The notes beneath the pieces are model-generated. The model was given only the letters and a program-made list of their open reading frames with translations, made no database searches and was not told the origin of the DNA. Of a stretch of DNA of 64,000 nucleotides, positions 1 through 64,000 are shown piece by piece (position 1 is the first letter of the stretch; each line of letters starts with the position of its first letter). Source of the DNA: Haladaptatus sp. DJG-WS-42. GTDB taxonomy: Archaea; Halobacteriota; Halobacteria; Halobacteriales; Halococcaceae. The stretch lies in the NCBI RefSeq assembly GCF_037198285.1, contig NZ_CP147243.1:620001-684000 (forward strand), given 5' to 3'. The translations under genes and the position numbers were made by a program.

Positions 1-72
1 CTCCTGCTCAAAGGCCGGGATATTCGCACAGAGTTGCTGGGTACTACCCAACGCGACGGCTCGACTGACTAA
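1..72 (+). CDS. Possible 3' end of a protein-coding gene (partial)
   Basis: Frame 1 is open from the window edge to a TAA at 70-72 and gives 23 residues ending in Gly-Ser-Thr-Asp. Its stop would overlap the stop of the convergent gene at 69 by 4 bases, an arrangement seen repeatedly in this window (for example 27879/27882 and 41940/41943). Third positions are mostly G or C. The opposite strand is also open across these bases, so the call is weak and no product can be named. Confidence 0.3.
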   Translation, partial: LLLKGRDIRTELLGTTQRDGSTD

Positions 73-431
73 CTGCGCTTTCTGCGTGCGAGCCCGAGCA
101 GAAGGCCAATGACAACCCCGAAAAAGAGACCTCGGATGGCGCGTTTTCGGTCGTTGAATCGAATGAATCGCGTGTCCGTATCCGTGATTTCGACAACGCC
201 GACGGGCAACGCCGCGACGCCACCGCCACCACCCGCACCCTCGCCCTCGTCTCCCTCGGCGTTCTCACCCACGCCGTCGCTCGACCCGTAGCCACCGCCA
301 AAGCCGTAGGCGATACGGGCGACTGGAATCACCGTCTTGTCCGCGTGTTCGACCGGTTCGCCGTACACTGACGACACACTTGCAGCCGAGCGCAGTTGCT
401 CGACCAGTGGCTGAATCATTGTTGTGTCCAT
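69..431 (-). CDS. GerW/YtfJ-family protein
   Basis: The 120-aa product has the layout of the GerW/YtfJ (sporulation protein YtfJ) family: an N-terminal helix, a stretch with VYGEPVE and a VIPVARI strand, a Gly-rich loop (GGGYGSS, then a Gly/Glu run near residues 58-72), and an IRF strand. A single hydrophobic segment near residues 100-115 followed by RRKRS suggests a C-terminal membrane anchor. The family is widespread outside sporulating bacteria and its role in archaea is not known. A second Met at residue 5 is an alternative start. It is convergent with a possible gene at the window edge. Confidence 0.75.
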   Translation of the reverse strand: MDTTMIQPLVEQLRSAASVSSVYGEPVEHADKTVIPVARIAYGFGGGYGSSDGVGENAEGDEGEGAGGGGGVAALPVGVVEITDTDTRFIRFNDRKRAIRGLFFGVVIGLLLGLARRKRS

Positions 432-468
432 CGTCCCCTAAAACGTTGGATGGGGAACCGGATAACCG

Positions 469-1437
469 TTATTTCGCGTTCGCTAGTCGCTCGAACTGGT
501 CGCGCGACAGCGCAAGGTCGGTCGCGGCGAGGTTCTCTTCTAGCTGCTCGACGGTGCGCGCACCGATAATCGGAGCCGTCACCGAATCATGGTGGAGCAA
601 CCACGAGAGGCTCACTGCAGCGGGCGACACGCCGACCTCACGGGCAATCTCCTCTACTTCCTCCATCACGTCGAAGTTCGCACTCGTGAGGTAGGTGTCT
701 GCGAACTGTGAATCAGTCGCCCCGCGCGTTCCCTCCGGTGGTTCCTCGGTGCGGGTGTATTTGCCCGAAAGGAAGCCACCGGCGAGCGGACTCCACGGCA
801 CGACAGCGAGGTCGTAGTGGCTCGCCATCTCCAGATAGTTCCCCTCGATTTCGCGGTTGACGAGGTTGTAGCGCGGCTGAGCGACGGTAAAGGGTTCGTA
901 GCCACGGCGGTCTGCAATCTCGTTTGCCCGCGCAACCTTCCACGCGTTCGGCTCGAACGTCGAGGTGCCGAGGTGGTTCACCTTCCCGGCCTCAACGAGG
1001 CCGTTCAGGGTTCGCATGAACTGCTCCGGTGGCGTGTCGTCGTCCCAGCGGTGGATGTAGAGGATGTCAACAAAACTGGTTCCGAGTCGTTCTAAGATGC
1101 GGTCGATTTCCTTCCGGAGGTGTTTGCGATTCAGTCCGCGGCCGTTCGGGTCGGCGCGCGTTGGCCAGTACACCTTCGAGGCGATGACGAACTCTTCGCG
1201 GTCGCGCCCGGCGAGCCAGTCGCCGATGTACTCCTCTGCGCGGCCGTCACCGTAGATGTCTGCGGTGTCGATGAAGCGGCCGCCGTTCGCTTCGTAGGCG
1301 TCTAAGAGTTCGTGAGCGCGGTCTGCGTCAACTTCGATGTCGCCCTGGTCGTTCTCGCGGCCGAACCGCCAGGTGCCAAAGGCGAGTTCAGAGACTTGGA
1401 GACCAGTACGGCCAAGGGGGACGAAATCGAGAGCCAT
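469..1437 (-). CDS. Aldo/keto reductase
   Basis: This 322-aa protein is an NAD(P)H-dependent oxidoreductase of the aldo/keto reductase TIM-barrel superfamily. The start at 1437 gives the classic opening DFVPLGRTGLQVSELAFGTW. The catalytic tetrad is visible: Asp and Tyr in FIDTADIYGDG, Lys in FVIASKVYW and His in DILYIHRWD. The C-terminal NADP-binding part has APIIGARTVEQLEENLAA. The frame stays open upstream to 1620, but that stretch is basic and non-conserved in character, so the downstream Met is preferred. The substrate cannot be told from sequence. Confidence 0.92.
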   Translation of the reverse strand: MALDFVPLGRTGLQVSELAFGTWRFGRENDQGDIEVDADRAHELLDAYEANGGRFIDTADIYGDGRAEEYIGDWLAGRDREEFVIASKVYWPTRADPNGRGLNRKHLRKEIDRILERLGTSFVDILYIHRWDDDTPPEQFMRTLNGLVEAGKVNHLGTSTFEPNAWKVARANEIADRRGYEPFTVAQPRYNLVNREIEGNYLEMASHYDLAVVPWSPLAGGFLSGKYTRTEEPPEGTRGATDSQFADTYLTSANFDVMEEVEEIAREVGVSPAAVSLSWLLHHDSVTAPIIGARTVEQLEENLAATDLALSRDQFERLANAK

Positions 1438-1469
1438 ATTCGAGATAGCTCCCGAACCAGAATAAATCC

Positions 1470-1814
1470 TCAGCGTTCGCTTTCGTGGTGGGAGTGACCC
1501 ACGACGAGCGCGAGGACGTTGAGTGTGAGCAGTGAGACGAACGCGACTTGTTCTGCCGTCGTGTTGAGGCCAGCGAGGAGCAATGGCACGTGGAGGAAGG
1601 GCAGTGCGATTGCAGACCAAAAGGCAGCGGCTTCAAACGAGCGGACGAGCTCGTCTCGGTAGTTCCCGGCGACGGTTGTGAGCGATGCAGTCGGGTCTCC
1701 GGAGTCGCCCGCGTCGTGGCGGGCGGCGAGAGAGGACCTGTTTTCATTCATGGCGGATTCGTTCATAGCGGACACCCCATTTACCTCACACATCTCTACG
1801 ACAGGAGATAGCAT
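1470..1814 (-). CDS. Small haloarchaeal two-helix membrane protein
   Basis: The predicted 114-aa protein has a polar N-terminal half and two hydrophobic segments (around SAIALPFLHVPLLLAGL and VAFVSLLTLNVLALVVG) ending in a His/Glu-rich tail. A NYRDELVRSFEAAAFWSAI stretch precedes the first helix. Several in-frame Met codons (residues 17 and 22) are possible starts. It lies 33 bp upstream of the aldo/keto reductase on the same strand and may be co-transcribed. I do not recognise a named family. Confidence 0.65.
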   Translation of the reverse strand: MLSPVVEMCEVNGVSAMNESAMNENRSSLAARHDAGDSGDPTASLTTVAGNYRDELVRSFEAAAFWSAIALPFLHVPLLLAGLNTTAEQVAFVSLLTLNVLALVVGHSHHESER

Positions 1815-1930
1815 ATAATGGGTGGAGCGTTTGGACAGTTTTCGCCCATTTCACGATTCGGAAACAGTCTGAAAACGTTTCATGAGAGGCTAAAATCTGC
1901 TTTTATTCTTCAAAGCCCGCGGAAAAGTCG

Positions 1931-2392
1931 TTATTTCGAAAGTCCAGAATCGTTTCCAAGAACTTTCACATCGACCGTGTGCTGGCCGTGCCTACCAGCG
2001 AGCGTGACTGTCTTGCTGAGCCGACTCAAGACAGCCTCGCGCCACGCACTGACCGCTGAGCGGTGGCGCTCATAGTGCGCTTCGACCGTGTACTGTGTGT
2101 CACTTTCCGCCCGAATCGCCGCTTCGGTGTCTTCTGCGTGTGGGTACGGCGGAGCCGCGTCGATGAAGGCTTCCGGGTCGATATGAAGTGGCGCTGGAAC
2201 AGGTGGCTGGTAGGCATCGCCTTCCCGGACGAGATGCAGTCTCGCACGCATCCGGCCGTTGAACGGTGGCGTGAGCCGAATCACCGCTCGCTGGTCGCGG
2301 CGCGACTGGTTTGCCTCGTAGGCCATCACGACATCGCTCGCGGTCACCGCAATCGACCGAACGACACGATAATCGTCAGAGTGCGAGGGCAT
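1931..2392 (-). CDS. Conserved haloarchaeal protein of unknown function
   Basis: The 153-aa soluble product starts MPSHSDDYRVVRSIAVTASD and has no signal peptide, Cys motif or membrane segment. It has alternating beta-type stretches (VVMAYEANQ, AVIRLTPPF, RMRARLHLV) with several Pro-rich turns (QPPVPAPLH) and a His/Arg-rich helical part. Codon use is haloarchaeal. No catalytic motif was recognised, and no function can be assigned. Confidence 0.7.
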   Translation of the reverse strand: MPSHSDDYRVVRSIAVTASDVVMAYEANQSRRDQRAVIRLTPPFNGRMRARLHLVREGDAYQPPVPAPLHIDPEAFIDAAPPYPHAEDTEAAIRAESDTQYTVEAHYERHRSAVSAWREAVLSRLSKTVTLAGRHGQHTVDVKVLGNDSGLSK

Positions 2393-2471
2393 GAGCGAGG
2401 GTAGGGCAAGGAGACTAAAGAGCGTGCCGTGCTTTCGAGGGGCTTAGGTTAGTCACCCCCTATTGAGCACT

Positions 2472-2702
2472 ATGAGCTGGGCCGAAAGCACACCCATTGG
2501 CGACAAACGCGAATGGCGACGCGACGACGACTACGCGACTATCAGCCTGCGCCAGACGAACGACGGAACCTGGGCCGTCTCGTTCGACCGCCTGATTCAG
2601 GCTCCTGAGGGCGAGGCGTACAAACACGAACTCGTCGAAACGGAGCAGGCGGCGCTCGAACTCGTCGGTCAGTGGCAGGAACGGTTCGACGCACAAGAAT
2701 GA
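2472..2702 (+). CDS. Small conserved haloarchaeal protein
   Basis: The 76-aa acidic soluble protein starts MSWAESTPIGDKREWRRDDD. An upstream in-frame TTG (2463) would add three residues, but the ATG is the better start. It contains a beta-rich core (YATISLRQ, TWAVSFDRL) then a Glu-rich helix ending in LVGQWQERF, a pattern of short single-domain proteins common in haloarchaea. No function is known to me. An inverted repeat GCGGGAG/CTCCCGC around 2705-2759 lies just downstream. Confidence 0.7.
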   Translation: MSWAESTPIGDKREWRRDDDYATISLRQTNDGTWAVSFDRLIQAPEGEAYKHELVETEQAALELVGQWQERFDAQE

Positions 2703-2926
2703 ACGCGGGAGAAGGGGGAAGGGTTGTTAGTGGGGAAGTACAACAAGTGAATCTCCCGCGCCAAGTTTCTAGTCAACACAGATTGTAATAACTATAGTCA
2801 GAGATGTAATTTCATCGTCGTATTTTCCACTGCCGCCCTGTGGTGATTGATGTCGAAATAGTACCGCTAGTGTACATGTTTTGACTGTGCCACAGCGACG
2901 CACCGAATTGAGTAGCAGGACCCGAC

Positions 2927-3496
2927 TTACGGCGCAAGCACGCTTGCCAGTTCGTCAGCAGCAAGCTGGTCGAGCGAGCGCGGTGGTTCCGGAGCCTCGC
3001 TCGGTTCGCCGAGGCGGAGCTTCCACCACTCCACGTCGTTCCACCGACCGTGTTTGTACCCCGCCTCCGTGATAACGCCGACCCGCTCAAAGCCGAACGC
3101 CTCGTGGAGCGCGACGCTCGGTTCGTTCGGGACGGTGATGATGGCGAACGCAGAGACGAATCCCTGCAAACGGAGGACGGCAAACAGCGCCTCGTAGAGC
3201 CTTCGGCCAAGCCCCTGTCCACGAACGTCTTCGTGGATGTAGACAGAGACGTTCACCGTCCACTGGTAGGCCTCGCGGTAGTTGTGCGCTCCCGCGTAGG
3301 CATACCCAAGAATCGAGCCATCGTCGCCTTCGCAGACGAGCCACGGACGACGCGGCAGTGTCTCCTCGATTCGGTCGCGGAGTTCTGCTTCGGTTGGTGG
3401 CTCCGTCTCGAACGAGACCGTCGTCTCGCGCACCATCGGCGCGTAGATGGCGCGAATCCCCGGCGCGTCGTCCGGCGTGGCGAGGCGTATGTGCAT
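2927..3496 (-). CDS. GNAT N-acetyltransferase, phosphinothricin acetyltransferase-like
   Basis: The 189-aa enzyme begins MHIRLATPDDAPGIRAIYAP, which fits the opening of the PAT/YncA group of GNAT acetyltransferases. The acetyl-CoA loop is visible as VRGQGLGRRLYEAL (Q/RxxGxG/A). The stretch FGFERVGVITEAGYKHGRWNDVEWWKL is typical of phosphinothricin or methionine-sulfone acetyltransferases. The frame is open upstream to 3622, but that stretch is AT-rich and unrelated in composition, so the Met at 3496 is chosen. The product acts in the cytosol; the amine substrate is unknown. Confidence 0.9.
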   Translation of the reverse strand: MHIRLATPDDAPGIRAIYAPMVRETTVSFETEPPTEAELRDRIEETLPRRPWLVCEGDDGSILGYAYAGAHNYREAYQWTVNVSVYIHEDVRGQGLGRRLYEALFAVLRLQGFVSAFAIITVPNEPSVALHEAFGFERVGVITEAGYKHGRWNDVEWWKLRLGEPSEAPEPPRSLDQLAADELASVLAP

Positions 3497-3656
3497 GCTC
3501 TCACGGATACGCGCGAGGTAGAAAAATCGCGGGTTCAGGCAGGTGTTTCTCAGAATCTTGCTCAGGAAACACGGGTTCAAAGGTTTTTCAGTTAGATACA
3601 TCATGTGAAGTGTAAATAGCAATAGTTTTATGTAAAATTAGTTAGTAGAACTACTC

Positions 3657-4232
3657 ATGTTGGCTTTTATTATCTTCGGTTGGAGTACGAGATTCAAGGA
3701 ATACGGAGCAACCTATCCTGCCGCCTGCCCTCACTGCTCCAATGATAATTACTTCCATCTTCTCAAATCTCGACGATGGTTCAAGCTCTATTTTATCCCG
3801 CTAATCCCACTCTCTCGGGCTGCGTATGATCTAGTCTGTCCAACCTGCAACGCAAGCATTCGTCTTGACAGCCGAGCAGAAGCGACGCAGGCCAAACACC
3901 TCAACACCGCCACAACGGCATATCACAATGAGGAGTTAGATGTTGAGGACTACTCACGGGAGATGAAAGCGTTTGAAACCGATGTTTTCGAGAACCCTAA
4001 CGGCCAATCTAAAGACTATTCAGAAAATTATCAAGGAGCTTCTGGACCTCCGATGTTTCGCTATTTGATGGCTTTGATGTTCGTGATTGCATTAGGTTCG
4101 GCTTCTATAGGAGTGTACCAACTCGAACCGTTTGCGATCGTACCTGCACTATTCATGCTTCCATATCTGGCGATTCGGTACCGTGACCCTGACAGTACGA
4201 CCATTCCGTTGGCGAGTTATGTGAGCCGCTGA
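3657..4232 (+). CDS. Zinc-ribbon membrane protein in an AT-rich islet
   Basis: The 191-aa protein opens with a hydrophobic stretch (LAFIIFGWSTRFK), then a zinc ribbon built from CPHC and CPTC about 40 residues apart, framing a FKLYFIPLIPLSR strand. This matches zinc-ribbon-15-type proteins found in bacteria and archaea. Two C-terminal hydrophobic segments (near residues 133-165) suggest membrane anchoring. Codons such as TTA, ATA and TCT are much commoner than in flanking genes and the whole stretch from about 3540 to 4260 is visibly AT-rich, so recent acquisition is likely. Its neighbour is the tRNA-Met gene, a common integration site. Confidence 0.75.
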   Translation: MLAFIIFGWSTRFKEYGATYPAACPHCSNDNYFHLLKSRRWFKLYFIPLIPLSRAAYDLVCPTCNASIRLDSRAEATQAKHLNTATTAYHNEELDVEDYSREMKAFETDVFENPNGQSKDYSENYQGASGPPMFRYLMALMFVIALGSASIGVYQLEPFAIVPALFMLPYLAIRYRDPDSTTIPLASYVSR

Positions 4233-4378
4233 GGATCGCTTCTTGACTATAAATGCTGTTTCTGGTGATGGTCATGACGGTGCTGGTTGTCGTGTATGTG
4301 ACGTGTGTGACCAACATTGGCTCAGGGGTCTTGCTACTGGTGACGGTTTGAGTCTGGGCATGAACAGAAACGTGGCAA

Positions 4379-4529
4379 TGCCCGGGGAGGGCTCCGAACC
4401 CTCGATCTCCGCATGTCCCAGGTTAGAGGCTCGGCAAAGCCTCCGGAACATGTCGGGAGCTTCCAAGGCTCCGCACCGAATCTCGTAACCCTATGAGTGC
4501 GGCGCTATGTCCAGCTAAGCCACCCGGGC
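4379..4529 (-). tRNA. Elongator tRNA-Met (CAU) with a 77-nt intron
   Basis: On the minus strand the acceptor stem GCCCGGG pairs with CCCGGGC (discriminator A at 4379). The anticodon stem CCGCA/TGCGG closes the loop CTCATA plus A, giving anticodon CAU. The T stem GAGGG/CCCTC closes a TTC-starting loop. Exons are 4529-4492 (38 nt) and 4414-4379 (36 nt). The intron 4491-4415 sits after position 37, the canonical archaeal site. Intron ends GGGTTA and TAACCT pair next to the splice sites, giving a bulge-helix-bulge for the splicing endonuclease. Haloarchaeal elongator tRNA-Met is known to carry an intron of about this size. Confidence 0.95.
4415..4491 (-). other. tRNA-Met intron
   Basis: This 77-nt insertion splits the tRNA-Met anticodon loop between positions 37 and 38. 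The first six bases (GGGTTA) pair with TAACCT close to the 3' end, which forms the central helix of the bulge-helix-bulge. The middle contains a GC-rich hairpin around CGGAGGC/GCCT. No open reading frame is present. Confidence 0.9.
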
Positions 4530-4622
4530 TCACTTTTTCGTAGCAGGAGGGACTTCTTTAAGCTTCTCATCTTCACCCGAGTCATCATGCGGTTTTATAC
4601 TTGTTCCGTGGAATGAAGTACC

Positions 4623-5624
4623 ATGAATCTGCCAGACCTCGTCAACCAGCACCTCGGGGACGAGCAGGCCGCGGCCAGCGTTCACCTCGGCGGTGACGAC
4701 CGCGTCTACATCACCCCGACCCGGACGCTCGTCTACCGCGCGGAGGGGCTGTTGAGCGACGAAGCGGTCGAGGAGTTCAGCCACAACGTCGAACGACTCT
4801 CGATTGCGAGCGGGCGGCGCAAAGACAAGTTCGAACTGGAGTACGTCGATGGCAAAGAGACGTTCACCGTCCCGGGCAAGCGCACGGACAACATCCTCCA
4901 ATCGCTCATGGCAGGCATCCTCTCGGTGTCGGGGGTCATGGACGGCGACGAGACGCTCGCAGCGGTGTATCGCTTCAGCGAACTCACCTTCGTCGTCACG
5001 AGCAAGCGCGTGGTCAAGCACATCGGGCAGGCCGTCTGGGACGCCGATTTCGAGGAGTACCCCTTTGCCGACATCACCGGTCTCTCGTTCGAGGACGGTA
5101 GCGTGGCGACCTCCATCGTCATCGAACGAAGCGGGCGTCCAGAGCGCATCAAGTGTCCGAACGAGCAAGCGCGCGTGGTCCGCCAGACGCTCGAGAAAGA
5201 GCTGTTCGACTTCTACGACGTGGCTTCGCTTGCAGAGTTCAACACCGTCGTCGCCCCCGACGAAGACGAGGACGCGGAGACAGAAAGTGCGGACACCAAC
5301 TTCGAACAGAGCGGCCTGAAACCGCTCGGAAGTGGGAGCGCGAGTCAGTCAGCGCCGGACCCAACCCCTGACCCAACGCCCGAGGAGTCACAGGCGACGA
5401 ACGCGACGAGCGGTGCAACGGCCACCTCAATGTTCGAGGAGACGGAGGCAGACCCGATTCAGAAACCAGCCGCCGCACCCACGGACGTGGCGAGCACAGA
5501 GAGCGCGGACGTACAGGCACAACTCGCAGACCTGACAGCCGTCGTCGAGCAGCAAAGCGCGCTGTTAGAACAACAGCAGGTGCTCTTAGAACAGCTCATC
5601 GACGAACTCAGTCGCGGCCGGTAA
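4623..5624 (+). CDS. Haloarchaeal DUF7115-like protein with coiled-coil tail
   Basis: The 333-aa protein has an N-terminal globular part (residues 1-210) of alternating beta strands (DRVYITPTRTLVYRAEG, RFSELTFVVTSKRVVKH, DITGLSFEDGSVAT) that resembles a tandem PH-like fold and fits a family I recall as DUF7115. Residues 215-290 are a low-complexity Pro/Glu/Thr/Ala linker. The last 45 residues form a Gln/Leu-rich coiled coil (SALLEQQQVLLEQLIDEL) likely to oligomerise. No signal peptide or membrane helix is present. The gene is convergent with the DUF5830 gene and overlaps it by 17 bp. Function unknown. Confidence 0.8.
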   Translation: MNLPDLVNQHLGDEQAAASVHLGGDDRVYITPTRTLVYRAEGLLSDEAVEEFSHNVERLSIASGRRKDKFELEYVDGKETFTVPGKRTDNILQSLMAGILSVSGVMDGDETLAAVYRFSELTFVVTSKRVVKHIGQAVWDADFEEYPFADITGLSFEDGSVATSIVIERSGRPERIKCPNEQARVVRQTLEKELFDFYDVASLAEFNTVVAPDEDEDAETESADTNFEQSGLKPLGSGSASQSAPDPTPDPTPEESQATNATSGATATSMFEETEADPIQKPAAAPTDVASTESADVQAQLADLTAVVEQQSALLEQQQVLLEQLIDELSRGR

Positions 5625-5967
5625 CCTTCCGGATACACGAGGAGCCAAACGGCCCCAGTTCACCAGATTCCATTTTGATAAAGTAGCCCGTCGTAATTGC
5701 CGCGTTACAGCGCCGACAGGTGAACTCGCCTTCTTTCGTGATGACTTCGCTCTCGAATTTGATGTAGGTGCCACGCTGTGGTTTCAAGAGCGTCCCGTCG
5801 CGCTCGATGACACCGCGTTTCTCTGCCACGTCGAGGATCTCCCGGGTCGTCGCCGGGTTCGTCGTGATGGTTTCGATGCGGTCGATTGCCTCGGCGAGCG
5901 TCAGCTCCTCGAATTCGAGTTTCGAGAGGAGTTCGACGCCGAGTTCGACCGAATCGCGTTCTGTCAC
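5608..5967 (-). CDS. DUF5830-family protein with C-terminal zinc ribbon
   Basis: The 119-aa protein starts at a GTG (5967), giving TERDSVELGVELLSKLEFEE; the open frame further upstream runs into the divergent gene and is Arg-rich, so it is rejected. Residues 10-70 look like a winged-helix module (EAIDRIETITTNPATTREIL, AEKRGVIERDG). The C-terminal part has CRRC and a later Cys (GSSCIRKV), suggesting a zinc site. This layout matches the haloarchaeal DUF5830 family. A nucleic-acid-binding role is inferred only. It overlaps the 3' end of the upstream convergent gene. Confidence 0.8.
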   Translation of the reverse strand: MTERDSVELGVELLSKLEFEELTLAEAIDRIETITTNPATTREILDVAEKRGVIERDGTLLKPQRGTYIKFESEVITKEGEFTCRRCNAAITTGYFIKMESGELGPFGSSCIRKVTGRD

Positions 5968-6046
5968 AGTTTGTGTTCGACGGAGAGGCTCAAAAAGAAA
6001 ACGGTGAGCCGCAACTGGTTTACGCGACTCTGGCGGAGAACGGCAC

Positions 6047-6694
6047 ATGGAGCGGGCGACGCGACGACAACTGGTGGGTCTCGCCCTCGTGGGGAGCTTT
6101 TTCCTCGGCGCGTCGCTCGTGATTTCACCGCGCGAGGTGTTCACCCGTTTCCAGCACCTCGCCGCAGACCCGGTCGCCTTCGCGGGCGTTCTCGCGCTTG
6201 TCTACCTGCTCCGGCCGCTCGTCGCGTGGCCGGTCACGCCCATCTCCGTCGTCGTTGGCTACGTCTACGGTATCGAAATTGGTCTTCCAATCGCGCTCGT
6301 CGGCATTGTCGTGACGGCGATTCCGCCCTTCCTGCTCGCCCGCCACTTCCCCGACAGCGGGCTGTTCGGAAAAGCCCGTGACGTGGGGTCGCGCTTTTTC
6401 ACCGCCACCGGCCAGACGCGCGGCGTCATTGCCTCACGGCTGATTCCCATCCCAACCGACGTTATCTCCTACAGCGCCGGGCTGTCGGGCGTTCGCCTCT
6501 GGCCGTTCGCCGCCGGAACCCTCATCGGGGAGCTCCCGTGGACGATTGCGGGCGTCATCGCGGGGAGTTCGATGGAGTCACTCGCCACAGAGGGCATCTC
6601 AGGCATCGGTCTCCCCTTACTTCTCGGTGCGCTCGCGGTCGCCGCGGCGCTCCTTGCGGGGCCGCTGTATCGTCAGTTCGTCACAGAACAGTAG
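6047..6694 (+). CDS. TVP38/TMEM64 (VTT/DedA) family membrane protein
   Basis: The 215-aa integral membrane protein has an N-terminal anchor, then the VTT domain: a WPVTPISVVVGYVYG re-entrant element, a GLPIALVGIVVTAIPPFLLARH helix, and the signature SRLIPIPTDVISYSAGLSG followed by FAAGTLIGELPWT. DedA/VTT proteins are membrane lipid scramblases or transporters in several organisms; the substrate here is unknown. It is transcribed divergently from the DUF5830 gene with 79 bp between starts. Confidence 0.9.
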   Translation: MERATRRQLVGLALVGSFFLGASLVISPREVFTRFQHLAADPVAFAGVLALVYLLRPLVAWPVTPISVVVGYVYGIEIGLPIALVGIVVTAIPPFLLARHFPDSGLFGKARDVGSRFFTATGQTRGVIASRLIPIPTDVISYSAGLSGVRLWPFAAGTLIGELPWTIAGVIAGSSMESLATEGISGIGLPLLLGALAVAAALLAGPLYRQFVTEQ

Positions 6695-6702
6695 AAAAGC
6701 AG

Positions 6703-6822
6703 TCACCAGAAGGTGTCCGCACAGTCGTAGATGACGCCATGGTTCGGGCAGACGTACTTACAGTGGCGATGGTACATCGGCTCCTCACAGAGTGGACACG
6801 GTCTGCCACCGACGGTTTCCAT
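6703..6822 (-). CDS. 39-aa zinc finger protein, HVO_2523-like
   Basis: A short reading frame encodes 39 residues with CPLC, then C-x3-C (CKYVCP) plus a His and a final Cys before the end. The sequence RPCPLCEEPMYHRHCKYVCP followed by HGVIYDCADTF matches my memory of the haloarchaeal HVO_2523-family small zinc finger proteins. The start ATG at 6822 and TGA at 6703 leave 8 bp to the stop of the convergent membrane-protein gene. Such micro-proteins are abundant in haloarchaea and mostly of unknown function. Confidence 0.8.
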   Translation of the reverse strand: METVGGRPCPLCEEPMYHRHCKYVCPNHGVIYDCADTFW

Positions 6823-6945
6823 ACACGCTGTCGTGCTGCCAGTCGCTTGAGCGTTATGCCACGAACCTTGGCCCAATTCTAGAATAACTTTGTCCGGAGT
6901 TTGAAAAATTGGTATTTTACCCCGAGGACTTTGCTTACCTGAATC

Positions 6946-7386
6946 ATGCGAAAACCCGTAGCTTCAGTGGCGGTCGTCCTAGTTGCCCTCGCGCTTGCAA
7001 TCGGCGCGGGTGCGGCGGCCCCGGACGCTGGCTTCGCCCAAGAAGACAACATGACCGACGACAACATGACCGACGACGACGGCATGGACGATGGAATGGA
7101 CGACGACAACATGTCCGATGACAGCATGACCGACGACTCAATGTCAGATGACAATATGTCCGACGATAATATGTCCAATGATGACATGTCTGAAGACAAC
7201 ATGAGCGACGACCAGATGGCAGATGACGAAATGACTGACGAGGAGATGGCAGACGACACTTCGGGTGACGACATGGGCGAGGAGTCCGGCGCACTTGGTG
7301 GCCTGCTCTCGCCAACGGCGGCAATCGGCGTCGCCATCGTCGCCGTCATCGGCGTGGCACTGGTCATCGCTCGGGTCCGGAGCTAA
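6946..7386 (+). CDS. Exported acidic protein with Met pentad repeats
   Basis: The 146-aa protein has an N-terminal signal peptide (hydrophobic residues 5-25), a 70-residue Asp-rich low-complexity region and a C-terminal hydrophobic anchor (residues 122-142) followed by RVRS. In the low-complexity region Met occurs at residues 36, 41, 47 and then exactly every fifth residue from 51 to 101, with the pattern M-S/T-D-D-x. The DNA is therefore an imperfect 15-bp tandem repeat. The gene lies 3 bp upstream of the molybdopterin oxidoreductase, so they are probably co-transcribed. Metal binding is a reasonable inference, not shown. It could also be a simple acidic cell-surface spacer. Confidence 0.8.
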   Translation: MRKPVASVAVVLVALALAIGAGAAAPDAGFAQEDNMTDDNMTDDDGMDDGMDDDNMSDDSMTDDSMSDDNMSDDNMSNDDMSEDNMSDDQMADDEMTDEEMADDTSGDDMGEESGALGGLLSPTAAIGVAIVAVIGVALVIARVRS

Positions 7387-7389
7387 GCG

Positions 7390-8871
7390 ATGAACCTGCT
7401 CCCACAATCACAGCGCGTTCGCGTCGGTGCTGTCAGAGCGGTACTCGCAGGCGTCGCAGCCGTCGCTGGCTCCTACGCCGCCGCCGGGTTCACGACTGGA
7501 TTCGTGGGAGCGCCCCTCGAAGCGATGCTCTCACGGGCGGCCCCCGCGTCGCTTGTGACGTTCGCCATCGTCGTCCTCGGTGACATCGGCCAGAAACTGA
7601 ACCTGCTCGCCGCCATAACCCTCGCAGTCCTCCTCATTGCGTGCCTCGCAGCCGCTGCACTGGCGACTGGGTGGCGACAGCGAAGCGGGCTCGTTTCGGT
7701 GACGGTGGCACTTGGGCTGACGTGGGCCGCCGTGACGCTCCTCACTGGCTCGCCCGTCTTGGCCCTCGCCGCGGCGCTTCCCGCGAGCGCCGTCATCGCC
7801 CTCACCATCCCCGGCATCCGACCGAGTGACGTGGACGCCACCGCGCGCCGTCGCCTGCTCACCGCGGTCGCTGGCGTCGCGGGCTTCTCGGTGCTCTCGT
7901 ACGTCGTTGGCGGCGTGCGTAGCAGAGACGAGACAGAAGACCTTCCGCTCGGCCTCACCGCAGCGCAACACCAAGAAATTGACACCCTCCTCGCGGAGGC
8001 GGAGTCGAAATCGCTCTCCGTGTCGGGGCTCGAACCACTCGTCAGCACAAATTTCTACGAAGTGGACATCGCCGCGGTGAACCCGAACACCGCCCCCGAA
8101 AACTGGACACTCTCGCTTACAGGAGCCGTCTCCGAGGACGCGACGTTCACCTACGACGACATCCGTGCGCTCCCGGTCGAACAACGCTTCATCACGCTCC
8201 GGTGTGTCGGTGATTCGCTCAACGGCACGAAGATGGACAACGCACTCTGGACGGGGACGCCCCTCGCGCCATTGCTCGACGAAGTCACTACCGAGTCGGG
8301 GTGTGAGTGTGCCATGCTCCGGGCTGGCGACGGCTACTACGTCCAGTTCCCCATAGCGGCACTCAAACGCGGCTTCCTCGCCTACGGCATGAACGGTCGG
8401 CCGCTGCCGCGCTCACACGGCGCACCCGTCCGCGTGCTCATTCCGGGCCACTGGGGCGAAATCAACGTCAAGTGGCTCACGGAAATCGAATTCCTCGATG
8501 AGGCAGTCGATGGCTACTGGGAAGAGCGCGGCTGGCACGGCACCGGCCCCGTCAACATCGTCGCAAAGCTCTGGGTCGATACCCTGAACGACGACGATAC
8601 GGTGACGGTCGCTGGCCACGCCTATGCCGGACTCATGGACGTCTCGGCGGTCGAAGTCAACACCGGCGACGGCTGGCAGAAAGCCACGCTCTCTGAGCCG
8701 TTGCCGGGCGAGGACGTGTGGCGACAGTGGTCGTACACCTACCCGCATCCCGGCTCCCAACACCGGGTGCGAGTGCGCGCCATCACGGGCGACGGGACGG
8801 TGCAGGCAAACGAAGAGTTGCCTGCGTTCCCGAACGGGCCAAGTGGATGGGTTTCGAGAACCGTCCAATGA
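7390..8871 (+). CDS. Membrane-anchored molybdopterin-dependent oxidoreductase (sulfite oxidase family)
   Basis: The 493-aa protein joins an N-terminal membrane domain (about five hydrophobic segments within residues 15-172) to a sulfite-oxidase-type molybdopterin domain (about 215-385) and an Ig-like dimerisation domain (about 388-490). The Mo ligand is most likely Cys272 in TLRCVG. RSHGAPVRVLIPGHWGEINVKWL and YWEERGWHG are typical of the family. The domain order suggests an extracytoplasmic active site held to the membrane. Reaction type is likely oxidation or reduction of an oxo-anion or sulfoxide; the substrate is unknown. It follows the Met-pentad protein by 3 bp. Confidence 0.9.
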   Translation: MNLLPQSQRVRVGAVRAVLAGVAAVAGSYAAAGFTTGFVGAPLEAMLSRAAPASLVTFAIVVLGDIGQKLNLLAAITLAVLLIACLAAAALATGWRQRSGLVSVTVALGLTWAAVTLLTGSPVLALAAALPASAVIALTIPGIRPSDVDATARRRLLTAVAGVAGFSVLSYVVGGVRSRDETEDLPLGLTAAQHQEIDTLLAEAESKSLSVSGLEPLVSTNFYEVDIAAVNPNTAPENWTLSLTGAVSEDATFTYDDIRALPVEQRFITLRCVGDSLNGTKMDNALWTGTPLAPLLDEVTTESGCECAMLRAGDGYYVQFPIAALKRGFLAYGMNGRPLPRSHGAPVRVLIPGHWGEINVKWLTEIEFLDEAVDGYWEERGWHGTGPVNIVAKLWVDTLNDDDTVTVAGHAYAGLMDVSAVEVNTGDGWQKATLSEPLPGEDVWRQWSYTYPHPGSQHRVRVRAITGDGTVQANEELPAFPNGPSGWVSRTVQ

Positions 8872-8918
8872 GAGAGACTTTTGCCGTTGACAACAAGTGA
8901 ACACGTTGTAGACAACCG

Positions 8919-9194
8919 ATGGAAAAGGTGCTGTGGTACTTGTTCGTGGGCATGCGAGGGGGCGCAAACCGCGTCCGCATCATCAGAGCCCTTGCTGAAC
9001 GCCCGCACAATGCAAACCAGCTCTCGACGGAACTCGACGTGGACTACAACACCGTTCGCCATCACCTCGACATGCTCATCGAACACGGCATCGTCGAGCC
9101 GGGCGGCGAAGGCTACGGTGCGCTGTACTTCCTCACCGACCAATTCGAACACCACTGGGATGCGTTCGAGCGCATCACCGACCAAATGGAGTGA
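8919..9194 (+). CDS. Winged-helix (ArsR-like) transcription regulator
   Basis: The 91-aa protein is almost entirely a winged helix-turn-helix: RVRIIRALAERPHNANQLSTELDVDYNTVRHHLDMLIEHGIVEPG. YNTVRHHL is the recognition helix and the YGALYFLTD strand forms the wing. It is followed after 6 bp by a small membrane protein, a pairing common in haloarchaea in which the regulator and membrane protein form one operon. Target genes are unknown. Confidence 0.9.
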   Translation: MEKVLWYLFVGMRGGANRVRIIRALAERPHNANQLSTELDVDYNTVRHHLDMLIEHGIVEPGGEGYGALYFLTDQFEHHWDAFERITDQME

Positions 9195-9200
9195 CTCACA

Positions 9201-9497
9201 ATGGCAATGGGAACTGAACTACTGATCGCAAGCACCCTCGCGGGACTGAACATCGTCCTGCTCGGGGCGCTCACCTTCGTCTGGGCGCGCAACTACCGAA
9301 CCTTCCGGACGAACACCATCCTCGGCCTCATCGCCTTCGGCGCGGTAATGGCTGTAGAGAACGCTGTCGCGCTCTATTTCTTCTTCACCATGCAGATGTT
9401 CTACGGCTCAGACCCGACCGTCCAGGGCGCGGTGGCCGTCTTGCGCGCCCTCCAGTTCGTCGCGCTCGTCTTCCTCACGTGGGTCACGGTGAAGTGA
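9201..9497 (+). CDS. Small membrane protein paired with HTH regulator (DUF7521-like)
   Basis: This 98-aa protein has three hydrophobic segments (IASTLAGLNIVLLGALTFVW, LGLIAFGAVMAVENAVALYFFF, VLRALQFVALVFLTW) joined by short loops. It starts 6 bp after the HTH gene stop, so the two are almost certainly co-transcribed. The layout fits the haloarchaeal DUF7521 group as I recall it. A signal-sensing partner for the HTH protein is plausible but untested. Confidence 0.8.
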   Translation: MAMGTELLIASTLAGLNIVLLGALTFVWARNYRTFRTNTILGLIAFGAVMAVENAVALYFFFTMQMFYGSDPTVQGAVAVLRALQFVALVFLTWVTVK

Positions 9498-9498
9498 G

Positions 9499-10875
9499 TC
9501 ACTCCCGCGTTCGCAACTCCCAGAGGTCGGTGAACGTTATCGCCTCAACGTTGGGCGTTTCTGTGATGTGCTGGAGCAGCTTTTCGTATTCTTCGACGCC
9601 CATCGTGTGAGTTTTCTCGAAATGGTGGAAGTTCAGAATCGTACACTGGCGGTGTCGCGCGGCAAGCCTCACCGCCCGCTTTGCGATGTCGAGATCGTGG
9701 CCAATCGTACGCGGTAACACGAGCGGGTCGAAACCGCGAACACCGGTCGTATTGACGCTCCCAGACTGATTCATCCCGCCCATGTAATGGTATTTTGAGA
9801 CGGTGTCGAGAGCGGCGCGATCGAAGTCGTTCGCGGGATACACAATGAACGCCGTCCCGTCGAAGTCGTGGTCGAGGAGCCACCGTTTGTTCTTCTGAAG
9901 CTTTTCTTCGAGTCGGTCGGGGCTAACGTTCGAAAATCGCTCGTTGATGCTCGCGTGGGAGATGATTTCGTCACCCGCGTCCTGCCGCTCGCGCAGTTGG
10001 GCTTCCGTCATGAACGAGATACCCGGCGAGGCCTCTGCGAACGGCGGATACGCGATGACGGCGGGCAGGTCGTACTCGTCGTGGAGGGGCGCACCGTGAT
10101 CGTAAAAGTTCTGAAAACCATCGTCCCAACTCAACACGACGTAGCCAGTGTCGGCTTTTTCGTGAATACGAAGATCGTCTATCCACGAAGTGGTTTCGCG
10201 CTCTGCGGTGTTCCGCACCGTGAGGCGAACGCGCGTGATTACCGACAGATTTGGCTCGTCTTCGCTCGTTGCGAACACGCCGGGAGACGTGCGAAACCAG
10301 CCGATGTCCGGGGGGCGGTAGGTCACGTCTCTAAGTTCTAACACCCCCCAGTTGTCGGCCGAATCGTAGAGGTAGACCAACAGCGCGACCGACTCGGGAT
10401 GTTCGGTTCTGAACGCAAGCGACAGGTCGTTTTCGGCAAGGTTGAGCGGCGTGTCGAAGGTGCGGTCGACGGTCACCTTCTCGCCGGGTTGACCCACGAG
10501 CTGCAAGCTCTGGGAATCAGTAAACTGGACATCGGTATCGGCTCGGTGCTCGCCAACGATTGACTCCCACTCGGTGAGCGTCTCAAAGCCGTCGAGCGAG
10601 GAGCCAGACGACTGGAATCGCTCGCGGCTGTTGTACGCCGTCCGCAACGGCGCGTCGAGCGAGGCATGTGGTGTCGTCGAGTTGGTTGGACGGTCTGTCG
10701 ATGACGGCTGGGGCGTCTCCGTCGCTGTCTCTGATGGGCGACGGTTGAAACACCCCGCGAGCGAGGCGGTAAGCGTGTACCCCGCGTACTGGAGAAGCCG
10801 ACGGCGGGAGCTATCGGACGGCGAGCTATCAGGGGAGGGCACACGCAAAACATCACTGAGACACCATAAAAACAT
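9499..10875 (-). CDS. Polysaccharide deacetylase-family lipoprotein
   Basis: The 458-aa protein has a Tat lipoprotein signal (SRRRLLQYAGYTLTASLAGC), a Thr/Ser/Pro linker, a beta-sandwich-like region (residues 80-235) and a C-terminal NodB-type deacetylase domain. NodB motif 1 appears as VVLSWDDGFQNFYDH and motif 2 as SHASINERF. NodB enzymes remove acetyl groups from N-acetylated sugars with a divalent metal held by Asp and two His residues. Membrane-anchored action on surface glycans is inferred. A GTG at residue 12 (V-P-S-P) is an alternative start. It is convergent with the preceding operon (1 bp gap). Confidence 0.85.
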   Translation of the reverse strand: MFLWCLSDVLRVPSPDSSPSDSSRRRLLQYAGYTLTASLAGCFNRRPSETATETPQPSSTDRPTNSTTPHASLDAPLRTAYNSRERFQSSGSSLDGFETLTEWESIVGEHRADTDVQFTDSQSLQLVGQPGEKVTVDRTFDTPLNLAENDLSLAFRTEHPESVALLVYLYDSADNWGVLELRDVTYRPPDIGWFRTSPGVFATSEDEPNLSVITRVRLTVRNTAERETTSWIDDLRIHEKADTGYVVLSWDDGFQNFYDHGAPLHDEYDLPAVIAYPPFAEASPGISFMTEAQLRERQDAGDEIISHASINERFSNVSPDRLEEKLQKNKRWLLDHDFDGTAFIVYPANDFDRAALDTVSKYHYMGGMNQSGSVNTTGVRGFDPLVLPRTIGHDLDIAKRAVRLAARHRQCTILNFHHFEKTHTMGVEEYEKLLQHITETPNVEAITFTDLWELRTRE

Positions 10876-11029
10876 GTTGGTATCCTAACCAATTATGTCA
10901 AGAAGGCGCCCACTCCTCAGAAAAAGACCGGACGGAGACTCATTTTCGAGAGACTCTAGAACAACTCGGTGTGAATCTTGAAAAATCGCTATCCCTCCGT
11001 TCTGCGTCGAGTCGTAGTGAGGTGATGAA

Positions 11030-11524
11030 ATGACTACACAGACACCGCTACCGACTGTGACCCGCAGACGCATCCTCAGAACGACGGCCCTCCTCAGCGC
11101 TGGGCTCGCCGTTGGCGCGGGAAGCGCGACAGCCAACCCCGGGAAGCCGAACTTCGGCCCGTCGCTCTACGGCGACGGCAAGACGTGGGGGACGAAAGGC
11201 GCAGCCGCGATTCCCGGCCCGAACGGGAAAAACGACCACTCCTTCGACAAGCTGTTCGCCTTCACGAACGGCGCGACCGGCCAGCTTCCGGTCGCGGAAG
11301 CCGCACCCGGCAACCCTGCGTTCAACGGCGGGCGCTGGTACACCCACACCGCCACGTGGACGGCTGCCGGACTGGCCGCACATAACCCGCTGCCGGTGTT
11401 GACATCCTACGACGACGTTCACGCCGAGTACGAAGCTGGACACCTGTCCATCACGCCCGGCTCGCCGAACCCGGGTGACCCGCCGAACTTCTTCGAGTGC
11501 CCGCTCTTGCCAGTCAAGCAGTGA
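11030..11524 (+). CDS. Tat-exported protein of unknown function
   Basis: The 164-aa product has a clear Tat signal (TRRRILRTTALLSAGLAVGAG) with an Ala-x-Ala region near residue 34. The mature part is Gly/Pro/Asn-rich with WGTKGAAAIPGPNGKND, a YTHTATW strand and a Cys close to the end (FFECPLLP). No membrane segment follows the signal, so it is probably secreted. I do not recognise the family. It is convergent with nrdJ. Confidence 0.7.
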   Translation: MTTQTPLPTVTRRRILRTTALLSAGLAVGAGSATANPGKPNFGPSLYGDGKTWGTKGAAAIPGPNGKNDHSFDKLFAFTNGATGQLPVAEAAPGNPAFNGGRWYTHTATWTAAGLAAHNPLPVLTSYDDVHAEYEAGHLSITPGSPNPGDPPNFFECPLLPVKQ

Positions 11525-11557
11525 GCACAGAAAAAATCGAAACTCGCTATTTTTCGC

Positions 11558-14500
11558 TTAGCTGCACTCAGACCAGCCACAGGACTCGCAGGTCTTGCAG
11601 CCTTCTGAGAAGTAGAGCGTCATCGACCCACAGTCGGGACACTCTGGACTCTCGCCCGCGTCGATGAGCGACTGGGTGGCGTCGTCGTCGCTTTCGGCTT
11701 CCACATCGTCTGCGTCCTCGACGGGTGCGCTCTCCTCTGCAATCTCCGCGAGGTTGCGCTGTTGTGGGTAGGCCTTGTCGATTTCGCCGTCGAGATACCG
11801 GCGCATTGCGGTGCCGATGGCGTCCGGGATGGACTGAATCTGCTCGCCCTTGTCCCACGCAATCTTCGGTGAACGAATGCCTTTCAGTTCGCCCGCAATC
11901 TCCTCTGGGTCGACGCCCGAGCGGAGTGCGGTCGAGACGGTCTTTGCGAGCGACTCGGTGAAGCTCGCGGTGAAACCACCGGAGTTGCCGATGTTTGCGA
12001 ACAGTTCGAACGGACGGCCCTGCTCGTCTTCGTTGATGTTGACGTACAGCTTGCCGTAGCCCGTCGAGATGCGCTGGGTGACGCCGTAGAGGACGTCCGG
12101 TCGGGCGCGTTTCTCGGCGTAGAGGTTGCCGTTCGCGGCTGCCGTGGCGATGGAGTCGAGTTGCGCGTTGAGCGCCGCCTTGACTTCCTCGTGTTCTAAG
12201 AACTCGTCCATCGAGCCGAACACGTCGGTAATCTGGTCGACGATGGCTTCGGCGGCCTCGTCGTCGTCGGCGAAGTCTGCGTTCTTCGCGCGCGTCGTGA
12301 GCACCTGTTTGCTGCGTGTGCCGTCGCGGTAGACGGTGACGCCCTTCCCGCCGTGGTCGTAGATGTAGCGGTACACCTCGTCCATGTCTGCCTTACTCGC
12401 GGAGTTCGGGAAGTTGCAGGTCTTCGAGATGGCGGAGTCCACGCCCGCCTGTGCGGCACACTGGACGCCTGCGTGGTCGAGCCCAGCGAGGTCTGCGGTG
12501 ACAACGAACAGTTCGCCAATCGCGTCAGGCACCGTCGAGAGCGACGTGACGCCATCGAAGGTGTTGGACTGCATCTGCTCAACTGCTTCTGCCTGCACGG
12601 CGTCTACGTCGATGCCGTTGTCCTCCAGCACGCGGAGGAAGTAGTCGTCGAACTCGACGAGCATCTCGTCGCCCTGCACGTCGTCGGAGACGTTCTTGAA
12701 GTAGGCGACGTTGTAGATTGGCTCGATGCCACCCGTGGTGTTGCCGACCATTGAGGTCGTTCCCGTTGGCGCAACGGTCGTCGTGTTGTGGTTACGAATC
12801 GAGAAGCCGTCTGCCCACTCGTCGGCCGAGAGGCCGGTGTGGTGTTCGAACCAGTCACGGTACTCGACGGGGTCTGCGTACTTCGAATCGCCCCAGTCGT
12901 TGAACGAGCCACGGTCTTCTGCGAGGTCGTGAGACGCCCACTTCGAACCGTGGTTGATGTGCATCATGAGCTGTCGAACGAGTTCGTTGCCCTCTTCAGA
13001 GCCGTAGCGGATGCCGAGCTGGATGTACAGTTGGGCAAGCCCCATGACGCCGAGGCCGATTTTGCGCATGTTGCGGACTTTCTCCTCGATTTTCGGCACC
13101 GGGAAGTCCGACATGGTGACGACGTTTTCGAGGAAACGCGTCCCCCACTCGATGCGGTGGTCGAACTCGTCCCAGTCGATGGCGTCTGCGAGGAACGCAT
13201 CCATGGCTTCCTCGGTCGAGTCGTAGTTCTCGCCGTTTGCTTCGTGCCAGACGCGCCAGTCGGGGGCGTCGAACTCGGCGATCGTAGAGAGGTTGATGTG
13301 GCCGAGGTTACACGCCTCGTACTCCTCGAGTGGCTGTTCGCCACACGGGTTGGTGGCGAGAATCTGGTGGTCTGGGTGCTTTTCGACGTCGAAGGAGTGC
13401 TCCTTGTTGACGCGCTCTAAGTAGATGACGCCGGGTTCGCCGTTCTCCCACGAGCCGTCGATGATGTGGTCCCAGATTTCGACAGCCGGGATTTTGAGGA
13501 CTTCGCCGGGGGTGACGTAGTGACCGAGGTCGTACCGGTCGTACATCTCCTTTGTCTCCTCGGTGGCGATGTGTGGCTCTTCGGTGCGCGGGTTCGTGAA
13601 GACGAACTCCTCTTCGTTGTAGAGGGCTTCCATGAAGCCGTCCGTGACGCCCACGGAGATGTTGAAATTAGAGAGATGGCCCTCGACGGCGTTGCGGAGG
13701 TGCTTTGGCACGCGCCCTTCCTCGTCGATGAGTTCGCGGGCTTCGGCGAGTGCCTCGTTGAAGCTCGTGTACGTGTAGTCGTCTGGGTCGTTCAGCCGGA
13801 GCGTGACGGCGAGCGAGACGTCCTTGTTCTTTGCGTGGAGGAACTCGATGACGTCGGGGTGGCTGACGCGCATGACGCCCATCTGGGCCCCGCGGCGAGT
13901 GCCACCTTGGGCGATGGTCTCGCACATCTGGTCGAACGTGCGCATGAAGGTGATTGGCCCGGAGGCGATACCGCCTGTGGAGCCAACGGCGTCACCGTAC
14001 GGACGAAGCTGCCAGAAGGCGTAGCCCATGCCACCGCCGGACTGGAAGACCTCTGCGGCCTCCATGGCGGTTTTGTGGATGTCGGTGAGGTCGTCTGCGG
14101 GCGAGTCAACGAAACACGCAGAGAGCTGTTGGAGTTCGTCGCCCGCGTTCATGAGCGTCGGGGAGTTCGGGATGAAGCTGAGTTGCTCCATCAGGTCTTG
14201 GAACTCGGCGCGTACCGACTCTACTTTCTCCTGTACCTCGGACGGAAGTTCGGGGACGACGGTGTCGTAGTCGAACTTGTTGACGTTGAACTCGGTGAGT
14301 TGCGTCTCGACGTCGTTGTCCGCGGTGGTTCCCTCGCCAAACACTTCCGCAGCGAGTTCGTCGCGGCGTGGGTGGCGTGGTTTCAGTTGCTCGGGGCGTA
14401 CCGTCAGTTCGAGGCCGAGGTTCTCTGCCTCGTAGACGGCTTCTGCGAGCGCGATGTTCTTCGCAACGCGGACGAACAGGTCTTCTTGAGTCTCGATAAG

Positions 14501-14644
14501 CTCCCCGTTCGAGTCTTTGCGGAGGTATCGGGCCGGAAGAATGTTGTTATACGCATTTGAGGTCATCCGGTCTGCGAGTGTTTCTCCATCAGTGCGCTTG
14601 ATGGGCAGGGTAATCTCGTCGGCGGAGAGGTTCGCGCGGCTCAT
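11558..14644 (-). CDS. nrdJ: Adenosylcobalamin-dependent ribonucleoside-diphosphate reductase (class II)
   Basis: The 1028-aa enzyme makes deoxyribonucleotides with adenosylcobalamin as radical source. Diagnostic stretches are SFIPNSPTLMNAG near the start, SACFVDSPADDL, GGMGYAFWQLRPYGDAV, the active-site NPCGEQPLEEYEACNLG, MRKIGLGVMGLAQL and APTGTTSMV. The C-terminus carries a zinc-ribbon tail (CPDC and CESC), usual for NrdJ and thought to shuttle reducing equivalents. Length is normal for haloarchaeal NrdJ, and no intein is present. It has its own promoter region in the 424-bp gap upstream. Confidence 0.96.
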   Translation of the reverse strand: MSRANLSADEITLPIKRTDGETLADRMTSNAYNNILPARYLRKDSNGELIETQEDLFVRVAKNIALAEAVYEAENLGLELTVRPEQLKPRHPRRDELAAEVFGEGTTADNDVETQLTEFNVNKFDYDTVVPELPSEVQEKVESVRAEFQDLMEQLSFIPNSPTLMNAGDELQQLSACFVDSPADDLTDIHKTAMEAAEVFQSGGGMGYAFWQLRPYGDAVGSTGGIASGPITFMRTFDQMCETIAQGGTRRGAQMGVMRVSHPDVIEFLHAKNKDVSLAVTLRLNDPDDYTYTSFNEALAEARELIDEEGRVPKHLRNAVEGHLSNFNISVGVTDGFMEALYNEEEFVFTNPRTEEPHIATEETKEMYDRYDLGHYVTPGEVLKIPAVEIWDHIIDGSWENGEPGVIYLERVNKEHSFDVEKHPDHQILATNPCGEQPLEEYEACNLGHINLSTIAEFDAPDWRVWHEANGENYDSTEEAMDAFLADAIDWDEFDHRIEWGTRFLENVVTMSDFPVPKIEEKVRNMRKIGLGVMGLAQLYIQLGIRYGSEEGNELVRQLMMHINHGSKWASHDLAEDRGSFNDWGDSKYADPVEYRDWFEHHTGLSADEWADGFSIRNHNTTTVAPTGTTSMVGNTTGGIEPIYNVAYFKNVSDDVQGDEMLVEFDDYFLRVLEDNGIDVDAVQAEAVEQMQSNTFDGVTSLSTVPDAIGELFVVTADLAGLDHAGVQCAAQAGVDSAISKTCNFPNSASKADMDEVYRYIYDHGGKGVTVYRDGTRSKQVLTTRAKNADFADDDEAAEAIVDQITDVFGSMDEFLEHEEVKAALNAQLDSIATAAANGNLYAEKRARPDVLYGVTQRISTGYGKLYVNINEDEQGRPFELFANIGNSGGFTASFTESLAKTVSTALRSGVDPEEIAGELKGIRSPKIAWDKGEQIQSIPDAIGTAMRRYLDGEIDKAYPQQRNLAEIAEESAPVEDADDVEAESDDDATQSLIDAGESPECPDCGSMTLYFSEGCKTCESCGWSECS

Positions 14645-15068
14645 AGTTCCCCTCGACAGCCGACAGATGGGCTCTGCCGGGCGATACGACTTTCAGAGTG
14701 TGGCGTCATACACGACATTTGTAACGGCGATTTTGTACTGAGTCCACCCAAATAACCCTTTGGCATTCGCGATTTTCAGGCCACCTGGAAAGTTGTAACT
14801 CAGCTGTTTAGTTTACATCCCCAGCAAGGGTGATGTTGCTGATTCTGCTTCCGATTACAGGTAAGCGAGAGAGCGTAATAATGCTGCGTAGACCGGAGTG
14901 AAAGTAGACGGTTTGCTGTAAAACCGGCCGAGTGAAGCGGTGGTTCAGGAGAAACAATGGGGGGTTCAAACGCCCTGTTGAAAGCTGTCACAGTGAGCCA
15001 AGGCAACACCGCCGAACCCGGAATGGACGCCCAACACGATTAACCGTCGCTATCTCATAATTCACGTT
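14645..15068. other. 424-bp intergenic region without a clear gene
   Basis: Between the divergent nrdJ and the small membrane-protein gene no convincing reading frame is present. The sequence holds possible paired elements: GGTTT/AAACC around 14918-14935 and GCGGTG (near 14937) matching CACCGC (near 15008). A TGATGTTGCTGA string near 14831 recalls C/D-box elements but lacks a full set of boxes. Promoters for both flanking genes must lie here. It could encode a small RNA; nothing more can be supported. Confidence 0.4.
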
Positions 15069-15242
15069 ATGCAACCGTTCCTCGTCGAAGGACTCACCTC
15101 GCCGCCAACCGTCCTGTTGACGCTTGTCTTACTCGCGGCAATCGTTCTCGTCGGGCGTATCTTGCTCCACGTCGCGTGGAAACTCATCCTCATCGCCATC
15201 GCCATCATTGGCGCACTCTGGATTGTCGGTATTTTCCTCTAA
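15069..15242 (+). CDS. 57-aa membrane micro-protein
   Basis: An ATG at 15069 opens 57 residues with two hydrophobic segments (TVLLTLVLLAAIVLVGRILL and LILIAIAIIGALWIVGIF) separated by HVAW. It ends at TAA 15240-15242, overlapping the trpG stop by 4 bp on the opposite strand. The protein would sit in the cell membrane as a helical hairpin. Strong haloarchaeal codon bias supports it. Function unknown. Confidence 0.75.
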   Translation: MQPFLVEGLTSPPTVLLTLVLLAAIVLVGRILLHVAWKLILIAIAIIGALWIVGIFL

Positions 15243-15808
15243 ATCGCCGCGAGGAAGTTCTTGATGACGTCGTGGCCGTGTTCGGTGAGCACGCTCTCCG
15301 GGTGGAACTGGACGCATTCGAGCGGATACGCTTCGTGGCGCACGCCCATCACCAAGTCGTCTTCAGAGCGCGCGGTCACCGTCAGGCAGTCAGGCACAGC
15401 CGTCGCCACGAGCGAGTGGTAGCGTCCGGCACGAAACGCCTGTGGCAGTCCTGTGAACACACCTTTCTCGTCGTGGGTGATGGCAGAGGCCTTGCCGTGG
15501 ACGGGGAACGGCGCGCGCCCAATCTCGCCGCCGTACTCGTACACCGCGGCTTCGAGACCGAGACAGACCCCAAGCGTCGGAATCTCTGGACTGAGCTCCT
15601 GAAGCACGTCGCGGGTCACGCCCACGTCGCGGTCGTTTTTCGGATGGCCCGGCCCCGGGCTCAGGACAATCGCGTCCGGGTCTGCGGCGCGAATCTCAGC
15701 GAGCGAGGCAGTGTTTTTCACGACGGTGGTGTTCGCGTTCGTGCTCACGTACTCGACCAAATTGTAGGTAAACGAGTCGAAGTTATCGACGAACAGCACG
15801 TCGGTCAT
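15239..15808 (-). CDS. trpG: Anthranilate synthase glutamine amidotransferase subunit
   Basis: The 189-aa protein supplies ammonia from glutamine to TrpE for anthranilate synthesis. It shows VLFVDNFDSFTYNLVEY at the N-terminus, SPGPGHP, the nucleophile in PTLGVCLGLEA, and the His-Glu pair in CVQFHPES. The residues after the nucleophile are GLEA rather than the common GHQA. It is the last gene of the trpD-F-E-G operon and overlaps trpE by 4 bp. Confidence 0.95.
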   Translation of the reverse strand: MTDVLFVDNFDSFTYNLVEYVSTNANTTVVKNTASLAEIRAADPDAIVLSPGPGHPKNDRDVGVTRDVLQELSPEIPTLGVCLGLEAAVYEYGGEIGRAPFPVHGKASAITHDEKGVFTGLPQAFRAGRYHSLVATAVPDCLTVTARSEDDLVMGVRHEAYPLECVQFHPESVLTEHGHDVIKNFLAAI

Positions 15809-17358
15809 GGCCGCACCTCCGCGGGTTCGAGTCGTTCAATCGCGGCGAGCACGCCGCCCATCTTCTTTTCGGTCTCTTCGTACTCGCTTGCGGGATCTGA
15901 GTCGGCGACGATGCCCGCACCGGCTTGAATCGTCAGGCGGTCTGGGTCGCCGTGTTCGATGGTCGCGGTGCGGATGACGATGGCGAAGTCGGTGTCGCCC
16001 GTCCACGAGTAGTAGCCGACGCCGCCGCCGTAGAGGCCGCGTGGCCCGGCTTCTAACTCGTGAATAATCTCCATCGCTCGCACCTTTGGCGCACCAGAGA
16101 GCGTCCCAGCGGGGAACGAGGCTCGCGTCGCGTCGAAGGCGTCGTACTCGGGCGCGAGCGTCCCCGTGACCGTGCTCTCGATGTGCTGGACGTGCGAGTA
16201 CTTGAGGACGTTCATGAACTCTTCGACGCGTACCGAACCGGCTTGTGCCACGCGGCGAACGTCGTTGCGCGCCAAGTCGACGAGCATCGTGTGCTCAGCG
16301 CGTTCCTTGTCATCTGCGAGCATCTCACCGGCGAGACGGCGGTCTTCACCGGGACTCCCCCCGCGTCCGCACGTCCCCGCGATGGGGTTGCTCACGACGG
16401 TGTCGCCACTCACAGAGACGAGGGTTTCTGGACTCGCGCCGACGATGCTCAGGTCGTCTACGCGCAGGAGGTACATGTACGGCGACGGGTTAACCTCCCG
16501 CAACGAGGCGTAGAGCGTCTTCGGGTCGAAGTCGCCTTCGAGTTCGCGCTTGCGCGAGATGACGCCTTGGTAGATGTCGCCGTCTAAGACGCGCTCTTTT
16601 GCTGTTCTCACGGCGGCCTCGTACTCGTCGCGCGGGCCAGCATGCGCTGCAGTACAAGCGAACGTCCCGGGTTCGACTGGCGTGGCGTCTTGCAGACGCG
16701 TTTCGACTGCATCTGCTTCGGCGGTAAGCGCGTCGTAGAGGTCACCGGCGTCGGTGTCGGGGGTGACGACGGGCGTGAACACGAGCGACACCGACTCGTC
16801 TGCGTGGTCGAACACGACCGTTTTCGTCGTCAAGACGAACTGTGCGTCGGGAAGCGAACTCTCCGGGCGGGAGACGCCGACCTCGTCCAACCAGAGGTCA
16901 TACACCGCATCGTACGATAGGAAACCGACGAGTCCGCCCTGTAGGTGTTGGCGGCCCGCTTTCGGGAAGCCCTTGAGCGGGAGGTTTGGAAGCGTCTCGC
17001 GCAGCGAGTCGAGGACGTCGCCCTCACCGGGGTCTGCGAGGGTTGCGAGCGCGTTTTCGAACTGTTCAACCTCCGCTCCGTCCGGGCCAATCGACACGAC
17101 GCCGTCGGGGTCGTAGCCGACGAACGAATAGCGCGCGTGGCGGTCGCTCGTCTCCGGGGAGAACGCCCCGGCTGGGTCGCTTGAGGCGACCTTTTCTGCG
17201 CTTTCGAGCAGGAACGAATGCGAACCGTCTGCGAGTTCCGTGTAGGCCGCGAGCGGGTCGAGCGAACAATCGAGTGAAACAGCCAGCCGAAGAACTGCCG
17301 GGCGGTCGTCTGCGGCGAGCGCGACGAACTCCTCGCGGGTGAGCGAGTGTGACGTCAT
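15805..17358 (-). CDS. trpE: Anthranilate synthase large subunit
   Basis: The 517-aa enzyme converts chorismate plus ammonia to anthranilate. The feedback-binding LLES motif is seen in HSFLLESAEK. Chorismate-binding-domain landmarks are PSPYMYLLRVDDLSIVGASPE, the NPIAGTCGRGGSP turn, LVDLARNDVRRV, SFPAGTLSGAPKVRAMEII and GGGVGYYSW. The conserved LLES suggests tryptophan feedback inhibition. It overlaps trpF upstream and trpG downstream by 4 bp each. Confidence 0.96.
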   Translation of the reverse strand: MTSHSLTREEFVALAADDRPAVLRLAVSLDCSLDPLAAYTELADGSHSFLLESAEKVASSDPAGAFSPETSDRHARYSFVGYDPDGVVSIGPDGAEVEQFENALATLADPGEGDVLDSLRETLPNLPLKGFPKAGRQHLQGGLVGFLSYDAVYDLWLDEVGVSRPESSLPDAQFVLTTKTVVFDHADESVSLVFTPVVTPDTDAGDLYDALTAEADAVETRLQDATPVEPGTFACTAAHAGPRDEYEAAVRTAKERVLDGDIYQGVISRKRELEGDFDPKTLYASLREVNPSPYMYLLRVDDLSIVGASPETLVSVSGDTVVSNPIAGTCGRGGSPGEDRRLAGEMLADDKERAEHTMLVDLARNDVRRVAQAGSVRVEEFMNVLKYSHVQHIESTVTGTLAPEYDAFDATRASFPAGTLSGAPKVRAMEIIHELEAGPRGLYGGGVGYYSWTGDTDFAIVIRTATIEHGDPDRLTIQAGAGIVADSDPASEYEETEKKMGGVLAAIERLEPAEVRP

Positions 17359-17996
17359 TGAACGGTCACCTCCCGTTGGGTCGCGCGGACGAACGCATGC
17401 AGCTTCTCGTGGTCTTTCACGCCGCCTGTTTTCTCGACGCCGCTCGCCACATCGACGGCGAAGGGGTGAACCTCGTCGATTGCGCGGGCAACGTTGTCGG
17501 GCGAGAGGCCACCAGCGAGGATGACCGGCGCGTCGATGTCCGCAACGAGTTCGCTCGTCCGACTCCAGTCTACGGTGGTTCCTGTACCGCCAGCGCCAGC
17601 GGCATCGACCGAATCGACGAGGAGGGCGTCTGCAACGGCGGCGTACTCTGGCACGCGCGCGTCGTCTGCTTCGACGCGCTGGATGACCGTGACGTTGGTC
17701 TGGTCGCGGATTTCGCAGACAGCGCTTGGCGAGAGCATGGTATGAAGTTGTACTGCGTCGGGTTCGACACGCTCTATGAGCGTACAGACTCGTTCGACGG
17801 AGTCAGCCATGGTGACGAGCACGCTCGTAACGAACGGTGGCGTGGCGGCCGCGAGTTCACGGGCTTCAGTGGTCGAAACTTCGCGCGGCGTTTCGACCGG
17901 CACGTCGGAGATGAAGCCAACGGCGTCTGCGCCAACCGCGACGGCGGCGCGGAGGTCGGCTTCGTTCGTGAGCCCGCAGATTTTCACCCGCGTCAT
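17355..17996 (-). CDS. trpF: Phosphoribosylanthranilate isomerase
   Basis: The 213-aa TIM-barrel enzyme performs the Amadori rearrangement of phosphoribosylanthranilate to CdRP. The N-terminal VKICGLTNEADLRAA contains the catalytic Cys, VGFISDVPVETPREVS follows, and the C-terminal VILAGGLSPDNVARAI binds phosphate. It overlaps trpD and trpE by 4 bp, so translation is probably coupled. Confidence 0.95.
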   Translation of the reverse strand: MTRVKICGLTNEADLRAAVAVGADAVGFISDVPVETPREVSTTEARELAAATPPFVTSVLVTMADSVERVCTLIERVEPDAVQLHTMLSPSAVCEIRDQTNVTVIQRVEADDARVPEYAAVADALLVDSVDAAGAGGTGTTVDWSRTSELVADIDAPVILAGGLSPDNVARAIDEVHPFAVDVASGVEKTGGVKDHEKLHAFVRATQREVTVQ

Positions 17997-19003
17997 GCCA
18001 CCACGGTCTGTCGCAGTACGTTCAGTTTTTCGAGCGCGGCACCCGAGTCGATGGACTCACGGGCGAGGGCCACGCCGTCTTTGAGGGTTTCTGCTGCGCC
18101 AGCGATGTAGATGGCAGCGCCGGCGTTTGCGAGAATGATGTCGCGTTTCGCGCCAGTGAGCTCGCCAGAGACGATGGCTTCGAAGTCCTCTGCGTTTGCT
18201 TCGGGGGTGCCCCCTGCGACGGCTTCAATTGGATGGGAGTCAAGGCCGAGGGCTGCGGGCGTGAGCGTGTACTCCTCGATGTCCGTGCCCGTGACTTCGG
18301 CGACGACGGTTTCGCCGTGGATGGCGATTTCGTCGAGGCCGGAGCCGTGGACGACGAGAGCGCGTTCGACGTTCATGCGCGAGAGGGCGCGCGCGATGAC
18401 GGGAACGAGATCGGGGTCGTAGACGCCGATGACCTGTGCGTCAGCCCCGGCGGGGTTGGTGAGCGGGCCGAGCACGTTGAAGATGGTGCGCATCCCGAGT
18501 TCCCGGCGCGGGCCGATGACGGCCTTCATCGCCGGGTGGAACACCGGCGCGAGCATGAAGCCAATTCCGTTTTCTTCGATGGCTTTCTCGACATCCGCCG
18601 GTTCCGCTTCGACGTTCACGCCAAGAGTTTCGAGCACGTCTGCACTCCCCGACGACGAGGAGACCGAGTAGTTGCCGTGCTTTGCGATGGCGACACCAGC
18701 GCCCGAGGCCACGACCGCGCTCGTCGTGGAGACGTTGATGGTGTTGTAGTCGTCGCCGCCAGTGCCGCAGGTGTCAACGAGCGGCTTGCCGTTTCGCGCG
18801 GGGTCGATGGTCAACGCGGCGTCTCGCATCCCCTGTGCGAAGCCCGCGATTTCGTCTTCGGTCTCGCCCTTGGCTCGGAGCGCGGCAAGCAGTGCGCCCA
18901 TCTGCGCCTCCGTCGCGTCGGTAAAGATGGCCGTCGCCGCCGCTCTCGCCTGTTCGATGGTCAAATCCTCGCCCTCCGTCACACGCTCGATAAATTCCCT
19001 CAT
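17993..19003 (-). CDS. trpD: Anthranilate phosphoribosyltransferase
   Basis: The 336-aa enzyme transfers the phosphoribosyl group of PRPP to anthranilate. The PRPP/Mg site is VDTCGTGGDDYNTINVST; KHGNYSVSSSSGSADVLE and LGPLTNPAGAD are further family marks. The ATG at 19003 is preferred: translation continues open upstream to 19204, but that stretch covers the promoter boxes and has no conservation pattern. It is the first gene of the operon and is preceded by TGTACA-like repeats. Confidence 0.95.
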   Translation of the reverse strand: MREFIERVTEGEDLTIEQARAAATAIFTDATEAQMGALLAALRAKGETEDEIAGFAQGMRDAALTIDPARNGKPLVDTCGTGGDDYNTINVSTTSAVVASGAGVAIAKHGNYSVSSSSGSADVLETLGVNVEAEPADVEKAIEENGIGFMLAPVFHPAMKAVIGPRRELGMRTIFNVLGPLTNPAGADAQVIGVYDPDLVPVIARALSRMNVERALVVHGSGLDEIAIHGETVVAEVTGTDIEEYTLTPAALGLDSHPIEAVAGGTPEANAEDFEAIVSGELTGAKRDIILANAGAAIYIAGAAETLKDGVALARESIDSGAALEKLNVLRQTVVA

Positions 19004-19014
19004 TATATCACCAA

Positions 19015-19060
19015 TGTACTTCTTTGTCTTGCAATGTACAAATTCGTACATCCACTTAAC
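19015..19060 (-). promoter_or_regulatory. trp operon promoter with TGTACA-type boxes
   Basis: Upstream of trpD the plus strand shows TGTACT (19015-19020), TGTACA (19035-19040) and CGTACA (19045-19050), spaced 20 and 10 bp, that is, on one face of the helix. The two right boxes form the palindrome TGTAC-6 nt-GTACA. CAATGTAC is also a direct repeat 20 bp apart. A TATA-like GTTAAGTG (minus strand, 19060-19053) lies just upstream. TGTACA is the TRP box bound by the methanogen repressor TrpY, so tryptophan-responsive repression is a good guess. Confidence 0.65.
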
Positions 19061-19251
19061 AGTGTCGCCGTTTTCGAGCGAGCGGGTTGCATGCAAGTGA
19101 TTGGAGAAGCGCCCCGTCGAGGCGGCCAAAACCCGTTGGTTCACCGTGTGGGAGAAAAACGCACTCCGGCGGCGGTGTATTCGCTCCCGATTCGAAACCT
19201 TCAATTACCCCGGCGGGTTACGAAGGAATGCAGACAGAAGCACACCAGCAA

Positions 19252-19326
19252 GGGTTCGTGGTCTAGGCTGGTTATGACACCTCCTTGACATGGAGGAGAT
19301 CGGCAGTTCAAATCTGCCCGAACCCA
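19252..19326 (+). tRNA. tRNA-Val (GAC)
   Basis: The acceptor stem GGGTTCG pairs with CGAACCC, with discriminator A at 19326. The D stem is GTC/GAC. The anticodon stem CCTCC/GGAGG closes the loop TTGACAT, giving anticodon GAC (Val). The T stem GGCAG/CTGCC closes TTCAAAT. There is no intron, and CCA is not encoded. Confidence 0.97.
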
Positions 19327-19332
19327 CTACTT

Positions 19333-19362
19333 CCTGTCGCGAACAAATTCGTGAGCGACAGG
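19333..19362. repeat. Hairpin just after tRNA-Val
   Basis: CCTGTCGC (19333-19340) pairs perfectly with GCGACAGG (19355-19362) across a 14-nt spacer that itself contains GAA/TTC. It may end tRNA transcription or belong to the palindromic material next to it. There is no T-run. Confidence 0.5.
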
Positions 19363-19379
19363 TGTTCTGACGTGAGGGA

Positions 19380-19425
19380 GATTTGAACTCGGGAGCGACT
19401 GGAAGGAGCGACCAACGTTCAAATC
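19380..19425. repeat. tRNA T-arm-like palindromic element next to tRNA-Val
   Basis: GATTTGAAC (19380-19388) is perfectly inverted as GTTCAAATC (19417-19425). The arm equals the complement of a tRNA T-loop half. The inside repeats GGAGCGAC imperfectly. Similar GATTTGAA-armed elements occur three times next to tRNA-Gly near 54 kb in this window. Confidence 0.55.
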
Positions 19426-19457
19426 AGCCCAGCCAAAGAACAGACAGGAAACGAATT

Positions 19458-19910
19458 TTACGCAGGACGAGCGGTTGTTGTTGCAGAGTTATCCTCGGCA
19501 TCGCTGTGGGTGGCAGTGACGACGGTTGGGAGTTGTGACTGCATCGTAATCAGAAGTTCATAGGTGTCTGTCCCAGTCGAATCAGGACAGGTAGAACGCA
19601 CCCGCGTGACGCCAACTCGAGTGGTCAGCGCATCGGCTTGCGTGTCGTACTCGATTGAGCGGAGGCGAGTTTCATAACAGGAGTTCCCGCCCCACAGCGT
19701 TCCGGTGATTCGTATTTGCTGCTCCGTGGGGACGAACACAATCGTTGGAAAAACTGGCTCGTCTGCGCCTTCTGCGACGATGGTAAAGTCAACAGATTCG
19801 ACCTGTGCTGGGAGTGCTATCGAAGACGGCGACTCGGTGAGGGTCGCAACACACCCTGCGCTTCCCACCACCCAAACACTGGTTAACCCGAGAAACGCTC
19901 GGCGGTTCAC
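19458..19910 (-). CDS. Haloarchaeal lipoprotein
   Basis: The 150-aa protein starts MNRRAFLGLTSVWVVGSAGC, a short Tat-like signal with a lipobox Cys at residue 20. The mature domain is a beta-rich fold with two further Cys residues (NSCYET and RSTCPDS) that might form a disulfide on the outer face. Family and function are not recognised. It stands alone between tRNA-Val and a small membrane-protein gene. Confidence 0.75.
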   Translation of the reverse strand: MNRRAFLGLTSVWVVGSAGCVATLTESPSSIALPAQVESVDFTIVAEGADEPVFPTIVFVPTEQQIRITGTLWGGNSCYETRLRSIEYDTQADALTTRVGVTRVRSTCPDSTGTDTYELLITMQSQLPTVVTATHSDAEDNSATTTARPA

Positions 19911-20037
19911 ACAGAACAGTCAGTGAACAGTAATCAAAACTGTTTGCTAAATTCAAAGACGTATTTGAGTCATACCCAGTCAAACGGGAGCACCCGTCAG
20001 GGACTCCCAGTAACCAAGAAAAACTAACAGCCCACGC

Positions 20038-20256
20038 TCAGCCCTCGCTCTGTCCACCGGGCATCAACTGACGAAACAGCGGAAGGAACACCGGAAAGAG
20101 CAGCGTTCCAACCCCAATAAACACGAAAACGGCCACGTCGCTCGGCACGCCAAGCTCGTGGAGAACCACCGTAATGGCGAGCACCACGGCGACGTACCCC
20201 CAGAACGCGATGGCAACACGGCCAAACCCAAACGTTGGGGAGGGAACATCGAACAT
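20038..20256 (-). CDS. Small two-helix membrane protein
   Basis: The 72-aa product from the Met at 20256 (MFDVPSPTFGFGRVAIAFWG) has two hydrophobic segments (AIAFWGYVAVVLAITVVLHEL and VAVFVFIGVGTLLFPVFLPLF) and a polar QLMPGGQSEG tail. The longer frame upstream would run into the promoter of the divergent VOC gene and is not used. No function can be assigned. Confidence 0.7.
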   Translation of the reverse strand: MFDVPSPTFGFGRVAIAFWGYVAVVLAITVVLHELGVPSDVAVFVFIGVGTLLFPVFLPLFRQLMPGGQSEG

Positions 20257-20406
20257 CTTGGTAGCGGAATTGACACGATGGGTGAAGTGTTTTTGGGTGG
20301 CTTCGAGACGGCCGAAATCACCACCCGCGAATTTCACTTTCACTCCGCTCTAGGCGCACGAATAACCCCGTCTCTCGCGTACCAGATAGGTGGAGGAAAA
20401 CGTACC

Positions 20407-20841
20407 ATGAGCAAGACCCAAGCGAGCCACATTTCAGCACTCACCCACGTCTCGTTAGTCGTCGAAGACCAGCAAGCCGCCCTCGACTTTTACACCGAGA
20501 AACTCGGCTTCGAGAAGCAGATGGACATGCCGATGGAAGAAGGCAGCGACGACCGGTGGATTACCATTGGCGTCCCCGGTCAAGACGTCGAAATCGCGCT
20601 GCAAGCCGTTGGCTGGTTCGACGGCCGTGACGAAGAAAAACTCCGCCCGCTCGTTGGCAACAACGCGATGCTGGCGTTCGCGGTCGATGACTGCCACGCG
20701 GCCTATGAAGCCCTGAAAGACCGCGGTGTCGAGTTCGTCTCAGAGCCAAACGAGCAAGACTACGGCACGGAAGCCATCGCCAGCGACATGGAGGGCAACG
20801 AACTGTTGTTCCTCCAGCCGTCCGCAGACGGTAGCATGTAA
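20407..20841 (+). CDS. VOC-superfamily (glyoxalase/dioxygenase-like) protein
   Basis: The 144-aa protein has the two beta-alpha-beta-beta-beta modules of the vicinal oxygen chelate fold: HVSLVVEDQQAALDFYTEKLGFE and AFAVDDCHAAYEALKDRGVEF, ending NELLFLQP. The metal ligands would be His in the first module (THVSLVV) and Glu near the end (EGNELLF). It starts at the ATG 20407; a longer open frame upstream is ignored because it overlaps the neighbour's promoter. Substrate unknown. Confidence 0.9.
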   Translation: MSKTQASHISALTHVSLVVEDQQAALDFYTEKLGFEKQMDMPMEEGSDDRWITIGVPGQDVEIALQAVGWFDGRDEEKLRPLVGNNAMLAFAVDDCHAAYEALKDRGVEFVSEPNEQDYGTEAIASDMEGNELLFLQPSADGSM

Positions 20842-21061
20842 GCGCCCGGAAATGCAGCCAGAACACACTGCAGTCTCGACAAGAAAGCCACCTTAATGAT
20901 TCACGAACACGTTTTTGTCGCCCTTGAAATCGAACGAAACAGACTGGCCGATGCGGACAGTATCGAAGTCGAAAGCACCGACGCGATAGACGCACAGACC
21001 CGCTAAAACGTTCGGGAAAAGGTATTTACCCACAACAGGTATTATCAATATATTAAAATCT

Positions 21062-22561
21062 ATGGAGGGGAATTCGCACTCGCGAGAAGGGGCACCAGCG
21101 AACATCCTTGGCCGAATTTCTGACGGCGTTTTCGGAGTGGATACCAAGTGGCGAGTAACCTACGCGAACGACCGAGGGCGAGAGATACTCAGCGAGGTAG
21201 TCGGTGGTTCGCTGTCGACAGCGGAGCTCATCGGAACGAACGTTTGGGAGGAGATCCCGGACGCGGAAGAACGCACGTTTTACGAGGAGTACCAACACGC
21301 CATGGAGCTCCAGGAACCAGTCACCTTCCAAGGCTACTTTGGCCCGCTCCAACAGTGGTTCAGAGTGCGGGTTTACCCCTCTGAGACGGGTGTGACGGTG
21401 ACGTTCCAAGAGCTTACCCAAGACCCGCAAACGGACGAGACGCTCGAAACGCGCGAGGAAGTGCTCCGTGAGATGTACGACTCGATAGTTAACCAGGAGC
21501 TCTCGTTCGAAGAGCGGGTCGATGAGCTGTTGCGCATCGGGCAGTCTGTTATCGGAACGTCGTTTGGAACGCTTTCGCGGATTTACGGCGACGAGTACCT
21601 GTTTGAGGTGGTGCGAGCGCCGGACGAGGCGATTCAAGTCGGCGACGTGGTCGACCTAGAGGCGACAAACTGTGAGTATGCGGTCGTGTCAAAACAGACG
21701 CTTTCGTTGGGAGACGTCGCCGAAGAATCGCCAGAGTTCACCGAGCGAGCCGGCTACACCGAATGGGGGATTCAGTGTTATCTCGGCACGCCCATCATCG
21801 TCGATGGAGAAACGTACGGCACATTCTGTTTCTACGACACCGAACCGCGCGCTGAGCCGTTTACCAACTGGGAGGTGACGCTCGTCGAACTGATGGGAAA
21901 GTGGGTCGAGACTGCGTTGGAGCAACAACTGGCCAACGAACGATTGGAGCAGCACAACGAGCGGCTTGAGCAGTTCGCGTCCATCGTCTCACACGACCTC
22001 AAGAATCCACTGATGGTCGCCACTGCGTGGACGAAGATGGCGAGAACAGAGCACGACTTCGAGCGCCTTGATAAAGTCGAAAAAGCCCACGAACGGATGG
22101 AGACGCTTATCTCTGACATCCTGTCGCTGACTCGCGCAGGCCAGCAGATGGACACCCTCGCCTTGTGTGACGTAGAGCGTCTCAGCCGCCAGGCGTGGGC
22201 GCTCGTACCAACCGCGGACGCCGAACTCACCATCGAAGACGAGTTCACTATTCCAGCAGCCGAAACCCGGCTACAACAGCTGCTAGAGAACCTGTTTCGG
22301 AACGCGGTGACTCACGGCGGCGGTGCGGTTACCATCCGAGTCGGAGAGCTGCCGGACGGGTTTTTCGTCGAGGACACCGGCTCAGGTATCGACCCTGCTG
22401 AACTCGACTCGGTGTTCGAGTTTGGCTACTCAACGTCAGCAGAGGGAACCGGGCAGGGGTTGAATATCGTCGAACGAGTTGCCGAGGCGCACGGCTGGGC
22501 TGTGGCGGTAACGACTGGAACAGACGGCGGAGCACGCTTCGAGTTTGGGAACGTCCAGTAA
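21062..22561 (+). CDS. PAS-GAF sensor histidine kinase
   Basis: The 499-aa soluble sensor has a PAS domain (about 12-118), a GAF domain (about 140-290), a coiled helix, then a kinase core. The phospho-acceptor is His311 in SIVSHDLKNPL. The N box is ENLFRNAVTHGG (409-420), the G1 box is DTGSGI (438-443) and the G2 box is GTGQGLNIV (462-470). No membrane segment is present, so it senses an internal signal. No response-regulator gene lies beside it, as is common for orphan kinases in haloarchaea. An AT-rich stretch (21043-21057) precedes the ATG. Confidence 0.94.
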   Translation: MEGNSHSREGAPANILGRISDGVFGVDTKWRVTYANDRGREILSEVVGGSLSTAELIGTNVWEEIPDAEERTFYEEYQHAMELQEPVTFQGYFGPLQQWFRVRVYPSETGVTVTFQELTQDPQTDETLETREEVLREMYDSIVNQELSFEERVDELLRIGQSVIGTSFGTLSRIYGDEYLFEVVRAPDEAIQVGDVVDLEATNCEYAVVSKQTLSLGDVAEESPEFTERAGYTEWGIQCYLGTPIIVDGETYGTFCFYDTEPRAEPFTNWEVTLVELMGKWVETALEQQLANERLEQHNERLEQFASIVSHDLKNPLMVATAWTKMARTEHDFERLDKVEKAHERMETLISDILSLTRAGQQMDTLALCDVERLSRQAWALVPTADAELTIEDEFTIPAAETRLQQLLENLFRNAVTHGGGAVTIRVGELPDGFFVEDTGSGIDPAELDSVFEFGYSTSAEGTGQGLNIVERVAEAHGWAVAVTTGTDGGARFEFGNVQ

Positions 22562-22638
22562 GACGGTTTTCGGTGGCTGAATAGACAAAATGGACCGCGG
22601 CGACAAGCGGACACGAACGCGTGTCCGAACCCGTTTGC

Positions 22639-22848
22639 TTACATCTCGTGGTGGACTGGGAACGCAATCTCCACGGTTGCCTTGTAGTTCACAATCTCCC
22701 CATTTTCGACGGTGGCCGTCCAGTCTTCGACCTCGACGCCGTGGATGTCATCGACCGACGCAGCGGCCTGTTTGACGGCTTCTTTGACGGCGGCTTCCCA
22801 CGATTCGCTCGATGTGCCGAGCACTTTGATGATTTTTACAGCGGTCAT
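22639..22848 (-). CDS. Dodecin (flavin-binding protein)
   Basis: The 69-aa protein begins MTAVKIIKVLGTSSESWEAA and has the dodecin layout of strand, long helix (AVKEAVKQAAASVDDIHGVE) and two strands. The flavin-stacking Trp is in VEVEDWTATVE. Dodecins form a 12-subunit hollow sphere; haloarchaeal dodecin stores riboflavin or lumichrome. The start follows the family length; an upstream Met would add 16 residues. Confidence 0.95.
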   Translation of the reverse strand: MTAVKIIKVLGTSSESWEAAVKEAVKQAAASVDDIHGVEVEDWTATVENGEIVNYKATVEIAFPVHHEM

Positions 22849-22986
22849 CGCCCGTTCTAGTTCGACCGAAACGGAGATAAAATGTGTTACGAACAATTGA
22901 TAAATCGGGCGTCAGTACGGTCGTCGCAGTCTCAGAAAGTGAGATTCAACAACAAGCGTTCATCAGTCGATGACCTATTTTATAGT

Positions 22987-23673
22987 ATGAACGCACGACA
23001 ATCGACCTCGACACGCCGACGCTACCTTAAAGCGGCCGGTGCGGTCGTCACTGTTGGCCTCGCAGGTTGCGTTTCGACACCCGGCGAAAGCGGAGAAACC
23101 ACGACCACGGATGCAACCGGCGACGATCCCGGCGATGACCACATGGACGACGACCACATGGGTGATGAGCACATGGACGACGACCATATGGATGGCGAAG
23201 GCGACGAGGATACGCACGCCCACGACGACTTCCAGATTGGTGAGCCAATAGCGAGTGCAACCGTCGAAATGGTTCAAGACAACGGCTATCACTTCCTTCC
23301 GCACGTCGTCCACATCGTCTCCGGTGGAACGGTGACGTGGGAGCAGGTCAACAACGTTCACGACACGGTGGCGTACCATCCGGACAACGGCAAGCCAGCG
23401 CGAATCCCGGAGGGGGCTGCTCCGTGGCGAAGCCCACTCATGAGCGAGCGCGGTGACACGTTCGAAGTGACCTTCGAGCAAGAAGGCGTCTACGACTACT
23501 TCTGCTCACCGCACGAAGTGTTCGGAATGGTTGGGCGTGTCGTCGTAGGCATGCCCGACCTCGACGCTGAGCCGGCGATGGAACCGCCACAGGACGAACT
23601 TCCGGCAGCCGCCCGCGAGGAGTTCGAACGCTACAACGAACTGACCCGCGAGGCGTTCGACCAGCACGAATAA
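22987..23673 (+). CDS. Blue-copper (halocyanin/pseudoazurin-like) lipoprotein with HM repeats
   Basis: The 228-aa protein has a Tat lipoprotein signal (TRRRYLKAAGAVVTVGLAGC), then an acidic linker with HM at residues 52-53, 57-58, 62-63 and 67-68, and a cupredoxin domain (about 82-190). Type-1 copper ligands fit His125 (NNVHD), Cys173, His176 and Met181 in FCSPHEVFGM. A Glu-rich tail (residues 195-228) follows. It is expected to carry electrons on the outer face of the membrane. The HM pentads resemble the Met pentads of the protein at 6946. The ATG at 22987 is chosen because it starts the signal peptide. Confidence 0.9.
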   Translation: MNARQSTSTRRRYLKAAGAVVTVGLAGCVSTPGESGETTTTDATGDDPGDDHMDDDHMGDEHMDDDHMDGEGDEDTHAHDDFQIGEPIASATVEMVQDNGYHFLPHVVHIVSGGTVTWEQVNNVHDTVAYHPDNGKPARIPEGAAPWRSPLMSERGDTFEVTFEQEGVYDYFCSPHEVFGMVGRVVVGMPDLDAEPAMEPPQDELPAAAREEFERYNELTREAFDQHE

Positions 23674-23685
23674 CGCACACCACTC

Positions 23686-23829
23686 TTACGCGATGGTGTA
23701 GCGGTCGAAGCGACGAACCGCGCTTTTGTACCCAAAGGCGGCGAGCATCGAGATCGCGAGAAGCGTGCCAGCATAGCCGCCCGACTGTATCGCAATGAGC
23801 GACGTTGCGTCGATTGCGCGAGAGGGCAT
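23686..23829 (-). CDS. Possible 47-aa membrane micro-protein
   Basis: ATG at 23829 and TAA at 23686-23688 frame 47 residues: a short polar start, one hydrophobic helix (GGYAGTLLAISMLAAFGY) and a basic end (KSAVRRFDRYTIA). It fills the gap between the blue-copper gene (convergent, 12 bp) and crcB (divergent). The positive-inside pattern fits a single-pass membrane protein. No family recognised. Confidence 0.5.
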   Translation of the reverse strand: MPSRAIDATSLIAIQSGGYAGTLLAISMLAAFGYKSAVRRFDRYTIA

Positions 23830-23931
23830 TTGCGATACAACACCGTAATACAGGCATCCACTTGACAGTATTTAGTGAGCTATCAACTTCACTACACCCT
23901 TATACCCGACTCGCACAACTCACGTAGGTGT

Positions 23932-24336
23932 ATGAGTCGAGACCACCCGCTCGCCACGGTTGAAGCCCTGTCGCTCATCGCGCTCGGTGGGTTCGCCGGG
24001 GCAACCCTTCGCTACGCGACGAGTACGGTGCTCCCGGGGCTTTCGGGAACCCTCGTCGTGAACGTCGTGGGGAGTCTGTTGCTCGGTTTTTTCGTCTACG
24101 AACAGCGGTTTCTCGGTGTCTTTTCTGGGCCGATGCGCCTCGCTATCACGACCGGGTTTCTCTCCTCGCTCACGACGTACTCGACGTTCGCAGTGCAGAC
24201 GGCGCTATCGCCCGAACTCGCGCTCCTAAACGTCGTGGCAAACTACGCGCTTGGCTTTACCGCGGTGTTCGTCGGACGACTGCTCGCAAAATCACTGCCC
24301 GGCGCGAGTGTCGGGACGCCGGAGGTCGAGTCGTGA
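23932..24336 (+). CDS. crcB: Fluoride channel CrcB/Fluc, subunit 1
   Basis: The 134-aa membrane protein has four hydrophobic segments. The family marks are GGFAGATLRYATS, NVVGSLLLGFF (pore Asn) and GFLSSLTTYSTFAVQT. Fluc channels export fluoride and work as antiparallel dimers. It is followed by a second copy with a 4-bp overlap, so a heterodimer is likely. A longer open frame begins at 23875, but the ATG at 23932 fits the family. Confidence 0.93.
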   Translation: MSRDHPLATVEALSLIALGGFAGATLRYATSTVLPGLSGTLVVNVVGSLLLGFFVYEQRFLGVFSGPMRLAITTGFLSSLTTYSTFAVQTALSPELALLNVVANYALGFTAVFVGRLLAKSLPGASVGTPEVES

Positions 24337-24683
24337 ACCCGGCCTACCTCGTCGGGATTGGCGGCGCGCTCGGGGCGATGGCGCGCTATCTCGTTTCTGG
24401 GCGCGTTCCCGAGGGCCGACTTCCCTACGGTACGCTCACGGTGAACGTCATCGGGAGCTTCGTCCTCGGGGCGCTCACGTTTCTCGGCGTTTCTGACGAC
24501 GTGATGCTTCTCGTCGGAACCGGCGCGTGTGGCGCGTTTACGACGTTTTCCTCGTTCTCGGTCGAAACCAGTCTGCTCTGGGAGCGTGGTCACCGGACGC
24601 GGGCAGCGCTGAACGCGGGCGGAAATCTGCTCGCCTGTCTCGCGGCGATTGGGCTTGGCTGGCTCGTCGTCTCACTTCTCTGA
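24333..24683 (+). CDS. crcB: Fluoride channel CrcB/Fluc, subunit 2
   Basis: The 116-aa paralogue starts with GTG at 24333, overlapping the first crcB by 4 bp. It shows GGALGAMARYLVSG, LTVNVIGSFVLG and GACGAFTTFSSFSVET, the same landmarks as subunit 1, with four membrane segments. The tandem pair suggests an obligate heterodimeric Fluc. Its 3' end overlaps the convergent lycopene-cyclase-like gene by 12 bp. Confidence 0.93.
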   Translation: MNPAYLVGIGGALGAMARYLVSGRVPEGRLPYGTLTVNVIGSFVLGALTFLGVSDDVMLLVGTGACGAFTTFSSFSVETSLLWERGHRTRAALNAGGNLLACLAAIGLGWLVVSLL

Positions 24684-24992
24684 GCCGCCGTCGAAGCGTT
24701 TTTTGAGCGATTCGTGCGCCCCGATAACCATCGCGGGGACGACGAACATGAAGATATGTTCTTCTATCGGGATGCCGAGCAGGTCAATGCCCGTTCTGAG
24801 CGGAATCGAGAAAACGCCCACAGTGAGCGTATACCAGTCCCAGACGTACGCAAACGGGTAGAGCACGACGATGGTTCGCGCGGCGGCGCGCCACGCATTC
24901 GAGTACCAGAGGAGTGTAAGTGCGACGGCACCCCAGAGCAGTTCTGTGAGAAGATATGTGTACGGTCCGAACACCCCAATGTTCGGCATCAT
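24672..24992 (-). CDS. Single-domain lycopene cyclase-like membrane protein
   Basis: The 106-aa protein has three hydrophobic segments and the stretch YPFAYVWDWYTLTVGVFSIP followed by GIPIEEHIFMFVVP. The WDxY and P-x-E-E marks are those of the CrtYc/CrtYd carotenoid-cyclase domain. Haloarchaeal lycopene beta-cyclase normally has two such domains, so this half-size protein must act as a homodimer, pair with another half, or have another role. Two adjacent Met codons (24992 and 24989) are both possible starts. Confidence 0.75.
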   Translation of the reverse strand: MMPNIGVFGPYTYLLTELLWGAVALTLLWYSNAWRAAARTIVVLYPFAYVWDWYTLTVGVFSIPLRTGIDLLGIPIEEHIFMFVVPAMVIGAHESLKKRFDGGSEK

Positions 24993-25088
24993 CCGGTGTG
25001 ATAGGTACTCGCATGATAAAGGTCTTGTCGCCGGATTAGCCCTAGTTTTCATTAGGGCTGCGCCCCTCTACCATACTGGGGACAATTG

Positions 25089-26231
25089 ATGGATATTGCT
25101 GACATTGCCACTAACGATTTTGTCGAAGTCGACGTCGACCAGCGACTGAGTAAAGTGCGGTCAATTTTCGAACGGGAGAACCCCAAGGGTATCATCGTCA
25201 CGGACGGCGACGAATACGCCGGCCTTGTGACCCAGCGCGAGCTCCTCCAGTCACACGTCGAAGACTCGGCGAAAGTGGCCGCGCTGATGAAATCTGCCCC
25301 GAAAGTCGAACGAACAACCAACATCCGTGAAGTTGCGCGGATGTTAGTCGAAGGCGGGACGAAAGTCGCCCCCGTCTTTGAAGACGACGCCCTCTGGGGC
25401 ATCGTCACCGCAGATGCGATCTTAGAAGCCGTCCTGGAAAATCTGGACGTGCTTACTGTTGACCAGATTTACACCGACGATACCGTCACCGTCCACGAGT
25501 CAGACCGTGTCGGGCAGGCCATCAACCTCCTGCGCGAACACGGCGTCTCGCGTCTCCCCGTGGTCGATGACGACGGTCAGCTCTCTGGGATGGTGACGAC
25601 CCACGACATCGTCGATTTCGTCGTCCGCGACATGAACAAAGCTACCCTCGGCGAGCGTTCGGGTGACATAGAGCGCATGCTCGACCTCCCCGTCTACGAC
25701 ATCATGAACAGCCCCGTGCGGACGATTACGCTCGGTGCCTCGGTTCGTGATGCCGTCTCTGGAATGCTCGAAAACAGCTACGCAGGCCTCGTGGTCACGC
25801 CAGAGGAGAACGACCGCCTCATCGCTGGCGTGCTGACCAAAACCGACGTGCTCCGCGCACTCTCCTACACGGAGGAGGAACACCTAGACGTCCAAATCAC
25901 CAACATCAACCTGCTCGAAACGCTGAGCCGCGACGAGATTCGCGAAAGCATCGAAGCTGTCGTCCAGAAGTACCAGCGGATGAGCGTCCATCACGCCCAC
26001 GTTCGCTTCCACGAGCACAAAGAGAAACTCCGCGGCACGCCGCTCATCCAGTGTCAGATTCGGATTCGGTCAGATCGCGGCCAAGTCGCTGGCTCCGGCG
26101 AAGGCTACGGTGCAGAGAACGCCTTCTACGTCGCCCTTGACAAGCTCGAACGCAACGTCATCGAGATGAAAGACATGCGTTCTGACGAAATCTACAAGGG
26201 GCAGTTGCTCCGGAAGCTCGGCGAACTCTAA
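25089..26231 (+). CDS. Four-CBS-domain protein fused to an HPF/RaiA-like domain
   Basis: The 380-aa protein carries four CBS motifs (about 1-55, 60-118, 122-180 and 198-255); the clearest are GVSRLPVVDDDGQLSGMVTTHDI and AGVLTKTDVLRAL. A C-terminal domain (about 260-375) with VQITNINLLETLSRDEIRES, HHAHVRFHEH and GYGAENAFYVALDKLERN resembles ribosome hibernation factor HPF/RaiA. CBS pairs bind adenine nucleotides, so energy-linked ribosome silencing is inferred. The ATG at 25089 follows an in-frame TTG. A hairpin repeat begins 4 bp after the stop. Confidence 0.88.
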   Translation: MDIADIATNDFVEVDVDQRLSKVRSIFERENPKGIIVTDGDEYAGLVTQRELLQSHVEDSAKVAALMKSAPKVERTTNIREVARMLVEGGTKVAPVFEDDALWGIVTADAILEAVLENLDVLTVDQIYTDDTVTVHESDRVGQAINLLREHGVSRLPVVDDDGQLSGMVTTHDIVDFVVRDMNKATLGERSGDIERMLDLPVYDIMNSPVRTITLGASVRDAVSGMLENSYAGLVVTPEENDRLIAGVLTKTDVLRALSYTEEEHLDVQITNINLLETLSRDEIRESIEAVVQKYQRMSVHHAHVRFHEHKEKLRGTPLIQCQIRIRSDRGQVAGSGEGYGAENAFYVALDKLERNVIEMKDMRSDEIYKGQLLRKLGEL

Positions 26232-26235
26232 CCTC

Positions 26236-26328
26236 GCACCTTTTTCCGCTTCGGGTTCGCCAAAGGCGAACCGCTCAGCGGAAAAACGCGCCCGAAAAAA
26301 GCCGGTCACTCGCTTCGCTTGTGACCGG
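26236..26328 (+). repeat. GCACCTTTTT hairpin repeat, copy 1
   Basis: This approximately 93-bp element has GCACCTTTTT, a strong stem (TTTTTCCGCT with AGCGGAAAAA, inner GGTTCGCC/GGCGAACC), the conserved AAAAACGCGCCCGAAAAA, then a second stem CCGGTCAC/GTGACCGG. It starts 4 bp after the CBS-HPF stop. The same plan recurs at 31603 and, inverted, at 32665. It may serve as a terminator or mRNA 3' end, or be a mobile REP-like repeat. Confidence 0.8.
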
Positions 26329-26371
26329 TACAATAACTGGACCACAGAACAACCTGGGCATTTCTTCCGTT

Positions 26372-27061
26372 TTACAACTCGTCTACGCCGACGAGGCCGT
26401 CCTGCGTGATTTGGAAGCGCGCCGTCTCACCGGTCGGTTTTGCCCGGTGTTTCTCGATGGTGGCACGGCGATTCCCGCCGCGGAAACGGTCGAGGCGGAG
26501 CACGGTGCCCGTCCAGTGGGCAAGCGTGTGGCCACCGAGTGGGCGCGCAGAGTCGCCGTCAGGGTCGGTGAACACCTGATTCGTGATGACGACGGCGAGG
26601 TCGTGTTTGCGGGCGAGCGAGAGCAGGTGGGTCATCTGGCGGGCGACCTTTCTCAGCGACTCACCTTCCTCTTCGGTCGTTCGCTCTAGCCGATAAAATC
26701 CGGTCGCGCTGTCGAGAACGATGAGGTCTGCCCGCGAGGCGAGGTCGGCTGCGTCCTTGACGGCGGCTTCCTGCTCGCCGAAATCGTGGGCCTCCGAGAT
26801 GATGATGCGCGAGGCGAGGTCTGAGACGTCTTCGCCCTTGGCTTGCGCAAGCTGTTGGAAGCGGTCGATGGAGAGGCCTTCCGTATCGATATAAAGCACC
26901 GTCCGTCCTGCAGCGGCTGTTTCGACGGCCGCAGCAAGCGCCAGATTGGTCTTCCCGGCGGCGGGCGGGCCATAGAGTTGCGTGACGGTGCCGCGCTCGA
27001 AGCCGCCGCCGAGGAGGGCATCGACGGGGCCACAGCCAGTCGGAACGGGCGCGTTTGACAC
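26372..27061 (-). CDS. radB: RadB, RadA/Rad51-family recombination mediator
   Basis: The 229-aa protein is a short RecA-fold ATPase lacking the N-terminal HhH domain of RadA, as expected for RadB. Walker A is GPPAAGKTN (residues 31-39) and Walker B is LIVLDSATG. GFERGTVTQLYG and ITNQVFTD are family marks. RadB helps RadA loading in euryarchaea. The GTG at 27061 gives the usual length; the open frame upstream enters the divergent gene's promoter. It faces the RuvC-fold gene with 80 bp between. Confidence 0.93.
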   Translation of the reverse strand: MSNAPVPTGCGPVDALLGGGFERGTVTQLYGPPAAGKTNLALAAAVETAAAGRTVLYIDTEGLSIDRFQQLAQAKGEDVSDLASRIIISEAHDFGEQEAAVKDAADLASRADLIVLDSATGFYRLERTTEEEGESLRKVARQMTHLLSLARKHDLAVVITNQVFTDPDGDSARPLGGHTLAHWTGTVLRLDRFRGGNRRATIEKHRAKPTGETARFQITQDGLVGVDEL

Positions 27062-27141
27062 ACCTCTCCTTTCGCCGTCTTCGGCAAAAAGGGTCCGGTC
27101 TGCCGAAGGATTTAGCCACCTGCGGCGCGGAGAAGAAGGGA

Positions 27142-27882
27142 GTGATAGTCGTCGCCACAACGGACTTCAAAGTGTATCACGAGGCAGTCGCAGAACTGCG
27201 CGAGCGCGGGGTGCAGTTCACCACCATCGAACCCGGCGACAACCTCCCCGAGAATACGGCCGTCGTCATCACGGGCGCGGACGACGAAATCGAGACGACC
27301 GTGACCGTCGTCCGAGCAAAACCAGACGAATGTCGCCACGCCGTCGAAGAAGCCCTCGCACTCATGCGAAGCGGCGGCGGGAGAACGATAGTCGGCGTAG
27401 ACCCCGGCGAGCGCCCCGGTATCGCGGTGTTGAACGGCGAGATGGTCATCGCCACGTTCCACGTCCCGCTCGCCCAGGCGGCGGCGATTATTTTAGGAGA
27501 ACTTGAGGGAGCAGTAGACCCGCTCGTCAGAATCGGTGACGGCGCTCGGCTCCAGGGCGCACGGCTCATCGACGACCTCGATGGCACCCCCATCGAACTC
27601 GTCGACGAGACCGGAACGACACCATATCTCGGGACGGGTGCGCGCGGAATGGGCGACGTTATCGCCGCCATCAACATCGCCCATCTCTCGGGAGAGCGCA
27701 TCAGTGAGCGAACCATCGAGCCAACGGCTGGCGAGTTGCAAGTCATCAAGACGCGCTCACGAGAGCAGTCACCCGAGAATCGAGCGATAGGCGAGGAACT
27801 CGCCAGACGAGTTGCGGCCGGTGAACTGACTATCGAAGAAGCGCTTGCGGAACACCGCGAACAGCTGAACGGCCGGGATTAA
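27142..27882 (+). CDS. RuvC/YqgF-type RNase H-fold protein, putative nuclease
   Basis: The 246-aa protein has an N-terminal alpha/beta domain (about 1-75) and an RNase H-like core. Candidate acidic residues are Asp87 in TIVGVDPGERPGIAVL, Glu156 in IELVDETGTT and Asp172 in GMGDVIAAINIAHL; the spacing follows RuvC and YqgF. The C-terminal 40 residues are helical and Arg/Glu-rich. The GTG at 27142 is chosen as the start; longer translation would run through the radB promoter. Its position facing radB suggests a recombination or repair role. It overlaps larC (convergent) by 4 bp. The exact family is not certain. Confidence 0.75.
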   Translation: MIVVATTDFKVYHEAVAELRERGVQFTTIEPGDNLPENTAVVITGADDEIETTVTVVRAKPDECRHAVEEALALMRSGGGRTIVGVDPGERPGIAVLNGEMVIATFHVPLAQAAAIILGELEGAVDPLVRIGDGARLQGARLIDDLDGTPIELVDETGTTPYLGTGARGMGDVIAAINIAHLSGERISERTIEPTAGELQVIKTRSREQSPENRAIGEELARRVAAGELTIEEALAEHREQLNGRD

Positions 27883-29195
27883 TCGTCTCTGACCGCGGCC
27901 TCTGCCCGGCGCATGACTTCGCGGATTGGGAGGCCTGTTTCGTTTGCCACGGCGGCCGCATCGTCGTACTCCGCACTCACGTCGTAGAGCGTGTCGTCTG
28001 CATCGCTTGCGAGTTTGACGGAGACGTCGTAGGTGGTTCCCTCAATATCGAGGGTGGTGGTTTCGAAGCGTCGCTTGGCCGTCCAACGGTGGCGAGCGAC
28101 CATCTCGCGGATGCCGAGCGTCCCCGTCTCTTCTGCGAGTTTCTGGGCCACGCGAGCGGCGTCTTCCGCCCGGACGATGACCTTCACGAGGTGGCCGGGT
28201 CGCGCCTTTTTCATCGTGACGGGGACGATACTCACGTCGCGTGCACCGACGGCTTTGAGCGTCTCTTGCAGGCCGCCAAGCACTTCTGGCGGCGCGTCGT
28301 CGAGGTTTGTTTCGAGGACGGTGATGGCTTCGGGGACAAGCCCACCGCGCGCCGCACCGACGAGCGCGCGCAGGACGTTCGGCCGCTCGGGGAACGTCCA
28401 CCCACCCGCGCCGTAGCCCGACTGTTCGAGGGTCATCGCGGGCAGGGCGTCGATTCCGCGCGCGAAGTGGGCGAGAATCGCCGCGCCCGTAGGCGTGAGC
28501 AGTTCGGCATCGACGGGGCCTCCCTGCAGTTCCCAGTCGGCTTTCGCGGCGATTTCGACCACGGCGGGCGTCGGAATGGGGTAGGTGCCGTGGGCCATCT
28601 CCGCTTCGCCGCCGCCAACGGAGAGTGGCGTCGTCAGCACTTGGTCGGGCGCGAGGTCGGCAAAGAGGAGGCACGCGCCGACCACGTCCGCGATGGCGTC
28701 GTCAGCCCCGACTTCGTGGAAGTGGGTGTCTTCGAGCGGAGCGTTGTGGACCGTCGCTTCGGCTTCACCGAGAATGCGGAAGACGGCCTTCGCGTCCACT
28801 TCGACGTCCTCGGGGAGGCCCATGGCTTCGACGATGTCGATGACCTCTGCGTAGGTTCGATTTGGACCGGCACCTTCTGCGTGCGTGTGGTCGTGGGTGT
28901 GTGAGTGGTCGTGCGGGTGCGCGTGGTCGTGCTCGTGAGACTGCTCGTGGTCGTAGCCCTCTGCGTCCTCGTGGGCGTGGTGTGACGCCGCTGTGTCGGC
29001 TGTATCGCTCGTGAGCAGCACGTTCGCCTTCGTCGCCGAGATACCGTTTTTGTCCACGGTGTCGATATCGTAGCGGATGTCGAGTGCCGCTTCGACCGGC
29101 GCGAGCACAGCCTCGTCTGCGCCCGCGGCGAGCAACGCACCGAGGAGCATGTCGCCGCTCGCACCCATTCGTCCGTCGAACGCAACTGTTCGCAT
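27879..29195 (-). CDS. larC: LarC nickel insertion protein (nickel-pincer cofactor)
   Basis: The 438-aa protein inserts nickel into the pyridinium-bisthiocarboxylate mononucleotide cofactor of lactate racemase-type enzymes. MRTVAFDGRMGASGDMLLGA is the family start. HFHEVGADDAIADVVGA, GTYPIPTPAVVEI and ELLTPTGAAILAHF are further marks. Residues 72-105 contain 14 His, mostly alternating with Asp, a metal-binding stretch often found in LarC. No larB, larE or larA is in the window. The start 29195 matches the family; a longer frame is open upstream. Confidence 0.93.
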   Translation of the reverse strand: MRTVAFDGRMGASGDMLLGALLAAGADEAVLAPVEAALDIRYDIDTVDKNGISATKANVLLTSDTADTAASHHAHEDAEGYDHEQSHEHDHAHPHDHSHTHDHTHAEGAGPNRTYAEVIDIVEAMGLPEDVEVDAKAVFRILGEAEATVHNAPLEDTHFHEVGADDAIADVVGACLLFADLAPDQVLTTPLSVGGGEAEMAHGTYPIPTPAVVEIAAKADWELQGGPVDAELLTPTGAAILAHFARGIDALPAMTLEQSGYGAGGWTFPERPNVLRALVGAARGGLVPEAITVLETNLDDAPPEVLGGLQETLKAVGARDVSIVPVTMKKARPGHLVKVIVRAEDAARVAQKLAEETGTLGIREMVARHRWTAKRRFETTTLDIEGTTYDVSVKLASDADDTLYDVSAEYDDAAAVANETGLPIREVMRRAEAAVRDD

Positions 29196-29378
29196 ATGCG
29201 AGCGGACGAAGGGCACGGAGAAAAACATCCGGTCTCGGGCCGATGTCAGACGTGTGTCAGACTCGGCGGACATCCCTGCGACATCAGGCGAAAACGTGAT
29301 ACACCGTGAGTGCTGGGAGCAAAAAGCATATCGCCATCCACGACAGAGTATATGCATCTCCCTGAACGTGAAAATAAT

Positions 29379-31601
29379 ATGAATGAAGTTCAACTTGAGG
29401 TCGCGAAAGCGTACCCAAATGACTCCGGCCGGGGCATCGCCCGCCTCGATCCGGACACGCTGTTGCATCTAAAGCTCAGCCCGGGCGACATCATCCAGAT
29501 AGAGGGTGGCGACGTGACGGCGGCGAAGGTGTGGCGGGCAGACCGGCAGGACTGGAACACCGACACGGTTCGCATCGACGGGTTCACCCGGCAGAACGCA
29601 GACGTGGGGATTGGCGAACGGGTAACCATCCGCAAAGCCGAGGCGAAAAAGGCAGAAAAACTCGTGCTCGCCCCGCCTGAGGACGCGAGCGTCCAGTTCG
29701 GCTCCGATGCCGCGGGCATGGTCAAGCGCCAGATTCTGAAGCGCCCGGTCGTCGAACGCGACATCGTGCCGGTTATGTCGAGCACGAACCACCCGTTCAT
29801 GCGCTCACCCGGCCAAGCAATCCCGCTCATCGCCGTCGAGACGGAGCCTGAGGGCGTCGTCCTCATCACCGAGGACACGGAGGTTGAACTCCGCGAGGAG
29901 CCAATCAGCGGCTTCGAGAAGACCGGCGGTGGCATCACCTACGAGGACATCGGTGGCCTCCAACAGGAGATTCAGCGCGTCCGCGAGATGGTCGAGCTGC
30001 CGATGAAACACCCCCAGATTTTCAAGAAGCTGGGCATCGAGCCACCACAGGGTGTCCTCCTCCACGGCCCACCCGGCACGGGGAAAACCCTGCTCGCAAA
30101 AGCCGTCGCAAACGAGACCAGCGCCAGTTTCTTCTCTATTGCTGGTCCCGAGATTATCTCGAAGTACTACGGCGAATCCGAGCAACAACTGCGCGAAATC
30201 TTCGAAGATGCGTCCGAAGAGTCGCCATCTATCATCTTCATCGACGAACTCGACTCCATCGCGCCAAAGCGCGAGGACGTGACCGGCGAAGTCGAACGCC
30301 GCGTCGTCGCCCAGTTGCTCACCATGATGGACGGCTTAGAGGCGCGCGGCAACGTCATCGTCATCGCCGCGACCAATCGTGTTGACTCCGTTGACCCTGC
30401 CCTTCGCCGTCCCGGCCGCTTCGACCGCGAAATCGAGATTGGCGTCCCAGACGAGGAAGGCCGCAAGGAGATTCTGCAGGTCCACACCCGCGGCATGCCG
30501 CTCGCAGACGACGTGAGCCTCGACGACCTCGCAGAGGAGACCCACGGCTTCGTCGGCGCGGACATCGAATCGCTCACCAAAGAGTCGGCGATGAAAGCCC
30601 TCCGGCGCTACCTGCCGGAAATCGACCTTGATGAAGAGGACATCCCGCCGTCACTCATCGACCGCATGATCATCAAGCGGTCTGACTTCCGCGGCGCGCT
30701 CGCAGAGGTAGACCCCTCCGCGATGCGCGAAGTCCTCGTCGAGTTACCGAAAGTCTCGTGGGAGGATGTTGGCGGCTTGGAGGACGCAAAGCAGAACGTT
30801 CAGGAATCGGTCGAGTGGCCAATGAACTCCCCCGAGAAGTTCACCCGCATGGGCATTGACCCGCCTGCGGGCGTGCTCCTCTACGGCCCGCCCGGCACGG
30901 GCAAGACGCTCATCGCCAAAGCCGTCGCAAATCAGACGAAGGCGAACTTCATCTCGGTGCGCGGCCCACAACTGCTCTCGAAGTGGGTCGGTGAGTCGGA
31001 GAAAGCCATCCGTCAGACCTTCCGCAAGGCGCGGCAGGTCGCCCCGACGGTCATCTTCTTCGACGAACTCGACAGCCTCGCGCCAAGCCGTGGCCGCGAC
31101 ACGGGCTCGAACGTCTCAGAGCGCGTCGTCAACCAGTTGCTCACGGAACTCGACGGTCTCGAAGACCGCGGCAACGTCATGGTCATCGCCGCGACCAACC
31201 GCCCGGACATGATCGACCCGGCGCTCATCCGCTCGGGTCGCTTCGACCGCCTCGTGCTCATCGGCGAGCCAAGCGAGGACGGCCGCGAAGAGATCTTAGA
31301 GATTCACACGAAGAACATGCCACTCGCCGCCGACGTGAGCTTAAAAGAGATTGCGGAGATTACCGAGGGCTACGTCGGCTCTGACCTCGAATCCATCGCG
31401 CGCGAAGCCGCCATTCAGGCGCTGCGCGAGGATTCGGACGCAGACGTGGTGGAGATGCGCCACTTCCGCAAGGCGATGGAGAACGTCCGTCCGACCATCA
31501 CCGACGACATGATGGAGTACTTCGAGCGCATCAAAGACGAGTTCAAGGGCGGTGCGACGGAGCCAACGGCTGGACGGCATTCGAGAATCGGCTTCCAATA
31601 A
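29379..31601 (+). CDS. cdc48: CDC48/VCP-type AAA ATPase
   Basis: The 740-aa ATPase has an N-domain (1-175) and two AAA modules. D1 Walker A is HGPPGTGKT near residue 230 with Walker [14 protein letters not shown]2 has YGPPGTGKT near residue 503 with [12 protein letters not shown]. Arginine-finger regions [13 protein letters not shown] and [10 protein letters not shown] are present. The enzyme unfolds proteins, feeding the proteasome in archaea. It lacks the intein found in some haloarchaeal homologues. The ATG at 29379 begins [16 protein letters not shown] hairpin repeat starts immediately after the stop. Confidence 0.96.
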
Positions 31602-31602
31602 A

Positions 31603-31694
31603 GCACCTTTTTGCTCGGCGGGTTCGCCTTCGGCGAACCGCTTCTCGCAAAAACGCGCCCGAAAAAGGCTGCTCCGACGCTTCGCGTCTCCGCG
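31603..31694 (+). repeat. GCACCTTTTT hairpin repeat, copy 2
   Basis: GCACCTTTTT is followed by stem GGTTCGCC/GGCGAACC inside TTTTTGC/GCAAAAA, then AAAAACGCGCCCGAAAAA and a small GACGC/GCGTC hairpin. It starts 1 bp after the cdc48 stop. The conserved blocks are almost identical to copy 1, whereas loops and second stem differ. Confidence 0.8.
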
Positions 31695-31791
31695 GTAGAA
31701 CTGCTTGCTGTTGATTTTGGTTCGGTTTTCCAACAGAGAAGATAATTCTCCTCAGCACAAAATATTTGTCAACTAGTTAGCTATTTGAGGC

Positions 31792-32640
31792 ATGGAACAG
31801 CCCTCTCGACGTGCGCTTCTCTCTACGATTGTTGTCGGACTCGCGCCGATTGGAAGCGGGTGCGTGGATGGGCAGTCACCCGGCACGCCAACCGATTCTG
31901 AAACGACGCAGTCTACACCACCTCCAACAGCGTCGCCCACAGAACGGAAGACCACGCTCTCACTTGGTGAAACGGCTACGAGCAGTGACGGTGTGACCGT
32001 GACAATTTCTGAACCACAGGTGCGCAAAATCATCTACACACCAGATGTTGGCGGCGGCACCCACAAACGTCCGGCAGGGGAAACGAACGCACAGTTTCTT
32101 GGATTCGATGTCGAGACTGCCGAGACAGAGATTTCGTCATTGGAATTCACACCTGTTCTCGATGGAACCCGTACCGAGAGCAAGGTGTATCGCACCGACT
32201 TCGTGCCGGGACAATCGACTCGACTGAGCCTGCTCGTTCCCGTGCAGGCAGTTGAAAGTGGGGCGATTGAGTGGACGGTTTCAGCAGACGAGCAGTATCG
32301 CTGGACGCTCCCTGATGCAGTGCTCACGAAGCTTGCAAAATCACCAGAGTTTGAAACCGAGTTTTCCGTCCCCGAGTCGATCCCGCGAGGTGATTCATTC
32401 ACGGCGAGCATCGACGTGACCAATACCGGAGATCGAGACGGCAGATTTCTTGCAGTTGTGTTAGACCAAGGTGCAGGTAGCCTCCCACTTGTCCCGAAAT
32501 TCACGTTTCCCGTTTCCATCGGCGAAACCGTATCGCGTGAACTCTCTGGAGAGGCAGTCCGAACTGACTCCTCAGAGATGACCGCAATATTTGATTGGGG
32601 GCTCGAACGACAGACCGCGTCGTTTGCGGTCACTGACTGA
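31792..32640 (+). CDS. Haloarchaeal lipoprotein
   Basis: The 282-aa protein has a signal with SRRALLSTIVVGLAPIGSGC (lipobox Cys at residue 24), a Thr/Ser/Pro linker and a beta-sandwich mature part. The stretch FTASIDVTNTGDRDGRF looks like a CARDB/DUF4352-type Ig-like fold. No enzyme motif is seen. It is likely a membrane-anchored surface or solute-binding protein; function is unknown. Confidence 0.75.
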   Translation: MEQPSRRALLSTIVVGLAPIGSGCVDGQSPGTPTDSETTQSTPPPTASPTERKTTLSLGETATSSDGVTVTISEPQVRKIIYTPDVGGGTHKRPAGETNAQFLGFDVETAETEISSLEFTPVLDGTRTESKVYRTDFVPGQSTRLSLLVPVQAVESGAIEWTVSADEQYRWTLPDAVLTKLAKSPEFETEFSVPESIPRGDSFTASIDVTNTGDRDGRFLAVVLDQGAGSLPLVPKFTFPVSIGETVSRELSGEAVRTDSSEMTAIFDWGLERQTASFAVTD

Positions 32641-32664
32641 AGCGGTCGCTGTCCAGTTATTCTA

Positions 32665-32754
32665 CCGCGAGTGAACAAAGTGAACGAGCGGCCTTTTTCA
32701 TGCAAGTTTTTGCAAGCGGGGGTCGCTCCGCGACCCCCCGCAGTAAAAAGTTGC
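32665..32754 (-). repeat. GCACCTTTTT hairpin repeat, copy 3 (inverted)
   Basis: Read on the minus strand: GCAACTTTTT, a stem GGGGGTCGC/GCGACCCCC, then GCAAAAACTTGCATGAAAAAGGCC and a GAGTGAAC-rich tail. The element begins on the last base of the phoU stop, so again it follows directly a gene end in sense orientation. Stem bases differ wholly from copies 1 and 2 but remain paired. Confidence 0.75.
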
Positions 32755-33434
32755 TAGTAGATGAGGGTGTCGTCGTTCTCGACCATATACAGGGTCCGAG
32801 CCGAGATGTTGACAGCGTGGTCGCCAACGCGCTCTAAGTCGCGGATGGTGAGCAGCAGGCGCGAGACGTCCTGCATGAGCTGCTCGACTTCTTTTTCGCT
32901 CGTCGTGTCGTCGATTTCGGTCTCGATGAGGTCGCGCACGACGAGGCTGGAGGCGCGCTCACAGAGTTTGTCGAGGTCGTCGTCGCGCTCTGAGAGTTCG
33001 AAGGTGGCCTCGGCGTTGTTCTCTGCGTAGGCGTCCATTGCGTCTTCGACCATGTCGAGGGTGAACGAGCCGATTTCTTGGATGTCCACTTCTGGGAACA
33101 TGTCCCGCGAGGCGGTGAGCGTGTAGTCTCCGAGGTTGGTTGCGAGGTCGGCGATGCGTTCTAAGTCGGTGATAATCTTGAACGAAGAGGCGATAAAGCG
33201 CAGGTCTGAGGCGACTGGTTGCTGGAGGGCAATCAGGTCGATGCAGTCCTGCTCTAAGTCGAGATAAAGCTGGTTGACTTCGTCGTCGCCGTTGATGACT
33301 TCGTGGGCGAGATCGTGGTCTTTCTGCTCCAGGGCGTCTAACCCCATACGGAGTCGTTCGAGGACGACTTCACTCATGTAGAGGACGTCCTCGCGCAGTG
33401 CACCCATCTGTTCTTGAAACGTTTCCCGTGCCAT
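32754..33434 (-). CDS. phoU: PhoU, phosphate signalling protein
   Basis: The 226-aa all-helical protein has two PhoU repeats with the metal-binding patterns LERIADLATNLGDYTL and LERVGDHAVNISART (E/D-x3-D). PhoU links the Pst transporter to phosphate signalling. It is the last gene of the pst operon, 5 bp after pstB. Confidence 0.95.
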   Translation of the reverse strand: MARETFQEQMGALREDVLYMSEVVLERLRMGLDALEQKDHDLAHEVINGDDEVNQLYLDLEQDCIDLIALQQPVASDLRFIASSFKIITDLERIADLATNLGDYTLTASRDMFPEVDIQEIGSFTLDMVEDAMDAYAENNAEATFELSERDDDLDKLCERASSLVVRDLIETEIDDTTSEKEVEQLMQDVSRLLLTIRDLERVGDHAVNISARTLYMVENDDTLIY

Positions 33435-33439
33435 GTTTT

Positions 33440-34312
33440 TTATCCGAATTTGCCAGTAATGTAATCTTCGACCCGCTGGCTGTCGGGGTTCTCGAAGATT
33501 TTGTTCGTGTCGTCAAACTCGACGAGTTCGCCACCGGTGAGGAACACCGCGGTTTTGTCCGAGATGCGGGCGGCCTGCTGCATGTTGTGGGTGACGATGA
33601 TGACCGTGTACTTCTCTGAGAGCTCTTCGATGAGGTCTTCGATTTGCGAGGTTGCGACGGGGTCGAGTGCGCTTGCAGGCTCGTCCATCAGGATGACTTC
33701 GGGGTCGACCGCGATGGCGCGAGCGATACAGAGGCGCTGTTGTTGCCCGCCCGAAAGTTCGAGGCCGGACTCATCGAGGCGGTCTTTGACCTCGTCCCAG
33801 AGCGCGGCGGCTTTGAGGGCGTTTTCGACTTTCTCGTCCATGTTGTCGGTTTTGCCCTGAATCTTCAGCCCGTAGGCGACGTTGTCGTAGATGCTCTTTG
33901 GGAACGGGTTCGGGTGCTGGAACACCATCCCGACGCGGCGGCGCAGTGCGACGGGGTCGACGTCGTCGTCGTAGACGTTCTTGCCGTCGAGCAACAGCTC
34001 GCCTTCGACGCGCGCGGCGTCGATGAGGTCGTTCATGCGGTTGATACAGCGCAGGAAGGTGGACTTCCCACAGCCGGAGGGGCCGATGAGCGCCGTGACC
34101 TTCTTTTCGGGGATGGCGAGGTCGATGTTCTGGAGCGCCTGGTCGTCGTTGTAGAACACGTTCACGTCACGTGCTTCGACGACGGCGCGGGCCGTGCCCG
34201 ACGACGACGAGCCGGAAAGACCGGCGGTGACGTCGGTCTCGAGCAGCATCTCGTCGTTAGTCGGGTCGTCTGTCTCTACCTCTTCGTTCGAAGTCATATT
34301 CTCTTGTGACAT
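33440..34312 (-). CDS. pstB: Phosphate ABC transporter ATP-binding protein
   Basis: The 290-aa ATPase has Walker [10 protein letters not shown] (about residues 77-85), the Q-loop FQHPNPFP, the signature LSGGQQQRL and Walker [14 protein letters not shown] followed by the H-loop [28 protein letters not shown] is specific to PstB. Its first 45 residues are an acidic, Ser/Thr-rich extension with no clear domain. It lies 2 bp from pstA. Confidence 0.96.
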
Positions 34313-34314
34313 GG

Positions 34315-35946
34315 TTAGTTCTCGCTCTGATACCTGTTGCGGAGGACAATCGCGATGGAGTTCATCGTCAGGAGGACGATGAGCACCGTCACGACGCCAG
34401 CCGCGAGCACACCGTACTGGAACTCAGGCTGTGGGCGGTCTGCCCAGTTGAAGATCATGAGCGGCATCGCACTGGCCGCATCAGAGAGTTTCGCCGGAAC
34501 CGAGTAGGTCACCGTCGGAGCCGCAATCATGATCAGCGGTGCCGTCTCACCGAGGGCACGACCGATGGCGAGAATCGTCCCGGTCAAGATGCCCGGAATC
34601 GACCGAGGGAGGACGACTTCGCGGATGGTCTGCCACTTCGTCGCGCCCATCCCATAGGACGCCTGCCGGAGCGAATCCGGAACCGCGCGAATCGCTTCCT
34701 GTGAAGAGATGATGACGATAGGCAAAATGAGCAACGAGAGGGTAATCCCGCCAACGAGCACCGAGCCGATACCCATGTTCAGGTAGTTGATGAACAAGCC
34801 AAGTCCGAGCAGGCCGTACACGACCGATGGAACGCCCGCGAGGTTCGCGATGTTGAGCTGGATGAACCGGGTGTAGCGGTTGTCGGGAGCGTACTCTTCT
34901 AAGTACACCGCGGCGCCGACGCCGATTGGGAACGCGAGTACCACGACGACGGCCATCAGCATCACGGAGCCGACGAGTGCCGGGTAAATCCCCGCCTGCG
35001 TTGCTTCTGGGTGCGGGAGACTCGTGAGGAACTGCCAATCAATCCACGCCGTTGGGCCGGCGAAGCCAAGCAGGCCGACGACCGTCTCGACGAGGAGGAG
35101 GCCGCCGAGGATGACGACGGGGATGAGCAGACCCGACCGCGAACCGACGGATTCGGGGTCACTGTAGAGGTGTTCGACGTAGAGGGCCGTCGGGACACCG
35201 ATGGTGAGCGCGAAGATGGTGCCGATGCTCGGGTCAAGACCGGCGAACATGAACGCGAAGGTGCTCACGAGCGACGCACCGAACACGAGCGCCCCGGCGA
35301 CGAGTCCCGTTCGGCTGTTCTCGTGCTTTCGCGCGATGTACCGTCCCGTGAGAATTGCCGCCCCGACGCTGAACGTCGTGAGCAGTGAGAACCACCGAAC
35401 GGGCTCAAACGGCGAAAAGCGGAGCAGAATCTCCGGGACGCTGTAGAACATTCCCGGAATGCCAACCATCACGTAGCCGAAAACGACGAGTCCCACGAGC
35501 ACGCGCTCGTAGGCGTTCGCCGACGAGCGAAGCTTTCTGTGTGCGTAGACGAGCGCTCCAGCGAGGACGAACCCGACCATGTGATAGAACCACACGTCGT
35601 CGTCGAGTACGTCCACGAAGATGACGAGAATCGCCGCGCCGAGCATGACGCCAGCGACGGGCAGCCCAGTCGTGGAAAAGCCGACACGGAGCCCGTCTCT
35701 GTTCCGAAGCGAGAAGTACCCGACCGTCGCGAGCGAGACGAACACGAACAGGAGGTACGTGATGGTCCACTCCGTACTCGCGGTCTCTGGCTGCACGGCG
35801 TCGAGGGTGACGTACACGAGCAGCGTTGCGAGCGAGACAATACCGATGAGGGCCGAGGCGAGGAGCGCGTTTTTGAAGATGATACCCTTTGTGCGACTTA
35901 CCTGCCCGAAGCCCGCTTCCTGTTGGGTGCCAGTTTCTGTCGCCAT
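34315..35946 (-). CDS. pstA: Phosphate ABC transporter permease PstA with extra N-terminal membrane domain
   Basis: At 543 aa this is much longer than a bacterial PstA (about 290 aa). The N-terminal 250 residues hold roughly seven hydrophobic segments with no permease motif. The C-terminal half is a normal PstA permease: [48 protein letters not shown] and the EAA loop [23 protein letters not shown]. Long PstA proteins are known in haloarchaea. It overlaps pstC by 1 bp. Confidence 0.94.
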
Positions 35947-36920
35947 TATTCGTAGCTCTCCCGGTAGTGTTGTGCGATAAGGTTACTGACGAAGTTCATA
36001 GCGAGGGTAATAACGAACAGCGTGAGGCCGATTGCGAACAAACTACGGTAGGCAGGCCCCTGTGCAGCGATGTCACCGACGCCGAGTTGAATCATCGCCG
36101 CGGTCATGGTCTGCACCGATTCGAGATACGCGGACGGTAACAGCGGGTTCACGAGTTTCGGCGTCGCACCGGCGGCCACGACGACAATCATCGTTTCCCC
36201 GATTGCGCGCGAGAGCGCAAGGATGAACGAGGAGGCGATGCCGGAAACCGCCGCCGGAATGACGATGCCAGTTGAGACGTCGAACTTCGTTGCACCGAGT
36301 CCGTAGCCAGCCTGCCGGAGTGAGTCTGGTACCGCGCTCATCGCATCTTCACTAATCGATGAAACCATCGGGATAATCATGATACCGACCATGAGCGATG
36401 CAGAAAGCGCGTTGAACGTCCCGAGCTGGGGGATGAACGTCTTGAGAGCAGGAGTGATGTAGATGAGCGCGAAAATCCCGTACACGACGGTTGGGACACC
36501 GGCGAGAACTTCGAGGATTGGTTTGAGCACCGAGCGAACGGACGGGCTTGCGTACTCGCTCAGGTAAATCGCCGTTGCGAGGCCGAGGGGGAGGGCGACG
36601 ATTGCAGACCCTACCATTACGGTGAGCGTCCCGGCGATGAGCGGCAGGACGCCAAACTGAATCGGCGTGATCGCCGGAGCCCACGTATCGCCGAGGAAGA
36701 ACTGCGCGAAGGTTACGGTTTGTTCCGGGGCGATTCCCATCAGCGACGTGCCCGTAATTCGGAAGAACCTCGCCGCGTCGCCCACGAGCGCGAGGATGAT
36801 TCCGAGTGTCGTCAACACCGATACGGCCGCACACGCGAAGAAGAACCACCGAATCAGCCGCTCTCTCGGCGAATTAGCAACGCGCGTAGTCATATCGGAT
36901 GTTTGCTGGTCTGTGCTCAT
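35946..36920 (-). CDS. pstC: Phosphate ABC transporter permease PstC
   Basis: The 324-aa membrane protein has six hydrophobic segments. Marks are IYLSEYASPSVRSVLKP, VLAGVPTVVYGIFALIYITP and the EAA loop SLRQAGYGLGATKFDVSTGIVIPAA, with SRAIGETMIVVVAAG after it. It starts 58 bp after the pstS stop, with a T-rich hairpin between that may lower expression of the permeases relative to PstS. Confidence 0.95.
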   Translation of the reverse strand: MSTDQQTSDMTTRVANSPRERLIRWFFFACAAVSVLTTLGIILALVGDAARFFRITGTSLMGIAPEQTVTFAQFFLGDTWAPAITPIQFGVLPLIAGTLTVMVGSAIVALPLGLATAIYLSEYASPSVRSVLKPILEVLAGVPTVVYGIFALIYITPALKTFIPQLGTFNALSASLMVGIMIIPMVSSISEDAMSAVPDSLRQAGYGLGATKFDVSTGIVIPAAVSGIASSFILALSRAIGETMIVVVAAGATPKLVNPLLPSAYLESVQTMTAAMIQLGVGDIAAQGPAYRSLFAIGLTLFVITLAMNFVSNLIAQHYRESYE

Positions 36921-36947
36921 TTACTTGGAAGTATTTTTTTGGGTTTG

Positions 36948-36978
36948 AAAAAAAGCGCTTCGTTTCGAACGGGTGCGC
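36948..36978 (-). terminator. Hairpin plus T-run between pstS and pstC
   Basis: On the minus strand GCGC (36978-36975) and TTCG pair with CGAA and GCGC (36958-36955), followed directly by seven T (36954-36948). It starts immediately after pstS. In this position it could attenuate transcription so that the binding protein is made in excess over the permeases. Confidence 0.55.
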
Positions 36979-38001
36979 TTAGCCTTGGACTTCGTCGATT
37001 GCGGCCGTCAGTTTGTCTAACTGCTCTTGCATGTCCTCTTCGGTGTTCGGGACGTAGCCAACCTGGTCTGCGACGATTGCCTGGTCTGCGCTCTTCTTGA
37101 CGAAGAATTTCGCGAACTCCGCGACGTGTGGCTCTTTGAGCGCGCTCTTTTTCGGGTAGGTGAACAGCGGGCGGGCGAGTGGCGTGTAGTCGCCACCCTT
37201 TGCCGTTTCGAGCGATGGCTCGATACAACCGTTGCCGTTGTCAATCTTGACGGCCTTCACGGAGTCGGGGTTGTTGTAGTAGTACGAGAAGCCGAAGTAG
37301 CCCATCGCGTACTGGCTGCCGGAGACACCCTGGACGATAGAGCGGTCTTTCTCGGTCGCCGTGTAGTCTTGGCGGTGGGCACCCTCTTCTTCGATGATAG
37401 CCTCGGTGAAGTAGTCGAAGGTGCCGGAGGTGGATGCTGCGCCGTAGAGTTCGAACTCCTCGTCTGGCCACTCAGAGCGGATGTCGCTCCACATGGTCGC
37501 GCCGTTTGGCTCCCAGATCTGCTTGAGTTCTTCGACGGTCATGCAGTCGACCCAGTCTGCGTCGTTGTGGACGACGACGGTGAGTGCGTCGGTTGCGACG
37601 TTCATCTCGAGCCATTCGACGCCAGCGTCTTCACAGAGTTCCTTCTCGCTGTCTTTCATCGGACGCGAGGCGTTGTTGAAGTGCGTCTTGTCCTGGCAGA
37701 AAAAGTCGCTGAAGCCGCCACCAGAACCGGTCGAGCGGATGTTGAACTCGACGTTGGGGTGCTCTTTGCGGAACTCGACGGAGACTGCCTCTGCGAGTGG
37801 GAACACGGTGGAAGACCCTGCGATTTCGACGGTTCCAGAGAGTTCTTCCATGCCACCTTCGCCGCCCTCGGTGTTGGTTCCGTCGCCGCCTTCGCCGCCC
37901 GAGCCACTCTCACTGACACAGCCCGCAATGCCCAGTGCGGACGCCCCTGCAGCGGCAGTGATGAATTTGCGACGCGAAACGAAGTCAGGTTTGTCTGTCA
38001 T
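36979..38001 (-). CDS. pstS: Phosphate-binding lipoprotein PstS
   Basis: The 340-aa protein has a Tat lipoprotein signal (SRRKFITAAAGASALGIAGC), a Gly/Glu linker, and the PstS fold: VEIAGSSTVFPLAEAVSVEF, STGSGGGFSDFF, YGAASTSGTFDYFTEAI and GVSGSQYAMGYFGFSYY. It catches phosphate outside the cell for PstC/PstA. The ATG at 38001 follows an in-frame GTG at 38004. It is the first gene of the operon. Confidence 0.95.
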   Translation of the reverse strand: MTDKPDFVSRRKFITAAAGASALGIAGCVSESGSGGEGGDGTNTEGGEGGMEELSGTVEIAGSSTVFPLAEAVSVEFRKEHPNVEFNIRSTGSGGGFSDFFCQDKTHFNNASRPMKDSEKELCEDAGVEWLEMNVATDALTVVVHNDADWVDCMTVEELKQIWEPNGATMWSDIRSEWPDEEFELYGAASTSGTFDYFTEAIIEEEGAHRQDYTATEKDRSIVQGVSGSQYAMGYFGFSYYYNNPDSVKAVKIDNGNGCIEPSLETAKGGDYTPLARPLFTYPKKSALKEPHVAEFAKFFVKKSADQAIVADQVGYVPNTEEDMQEQLDKLTAAIDEVQG

Positions 38002-38046
38002 CACTTGTGGAAATCGGTGAGAGGGGTAAATAACCTCCTATGATAA

Positions 38047-38103
38047 CTATATAGCACTCCTTATGGGACAAGTGGACAAAGAAGATGTTTGGACAGAGTG
38101 TCT
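38047..38103 (-). promoter_or_regulatory. pstS promoter: TATA element and GGACA repeats
   Basis: CTATATAG (38047-38054) is a good TATA box 46-53 bp upstream of the pstS ATG. Further upstream, GGACA occurs at 38066-38070, 38074-38078 and 38091-38095, with inverted TGTCT at 38099-38103. The GGACAA/GTGGACAAA repeats are a candidate site for a phosphate-responsive activator. Experimental Pho sites exist in haloarchaea, but I cannot confirm that this motif matches them. Confidence 0.55.
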
Positions 38104-38194
38104 GAACAAACAACAAGAATACCCCCTTACAGTGGCGGGTTTCGAGAGGTTCGTACCGTGGGCGACAGCGGGACAGCGCCATCCAGAGCGCCAA

Positions 38195-38220
38195 ATTTCC
38201 ACATGATTTGAGGTGGAAAT
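38195..38220. promoter_or_regulatory. 8-bp palindrome upstream of the AbrB-PhoU gene
   Basis: ATTTCCAC (38195-38202) and GTGGAAAT (38213-38220) form a perfect inverted repeat with a 10-bp spacer. It is about 100 bp upstream of the AbrB-PhoU start and 195 bp from pstS. A dimeric regulator, perhaps the AbrB-PhoU protein itself, could bind. Confidence 0.5.
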
Positions 38221-38319
38221 AGCATCGGAATAGTACCGTATTTGTTGAATAACGTAGATGAGTGGTGAAGTATGTAGATATGGAGTAGTTTATTGTGGAT
38301 GAGGGGCGACGGGGAGTGT

Positions 38320-39315
38320 ATGGAAACGCGGAAGGTCCAAATCACGGGTGGCTCGACGTTCACCGTCTCCCTCCCGAAAACCTGGGCGACCGACAACGGA
38401 ATCAAAGCCGGGAGCGAGGTTGCGTTTTTCAAAGAAGACGACTCGCTCGTTCTCACACCGAACGATGAATCGACGCACGTAGAGGGAACGCTCGACATCG
38501 TCGGGCTCAAAGGCGACGAGTTGATGCGCGCCATCGTCACGATGTACGTAAGCGGCTTCGACATCATCACGCTCGAAACCTCGCGCGTCACCGCAGAACA
38601 GCGCCGGGCAATTCGCAAAGCCACACAAGGACTCGTCGGCCTCGAAGTCATCGAAGAAACGTCTGACCACGTCGTGCTGCAGGACCTGCTCGACTCGGCC
38701 GAACTCTCCGTCTTGAACGCCATCACGCGCATGCGCCTCGTCGCACTCTCGATGCTCAAAGACGCGGTTGTCGCCCTCGCAGAAAACGACGACGACCTCG
38801 CGCGCGACGTGATGGAGCGCGACGACGACGTAGACCGCCTCTGGTTCATGATTTCGCGCGTCTTCCGCTCTGCACTGCGAAATCCGACTGCAGCGACCGA
38901 AGTTGGTCTCCCGCGCGAGACCACGTTCGACTACCATTCGAGCGCCCGCCAGCTCGAACGCATCGCAGACCACGCGACCAAGATTGCGAACATCACGCTC
39001 GAACTCGGGGCAATCCCCGACGACGCATCGACGGCAATCGAGGAACTACACACCGACGCTGCGACCATCGTCGAGATGGCGATGGACGCGCTGTTAGAAG
39101 ACGACCCCGAGCGCGCAACCCGCCTCGCAAACGACGCGAGCGAGAAGATTGCAGCCATCGACAAACAGACGCGAAACGTAGACAACCTCATCCGCGACCT
39201 GAACCCACAGCGCGCCCAACTGCTCGGCCTCATCGTGGACTCACTCTCACGGAGCGCCGACTATGGTGGGAACATCGCGGAGACGGCGCTCCAGAAGGCT
39301 GCGCCCCGCCCGTAG
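38320..39315 (+). CDS. AbrB-PhoU phosphate regulator
   Basis: The 331-aa protein starts METRKVQITGGSTFTVSLPKTW, a SpoVT/AbrB-type DNA-binding domain (residues 1-50), then two PhoU-type helical repeats. The metal-site patterns are LERIADHATKIANITLE and, more weakly, SRSADYGGNIAETAL. Fusions of AbrB and PhoU are known archaeal regulators next to pst genes. It is divergent from pstS. The ATG at 38320 is preferred to the upstream frame start at 38293. Confidence 0.9.
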   Translation: METRKVQITGGSTFTVSLPKTWATDNGIKAGSEVAFFKEDDSLVLTPNDESTHVEGTLDIVGLKGDELMRAIVTMYVSGFDIITLETSRVTAEQRRAIRKATQGLVGLEVIEETSDHVVLQDLLDSAELSVLNAITRMRLVALSMLKDAVVALAENDDDLARDVMERDDDVDRLWFMISRVFRSALRNPTAATEVGLPRETTFDYHSSARQLERIADHATKIANITLELGAIPDDASTAIEELHTDAATIVEMAMDALLEDDPERATRLANDASEKIAAIDKQTRNVDNLIRDLNPQRAQLLGLIVDSLSRSADYGGNIAETALQKAAPRP

Positions 39316-39393
39316 AGCCGGTTCGCCCACTTCTCACGCAATTTTGGCGTCGAACGAGGGGAGTTCTTCGTTGTCGTTCACGTAGGACATGCT

Positions 39394-40527
39394 ATGGTCG
39401 ACACCGAACTCAACCGTGGCTTAGAAGGAATCACCGTCGCGGAGACACGGCTGAGTCACATCGACGGGGAGGCTGGAAGGCTCATCATCGGCGGGTTTCC
39501 AGTCTCCGAACTGGCGGCCAACGCAACGTTCGAAGAGAGCGTCTTCCTCCTGTTGAACGACCGGCTGCCAACCGCAGACGAACTCGTGGCGTTCCGCACG
39601 TCCCTCGCGAGCAACCGTGAACTCACAGCCGAGACGCGAGCCGTGCTCAAACGCGCCGCAGCGGAGGGTGTCGACCCGATGGACGCCCTTCGGATGGGTG
39701 TCGCGGCTGCGAATCTCGGGGCGGAAACGGCGACCGCCCAACAGGCAGTCGAGCGAACTATCGCCGTGTTTCCGACGGTTGTGGCCGCCTACTGGCGCTA
39801 CCGGCAGGGCGACGACCCGCTTTCACCACGAGCAGACCTGCGACACGCCGCGAACTACCTGTACATGCTAACTGGGACGGAACCGAGCGACGCCGCGACA
39901 ACGGGGCTCGAAACCTACTTGAATACAGTCATCGACCACGGGTTGAACGCGTCTACGTTCACCGCCCGCGTCGTCGTCTCCACCGAGTCGGATGTCGTGT
40001 CGGCGGCGACGGCGGCGGTGGGGTCGCTCAAAGGGCCACTCCACGGCGGCGCTCCCGGTCCCGTCCTCGAAATGCTCATGGAGGTACACGAGTCGGGCGA
40101 TGCAGAGGGATACGTTCGCCAGAAACTCGCAGCGGGCGAGCGTCTGATGGGATTCGGCCACCGGGTGTACCGGGTTCGCGACCCACGCGCTGCGGTGTTG
40201 TCGGCGGCCGCCGAACGATTCTACGAAGACGGTGGTGACGCCGACTTCTTTGAAACCGTGAGCGCGTTCGAAGAGACGGCAGTGGAACTGCTCGCGGCGC
40301 ACAAGCCAGACCGCCGACTCGATACGAACGTCGAGTACTACACAGCGGCCCTGCTCTTTGGCGTCGGCATTCCTCGTGAACTCTTCACGACGACGTTCGC
40401 CGTGGCGCGCGTCGGTGGATGGATGGCCCACTGCCTCGAACAGGCCGCCAATAACCGAATCATCCGCCCGCGCAGTCGCTACGTCGGCGCAACCGGCAGG
40501 ACGTGGACACCCATCGACGACCGATAG
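39394..40527 (+). CDS. Citrate synthase-family protein (CitA/citrate synthase 2-like)
   Basis: The 377-aa protein has the citrate synthase fold. Active-site His are His217 in PLHGGAPG and His256 in GFGHRVYR; His182 is in DHGLNASTF. At the catalytic-Asp position (usual NVDFYS) it has Glu314 in TNVEYYTAAL. I recall NVExxAA in the citrate synthase 2 (CitA) branch, so the change is probably a family trait rather than damage. Acetyl-CoA or propionyl-CoA could be the substrate. It is convergent with the S8e gene. Confidence 0.88.
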   Translation: MVDTELNRGLEGITVAETRLSHIDGEAGRLIIGGFPVSELAANATFEESVFLLLNDRLPTADELVAFRTSLASNRELTAETRAVLKRAAAEGVDPMDALRMGVAAANLGAETATAQQAVERTIAVFPTVVAAYWRYRQGDDPLSPRADLRHAANYLYMLTGTEPSDAATTGLETYLNTVIDHGLNASTFTARVVVSTESDVVSAATAAVGSLKGPLHGGAPGPVLEMLMEVHESGDAEGYVRQKLAAGERLMGFGHRVYRVRDPRAAVLSAAAERFYEDGGDADFFETVSAFEETAVELLAAHKPDRRLDTNVEYYTAALLFGVGIPRELFTTTFAVARVGGWMAHCLEQAANNRIIRPRSRYVGATGRTWTPIDDR

Positions 40528-40547
40528 GTGTCCAGTTCACTCAACCG

Positions 40548-40571
40548 AAAAAAGCGGTGGACTGCCACCGC
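40548..40571 (-). terminator. Hairpin terminator of the S8e gene
   Basis: GCGGTGG (40554-40560) pairs with CCACCGC (40565-40571) over a 4-nt loop. On the minus strand the stem is followed directly by six T (40553-40548). It lies 13 bp downstream of the S8e stop, in the convergent gap with the citrate synthase gene. Confidence 0.7.
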
Positions 40572-40584
40572 GCGGCGAGACTGG

Positions 40585-40959
40585 TTATTCGACGAGAACG
40601 CCGTTGACCTGTCCGTCCTGACCAGGCCGGGAGGTCACGCGGACGACACCCTCGTTCGTGGTGAGGAGCGCGCCCTTCGTGATGATGTTACGACGGGCGT
40701 AGTTTGGGTTCGAGTTGTTCTCTTTTACTCCCTGAATCGTGGCTGCGACCGACGTGCCGTCGCCCTGTGCGATGGTCACGGAGTCCGTGGCGATGGCACG
40801 GAGCTTTTTGGTGTTGCCGCGGCCTTCGACGACGCGGAACTTTGCGTCACCGACGTGCGTTTCGGTCGGCTGACGGCCGAGTTCGTGCTTCTTCTTGTTG
40901 CGAATTGGACGGCGTCGCCCACCGGTACGTTTGCGCGTGGAGCGTCCCTGGTCTTTCAT
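40585..40959 (-). CDS. rps8e: 30S ribosomal protein S8e
   Basis: The 124-aa basic protein starts MKDQGRSTRKRTGGRRRPIR and continues KKKHELGRQPTETHVG and RNIITKGALL, standard archaeal S8e. It is a small-subunit protein with eukaryotic homologues. It is a single-gene unit. Confidence 0.97.
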   Translation of the reverse strand: MKDQGRSTRKRTGGRRRPIRNKKKHELGRQPTETHVGDAKFRVVEGRGNTKKLRAIATDSVTIAQGDGTSVAATIQGVKENNSNPNYARRNIITKGALLTTNEGVVRVTSRPGQDGQVNGVLVE

Positions 40960-41089
40960 ACCCCATCAAAGGCAAACGGACTACTTGAATCGCACGACTC
41001 GTACCGCTCTCTCTGTCCACCGACCCCCACAGCCCTGAAACACGGAGACACCGGCACACTTACACCGGCACAGAAAATCAGTTGAGACG

Positions 41090-41530
41090 ATGAGTATCCG
41101 GGTCGCCGCCGCCGCACCGTTTCGCACGAAAGGCAAGCGAAAACTCGCAGAAAGCGAGTTCGTCGTCTCCCTCTCGCTCGACCGCGACTGGTTCTCCCCC
41201 GACCAGGCGAAACGACTCGTGGATATCGCCGTGAGCCAAGGCCTGCTCCGGCGCGAAGACGACGCGCTCCACTGCGCGTTCGACCCGGATGACGTGACCA
41301 TCCCCGACGACTTTTCACCCGATGCGAGCCTGCTCCAAGCGCGCTCAACGTTCGAGAAAATCTTAGACCGCCTCATCGCAAACGGTCATAGCAAACAGGA
41401 GGCCGTCGCAGCCGTAAACGAACTCCAGCGCGACCTTGGCGTGACCATCGAGACGGCCGCCGTGCTCTACGCCCATCGACGGGGCGTTTCTGTGGGCGAA
41501 GAAGCCAACGCAGCGCTGGCCGAACTCTGA
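41090..41530 (+). CDS. DUF2240-family protein
   Basis: The 146-aa protein has a winged-helix-like N-terminal half (KLAESEFVVSLSLDRDWFSPDQAKRLV split by a turn) and a helical C-terminal half ending GVTIETAAVLYAHRRGV. This fits the archaeal DUF2240 family. No catalytic residues are evident. It is followed 32 bp later by another short conserved gene on the same strand. Confidence 0.85.
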   Translation: MSIRVAAAAPFRTKGKRKLAESEFVVSLSLDRDWFSPDQAKRLVDIAVSQGLLRREDDALHCAFDPDDVTIPDDFSPDASLLQARSTFEKILDRLIANGHSKQEAVAAVNELQRDLGVTIETAAVLYAHRRGVSVGEEANAALAEL

Positions 41531-41562
41531 AGCGATAAACCGCTGCGAACCAATTCACTGGT

Positions 41563-41943
41563 ATGGTCAAAAAACGCGAGACAGACGGCGTCCGCCTCGC
41601 GCAGCTGCTCGCCTCCGAACTCGACGGTTACAAAGACGGGCCACTTGGCCCGCTTTCGGTGTCGAATGCGGCCGACGCGGACGGTTTGCGCCCGGTCGAA
41701 GACGTCGCGAGAGCGTACGATGTCGCACACGACGGCGAGCGCATCGCTCGCGTGTTCGTCCACCCTGACCGCGCGTACGTCGAGTTCGAGGCGGGCATCG
41801 ACAAAGTCGTGAAAACGGCAGAACAAAAGGGCCTGCGAACGCGCCCAAAGGCGACCAACCCACCGAAAGCGCTCGTGTTCATCGAAGACGGCGCGCAAGT
41901 AAAGCGGATTCTCGACGTGTTCGTCGCCGCGGTGTCGAATTAG
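41563..41943 (+). CDS. Conserved haloarchaeal protein
   Basis: The 126-aa soluble protein starts MVKKRETDGVRLAQLLASEL; strands IARVFVHPDRAYVEFEAG and ALVFIEDGAQVKRIL frame a charged linker (KGLRTRPKATNPPK). It has no Cys motif, signal or membrane segment. It is likely co-transcribed with the DUF2240 gene and overlaps the convergent HAD gene by 4 bp. Function unknown. Confidence 0.75.
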   Translation: MVKKRETDGVRLAQLLASELDGYKDGPLGPLSVSNAADADGLRPVEDVARAYDVAHDGERIARVFVHPDRAYVEFEAGIDKVVKTAEQKGLRTRPKATNPPKALVFIEDGAQVKRILDVFVAAVSN

Positions 41944-42593
41944 AGGGTTTTCAGCACGTCCGGAAGCCGGGTGACCAGTTCGTCGCGTTTGAGTACCACG
42001 TCCGCGATGGGTGAAGGGTCGTCTCCGGGGCCGACGACGTGGATGGCGTGCATGTTCATGTCCTTTGCACCCCGAATGTCGAGGTCTGCGTGGTCGCCGA
42101 TGTAGACCGCTTCCTCTGGAACGGTATCGAGTTCGGCGAGCAGCGACCGGAAGGCCCGGTGGTCGGGTTTGCCTGCCGGAAGCGACCCGCTGATGAGGAC
42201 GGTGTCGAAGAGGTCTTGCCAACCAAGGCGTTCGAGTTTCGCCCGCTGGGCTTCGATGGGGCCGTCGGTGAGCAGGCCCACGCGGTACTCTTTGCGGAGG
42301 TCAGTGACGAGGCGTGCTGCCCCGTCGATAGCGATGAGGGAGTTGTTGATGGCGTTTTGGTACGCTTCTGAGAGTTCTGCAGGCGAGACAGGCGTTTCGT
42401 GGTCTTTGAGGAGGTCTTCGAAGATGGGTTCGCGCGTCTCGTTCGAGAGGTTGCGGCGGTGGGCGTCGAGGTAGGCCTGTCGGTCGAACAGCGGTGCATC
42501 GACAGACTCTGATGCCTCGTGCAACAGCGTTTGACGGTCGCGTTCTGGGACGACGAGTGTGTAGTCGAGGTCAAACCCGACCGCTCGTATCAT
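41940..42593 (-). CDS. HAD-family hydrolase
   Basis: The 217-aa protein is a HAD phosphatase: motif I GFDLDYTLVV, motif II GLLTDGPIEAQ, motif III Lys in the LPAGKPDHRAF segment, and motif IV YIGDHADLDIRGAK. The helical cap lies between residues 20 and 85. FDxDxT supplies the nucleophile and general acid. Substrate unknown. ATG 42593 is chosen because it begins MIRAVGFDLDYT; an upstream Met adds seven residues. Confidence 0.9.
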   Translation of the reverse strand: MIRAVGFDLDYTLVVPERDRQTLLHEASESVDAPLFDRQAYLDAHRRNLSNETREPIFEDLLKDHETPVSPAELSEAYQNAINNSLIAIDGAARLVTDLRKEYRVGLLTDGPIEAQRAKLERLGWQDLFDTVLISGSLPAGKPDHRAFRSLLAELDTVPEEAVYIGDHADLDIRGAKDMNMHAIHVVGPGDDPSPIADVVLKRDELVTRLPDVLKTL

Positions 42594-42731
42594 GGTAGCA
42601 AAAATGAGAGCCACCTAATTGAATCTGCCGTGCGGAGGGGCGAAATACCGACAGACGTGGCGGTTTGCCGACCTGATTGCTCACTGGCCACATCCGACAG
42701 AATAGTTAGGATACCCCAGAGAGTGACACGT

Positions 42732-43532
42732 ATGCCAGCAGAGTTCTTCGACTGGGTCGCCCGCAATATCGAATCGAAAGAGAGCGTTGTCTGCGTCGGT
42801 CTCGACGCGGACGCAGACCGAATCCCTGCGCACTTACAGGACTACGACCTCCCACGCTGGGCGTTCAACCGCCGTATCATCGACGCCACCCACGAACACG
42901 CCGTCGCGTACAAGCCAAACGCCGCGTTTTACGAAGACCGCGACGGCTGGCTCGCACTCAAAGAGACCATCGCGTACGCACACGGCAAAGACGTGCCCGT
43001 CATCTTAGATGCCAAACGCGGCGACATCGGCAACACGGCGCGCAAATACGCGCAACTCCTTGACGACGCAGACGCCATCACCGTGAACCCGTACATGGGT
43101 CGTGACACGCTCGAACCGTTCCTCTCACAGGAGGAGAAGGGCGTGTTCGTTCTCTGTCGCACCTCGAACCCGGGCGGCGCAGACCTTCAAAACCTCACGC
43201 TCGAATCCGGTGAGAAGTTGTACGAGCGCGTCGCCGCACTCGCAGACCTCTGGAATAGTAACGGCAACGTCGGCCTCGTCGTGGGCGCGACGACGACCGA
43301 AGAACTCGAAACCGTCCGCGAGCAGGTGCCAGACATTCCGTTTCTCGTGCCCGGCGTCGGCGCACAGGGTGGCGACGCAGAGGCCGCAGTCGAGTTCGGC
43401 CTCGCAAACGGCGTCGGCGTCGTAAACTCCTCTCGGGGAATCATCTTCGCGGGCGAAGGCGAACAATTCGACAAGGCGGCAGGCGAGGCGGCAAAGCGGC
43501 TGAAAAAGCGACTGAATCAGTACCGCGACTAG
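42732..43532 (+). CDS. pyrF: Orotidine 5'-phosphate decarboxylase
   Basis: The 266-aa enzyme makes UMP. The active-site D-x-K-x-x-D is DAKRGDIGNTARKYA; VCVGLDADADRIP and PFLVPGVGAQGGD are marks of the longer (type 2) PyrF branch. The start 42732 begins MPAEFFDWVARNIESK. The longer open frame upstream overlaps the divergent HAD gene and is rejected. Confidence 0.96.
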   Translation: MPAEFFDWVARNIESKESVVCVGLDADADRIPAHLQDYDLPRWAFNRRIIDATHEHAVAYKPNAAFYEDRDGWLALKETIAYAHGKDVPVILDAKRGDIGNTARKYAQLLDDADAITVNPYMGRDTLEPFLSQEEKGVFVLCRTSNPGGADLQNLTLESGEKLYERVAALADLWNSNGNVGLVVGATTTEELETVREQVPDIPFLVPGVGAQGGDAEAAVEFGLANGVGVVNSSRGIIFAGEGEQFDKAAGEAAKRLKKRLNQYRD

Positions 43533-43738
43533 CTCCGGAAGGTATCGACGCCGTCCGAGAACTCGTCTTCTTCGGGGGTGGACGTTGGCTCTTTTGCCCC
43601 GCGAATTTCGGTGACGCAGTTCGTACAGTACCCGAAGCTGTCGTCGTAGTGGGTGGCACAGACAAGCTTCCCACAGCGACCGCAGTCGTCTGTAATCTCA
43701 CGGGTACCACAGAGCTGGCAGGTGCCGGAGACGGACAT
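43529..43738 (-). CDS. Small cross-brace zinc finger protein
   Basis: The 69-aa protein starts MSVSGTCQLCGTREITDDCG and has CxxC, CxxC, CxxH and CxxC pairs in sequence, enough for two zinc ions in a cross-brace or B-box-like fold. An acidic Glu/Asp-rich tail of about 25 residues follows. It overlaps the pyrF stop by 4 bp (convergent). Nucleic-acid or protein binding is possible; function unknown. Confidence 0.8.
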   Translation of the reverse strand: MSVSGTCQLCGTREITDDCGRCGKLVCATHYDDSFGYCTNCVTEIRGAKEPTSTPEEDEFSDGVDTFRS

Positions 43739-43769
43739 GGCTACTTGTAGCACAGGAAGCCACTTGAGC

Positions 43770-44300
43770 ATGCTGGGCGAGAGGTTTAGGGTCGTGTGGG
43801 TCAAAGCCACACGCGTGAACCAGTCGCGGCTCCTCCTCTCGTTGACCGCCGTGTTCGCCGGCATGACAGTGCTGTTTCTCGTCTTGAGTTTCGTCTACAC
43901 GCCCGTGCTGCTCGTGGCGACGGCGCTGTTCGGCGCGACGACGTACGCCCTCTGGTTTCATGCGACGGGCAAACTCCAACAGCAGGTGTATCAACAGGCA
44001 CGCACCGCGCGGCGGCCGCCACGCCAAGAGCGCGGCGGGTTCGGTGCAGGGCCACGTCAACAGTGGCGTGGGCCGCGACAAGACCGGCGCACCCAACAGC
44101 GAGTTCGGCGGCCGTCTCGACCCAATCAGTCGGTGGTAGAGGCCTACCGGATACTCGGCCTCGACCCTGGTGCGGACGCAGCAGCGGTCAAGAAAGCCTA
44201 TCGGAAACGTGTCAAAGAGACACATCCCGACACCGAACGCGGGAGTGAAGAAGCGTTCAAACGCGTGACGGCAGCTTATGAACGTCTCTCGAATAGGTGA
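43770..44300 (+). CDS. Membrane-anchored J-domain protein
   Basis: The 176-aa protein has two N-terminal hydrophobic segments (LLLSLTAVFAGMTVLFLVLSFVY split by a turn, then VLLVATALFGATTYALW), a long Arg/Gln-rich linker (residues 70-120) and a C-terminal J domain with AYRILGLDPGADAAAVKKAY and the HPD tripeptide in KETHPDTERG. J domains stimulate Hsp70/DnaK ATPase, so it probably recruits DnaK to the membrane. The start 43770 is 31 bp from the divergent zinc-finger gene. Confidence 0.88.
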   Translation: MLGERFRVVWVKATRVNQSRLLLSLTAVFAGMTVLFLVLSFVYTPVLLVATALFGATTYALWFHATGKLQQQVYQQARTARRPPRQERGGFGAGPRQQWRGPRQDRRTQQRVRRPSRPNQSVVEAYRILGLDPGADAAAVKKAYRKRVKETHPDTERGSEEAFKRVTAAYERLSNR

Positions 44301-44386
44301 AAGTAATCCAATCAAGCATTACCAATTAATATGTATAAATTTTGGAGAATGAATAGCTATTTAGTAACTGCTGGCGAGTGACAAAT

Positions 44387-45763
44387 ATGGCATCTCGACG
44401 AAATTTTCTGAAAGCGAGCGGGGCGACATTCGCACTTGCGTCTCTTGGTTCTCTTGCTGGCTGTACGCAACTTGAAACCATCACCGGCCCGAGCGCACCA
44501 GCGTATTCGAGCTGGCTATACGACCCGGAAACGGTGCTCAACGTGGACAATCACCTCTTTATGTCAATCGACGTCCAGAGCTACTACGAGCACGAAGACC
44601 AGCTTCCAGAATCGCTGTTCGAATCGCTCGACCAACTGGACGAGGAGATTGATTCGGTCGAATTAGACGAGTTACAGCACATGACCATGCTCGCCTACGG
44701 CGAAACCGACTTCAGCCGCGCGGGGATGTCGTGGGTCGTCTCCGGATCGTTCGATAGCGAAGAGATCAGCGAAGAAATCGAGAACGAACTCGAGAAGAGT
44801 CAGAGCGGCGAGGACGTAGAGAAAGGCGAGTACGAGGGGTACACACTCTACAGCATCGAACAGCCCTACGGCTACGGCATGTCCGGCGAGTCCGACTCCA
44901 CGATGTCCGTTACCTTCGCCATTGGTGAGGAGAACGCACTGCTCGGGATGGTCGTCGATGCAGAGGCAACCGCGAAGGCGGCCGTCGAACAGATGATCGA
45001 GTCGGATGCAGGCAACGTAGAGCGCTACTACGACACCAACGAGAACGCGAAGACAATGATGCAGGAACTCGGGGACGCCACCGTAGCGATGGGCCTGAAC
45101 CTCGAAGTCAGCATCTTAAAAGACTGGGTGCCAGACGAGGAAACCGAGATAAAAGCCGTCCTCGACGACTTAGAGGCGATGGGCATGGGCGCGACCATCA
45201 ACGGCGAGACGACGGAGAACAAAATCATCCTCGTCTACGAAGACGAAGACGCCGCGAGCGCAGAGAACGTCGAAGCGCTCATCGAGCGCCTCAAAGAGGA
45301 GTCCGAGGAGTTCGAAGAGAACACCGCAGAGATTACGGTGAGCGCGGACGGCCGCGCCGTCGTCGTCACCTCCGAAGTCGATACCGACGAGCTCTGGAGC
45401 GATTATCAGGACAATAGCGGCGGCCTGATGGGCACAGGCACAGGCAGTTCCTCTACGAGTTTCTCCAGTGACGCAAACGCCGAAGCCCCCCAAGTGTCGC
45501 TCAGCTTCGAGCAGAACACGGACGGCACGGTCACCATCACCCACCAAGGCGGCGACCACGTCACGGACGCACTTTATGTCGAGTACATCGACGACGAAGG
45601 CTACGACCAGTTCGAGTTCTGGATGCCCGAAGGCGGCGCAATCGCCGCGGGCGACTCCTACACGACGACATACGCCGTGAGTGCAGACACCCAACTCACC
45701 GTCCTCTGGACCGGGCCAAATGGCAGCAGCTTCGAGACGCTCGGCGTCTTCAGCGCGTACTAG
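44387..45763 (+). CDS. Large acidic haloarchaeal lipoprotein
   Basis: The 458-aa protein has a Tat lipoprotein signal (SRRNFLKASGATFALASLGS, then LAGC). The mature part (residues 35-345) is Glu/Asp-rich with alternating strands and helices, for example TMLAYGETDFSRAGMSWVVSG and AVVVTSEVDTDELWSD. A Ser/Gly/Thr linker near 350-370 leads to a C-terminal Ig-like domain (VSLSFEQNTDGTVTITHQGG). No catalytic motif is seen. A GTG at 44378 is an alternative start. A surface role is inferred. Confidence 0.75.
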   Translation: MASRRNFLKASGATFALASLGSLAGCTQLETITGPSAPAYSSWLYDPETVLNVDNHLFMSIDVQSYYEHEDQLPESLFESLDQLDEEIDSVELDELQHMTMLAYGETDFSRAGMSWVVSGSFDSEEISEEIENELEKSQSGEDVEKGEYEGYTLYSIEQPYGYGMSGESDSTMSVTFAIGEENALLGMVVDAEATAKAAVEQMIESDAGNVERYYDTNENAKTMMQELGDATVAMGLNLEVSILKDWVPDEETEIKAVLDDLEAMGMGATINGETTENKIILVYEDEDAASAENVEALIERLKEESEEFEENTAEITVSADGRAVVVTSEVDTDELWSDYQDNSGGLMGTGTGSSSTSFSSDANAEAPQVSLSFEQNTDGTVTITHQGGDHVTDALYVEYIDDEGYDQFEFWMPEGGAIAAGDSYTTTYAVSADTQLTVLWTGPNGSSFETLGVFSAY

Positions 45764-45820
45764 CCCGGTCGCACTTTTCGAAAGCGGAAACCAGTAAGGC
45801 ACAGAGTACGCACACGGTGT

Positions 45821-46489
45821 ATGGTTCCGCCGCTCGTCCTCGATATCGACGGCACGTTGAGTCGCGCAGACCGCTCTCTCGACGAGCGGGTGTTTCCCAT
45901 CATCCGAAACTGGGATGCACCCGTCGTTATCGCCACCGGGAAGGCGCTTCCCTACCCGGTTGGCCTCTGTGATTTCATCGGCATCCCGATTCGCGTCATC
46001 GCAGAAAATGGGGGCGTCGTCACCGTCGATGACCGCGTTGACTACCTCGGCGACCGCGCGGGCGCACAGGCCGTTGCGGATGAGTACGTCGCGGCGGGGC
46101 ACGACCTCGGGTGGGGCGAGGCCGACTTCGTCAACCGCTGGCGCGAGACGGAAGTCGCGGTGTCGCTCGACTCCCCGAAACAACCACTGTACGAAATCGC
46201 CGAGCGTCACGGCCTCGAAGTGGTTGACACGGGCTTTGCCTACCACGTCAAAGACACCGCGATGAGCAAGGGGAAGGCGCTCAAAGTCACCGCGGATCAC
46301 CTCGACCTGTCCCCCGAGGATTTCGTCGCGCTTGGCGACTCAGAGAACGACGTGTCCACGTTTTCGGTCGTCGGACGGTCGTTCGCGATGGCGAACGCGG
46401 ACGAAAAAGCGAAGCAGGCGGCCGATTTCGTCACCGAGGGGTCGTACGGCGACGGCTTTGTAGAGGCGATAGACCAGATTACTGGGTAG
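45821..46489 (+). CDS. Phosphoglycolate phosphatase, archaeal HAD-IIB type
   Basis: The 222-aa enzyme has HAD motif I LVLDIDGTLSRADR, motif II VVIATGKALPYP, the conserved Lys in MSKGKALKVTADHL, and motif IV FVALGDSENDVSTF. The C2-type cap lies around residues 80-155. This matches archaeal phosphoglycolate phosphatase (2-phosphoglycolate to glycolate). Sequence alone cannot exclude another sugar-phosphate substrate. Confidence 0.9.
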   Translation: MVPPLVLDIDGTLSRADRSLDERVFPIIRNWDAPVVIATGKALPYPVGLCDFIGIPIRVIAENGGVVTVDDRVDYLGDRAGAQAVADEYVAAGHDLGWGEADFVNRWRETEVAVSLDSPKQPLYEIAERHGLEVVDTGFAYHVKDTAMSKGKALKVTADHLDLSPEDFVALGDSENDVSTFSVVGRSFAMANADEKAKQAADFVTEGSYGDGFVEAIDQITG

Positions 46490-46555
46490 CAGTTTGAGTG
46501 TCAATTGATAACACGCCTGACAACACTTTTCTTCGGTGGTGAACTATGGTGATTC

Positions 46556-48151
46556 ATGAGCCCCGACCGGGCTATCCTCGAGAAAGCGCTCCAACGTGGC
46601 GAACAAGAGGATGGCAACGTCGAGTTCAAAGAACGGCTCAGCAAGGACCTGCACCTGGCAGGTGGCCGGCTCGAAAGCCTCGCGGCGCAACTGCGCCACC
46701 GCGTTCTCTCCGGAGGCGGCGAGGCACTGTACGTCGTTGGTGTCACCGACGACGGCGGGCTGGCGGGCCTCGAACCCGACGCATTTGCAGAATCGATGGA
46801 CGTTCTCTCATTTCTCGCAGACGAAGCCGGTGCCCACATCGAAGCGGTACAGACGTGGGGCATAAACGACGGCATCGTCGGCGTCGCCACGGTAAAAGAA
46901 GGCGGCGTCCTCGAAACCGATGACGAGCACATCGTGGTTGGCACCGCTGGACACGTAGACCACGGTAAGAGCACGCTCGTTGGCTCGCTTGTCACTGGAC
47001 AAGCCGACAATGGCGAAGGCGGAACGCGCACCTATCTCGACGTGCAACCGCACGAAGTCGAACGCGGTCTCTCTGCTGACCTTTCGTATGGCGTGTACGG
47101 CTTCACCGACGAGGGGCCGCTACGGATGCACAACCCCTTCCGCAAAGAAGAGCGCGCGCACATCGTCGAACAAGCAGACCGACTCGTCTCCTTCGTCGAT
47201 ACGGTTGGCCACGAACCGTGGCTTCGGACGACGATTCGCGGGCTGGTTGGCCAGAAGCTCGATTACGGCCTGCTCGTCGTCGCCGCGGACGACGGCCCGA
47301 CCAAGACGACGAAAGAACACCTCGGGGTGTTGCTGGCGATGGACTTGCCGACCATCGTTGCGATAACCAAAATCGATGCCGTCACCGAAGACCGCGTCGT
47401 GGCGGTCGAACACGAAATCGAACGCATGCTCCGCATGGCCGGCAAAGCGCCGCTCTCGATTGCCCGCCACGGCGTGGATTCGGCAATCGAGGAGATTAGC
47501 CCACGCGTCATCCCCATCCTCCGGACGAGTTCGGTCACGATGGAGGGCTTAGACGTGCTTGATAACCTGTTCGAACGACTCCCGAAGACGGCCTACGGCG
47601 AAGGCGACTTTTCGATGTACGTAGACCGGTCGTACAACGTCGTGGGGGTCGGTCCCGTCGCTTCCGGGACGATTCGGTCAGGAACGGTCGATGCAGGCGA
47701 CGAACTCTTGCTTGGGCCGATGGCGGATGGCACCTACCGCGAGGTCGAGGTGCGTTCGATCGAGATGCACTACCACCGTGTCGACCACGCGAAGGCGGGC
47801 CGCATCGTCGGCATCGCGCTCAAAGGCGTCAAAGAAGGCGACATCCAGCGCGGGATGGTGCTCGTCCGCCGCGACGCAGCGCCGACTGCCGTCCGCGAGT
47901 TCGAAGCCGACGTGATGGTTCTCAACCACCCGACGCGCATCGGCGACGGCTACGAACCGGTCATCCATTTAGAGACCATCAGCGAGACGGTGACGTTCAC
48001 GCCAAGCGAGGGGCAGCTGCTCCCCGGTGACACAGGCGGCACCCGCGTCCGCTTCAAATTCCGGCCGTACCACGTCGAAGTCGGCCAGCGATTCGTCTTC
48101 CGCGAAGGGCGGAGCAAGGGCGTCGGGACGGTCACGAAAGTGTCCGAGTAG
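46556..48151 (+). CDS. GTPBP1-type translational GTPase
   Basis: The 531-aa protein has an N-terminal domain (1-125) with GNVEFKERLSKDL and GEALYVVGVTDDGGLAGLEP, as in eukaryotic GTPBP1/GTPBP2. The G domain starts near 126: P-loop AGHVDHGKST (131-140), DTVGHEPW (G3), TKIDAV (G4). Two EF-Tu-type beta-barrels follow (GVGPVASGTIRSGTVDAGDE, then the C-terminal GGTRVRFKFRPYHVEVGQRF). Eukaryotic GTPBP1 acts in translation quality control. The archaeal role is not defined. Confidence 0.93.
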   Translation: MSPDRAILEKALQRGEQEDGNVEFKERLSKDLHLAGGRLESLAAQLRHRVLSGGGEALYVVGVTDDGGLAGLEPDAFAESMDVLSFLADEAGAHIEAVQTWGINDGIVGVATVKEGGVLETDDEHIVVGTAGHVDHGKSTLVGSLVTGQADNGEGGTRTYLDVQPHEVERGLSADLSYGVYGFTDEGPLRMHNPFRKEERAHIVEQADRLVSFVDTVGHEPWLRTTIRGLVGQKLDYGLLVVAADDGPTKTTKEHLGVLLAMDLPTIVAITKIDAVTEDRVVAVEHEIERMLRMAGKAPLSIARHGVDSAIEEISPRVIPILRTSSVTMEGLDVLDNLFERLPKTAYGEGDFSMYVDRSYNVVGVGPVASGTIRSGTVDAGDELLLGPMADGTYREVEVRSIEMHYHRVDHAKAGRIVGIALKGVKEGDIQRGMVLVRRDAAPTAVREFEADVMVLNHPTRIGDGYEPVIHLETISETVTFTPSEGQLLPGDTGGTRVRFKFRPYHVEVGQRFVFREGRSKGVGTVTKVSE

Positions 48152-48583
48152 TCACCGACGGGCTTCGAGTTCGGCACGCAGAATCGTCCGGTGACACCGC
48201 TTTTTGTTTGTGTTTTCAAAACAGACGAGCGCGATGTTCTCACCGGATTCCAGCCGTGAGCGGAGCCGCTGCATCGCAGCCTGCGCCTCGTCGGTCGTCA
48301 AGTACTCGCGGTATCTCGATTCGAAATCGCACCCATCCCACGCGGCGTTGTGGGCCTCTTCGTCACAGAAACCTTGGAGCTTCAGGTCCTCGTGGCGGGT
48401 TTTGGTCGCAGAGAGGAGGTCTGCAGGAGGTCCGAGTGCGGGGATGTTCTCGTCTACTGCACCCGAGAACCACCGGGTCGGTTTGCGGACGACACCGACG
48501 AGCGTCGTCTCTTCGGGTAGTTCTGCGAGGTCGTGCTGGATGGCAGCGAGATACGTGTCGGTGAGCGTCCCCTCCGTCGTCAT
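48152..48583 (-). CDS. DUF488-family protein
   Basis: The 143-aa protein has the DUF488 pattern: a strand start (TTLVGVVRKPTRWF), a Tyr/Arg-rich helix (FESRYREYLTTDEAQ) and the C-terminal NIALVCFENTNKKRCHRTIL with Cys and C-H-R. The family is of unknown function. An earlier Met at 48598 is possible. It is directly convergent with the GTPBP1 gene (adjacent stops). Confidence 0.85.
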   Translation of the reverse strand: MTTEGTLTDTYLAAIQHDLAELPEETTLVGVVRKPTRWFSGAVDENIPALGPPADLLSATKTRHEDLKLQGFCDEEAHNAAWDGCDFESRYREYLTTDEAQAAMQRLRSRLESGENIALVCFENTNKKRCHRTILRAELEARR

Positions 48584-48622
48584 GGCGTAAGGTTTCATCG
48601 AGCGATAGCAAAGGTCTGGTGC

Positions 48623-49036
48623 CTACTCCGTCCGCAGAAACATCCCCTTCGACGCCGGGGCCGTGGGCTCGAAGCCCCAGCGCTCGTAGAAGCCGTCTAC
48701 GTCTGCGATGAGGTTCACGTAGGCCTGTGGCGGAGCCGTCTCCTCGACGTACGCCATGAGCGCGTCCATGATACGCGTGCCGAGGCCCTGTCCCTGAAAC
48801 TCGGGGCGGACGGCCATGTCGCAGAGGTGGTAGACAGAGCCGTCGTCACCGACGATACGACCCATGCCGACGACGTCGTCGGTCTGGTCGTGAACCGCGA
48901 CGACGCCGAACACCGAGTTCGGCAGGCCCTGTTCGACGGCTTCCCGCGAGCGTGGAGCCATTTCCGCGGCCTCGCGGAGGGTGAGAAACTGGTCTACAGT
49001 CGGCAACTCCTCGCGGATGGCAACCGTCGCGGCCAT
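48623..49036 (-). CDS. GNAT N-acetyltransferase
   Basis: The 137-aa enzyme shows VYHLCDMAVRPEFQGQGLGTRIMDALMAYV, where QGQGLG is the acetyl-CoA pyrophosphate loop, and YVNLIADVDGFYERWGFEP at the end. This looks like the compact GNAT group. Substrate unknown. It is separated by 1 bp from the HAD gene at 49038 and is probably in the same operon. Confidence 0.92.
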   Translation of the reverse strand: MAATVAIREELPTVDQFLTLREAAEMAPRSREAVEQGLPNSVFGVVAVHDQTDDVVGMGRIVGDDGSVYHLCDMAVRPEFQGQGLGTRIMDALMAYVEETAPPQAYVNLIADVDGFYERWGFEPTAPASKGMFLRTE

Positions 49037-49037
49037 C

Positions 49038-49712
49038 TCAGGCAGACCACGGTTTGTCGAGCAGGTCGTGGAGCGTCTCGACGGTGTAGTCCGGGTGGTG
49101 TTTGTCTGGGGTTGCGCCGGTGTGGTCTGGCACCCACACTGCGCCGACGCCGGCGGCTTGCGCGCCCGGCACGTCCGCTTCGAGGGAATTGCCGACGTGA
49201 ACCGCGCGGTCGGGCGCGGAGTCGAGCGCGTCGAGTGCCCGATAGAACGGGTCTGGTGCGGGTTTCGCTGGGCCGTCGTAGCCAGCGTGGACGACCACGT
49301 CGAAGTGGTCGCGGATGCCGAGGCTGTCGAGTTTCGGCGCTTGCATCTCCGGGCTGCCGTTGGTCACGATGCCGAGGTGATGGTCAGAGAGGGCTGCTAA
49401 CGCTTCTTTCGCACCGGGCAGGAACGTCACGTCGCCGTGGTCGCGTTCTGCGGCGAACACCTCCGCGACGGTTCTGCCCACTGACTCGTCGTAGCCGCCG
49501 TCGGTTGCAATCGCGGCGAAGCAGTTTGCGCGCAGTTCGTCGATGGTGTCCGCGTCAGTGAACTCGTGGAAGCGAGCGAAGTAGTCGCGCACGGTGAAAA
49601 ACGGCTCAACGCCGGAGATTTCAAACGAGTGGTCGAGGATGTCTGTGGCGGGGCGACGATACGTACAGAGGGTGTCGTCAATGTCGAAGAGAATCGTATC
49701 GACAGCGGTCAT
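49038..49712 (-). CDS. HAD-family hydrolase (haloacid dehalogenase-like)
   Basis: The 224-aa protein has motif I ILFDIDDTLCTYRR, motif II GIVTNGSPEMQ, motif III Lys in GPAKPAPDPF and motif IV VHVGNSLEADVPGAQ. A helical cap spans residues 20-95. Small-molecule phosphatase activity is likely. The neighbour on the same strand is a GNAT gene. Confidence 0.92.
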   Translation of the reverse strand: MTAVDTILFDIDDTLCTYRRPATDILDHSFEISGVEPFFTVRDYFARFHEFTDADTIDELRANCFAAIATDGGYDESVGRTVAEVFAAERDHGDVTFLPGAKEALAALSDHHLGIVTNGSPEMQAPKLDSLGIRDHFDVVVHAGYDGPAKPAPDPFYRALDALDSAPDRAVHVGNSLEADVPGAQAAGVGAVWVPDHTGATPDKHHPDYTVETLHDLLDKPWSA

Positions 49713-49745
49713 TACCCGAGAGAATGCGCCCGACGGACAAAAGGC

Positions 49746-50231
49746 TCAGGCTCGGTAACCGTCGGCAGTTCGGTCCGCGAGGTTCAAGAGCACAGCCCAG
49801 TCGAGCATGCGTCGAACGCGCTCTGTCCAGATGTCCTCCCACGTTTCGGGGTTGCGGTGGCGCTCCCAGTTCGGGACGTGTTCTTCGAAGCGATCGAAGA
49901 CTTCGGCCGACGTGAGCGGCTCGTCTGCAGCTTCGAGGAGGGTGAGGAGGTCGTCCGCGCCGAAGATGCGCTCGCGGAACGCGGCGGCGAGGTCTGCGGT
50001 ATCGTACTCCTTGCGGATGCGCGAAAAGCCGGAGTCACCCTCGTTTGCGAGGCCGAGCGCCTGTAAGAAGGTGAGCCACTCGCGGGCTTGGTCGCGGGCA
50101 GGGACGTCCGCTTTCGCCATCATCCGCGCACAGCAGTCGTCCACGGAGCCGGCGACGAGCGGGACGGCACGGTGGGCTGTCTCGATGTAATCGAGCGACT
50201 CGGGCGGCACGGGGACGACTTTGAACTTCAC
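49746..50231 (-). CDS. Conserved haloarchaeal protein downstream of mch
   Basis: The 161-aa all-helical protein starts MKFKVVPVPPESLDYIETAH and has a Trp-rich middle (REWLTFLQALGL) and end (PNWERHRNPETWEDIWTERV). No metal or signal motif is visible. A winged-helix part is possible around residues 78-115. It overlaps the mch stop by 4 bp, so the two are probably co-translated, which hints at a link with C1 metabolism or simple operon sharing. Confidence 0.75.
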   Translation of the reverse strand: MKFKVVPVPPESLDYIETAHRAVPLVAGSVDDCCARMMAKADVPARDQAREWLTFLQALGLANEGDSGFSRIRKEYDTADLAAAFRERIFGADDLLTLLEAADEPLTSAEVFDRFEEHVPNWERHRNPETWEDIWTERVRRMLDWAVLLNLADRTADGYRA

Positions 50232-51160
50232 AGCTCGAAACTCTCCGCGAGCAGGTCTTCGTGGGTGTCACCGAACACGTGGGTTGGGCCGCCGACCACG
50301 TCGATGGTGACCTGTGCCGGGGCGAACAGGCTCTCGGGGATGTCGTAGAACTCCCAGTCAACCGACTCGAAAATCTCCGCGAACGGCGTGCCGAAGTCGT
50401 CGGTCGCAGACGAGACGATTTCGTCGAAGCGGTCGAACTCGTCTTCAACGACGAGGTGCACCTGTCCGCCGTAGGCGAGCGCGTCGTTGGTGCGGGCAAT
50501 CGCGGCTTCCTCGCTTCCGGCGACGGGGGCGACGGGGGCGCTTGCGCTCACAGAGAGCACCGAAAGTGGGTCGTAGCCGAGTTCCGAGAGGCGGAAGACG
50601 GCGAGTTCTGCGGCGCGAGCGGCGATGGTGACGCTGCCCGTGATGCTCGCCGTCGAGAAGGCGGGGAGGAAGACGGCGTTTGGCGACACATCAGTTAGTT
50701 CCGCGACGTGTTCTGCGACGGCTTCGGTGGGAAGGCGCTCCGATTCGACGGCGAGGGTGGCAAAGTCGAAGTCGTCTTTGTAGCCAACGCGGTCGAACTC
50801 AGACTCCTCTGCGACGAGCGCGCGGGCCGGGCCACTCCCGAGGCCTTCGAAGTCTTCGACGGCGAGTTCCCAGCCGGCTTTCTGCGAGCACAGCAGGGCA
50901 AATGCGGGATGGTCGGTGGACAGTTCGACGTGGGGCAGGGGCGCGCCAGCGACTTCGTCCATGCGCGTCTGGATGGTGGCAAGCCCGGCCGTCTGAATTT
51001 CTGCGAGCAACAGTCCGGCCTCGATGCCGCCGAGCGCTTCGACGCCGAAGTCGAGGACGGTCGCTTCGTTGTCGAGGGCAAACGCCTCGATTGCGAGTTC
51101 GTCGGCGAAGTCGAGCGCTTCATCGACGAGTTCGAGCGTCATCCGGTTGAGACTCTCCAT
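50228..51160 (-). CDS. mch: Methenyltetrahydromethanopterin cyclohydrolase
   Basis: The 310-aa enzyme interconverts methenyl- and formyl-tetrahydropterin in archaeal C1 metabolism. Marks are LDFGVEALGGIEAGLLLAEI, AFALLCSQKAGWEL and YGGQVHLVVEDEFDRFDEIV; the C-terminal TIDVVGGPTHVFG is typical. In haloarchaea it would serve folate/pterin-based biosynthesis, not methanogenesis. The start ATG 51160 follows an in-frame GTG at 51166. Confidence 0.95.
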   Translation of the reverse strand: MESLNRMTLELVDEALDFADELAIEAFALDNEATVLDFGVEALGGIEAGLLLAEIQTAGLATIQTRMDEVAGAPLPHVELSTDHPAFALLCSQKAGWELAVEDFEGLGSGPARALVAEESEFDRVGYKDDFDFATLAVESERLPTEAVAEHVAELTDVSPNAVFLPAFSTASITGSVTIAARAAELAVFRLSELGYDPLSVLSVSASAPVAPVAGSEEAAIARTNDALAYGGQVHLVVEDEFDRFDEIVSSATDDFGTPFAEIFESVDWEFYDIPESLFAPAQVTIDVVGGPTHVFGDTHEDLLAESFEL

Positions 51161-51205
51161 GCCCACGATTGCGGGCCGCCGGATAAACCGTTTTTCAGTT
51201 CGAGA

Positions 51206-51517
51206 CTACCGGTCGCTTCGCGCCTCGTGGCCGAGGACGCGTTCGACGGCCGTTACTTTCTCGCGGGCAGTCTGGGTTTTCGTCCGCTTGTCATCGATTT
51301 TGAGAACCGTGCTCACCCGGTCGCCGTCTACGGCTTGGTGGGCGGCTTGCACGGCGGCGAACAGTTCGCCAATGTCGTCGGTCTCGATGACGGTTCCCAT
51401 CGGGTTCGTTTCGTATTCGACGGCGAAGTCATCGAGGGCGGCGACGGCTTTCGCGACTTCGTCTGCCATACTGCCTTCACGGACAGGCGCGACGCTGAGA
51501 AGTGCAACGACGGTCAT
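51206..51517 (-). CDS. MTH1187-family thiamine-binding protein
   Basis: The 103-aa protein begins MTVVALLSVAPVREGSMADE and shows EYETNPMGTVIETDDIGEL, both marks of the MTH1187/YkoF-like family. Members have a ferredoxin-like fold and bind thiamine or its precursors. The ATG at 51517 matches the family. It is upstream of mch by 45 bp, on the same strand. Confidence 0.93.
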   Translation of the reverse strand: MTVVALLSVAPVREGSMADEVAKAVAALDDFAVEYETNPMGTVIETDDIGELFAAVQAAHQAVDGDRVSTVLKIDDKRTKTQTAREKVTAVERVLGHEARSDR

Positions 51518-51595
51518 AGCAGAGAGCGCACCCGCCAGCCGCAAAATCGTTGTCCTCGCCATCGTGTTTTTCCGGTGTGGTGACGTGATAGTGGT

Positions 51596-52639
51596 ATGAA
51601 CGCGCGCCTCGACCGGCCGGTCACCGTGGCCCGCGCCGTCGTCCACGAGATTCGGACGGAGAACATCACGTTCATGGCAGGTTCGATTGCCTACCACGCA
51701 TTCGTGTCGCTGTTGCCGCTTCTCTTGCTCGTCACCGCTGTCATCTCAACGGTCGGAAACCAGACGCTGCAAGAGGGGTTCAGCCGCCTGATGCAGGCCG
51801 TCTTGACCGAAGATGCGGGCGATATTCTCATCACCGAACTCCAGACCGGCGGGAGTTCAACCGGCGTGTCAATCATCGGGCTTGTCGTCCTCGTCTGGGG
51901 GACGCTCCGCATCTTCCGCGGGCTCGATACCGCCTTCTCTGACATCTACGAAACCGAAGCTGAGAACACCTTTTTCGACTCGCTCGGCGACGGCCTCATC
52001 GTGCTGGTGGCAGTCGCCCTTGCCTTGCTCATCGGCGGCTGGGTCGAGACGAGTCTTCCCGAATTCGGGTCGCCTGCACTTCGGTGGGTCGTCCAACGCG
52101 GTATCCTCGTGGTGGGCCTCTCGTTCGCCTTCTTCCCCATGTACTACATCTTCCCCGACACGGACGTCTCGGTGCGCGAAGTGCTCCCCGGCGTCGGGTT
52201 CGCCGCTGTTGGCCTCGTCGTCTTCGAGACGCTGTTTCGCCTCTACACCGGCGGTGACGAGAGTAGTATCATCGGCGGCATCATCATCCTGCTAACATGG
52301 CTCTACTTCAGCGGCCTCGTCATCCTCATCGGCGCGGCAATCAACGCCGTCCTCTCGAATCGGAGCAAGGACGTGAACATCGAACCGGTCGTCGGCGGGA
52401 TTCGTCCGCTCGAAAAACAGTCCGACATCGACCGCACCCACCTGACAGAACGACTCGCTGAACTGGACGCCCTCCTTAAACGAGAAGACATAGACGAGTT
52501 GGTCGTCACTGCAGATGGGACGAAAATCACCCTGCCGCGCCCGCTCAACGTGACCGCGGACACAACAGAGTCGCCGCTGCATCTCGGTGACGGCACCGTT
52601 GGCTTCGAGATTCGCTGGTCGCCGCGCGAAGACGAGTGA
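51596..52639 (+). CDS. YihY/BrkB-family membrane protein
   Basis: The 347-aa protein has six hydrophobic segments. The family marks are ITFMAGSIAYHAFVSLLPLLL near residue 25, LRIFRGLDTAFSDIYE, and GGIIILLTWLYFSGLVILIGAAINAV. Once labelled RNase BN, the family is now viewed as putative transporters. The last 95 residues are a soluble acidic domain (DIDRTHLTERLAELDALL) not found in the basic fold. Confidence 0.92.
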   Translation: MNARLDRPVTVARAVVHEIRTENITFMAGSIAYHAFVSLLPLLLLVTAVISTVGNQTLQEGFSRLMQAVLTEDAGDILITELQTGGSSTGVSIIGLVVLVWGTLRIFRGLDTAFSDIYETEAENTFFDSLGDGLIVLVAVALALLIGGWVETSLPEFGSPALRWVVQRGILVVGLSFAFFPMYYIFPDTDVSVREVLPGVGFAAVGLVVFETLFRLYTGGDESSIIGGIIILLTWLYFSGLVILIGAAINAVLSNRSKDVNIEPVVGGIRPLEKQSDIDRTHLTERLAELDALLKREDIDELVVTADGTKITLPRPLNVTADTTESPLHLGDGTVGFEIRWSPREDE

Positions 52640-52699
52640 TTCGTGACAGATAGCCAGTAGTATTTTACCCACACCGTCCTTGCCGATGGGTACAGAGAA

Positions 52700-53584
52700 A
52701 TGATGTTACAGGTAGGGGTTCCACCGACAGTCGAAGGGATTATGGCCCAGTACGCTGGCCTGCTCGGCAAAGTTGCAGCCTTCATCCTCGCGTTCGTCGT
52801 CGTCTACATCATCGGACGAGCCATCGTCGCGCCGCTCGCCAGCCGCGCCATGGACAAACGCGGCTTCGACGAGACGATTGCGAACCTCGCGGAGAAGGTG
52901 GTCGGCGTCCTCACCCTCTTTTTCGCTGTCGCCGTGGCCTTCACCGTCGCTGGCTTCGGTGCGTTCCTCGCCGCCTTTGCAACCCTCGGGGGCGCACTCG
53001 CACTCGCCTTTGGCTTCGCCGCCCAAGACCTGCTCAGCAACTTCGTCGCCGGGCTGTTCATCCTCAAAGACAAACCGTTCGAAATCGGCGACTGGATCGA
53101 GTGGGAGGGCTACGCCGGGCGCGTCCAAGACATCGACCTCCGGGTCACTCGGGTCAAGACGTTCGACAACCAGCTCATCACTGTCCCGAACGCCGACCTC
53201 GCGAACAACCCGCTCATCAACCCCGTCGCGTTCGATACGCTCCGCCAGAAGTTCGTCTTCGGCATTGGCTACGACGACGACATCAATCAGGCGACGGACA
53301 TCATCGTCGAAGAAGCCGAGAAGAACGACGACATTCTGGACGACCCTGCGACGTCGGTTCGCGTCACCGAACTCGGCGACAGCGCCGTTGGTCTCCAGTC
53401 ACGCTTCTGGATAAAAGAGCCGAACCGCGCCGACTTCGTTCGCACGCGGTCTGAATATGTGCAAGCCGTCAAAGAGCGATTCGACGCCGAAGGCATCGAC
53501 ATGCCGTACCCGTACCGCCAACTCACCGGCGGCGTCACGGTCGATGGCGTGCCACAGGAAGTCGCTCTCGAAGCCGACGACTAG
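52700..53584 (+). CDS. MscS-family mechanosensitive channel
   Basis: The 294-aa membrane protein has three N-terminal hydrophobic segments; the pore helix is GAFLAAFATLGGALALAFGFAAQDLLSN. The beta domain follows: FEIGDWIEWEGYAGRVQDID, FDNQLITVPNADLANNPLIN. A cytosolic alpha/beta domain (residues 190-270) completes the MscS fold. It gates in hypo-osmotic shock, which is relevant for a halophile. A Met at residue 15 (MAQYAG) is an alternative start. Confidence 0.95.
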   Translation: MMLQVGVPPTVEGIMAQYAGLLGKVAAFILAFVVVYIIGRAIVAPLASRAMDKRGFDETIANLAEKVVGVLTLFFAVAVAFTVAGFGAFLAAFATLGGALALAFGFAAQDLLSNFVAGLFILKDKPFEIGDWIEWEGYAGRVQDIDLRVTRVKTFDNQLITVPNADLANNPLINPVAFDTLRQKFVFGIGYDDDINQATDIIVEEAEKNDDILDDPATSVRVTELGDSAVGLQSRFWIKEPNRADFVRTRSEYVQAVKERFDAEGIDMPYPYRQLTGGVTVDGVPQEVALEADD

Positions 53585-53710
53585 CGACACATCTGCGGTT
53601 TCATTCTTTGTTTTTATAATGGTAGTTTCGCACGCGAACGAGCACGCACGCGTAAGGCACACCTAATGTCATCCAAATAACTACATACGGCCACAGGTCC
53701 AACTGAGAAT

Positions 53711-53920
53711 ATGGACTGGCTCACGGCAGGGAATGGCGCACTGTTGCGTATTGGCCTGTATCTCCTCATCTTCTGGCCAACCGTAGGCTACTACGTCTAT
53801 TCAGAGTCAACGCGACGAGACCTTTCACGCCCGAAAGTCCGAGGCGTGGTGTACGGATTTTTCGGGATTCTCGGCGTCGTCGTGTTTCTTGCGCAGTACG
53901 GGACGAAAGAGCGGGAGTGA
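53711..53920 (+). CDS. Small two-helix membrane protein
   Basis: The 69-aa protein has a short polar start, hydrophobic segments IGLYLLIFWPTVGYYVYS and GVVYGFFGILGVVVFLAQYG, and a basic loop (ESTRRDLSRPKVR) between. A hairpin follows immediately. No family recognised. Confidence 0.7.
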   Translation: MDWLTAGNGALLRIGLYLLIFWPTVGYYVYSESTRRDLSRPKVRGVVYGFFGILGVVVFLAQYGTKERE

Positions 53921-53939
53921 GTGAAAGCACCACTTTCAC
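53921..53939 (+). terminator. Hairpin directly after the small membrane gene
   Basis: GTGAAAG (53921-53927) and CTTTCAC (53933-53939) form a 7-bp stem with a 5-nt loop starting one base after the stop codon. No T-run follows, so its terminator role is only likely. Confidence 0.45.
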
Positions 53940-53967
53940 GAACGTCGAAGCGGTCGCAGACCACTTT

Positions 53968-54020
53968 GGGATTTGAACGCCAGTCGCAAATCAGAGATTT
54001 GCTCCTTAGTTCAGAATCCC
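53968..54020. repeat. tRNA T-arm-like palindromic element 1
   Basis: GGGATTTGAAC (53968-53978) is inverted with one extra base as GTTCAGAATCCC (54009-54020). Inside, GCAAATC (53986-53992) pairs with GATTTGC (53996-54002). The whole stretch folds as one long hairpin. No coding frame. Confidence 0.6.
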
Positions 54021-54108
54021 ACGGTACCGCACACACCCTCGAACGGACGTGTGAGCGACGCACGCGTCGCTCACGGTGTTGTTCTCGGTAGAAGTGCGCT
54101 GACTGGGA
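54019..54108. repeat. 90-bp direct repeat, copy A (tRNA-Gly 3' end and flank)
   Basis: These 90 bases match 54364-54453 except for one base in a hairpin loop. The unit has a 10-bp stem GTGAGCGACG/CGTCGCTCAC (54051-54060 with 54065-54074, loop cacg) and ends with gcgctgactggga, the complement of the tRNA-Gly 3' end. After this point the copy stops matching the tRNA. Confidence 0.85.
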
Positions 54109-54218
54109 GTGAGCAAACGCTTCGCGTTTGCGAGCCTTGGAGAGCCAAAGGCTCTCCTGCGTTTGAACCACCTGAACTTCGTTCGCGTCGCTCACTCGTT
54201 CCGTGCTTCAAATCCCAG
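54103..54218. repeat. Palindromic insert 2 in the partial tRNA-Gly copy
   Basis: CTGGGA (54103-54108) and TCCCAG (54213-54218) bound an approximately 116-bp tract holding nested hairpins: GCAAACGC/GCGTTTGC, GGAGAGCC/GGCTCTCC and an outer GAGTGAGC/GCTCACTC. There is no gene. The tract sits exactly where the tRNA T-arm would continue. Confidence 0.6.
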
Positions 54219-54286
54219 TAGTACGACGACAGCAAATTCAGCCATTGCGACGCGATAAAACGCGTCGCTGGAAGATTTGAATTTGA

Positions 54287-54312
54287 AGAAGTGCGCTGAC
54301 TGGGATTTGAAC
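54287..54312 (-). repeat. Partial tRNA-Gly 3' end (26 bp)
   Basis: These bases equal positions 54435-54460, that is, the last part of the intact tRNA-Gly (T-arm half and acceptor strand) plus five flanking bases. The match ends inside the T-loop. It is the third occurrence of this end in 400 bp. Confidence 0.8.
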
Positions 54313-54362
54313 CACAGTCGCTCCCGTTCGCTTCGCTCACCTCTCGCTCCCTGATTCAAATC
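54302..54362. repeat. tRNA T-arm-like palindromic element 3
   Basis: GATTTGAA (54304-54311) is inverted as TTCAAATC (54355-54362). The interior is CGCTCC/TTCGCT-rich. It overlaps the partial tRNA-Gly end at its left side and touches repeat copy B at its right side. Confidence 0.55.
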
Positions 54363-54363
54363 G

Positions 54364-54453
54364 CCACGGTACCGCACACACCCTCGAACGGACGTGTGAG
54401 CGACGCAAGCGTCGCTCACGGTGTTGTTCTCGGTAGAAGTGCGCTGACTGGGA
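54364..54453. repeat. 90-bp direct repeat, copy B (native flank of tRNA-Gly)
   Basis: This is the intact junction of tRNA-Gly with its 3' flank. It contains the stem GTGAGCGACG/CGTCGCTCAC (54396-54405 with 54410-54419, loop caag) and the first 14 complementary bases of the tRNA. Copy A lies 345 bp to the left. Confidence 0.85.
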
Positions 54454-54510
54454 TTTGAACCCAGGTTGTGACCATGGCAAGGTCACGTGATACCACTACA
54501 CTATCAGCGC
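54440..54510 (-). tRNA. tRNA-Gly (GCC)
   Basis: On the minus strand GCGCTGA pairs with TCAGCGC (discriminator A at 54440). The anticodon stem GTGACC/GGTCAC closes TTGCCAT with its outer bases, giving anticodon GCC. The T arm is CTGGG-TTCAAAT-CCCAG. No intron. Partial copies of its 3' end occur just downstream in transcription sense (54287-54312 and 54089-54108). Confidence 0.97.
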
Positions 54511-54738
54511 GTGCCTGTTTCGGCGTTCAACTGCATTCGAATAGAGGTGGAGGATGGAATAAAAGAGTTGCGAATCAGGGGCGAAAATCGTGTGAGGGCG
54601 GGGCGAACCAAACTGTGCCAAAACTCACGCAAACGTGAGTGTCAGGCCCTCACACGCCCGCAGACGAAGCGAGGCCTTTTTACCACAGGATACGGTACAA
54701 TCGCCACAGTCTAGTGTCGAGGCGCGAATGCGGACAGT

Positions 54739-55623
54739 ATGACTGTCAGCATCCTCGTTCCCTCGTCTCTCGTCAGAGAGGCCGAGGACAAACGCGAGGC
54801 AACTCGAAAAATCGGCTACGTCGCCCGCGCGGCTACGATATTCAACGTAGACCGCGTGACCATCTTCCCCGACGAAGCAGGGGAGAATCGATGGGAAGGC
54901 GACTTCGTCGAGACCGTACTCCGGTACGCCGCAACGCCCCCCTACCTCCGCAAGGAGGCGTGGGGCAAGCGCGACGAGTTGCAGTATGCGGGCATTCTCC
55001 CCCCGCTTCGCACCGCGACACAGACCGGCTCCGAATCAGACGATTCGGAGTCGATAAGACAGGGAATCGTGACCGAGGTCGGACCTGACGGGCGCGTTCG
55101 GGTCAATTGCGGACTGCAACACCCGATCTCCCTCATCGTGCCTCCATCCATGGAGTCGCCCGGTGTGGGGGAGCGCGTGACCATCAGGATCTCTTCGCGA
55201 CGTCCGGTCCGTGCGAAAATCGTCGACCAAGCCCCACCCGGGTTTGCCGTCGAACGCATGGACCTCCCAGAAGCACTCGGCCGTGAGGACGCTGGGTTCC
55301 GAATTGCAACCTCGCGCCACGGGGAAGCACTCTCCGTGGGGCGACTCGGAACGCTGGCCGGGCGCATCCAGACCGATGGAGCGACCATCGTGTTTGGGGC
55401 GCCCGATAGAGGGCTTGTGGAAATCTTCGGCGTTGAGGAAGCTGAGATCGCCGCTCATCGGAGCGGGATCTGGGACACAGACGCGGACGCTCCGCGTGTC
55501 GAATCAGGCGCACCCAGCCGGTTCGACCTTTGGCTCAATGCGATCCCGAATCAAGGTAGCAAGACCGTGCGAACGGAAGAAGCACTGTTCGCCGTGCTTG
55601 CCTGCCTGACACTCAAAGAGTGA
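54739..55623 (+). CDS. Putative RNA uridine N3-methyltransferase (SPOUT, COG2106)
   Basis: The 294-aa protein starts MTVSILVPSSLVREAEDKRE and has GYVARAATIFNVDRVTIFPDE and YLRKEAWGKRDELQYAGILPPL, the marks of the SPOUT family seen before L3 in archaeal S10 clusters. An OB-like insertion (residues 100-165) interrupts the fold. The C-terminal FDLWLNAIPNQGSKTVRTEEAL forms the SAM-binding knot. Its location at the head of the ribosomal operon fits rRNA methylation. Confidence 0.92.
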   Translation: MTVSILVPSSLVREAEDKREATRKIGYVARAATIFNVDRVTIFPDEAGENRWEGDFVETVLRYAATPPYLRKEAWGKRDELQYAGILPPLRTATQTGSESDDSESIRQGIVTEVGPDGRVRVNCGLQHPISLIVPPSMESPGVGERVTIRISSRRPVRAKIVDQAPPGFAVERMDLPEALGREDAGFRIATSRHGEALSVGRLGTLAGRIQTDGATIVFGAPDRGLVEIFGVEEAEIAAHRSGIWDTDADAPRVESGAPSRFDLWLNAIPNQGSKTVRTEEALFAVLACLTLKE

Positions 55624-55627
55624 TACG

Positions 55628-56641
55628 ATGCCACAACCAAGCAGACCACGCAAAGGTTCGCTGGGCTACGGGCCGCGAAAACGCGCGGCAAGTGAAGTCC
55701 CGCGGTTCGGCTCCTGGCCAGCAGACGACGGTCAGCCCGCACTGCAAGGCTTCGCAGGCTACAAAGCCGGCATGACCCACGTGGTGATGATTAACGACGA
55801 GGCAGAATCGCCTCGCAACGGGATGGAGGAAACCGTCCCCGTCACCATCGTGGAAACGCCGCCAATGCGCGCTGTCGCGCTCCGTGCCTACGAACAAACG
55901 CCGTATGGAAAGCGTCCGCTGACGGAAGTCTGGACCGATGAGTTCCACCCGGAACTCTCCCGCGTCTTAGACGTCCCAAGCGAGCAAGATGAAAGTGCCA
56001 AAGAAGAGCTGCAGGAAGCCCTCGATGCCGGTACCGTCGCGGATCTGCGTGTCATCACGCACACCGTGCCGTCCGACATCAACGGCGTCCCAAAGAAGCG
56101 CCCTGACGTGATGGAATCCCGCATCGGCGGGGGCTCCATCGAAGAGCGCGCCGAGTACGGACTCGAACTCATCGCCGAAGGCGGCGTCCACGAGATGTCG
56201 GACGTCTTCCGCGCCGGTGAGTACCTCGACGTTGGCGGGATCACCAAGGGTAAGGGTACCCAAGGGCCCGTCAAACGCTGGGGCGTCCAGAAACGCAAGG
56301 GCAAGCACGCCCGCCAGGGATGGCGGCGTCGCATTGGCAACCTCGGCCCGTGGAACCCGAGCCGCGTTCGCTCGACCGTTCCACAGCAGGGGCAGATGGG
56401 CTACCACCAGCGCACCGAGCTGAACAAACGGCTCATCGCGCTCGGCGATGGCGACGACGCCAGCGTCGACGGCGGTTTCGTCGGCTACGGCGAAGTCGAC
56501 GGCCCATACGCGCTCGTCAAGGGCTCGCTTCCGGGCCCCGACAAGCGCCTCCTGCGCTTCCGACCAGCCGTCCGACCGAACGACCAACCGCGCCTCGACC
56601 CTGAGGTGCGCTACGTCTCCACCGCATCGAACCAAGGATAA
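55628..56641 (+). CDS. rpl3: 50S ribosomal protein L3
   Basis: The 337-aa protein starts MPQPSRPRKGSLGYGPRKRA; FAGYKAGMTHVVMI, GVTKG-like GGITKGKGTQGPVKRWG and RRIGNLGPWNPSRV are L3 marks. L3 sits near the peptidyl transferase centre and is an early assembly protein. It starts 4 bp after the methyltransferase stop and its TAA overlaps the L4 ATG by one base. Confidence 0.98.
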   Translation: MPQPSRPRKGSLGYGPRKRAASEVPRFGSWPADDGQPALQGFAGYKAGMTHVVMINDEAESPRNGMEETVPVTIVETPPMRAVALRAYEQTPYGKRPLTEVWTDEFHPELSRVLDVPSEQDESAKEELQEALDAGTVADLRVITHTVPSDINGVPKKRPDVMESRIGGGSIEERAEYGLELIAEGGVHEMSDVFRAGEYLDVGGITKGKGTQGPVKRWGVQKRKGKHARQGWRRRIGNLGPWNPSRVRSTVPQQGQMGYHQRTELNKRLIALGDGDDASVDGGFVGYGEVDGPYALVKGSLPGPDKRLLRFRPAVRPNDQPRLDPEVRYVSTASNQG

Positions 56642-57384
56642 TGAAGGCAACAATTCGCAGTCTGGACGGCTCTGAGGCCGGTTCGCTTGACCTTCCCGAG
56701 GTGTTCGAGACGGAGTTCCGTCCCGACCTCATCAAGCGCGCTGTCCTCGCCGCTCAGGCAAACCGGAAACAGGACTACGGTTCCGACCGATACGCCGGGC
56801 TCCGAACGCCCGCGGAATCGATGGGTAGTGGCCGTGGTATGGCTCATGTCCCACGCCAGAACGGCGTCGGGCGTGCCGTCCCACAGGCCGTCGGTGGTCG
56901 CCCAGCGCACCCACCAAAACCCGAAAAGGACCGCTCGCTCAACATCAACGACAAAGAGCGCCAACTCGCCGTCCGCAGCGCAATCGCCGCGACGGTTGAC
57001 GCCGAACTCGTGGCCGAGCGCGGTCACCAGTTCGACGAAGACGTTTCGCTCCCGCTCGTCGTCTCTGACGAGTTCGAAGACCTGCTGAAGACGCAGGAAG
57101 TCGTCTCGCTGCTCTCCGCCCTCGGCGTCGACGCCGACATCGAGCGCGCAGAGGACCGCAAGGTTCGCGCAGGCAAAGGGAAGATGCGCGGTCGTAAGTA
57201 CCGCCGTCCAACGTCCATCCTCTTCGTCACCGCAGGCGAGCCGTCGAAGGCGGCTCGTAACCTCGCAGGCGCAGACGTCGCAACCGCGGCGAACGTGTCC
57301 GCAGAGGACTTAGCGCCCGGCACACAGCCCGGTCGCCTCACCATCTGGACGGAAAGCGCCGTAGAGGAGGTCGCAAACCGATGA
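56641..57384 (+). CDS. rpl4: 50S ribosomal protein L4
   Basis: The 247-aa protein has RPDLIKRAVLAAQANRKQDYG, GSGRGMAHVPR, RLTIWTES and GKGKMRGRKYRRPTSILFV, all archaeal L4/L4e signatures. L4 lines the exit tunnel. It overlaps L23 by 4 bp. Confidence 0.98.
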   Translation: MKATIRSLDGSEAGSLDLPEVFETEFRPDLIKRAVLAAQANRKQDYGSDRYAGLRTPAESMGSGRGMAHVPRQNGVGRAVPQAVGGRPAHPPKPEKDRSLNINDKERQLAVRSAIAATVDAELVAERGHQFDEDVSLPLVVSDEFEDLLKTQEVVSLLSALGVDADIERAEDRKVRAGKGKMRGRKYRRPTSILFVTAGEPSKAARNLAGADVATAANVSAEDLAPGTQPGRLTIWTESAVEEVANR

Positions 57385-57632
57385 GCCTCATCAAGTACCC
57401 GTACGTGACTGAGAAGGCGATGAACGCCATGGACTTCGACAACAAGCTCCAGTTCATCGTGGACTTAGACGCGAACAAGGACGAGATCAAAGCAGAGATT
57501 TCAGAGCGCTTCGACGTGTCGGTCACCTCCGTCAACACGCAGGTGACCCCGAAAGGCACGAAGAAAGCGACGGTGTCGCTGTCTGACGACGACGACGCGC
57601 AAGAAGTCGCCTCACGAATTGGGGTGTTCTAA
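57381..57632 (+). CDS. rpl23: 50S ribosomal protein L23
   Basis: The 83-aa protein starts MSLIKYPYVTEKAMNAMDFD and includes LQFIVDLDANKDEIKAEI and KGTKKATVSL. Size and position between L4 and L2 are canonical. L23 lies at the tunnel exit and helps docking of SRP. Confidence 0.97.
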   Translation: MSLIKYPYVTEKAMNAMDFDNKLQFIVDLDANKDEIKAEISERFDVSVTSVNTQVTPKGTKKATVSLSDDDDAQEVASRIGVF

Positions 57633-57634
57633 CC

Positions 57635-58360
57635 ATGGGACGCAGAATTCTTGGCCAACGTCGCGGTCGCGGGACGCCCACGTTCCGGGCACCATCGCAC
57701 CGATACAAAGCAGAGCTCTCCCACCGTAAGGTTGAGGACGCGGACGTCATCTCCGGCACGGTCGTTGACATCGAGCACGACCCAGCACGGAGTGCGCCGA
57801 TCGCCGCCGTCGAATTCGAAGACGGTGACCAGCGTCTCATCCTCGTCGCCGAAGGCGTCGGTGTAGGCGACACCGTGCAAGTCGGCATCACCGCCGAAAT
57901 CAAACCCGGCAACACGCTCCCGCTCGCCGAAGTCCCTGAGGGGATTCCGGTGTGCAACGTCGAGCGCCAGCCTGGTGACGGTGGCAAGTTCGCTCGCGCC
58001 TCTGGTGTGAGCGCACTGCTCATCACCCACAACCGCCAGAACGCAGTCGTGAAACTGCCAAGTGGCGAAATCAAGCGGCTTGACCCACAGTGTCGCGCCA
58101 CGATTGGCGTGGTCGCTGGTGGTGGCCGCACCGAGAAACCGGTCGTCAAAGCCGGGAAGAAGTACCACAAGATGAAGGCACGCGGGTCGAAGTGGCCTCG
58201 CGTCCGTGGTGTTGCGATGAACGCCGTTGACCACCCGTTCGGTGGCGGTGGCCGCCAGCACCCAGGACGACCGAAGTCCGTCTCGCGTAACGCACCACCG
58301 GGCCGCAAGGTCGGTGACATTGCGTCCAAACGCACTGGCAGAAAGCGAGGTTCCAAATGA
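57635..58360 (+). CDS. rpl2: 50S ribosomal protein L2
   Basis: The 241-aa protein has [50 protein letters not shown] and the C-terminal [20 protein letters not shown], where the conserved His supports peptidyl transfer. It overlaps S19 by 4 bp. The start is 2 bp after the L23 stop. Confidence 0.98.
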
Positions 58361-58779
58361 GTTCTGACTACCGTACCGGCCGTGAGGGTGAGTTCACCTA
58401 CCGCGGTCACACGCTCGAAGAGCTGCAGGACATGGAGCTCGACGAAGTTGCGGAACTGCTCCCCGCACGGATGCGGCGAAGTATCAAACGCGGCCTGTCC
58501 ATCGAGCAGGAGAAGCTCATGGAAAAGGCAGCTAACCGAGACGCGCAAGAGTCGGCCAACAACCCGATTCGAACGCACCTGCGCAACATGCCTGTCCTTC
58601 CGGCGTTCGTCAACAAGACGTTCTCCGTCTACACGGGACAGTCGTTCGAGCGCGTGCGTATCGAGCCGGAAATGATCGGCCATTACCTGGGCGAGTTCCA
58701 GCTCACGCGCACGTCGGTTACCCACGGACAGGCTGGTATCGGGGCAACCCGTTCCTCGAAGTTCGTGCCCCTCAAGTAA
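58357..58779 (+). CDS. rps19: 30S ribosomal protein S19
   Basis: The 140-aa protein starts [25 protein letters not shown]-type marks [21 protein letters not shown] and [20 protein letters not shown] are present. S19 contacts S13 in the head of the small subunit. It lies 3 bp before L22. Confidence 0.97.
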
Positions 58780-58782
58780 ACC

Positions 58783-59244
58783 ATGGGAATCAGCTACAGC
58801 GTGGACGCAGACCCGGACACCACCGCGAAAGCGATGCTTCGGGAGCGTCACATGAGTCACAAGCACAGCAAGGAGATTGCCCGCGAAATCAAGGGCATGA
58901 CCGTCGGCGCAGCCAAGGACTACCTCGCAGAGGTCGTCGAAGGCAAGCGCTCGGTGCCGTTTAAGTCCCACAACTCGGGCGTCGGCCACCGGTCGGACAT
59001 CGACGGTTGGGACGCAGGTCGCTACCCAGAGAAGGCATCGAAGGCCTTCCTCGACCTGCTCGAAAACGTCTCCGCGAACGCAGGCAACCAGGGCTTCGAC
59101 GGCGACACGATGGAGATCGTCCACATCGCCGCCCACAAGGTTGGCGAAGTGCCCGGCCGCAAACCGCGTGCCATGGGCCGCGCCACCGCGTGGAACACCC
59201 CACAGGTTGACGTCGAAATCATCGTTGAGGAGGTCGAAAACTGA
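58783..59244 (+). CDS. rpl22: 50S ribosomal protein L22
   Basis: The 153-aa protein starts [20 protein letters not shown] and has [35 protein letters not shown] and [21 protein letters not shown]22 reaches into the exit tunnel. The stop overlaps the S3 start by one base. Confidence 0.97.
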
Positions 59245-60143
59245 TGGCAGACGAACACCAATTCATCGAAGACGGTCTCCAGCGTACCGCCATCGACGAG
59301 TTCTTCGGCGAAGAACTCGCTCGCGCAGGCTACGGCGGCATGGAAGTCGCTAAGACGCCGATGGGTACGCAGATTATCCTCAAGGCTGAGAAGCCCGGGA
59401 TGGTCATCGGCAAAGGCGGGAAGAACATCCGAAAGGTTACCCGCCAGCTCGAAGAGCGATTCAATCTCGAAGACCCACAAATCGACGTTCAGGAAGTCGA
59501 AGAACCAGACCTGAATGCGCAGATTGTCGCAGACCGCCTCGCCAACGCGCTCGAACGCGGTTGGTACTTCCGGAAAGCCGGTCACACGACCATCGACCGC
59601 ATCATGGACGCAGGCGCACTTGGCGCCGAAATCGTCCTCTCCGGGAAGGTCACTGGCGCACGCTCACGCGTGGAGAAGTTCAACCGTGGCTACATCAAGC
59701 ACAACGGTGAACCCGCAGAAGCCATCGTCGACGAGGGTCAGGGCGTCGCCGTCATGAAACTCGGTACGATTGGCGTTACGGTGAAGATCATCCCACCAGA
59801 GGCGCGACTGCCCGACGACTTCAAAATCCACGACGACGTGGACATCGAAGCCGCACCGGAAGTCGAGTCTGACGACGACGGCGTCGAAGACCTGCTCGCA
59901 GAGTCCGACGAGGACGACGAGCCAGTCGACGACGCAGAACCGGCCCCCGAGGCTGACGAAGTCGTAGAGGAAGAAATCGTCGAAGAAGCGGACGTCGAAG
60001 CCGACGACGACGAGGCAGACTCCCAGAGTGAGGACGCCGACGTCGAAGAAGAACTCGACGACCTCGACGAAGCCGTCGAAGAGGAAGCAGAAGAGCTGCT
60101 CTCTGAGATGGAAGACGATGACGACGAGGAGGACGAGGAATAA
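59244..60143 (+). CDS. rps3: 30S ribosomal protein S3 with a long acidic tail
   Basis: The 299-aa protein has the KH domain mark [20 protein letters not shown] and the C-terminal S3 domain with [17 protein letters not shown] and [17 protein letters not shown]. From about residue 205 to the end it becomes an almost uninterrupted Asp/Glu-rich tail of about 90 residues. The core (about 205 aa) is normal in length; acidic extensions are a haloarchaeal trait but this one is long. Its stop overlaps L29 by one base. Confidence 0.97.
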
Positions 60144-60355
60144 TGGCGATTCTCTACACCGACGAGATTCGTGACATGACGCCCGCAGAGCGCGAGGCGG
60201 AACTCGAAGAACTCGAAACTGAACTACTGAACGACCGCGCAATCCAGGCCGCCGGTGGCGCGCCTGAGAACCCCGGTCGAACTTCAGAACTTCGCCGAAC
60301 CATCGCCCGAATCAAGACGATTCAGGCGGAGGAAGGCGACGCAGACGAGGAATAA
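60143..60355 (+). CDS. rpl29: 50S ribosomal protein L29
   Basis: The 70-aa protein starts [20 protein letters not shown], and [19 protein letters not shown] is the L29 signature helix. It sits near L23 at the tunnel exit. The Glu-rich sequence is typical for a halophile. Confidence 0.95.
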
Positions 60356-60358
60356 GGA

Positions 60359-60700
60359 ATGCTGACCCCCGAGACACTCCCACGACACGAACTCATCGGC
60401 CTGCACGTGCGGGTCGCTGCTGCCCCAAACCCCGACGTAGTCGGGATAGCGGGGCGTGTGGTGGGCGAAACCACCCAGATGCTCAGCATCGAGGTGGGGT
60501 CTCGGACGAAGCACGTGCCAAAGCAGGCCTCGACACTCGAGTTCGGACCCATAGATGAAGCTGCGGCCGACCGCAAGGAGGCCGGGACCGCATCCAAACC
60601 AGCAGGCGAGGATGCGGCTTACGTTACGGTGGATGGGGCCCGACTGCTCTCACACCCTGCTCTTCGCACAGAAACTACAGGAGATTCCAAATGGCGTTAG
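60359..60700 (+). CDS. rnp1: Ribonuclease P protein component 1 (Rpp29/Pop4)
   Basis: The 113-aa protein has [30 protein letters not shown], split over a beta-barrel, and [20 protein letters not shown], which is the Rpp29 core. It binds RNase P RNA and assists tRNA 5' processing. Its place between L29 and S17 is standard for euryarchaea. It overlaps S17 by 10 bp. Confidence 0.94.
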
Positions 60701-61017
60701 GACTGAACGTACCAGAACCGGAGGCCACTTGCGCCGACGAGAACTGCCCATTCCACGGCTCGCTTGCCGTGCGTGGTCAGCTCCTCGAAGGCAAAGTCGC
60801 CTCGACGGATATGGAGAAAACCGTGATCGTCGAACGAGAGTACGACGTGAAAGTACCAAAGTACGACCGGTACATGAAGCGACGCTCTCGCATCCCGGCC
60901 CACGCACCAGAGTGCCTGGGTCTGGAGGTCGGCGACACGGTTCGTATAGCAGAGACACGACCGCTTTCGAAGACGAAAGCACACGTCGTGGTCGAAACAA
61001 CAGGAGGCGATGCCTGA
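60691..61017 (+). CDS. rps17: 30S ribosomal protein S17
   Basis: The 108-aa protein starts [20 protein letters not shown] and has [20 protein letters not shown] and [20 protein letters not shown], the S17 OB-fold marks. The N-terminal C-x4-CPFHG segment is an archaeal extension. The start overlaps the rnp1 end by 10 bp and the stop overlaps L14 by one base. Confidence 0.96.
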
Positions 61018-61415
61018 TGAAGGCGCTCAAAGCCGACATCACCCAAGGGCTCGAAAAGGGTTCGATTATCAAGTGTGCCGACAACACCGGCGCACGCGAA
61101 CTCAAGGTCATCAGTGTTGCCGGCTACTCCGGCACCATTAACCGCCACCCCAAAGCGGGGCTCGCGGACAAGGTGACCGTCTCCGTGACGAAGGGGACCC
61201 CGGAAATGCGCCGGCAGGTCCTCGAGGCCGTCATTATCCGCCAGCGGAAACCGATTCGCCGCCCAGACGGGCAGCGCGTCAAGTTCCAGGATAATGCCGC
61301 CGTCATCGTCGATGAGAACGAAGACCCTCGCGGGACCGAGATTAAAGGTCCAATCGGGCGAGAGGTCGCAGAACGCTTCGGAAGCATCGCTTCCACAGCT
61401 ACGATGATAGTATGA
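61017..61415 (+). CDS. rpl14: 50S ribosomal protein L14
   Basis: The 132-aa protein starts [38 protein letters not shown] and [20 protein letters not shown] are the L14 signatures. A longer frame is open upstream through S17, but the ATG at 61017 gives the family length. It overlaps L24 by 4 bp. Confidence 0.97.
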
Positions 61416-61768
61416 CTCGACAACCAACCAAACAGCGCAACCAGACCGAGCGCGCACCGCTGCACAAGCGTCAGCGCCAGGTTCGTGCCACGCTCTCGGA
61501 CGACCTCCGTGAGCAGTACGGCAAGCGAAACGTCCGCGTGAACGTGGGCGACACCGTCGAGGTTATGCGCGGCGACTTCGCTGGCGAAGAAGGCGAAGTC
61601 ATGGAAGTTGACCTCAAAAAGACCGTCATCTACGTCGAGGGCGTGACCCTCGAAAAGGCAGACGGCGAAGAGGTCCCCCGTGCACTCGACACCAGCAACG
61701 TCCGCGTGACCGAGCTGAACCTGGAAGACGACGTCCGCGAGGCGCGCCTGGAGGAAGACAATGAGTAA
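61412..61768 (+). CDS. rpl24: 50S ribosomal protein L24
   Basis: The 118-aa protein has [20 protein letters not shown], the KOW motif, followed by [21 protein letters not shown]24 is an early assembly factor for the large subunit. The start overlaps L14 and the end overlaps S4e by 8 bp. Confidence 0.97.
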
Positions 61769-62462
61769 TCACCAGAAGCGACTCTCAGTGCCAAACTCCT
61801 GGCCGGTCGAGCGTAAGACCGCTGTCTTCACCGTGAAAGCGGGCGCAGGCCCCCACGGCGAAGAGGGTGTGCCGCTGCTCATCGTTCTTCGCGACGTACT
61901 CGGCTACGTCGACTCGAAGAAGGAAGCACGTTACGCGCTCAACCAGGGTACGGTGCTCGTAAACGGCAAGCAAGTAACCGACGAACGTCGCCCAATCGGC
62001 ATGTTCGACATCCTGTCGTTCACCGAACGCGACGAATACTACCGCGTCTTCCCCGACGAGGGAGGTCGCCTCGCACTCACCGCCATCCCCGGCGATGCCG
62101 CAGACTCGAAACTCGGCAAGATCACGGGCAAGCGCAGCGTGCAGGGTGGCAAGACGCAGCTGTCTCTCCACAACGGCCAGACGCTCCTCTTCGACGAGGA
62201 CCCTGGCTACAACGGCGGCGACTCGCTCGTCGTGTCCAGTGACGCAGAAGTCGTTGCCCACTTCGTCTACGAAGAGGGCGCGCTCGTCACGGCAATCAAG
62301 GGACAGCACGCAGGCGAAATCGGCACCATCGAGAACATCGAAGTTGCCCCATCGTCTGCCTCGAACCGCGTCGTCGTCTCCCAAGACGACGGCTCGTTCG
62401 AAACGGTCGAAGAATACGTCGTCGTTATCGACGAGAACTTCACCGGAGGTGACGACGAATGA
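61761..62462 (+). CDS. rps4e: 30S ribosomal protein S4e
   Basis: The 233-aa protein has the S4e plan: N-terminal [20 protein letters not shown], an S4-like RNA-binding stretch ([20 protein letters not shown]), and a KOW motif in [18 protein letters not shown]. It is found only in archaea and eukaryotes. It overlaps L24 by 8 bp and L5 by 4 bp. Confidence 0.97.
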
Positions 62463-62977
62463 GCGAGGCTGAGTTCCACGCAATGCGACAGCCCCGTGTC
62501 GAAAAAGTCGTCGTCCACATGGGTGTCGGCCGCGGTGGGCGCGAGCTCGCCAACGCAGAAGACATCTTAGAAGACGTGACCGGCCAGCAGAGCGTTCGGA
62601 CGCTCGCAAAGCGTACGGTCCCGGACTTCGGCATCCGCGAGGGTGACCCAATCGGTGCCAAAGTGACGCTCCGCCACGAGGACGCAGAAGAGTTCCTCAC
62701 GACGGCGCTCACGCTCGTCGACCTCAAACCAAAGCAGTTCGACGACAACGGCAACTTCAGCTTCGGCGTTCCGGAACACACGGAGTTCCCAAGCCAGGAG
62801 TACGACCCGAACATCGGGATTTACGGGCTTGACGTCACCGTCAACCTCGTCCGTCCCGGCTACCGTGTCGCAAAGCGCGACAAGGTCAATCGACAGATTC
62901 CGTCGGCCCACAAGCTGACGGTCGAGGACGCAATCGCGTACCTCGAATCGACGTATGACGTGGAGGTGAACAAATGA
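62459..62977 (+). CDS. rpl5: 50S ribosomal protein L5
   Basis: The 172-aa protein shows [20 protein letters not shown], the [20 protein letters not shown] segment and [21 protein letters not shown]5 binds 5S rRNA. Size fits archaeal L5. It overlaps S14 by 4 bp. Confidence 0.97.
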
Positions 62978-63138
62978 GCGAGGAACTCGGCGAGCACGCC
63001 ACGAAGCGGACGGGCCAGCTCCAACAGTGCCAGCGATGCGGTCGCAAACAAGGCCTTGTTGGCAAGTACGACATCTGGCTCTGCCGGCAGTGCTTCCGTG
63101 AGATTGCCCGAAGCATGGGCTTCAAGAAATACAAGTAA
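62974..63138 (+). CDS. rps14: 30S ribosomal protein S14 (zinc-binding type)
   Basis: A 54-residue frame begins [20 protein letters not shown] and continues with CxxC (QCQRC) and a second CxxC ([19 protein letters not shown]). The four Cys hold zinc, as in archaeal S14/eukaryotic S29e. It lies between L5 (4-bp overlap) and S8 (1-bp gap), its canonical place. Confidence 0.95.
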
Positions 63139-63139
63139 C

Positions 63140-63532
63140 ATGGCAGATAACGACCCACTCAGCAGCGCACTCTCCGGCATCGACAACGCCGAGAGCGTCG
63201 GTCATCTGACCCAGACAGTTGAGCCCGCCTCGAATATCATCGGCAGCGTGCTTGAGGTCTTCTACGACCGCGGGTACATCAACGGCTTCGAGTTCGTCGA
63301 AGACGGCAAAGCCGGTCGATTCGAGGTTGAACTAAAAGGCGCGATCAACGAATGTGGTTCGGTCAAGCCCCGCTACTCGGCGGGTGCAGACGACTACGAG
63401 CGATGGGAGAAACGGTTCCTCCCAGCCCGTGACTACGGGACGCTTGTCGTGACTACCAGCCACGGGATCATGAGCCACTACGAGGCCCGCGAACAGGGTA
63501 TCGGTGGCCAAATTATCGCGTACGTGTACTGA
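63140..63532 (+). CDS. rps8: 30S ribosomal protein S8
   Basis: The 130-aa protein starts MADNDPLSSALSGIDNAESV. EVFYDRGYINGFEFVEDGKA and VVTTSHGIMSHYEAREQGIG with the final GGQIIAYVY are S8 marks. It binds helix 21 of 16S rRNA. The ATG at 63140 follows S14 directly. Confidence 0.97.
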   Translation: MADNDPLSSALSGIDNAESVGHLTQTVEPASNIIGSVLEVFYDRGYINGFEFVEDGKAGRFEVELKGAINECGSVKPRYSAGADDYERWEKRFLPARDYGTLVVTTSHGIMSHYEAREQGIGGQIIAYVY

Positions 63533-63535
63533 ACC

Positions 63536-64000
63536 ATGGCACGAGTAGAACTCGAAATTCCAGACGATGTGACGGCCGAAGTCGACCGCTTCGACCTCAC
63601 AGTAAGCGGCCCAGAAGGATCGGTAACGCGCCGACTCTGGTACCCGAACGTCACCGTCTCCGTCGACGACAGCGTTGTCGTCATCGAGAGTGACGTTGAG
63701 AAAGCCAAGATGAACGCCACCATCGGGACGTTCTCGAGTCACATCGAGAACATGTTCCACGGCGTGACCGCAGGATGGGAGTACAAGATGGAAGTCTTCT
63801 ACTCTCACTTCCCAATGCAGGTTCGCGTCGAAGGTGACGACGTTGTCATCCAGAACTTCCTCGGTGAGAAGTCCCCGCGACGGACCACCGTTCACGGCGA
63901 CACGGAAGTTCAGATTGACGGCGAGGAGCTGACGCTCACCGGTCCCGACAAAGAACACGTCGGCCAGACCGCAGCGGACATCGAACAGCTCACGCGCGTC
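63536..64000 (+). CDS. rpl6: 50S ribosomal protein L6 (partial, cut by window end)
   Basis: 155 codons are visible from ATG 63536. MARVELEIPDDVTAEVDRFD and LTVSGPEGSVTRRLWYPNVT are the first L6 domain; GVTAGWEYKMEVFYSHFPMQ begins the second. The frame is open at the window edge. About 20 residues are probably missing. Confidence 0.96.
   Translation, partial: MARVELEIPDDVTAEVDRFDLTVSGPEGSVTRRLWYPNVTVSVDDSVVVIESDVEKAKMNATIGTFSSHIENMFHGVTAGWEYKMEVFYSHFPMQVRVEGDDVVIQNFLGEKSPRRTTVHGDTEVQIDGEELTLTGPDKEHVGQTAADIEQLTRV

Follow-up and report, generated by a model that had tools for sequence, protein, structure and literature searches.

The RNase H-like proteins RuvC and YqgF differ in where their acidic residues lie. 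YqgF carries a Glu on β-5, a single Asp on the last helix and no additional helices, whereas the second acid of RuvC, also a Glu, is on β-4, and two extra helices precede its last helix (PMC9601230; PMC3985635). Characterised YqgF proteins cleave RNA and/or branched nucleic acids, and the RNase activity of D. radiodurans YqgF needs both E106 and D122, residues spaced 16 apart (PMC9601230). The migrated carboxylate of YqgF may nevertheless point away from the active site (PMC3985635). Among haloarchaea, Hjc and Hef have been described as alternative resolvases in H. volcanii (PMC7776575). In the same organism, radB (HVO_2383; PMC11276520) lies among genes for a CBS protein (HVO_2384; PMC12607858), LarC (HVO_2381; PMC8305020) and Cdc48a (HVO_2380; PMC9051519). 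The remaining gene of this series, HVO_2382, is named merely as an uncharacterised protein within a neighbourhood analysis (PMC10470531), and the passages found in the radB genetics paper make no mention of it (PMC5480776).

The locus described here lies in a window of 64,000 nucleotides from Haladaptatus sp. DJG-WS-42 (contig NZ_CP147243.1, positions 620,001 to 684,000), the whole stretch of DNA that was analysed. A forward-strand gene (27142..27882, +), with a GTG start at 27142 and its stop codon at 27880-27882, encodes a 246-aa protein, predicted to be RNase H-like and YqgF-type, that is assigned as the orthologue of the uncharacterised HVO_2382 by gene order rather than by comparison of the two sequences. 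GTG occupies exactly this position in 108/122 distinct haloarchaeal contexts and is found one codon upstream in 12 more; a longer open reading frame, starting at TTG 27055, overlaps radB. The latter (26372..27061, −; GTG start) encodes the RecA-family recombination mediator and scores 410.9 bits against the NCBIfam RadB equivalog NF006861 (cut-off 278) and 266.2 bits against TIGR02237. The two GTG starts are separated by a divergent intergenic region of 80 bp (27062..27141), confirming the arrangement reported in an earlier, sequence-only reading of this DNA. AT-rich boxes lie close to both genes, and no conserved operator palindrome was found in this region; an inverted repeat within it, CTTCGGCA...TGCCGAAG, was discarded as a shared operator, being missing from two congeneric genomes. 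The convergent neighbour (27879..29195, −) encodes a larC-like nickel insertion protein (PF01969, E 4.2e-124), its start being set at the Met from which most orthologue alignments run. Next in what synteny indicates is an ancestral block is a cdc48-type AAA ATPase gene (29379..31601, +; CDC48_N, CDC48_2 and two AAA domains). Elsewhere in the window, at 23875-24683, two overlapping open reading frames resemble paired CrcB/fluoride-channel genes, as judged from sequence.

The 246-aa protein belongs to a family outside all Pfam and NCBIfam models. Two AlphaFold2 models (mean pLDDT 86.5 and 88.4; pTM 0.55 and 0.61) agree on its domain layout. Residues 1-75 (27142..27366, +) form a predicted β-α-β-β-β-α domain with block pLDDT mostly 90-96, in which Thr6, Asp8 and Phe9 are invariant; the separate N-terminal domain of about 75 residues that had been proposed from sequence is thereby recovered as an α/β domain in the predicted structure. 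An RNase H-like domain follows at residues 79-185 (27376..27696, +), with predicted strands at 82-87, 93-98, 101-107, 128-132 and 151-154 and helices at 110-121, 136-145 and 171-180. The chain ends in a helical tail of residues 190-246 (27709..27879, +; predicted helices 196-209, 218-225 and 231-244) that contains conserved P-T/S-x-x-E and S-R-E-x-S motifs. The orthologues of one genus, g4 (L025, L026 and L028; open frames of 272-300 aa), carry extra sequence within the N-terminal domain, around residues 40-60, and their matches are split in two pieces.

Three acidic residues stand out in the central domain. Asp87 (GAC, 27400..27402, +) closes β-1 within a GxDPG motif, Glu156 (GAG, 27607..27609, +) lies just past β-5 within E-L-V-D-E-T/S, and Asp172 (GAC, 27655..27657, +) begins the C-terminal core helix within D-[IV]-[IVL]-A-A-[IV]-N-I-A. 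All three are invariant across 109 haloarchaeal sequences and across 27/27 non-haloarchaeal orthologues of 35-43% identity, indicating that the triad did not arise by chance; the loss in homologues that might have spoken against the earlier proposal was not seen. Glu152 is also invariant and Asp155 is at least 90% conserved. Position 133 is invariably Asp in Halobacteria and His, Asn, Arg or Ser in orthologues elsewhere, and so falls outside any universal active site. Both models show the RNase H order of strands and helices with Asp87 closing β-1, which upholds the superfamily assignment of the sequence-only reading but only one half of its comparison with RuvC and YqgF. The triad is spaced as in YqgF, with a Glu after β-5 and 16 residues from Glu156 to Asp172, and departs from RuvC in having no β-4 Glu. 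Likewise, only a 15-residue low-confidence loop (155-170) separates β-5 from the last core helix, and the predicted models contain no two-helix insertion ahead of that helix, so that the label 'RuvC-like' is not supported as it stood. On the strength of these models, the protein is predicted to belong to the RNase H-like superfamily (RuvC/YqgF), in the YqgF arrangement.

The closest families each share part of this plan. Like YqgF/RuvX (PF03652, COG0816), the protein has an Asp on β-1, a Glu ending β-5 and an Asp on the last helix, and its Glu-to-Asp spacing equals that of the D. radiodurans enzyme; unlike them, it bears an additional N-terminal domain and a C-terminal helical tail. Alignment by hhalign sets its VELVDETGTT on VKLHDERLST of E. 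coli YqgF, a match that is not significant at the sequence level. There was no PF03652 (RuvX) match at E <= 1 for either the protein or its family, and a search of this Haladaptatus genome returned no RuvX elsewhere in it. To our knowledge, archaea are without RuvX as found in bacteria. The sole Pfam family with recurrent weak matches is DUF460 (PF04312; COG2433), also archaeal and RNase H-like, which is matched by 59/75 members at E <= 1 (best 8.5e-4) and by the window protein with 15.8 bits (E 0.011), under the gathering score of 28 bits. Profile-profile comparison gives E about 1e-5 and a probability of 73-81% over β-1 to β-4, these E-values being pairwise and not database-corrected, and VDE...D...AA motifs are visible in both families. 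DUF460 frames, however, are about 650-700 aa with a coiled coil, against 246 aa here, and the two are not the same protein: the same genomes each hold one separate DUF460 gene.

Among PDB entries, the first model matched Tex best (2oce; E 8.3e-5, probability 1.00), whereas the second and better model gave nothing below E 1e-3 and a mixture of HIV integrase and Rossmann-like matches; such searches use the whole chain, which makes them ill-suited to a model with two domains. Matches in a viral library include RuvC-like resolvases (probability 1.00). Together the fold searches back membership of the superfamily, though not strongly. The β-5 segment of Tex, SEAGASVYSAS, resembles VDETGTTPYLG of the window protein, but Tex carries HhH and S1 domains, for which the 246-aa protein has no Pfam counterpart. 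Tex is also missing the third carboxylate (PMC3985635), which is invariant in this family. DUF460/COG2433 and the YqgF domain of Tex are weakly indicated as the closest relatives. With RuvC, the protein shares its superfamily and an Asp-Pro-Gly motif on β-1, and differs in placing the Glu on β-5 rather than β-4 and in missing the HJ-binding helix insertion. A Pelota match from a single-sequence PDB search (E 6.6e-4) disappeared with the family profile and was taken as chance; weak Pfam matches to PASTA and Big_3_3 disagree with the model and were set aside.

The gene is patchily distributed, occurring in 79/321 good genomes of the phylum. Among the 78 haloarchaeal loci with enough flank, which come from related genomes and are not independent, radB is divergent in 71/78, lying no more than 300 bp away in 48 and farther off, but within 2.5 kb, in the other 23; it is codirectional in five and absent in two. 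A convergent larC lies within 2.5 kb in 50/74. Outside Halobacteria, radB is directly divergent in four family-level groups (f18, f23, f25 and f31), so that the linkage extends beyond close relatives, as the earlier proposal required. In f18 and f31 the conservation reaches further, with larC, cdc48 and a PRC-barrel gene retained downstream and dapF retained on the far side of radB, which argues that the whole block is old. From gene order, the linkage with radB appears to predate the split of the salt-loving archaea from their methane-producing relatives. The stronger suggestion that the gene is tied to RadB fared less well. Not only do larC and cdc48 share the block, but the gene is unlinked to radB in three groups (f28, f40 and f44), and radB was found over the cut-off in 33/33 genomes checked, of which 19 are without the window gene and 14 have it elsewhere. 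A RadB partner occurring only alongside radB and always linked to it is therefore not what the genomes show; a dedicated partnership is possible on the pattern of linkage.

Several individual loci are arranged in other ways. In Natronorubrum bangense (L076 and L077), the locus of radB and the putative nuclease occurs twice, once on the chromosome and once on plasmid unnamed1, and the match coordinates of the two copies are identical. The f28 gene (L159, L160, L163, L165 and L166) lies downstream of, and codirectional with, a FEN1-like gene at a gap of about 300 bp, a linkage too weak for use. In f40 and f44 (L154, L157, L158, L161, L162, L164 and L167), the gene converges on a conserved neighbour of about 365 aa, apparently DUF373-like.

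A further feature of this family is how its translation appears to begin. In bacteria, a strong Shine-Dalgarno sequence combined with a conserved weak start has been reported for translationally limited genes (PMC13009471; sigR, PMC5472188). For archaea, a 2021 review lists non-canonical events as demonstrated for elongation and termination only (PMC8211752). In Halobacteria, the gene starts with GTG in 120/122 distinct contexts. This is a feature of the divergent pair, since radB also starts with GTG or TTG wherever its start can be placed, whereas the neighbouring cdc48 (44/44) and CBS (33/33) genes all start with ATG. Outside Halobacteria, 25/33 distinct contexts have no in-frame ATG, GTG or TTG in the 12 codons upstream of a conserved IALxT motif. 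Instead, most non-haloarchaeal orthologues (L141-L167 and L213-L226) have a strong GGAGG Shine-Dalgarno followed, after 7-8 nt, by AUU, AUC or AUA (f18 and half of f25) or by AGG (the rest of f25, f31, f40 and nearly all of f44). This slot keeps a constant distance from GGAGG and a variable one, 3 to 18 nt, from the conserved Ile. Several sequences of f44 and f25 have an in-frame stop immediately before AGG, and in one from f44 the slot itself is filled by ATG. In f28, AGG is retained and an ATG stands three codons ahead of it. The same start pattern was sought in about 35 neighbouring gene families, none of which shows it consistently across groups.

Two ordinary accounts of this pattern were considered and rejected. 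AGG is unlikely to be present simply as an Arg codon, as it makes up only 0.24-0.38 of Arg codons in these loci yet fills the slot in nearly all distinct contexts of f23, f28, f31, f40 and f44, with an in-frame stop immediately before it in several cases. Entry through an upstream open reading frame or a frameshift is disfavoured by the lack of a conserved upstream frame, as judged by eye, and of a canonical start in any frame just past the Shine-Dalgarno. Alternatively, AGG may act as a second, weak Shine-Dalgarno for initiation at the Ile codon that lies downstream. With due reserve, we raise the possibility of a conserved translational brake, in which AUU/AUC/AUA or AGG 7-8 nt past GGAGG would serve as the start codon in five or more family-level groups of archaea. 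We know of no precedent for AGG as a natural start codon. The pattern resembles those of infC, pcnB, S. aureus ccpN/cvfC1 and Streptomyces sigR in coupling a gene-specific, conserved non-canonical start to a strong Shine-Dalgarno, but the bacterial genes use AUU, AUA or GTC and the archaeal cases here mostly AGG (PMC13009471; PMC5472188). By analogy with IF3 and infC, the product, or the maturation state of the ribosome, could control the synthesis of the protein.

Invariance of the acidic triad across several classes points to catalysis. The reading that we tentatively prefer, while regarding it as having a little under an even chance, is that the protein is a low-dose YqgF-type nuclease with a structured nucleic-acid substrate, accessory rather than core to RadB-dependent recombination. 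Asp87, Glu156 and Asp172 would bind one or more divalent metals for phosphodiester cleavage, and substrate choice would fall to the N-terminal domain together with the basic helical tail. The likeliest substrate would be branched DNA or an RNA-containing junction, formed where recombination by RadA/RadB, replication and transcription meet. Weak start codons would maintain the low dose of the product.

A rather unlikely but serious alternative is that the protein processes or degrades RNA, as bacterial YqgF/RuvX does in pre-16S rRNA maturation, and that its position beside radB is inherited gene order. The active-site arrangement of YqgF, whose E. coli and D. radiodurans representatives act on RNA (PMC9601230), would fit such a role, as would the retention of larC and cdc48 in the neighbourhood, and weak starts would suit a ribosome-affecting product such as IF3 (infC; PMC13009471). 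A core rRNA maturation step, however, is ill-matched by a gene present in 79/321 genomes, and in none of the loci examined is it linked to genes for rRNA or the ribosome. Less probable still is a non-catalytic nucleic-acid binder that uses the fold as a scaffold, as the YqgF domain of Tex/Spt6 does. This reading draws on the rank of Tex as top PDB match for the first model, on the likeness of the β-5 segments and on a report that nuclease activity of Tex had not been shown (PMC3985635), but the window family keeps across classes all three acids, the third of which Tex is without. A RuvC-type Holliday junction resolvase, second beside Hjc, can largely be dismissed despite the shared superfamily, the position divergent from radB and the in vitro junction resolution by H. 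pylori DprB and M. tuberculosis RuvX (PMC9601230), as the Glu after β-5, the unkept β-4 Glu and the missing two-helix insertion make it an unnatural prediction, and as the Haladaptatus genome already has Hjc, with Hjc/Hef serving H. volcanii (PMC7776575).

The preferred reading of an accessory YqgF-type nuclease makes HVO_2382 a conserved candidate nuclease at the radB locus of the genetically tractable H. volcanii, and the family would represent an archaeal YqgF-type enzyme with its own domain plan. If true, the translational brake is the newest lead of the analysis, given that conserved non-canonical initiation in archaea stood undemonstrated as of 2021 (PMC8211752). Automatic annotation would then probably trim a conserved N-terminal strand and helix from the protein in many genomes, and the pattern would lend itself, as a natural system, to the study of how archaea select their start codons.
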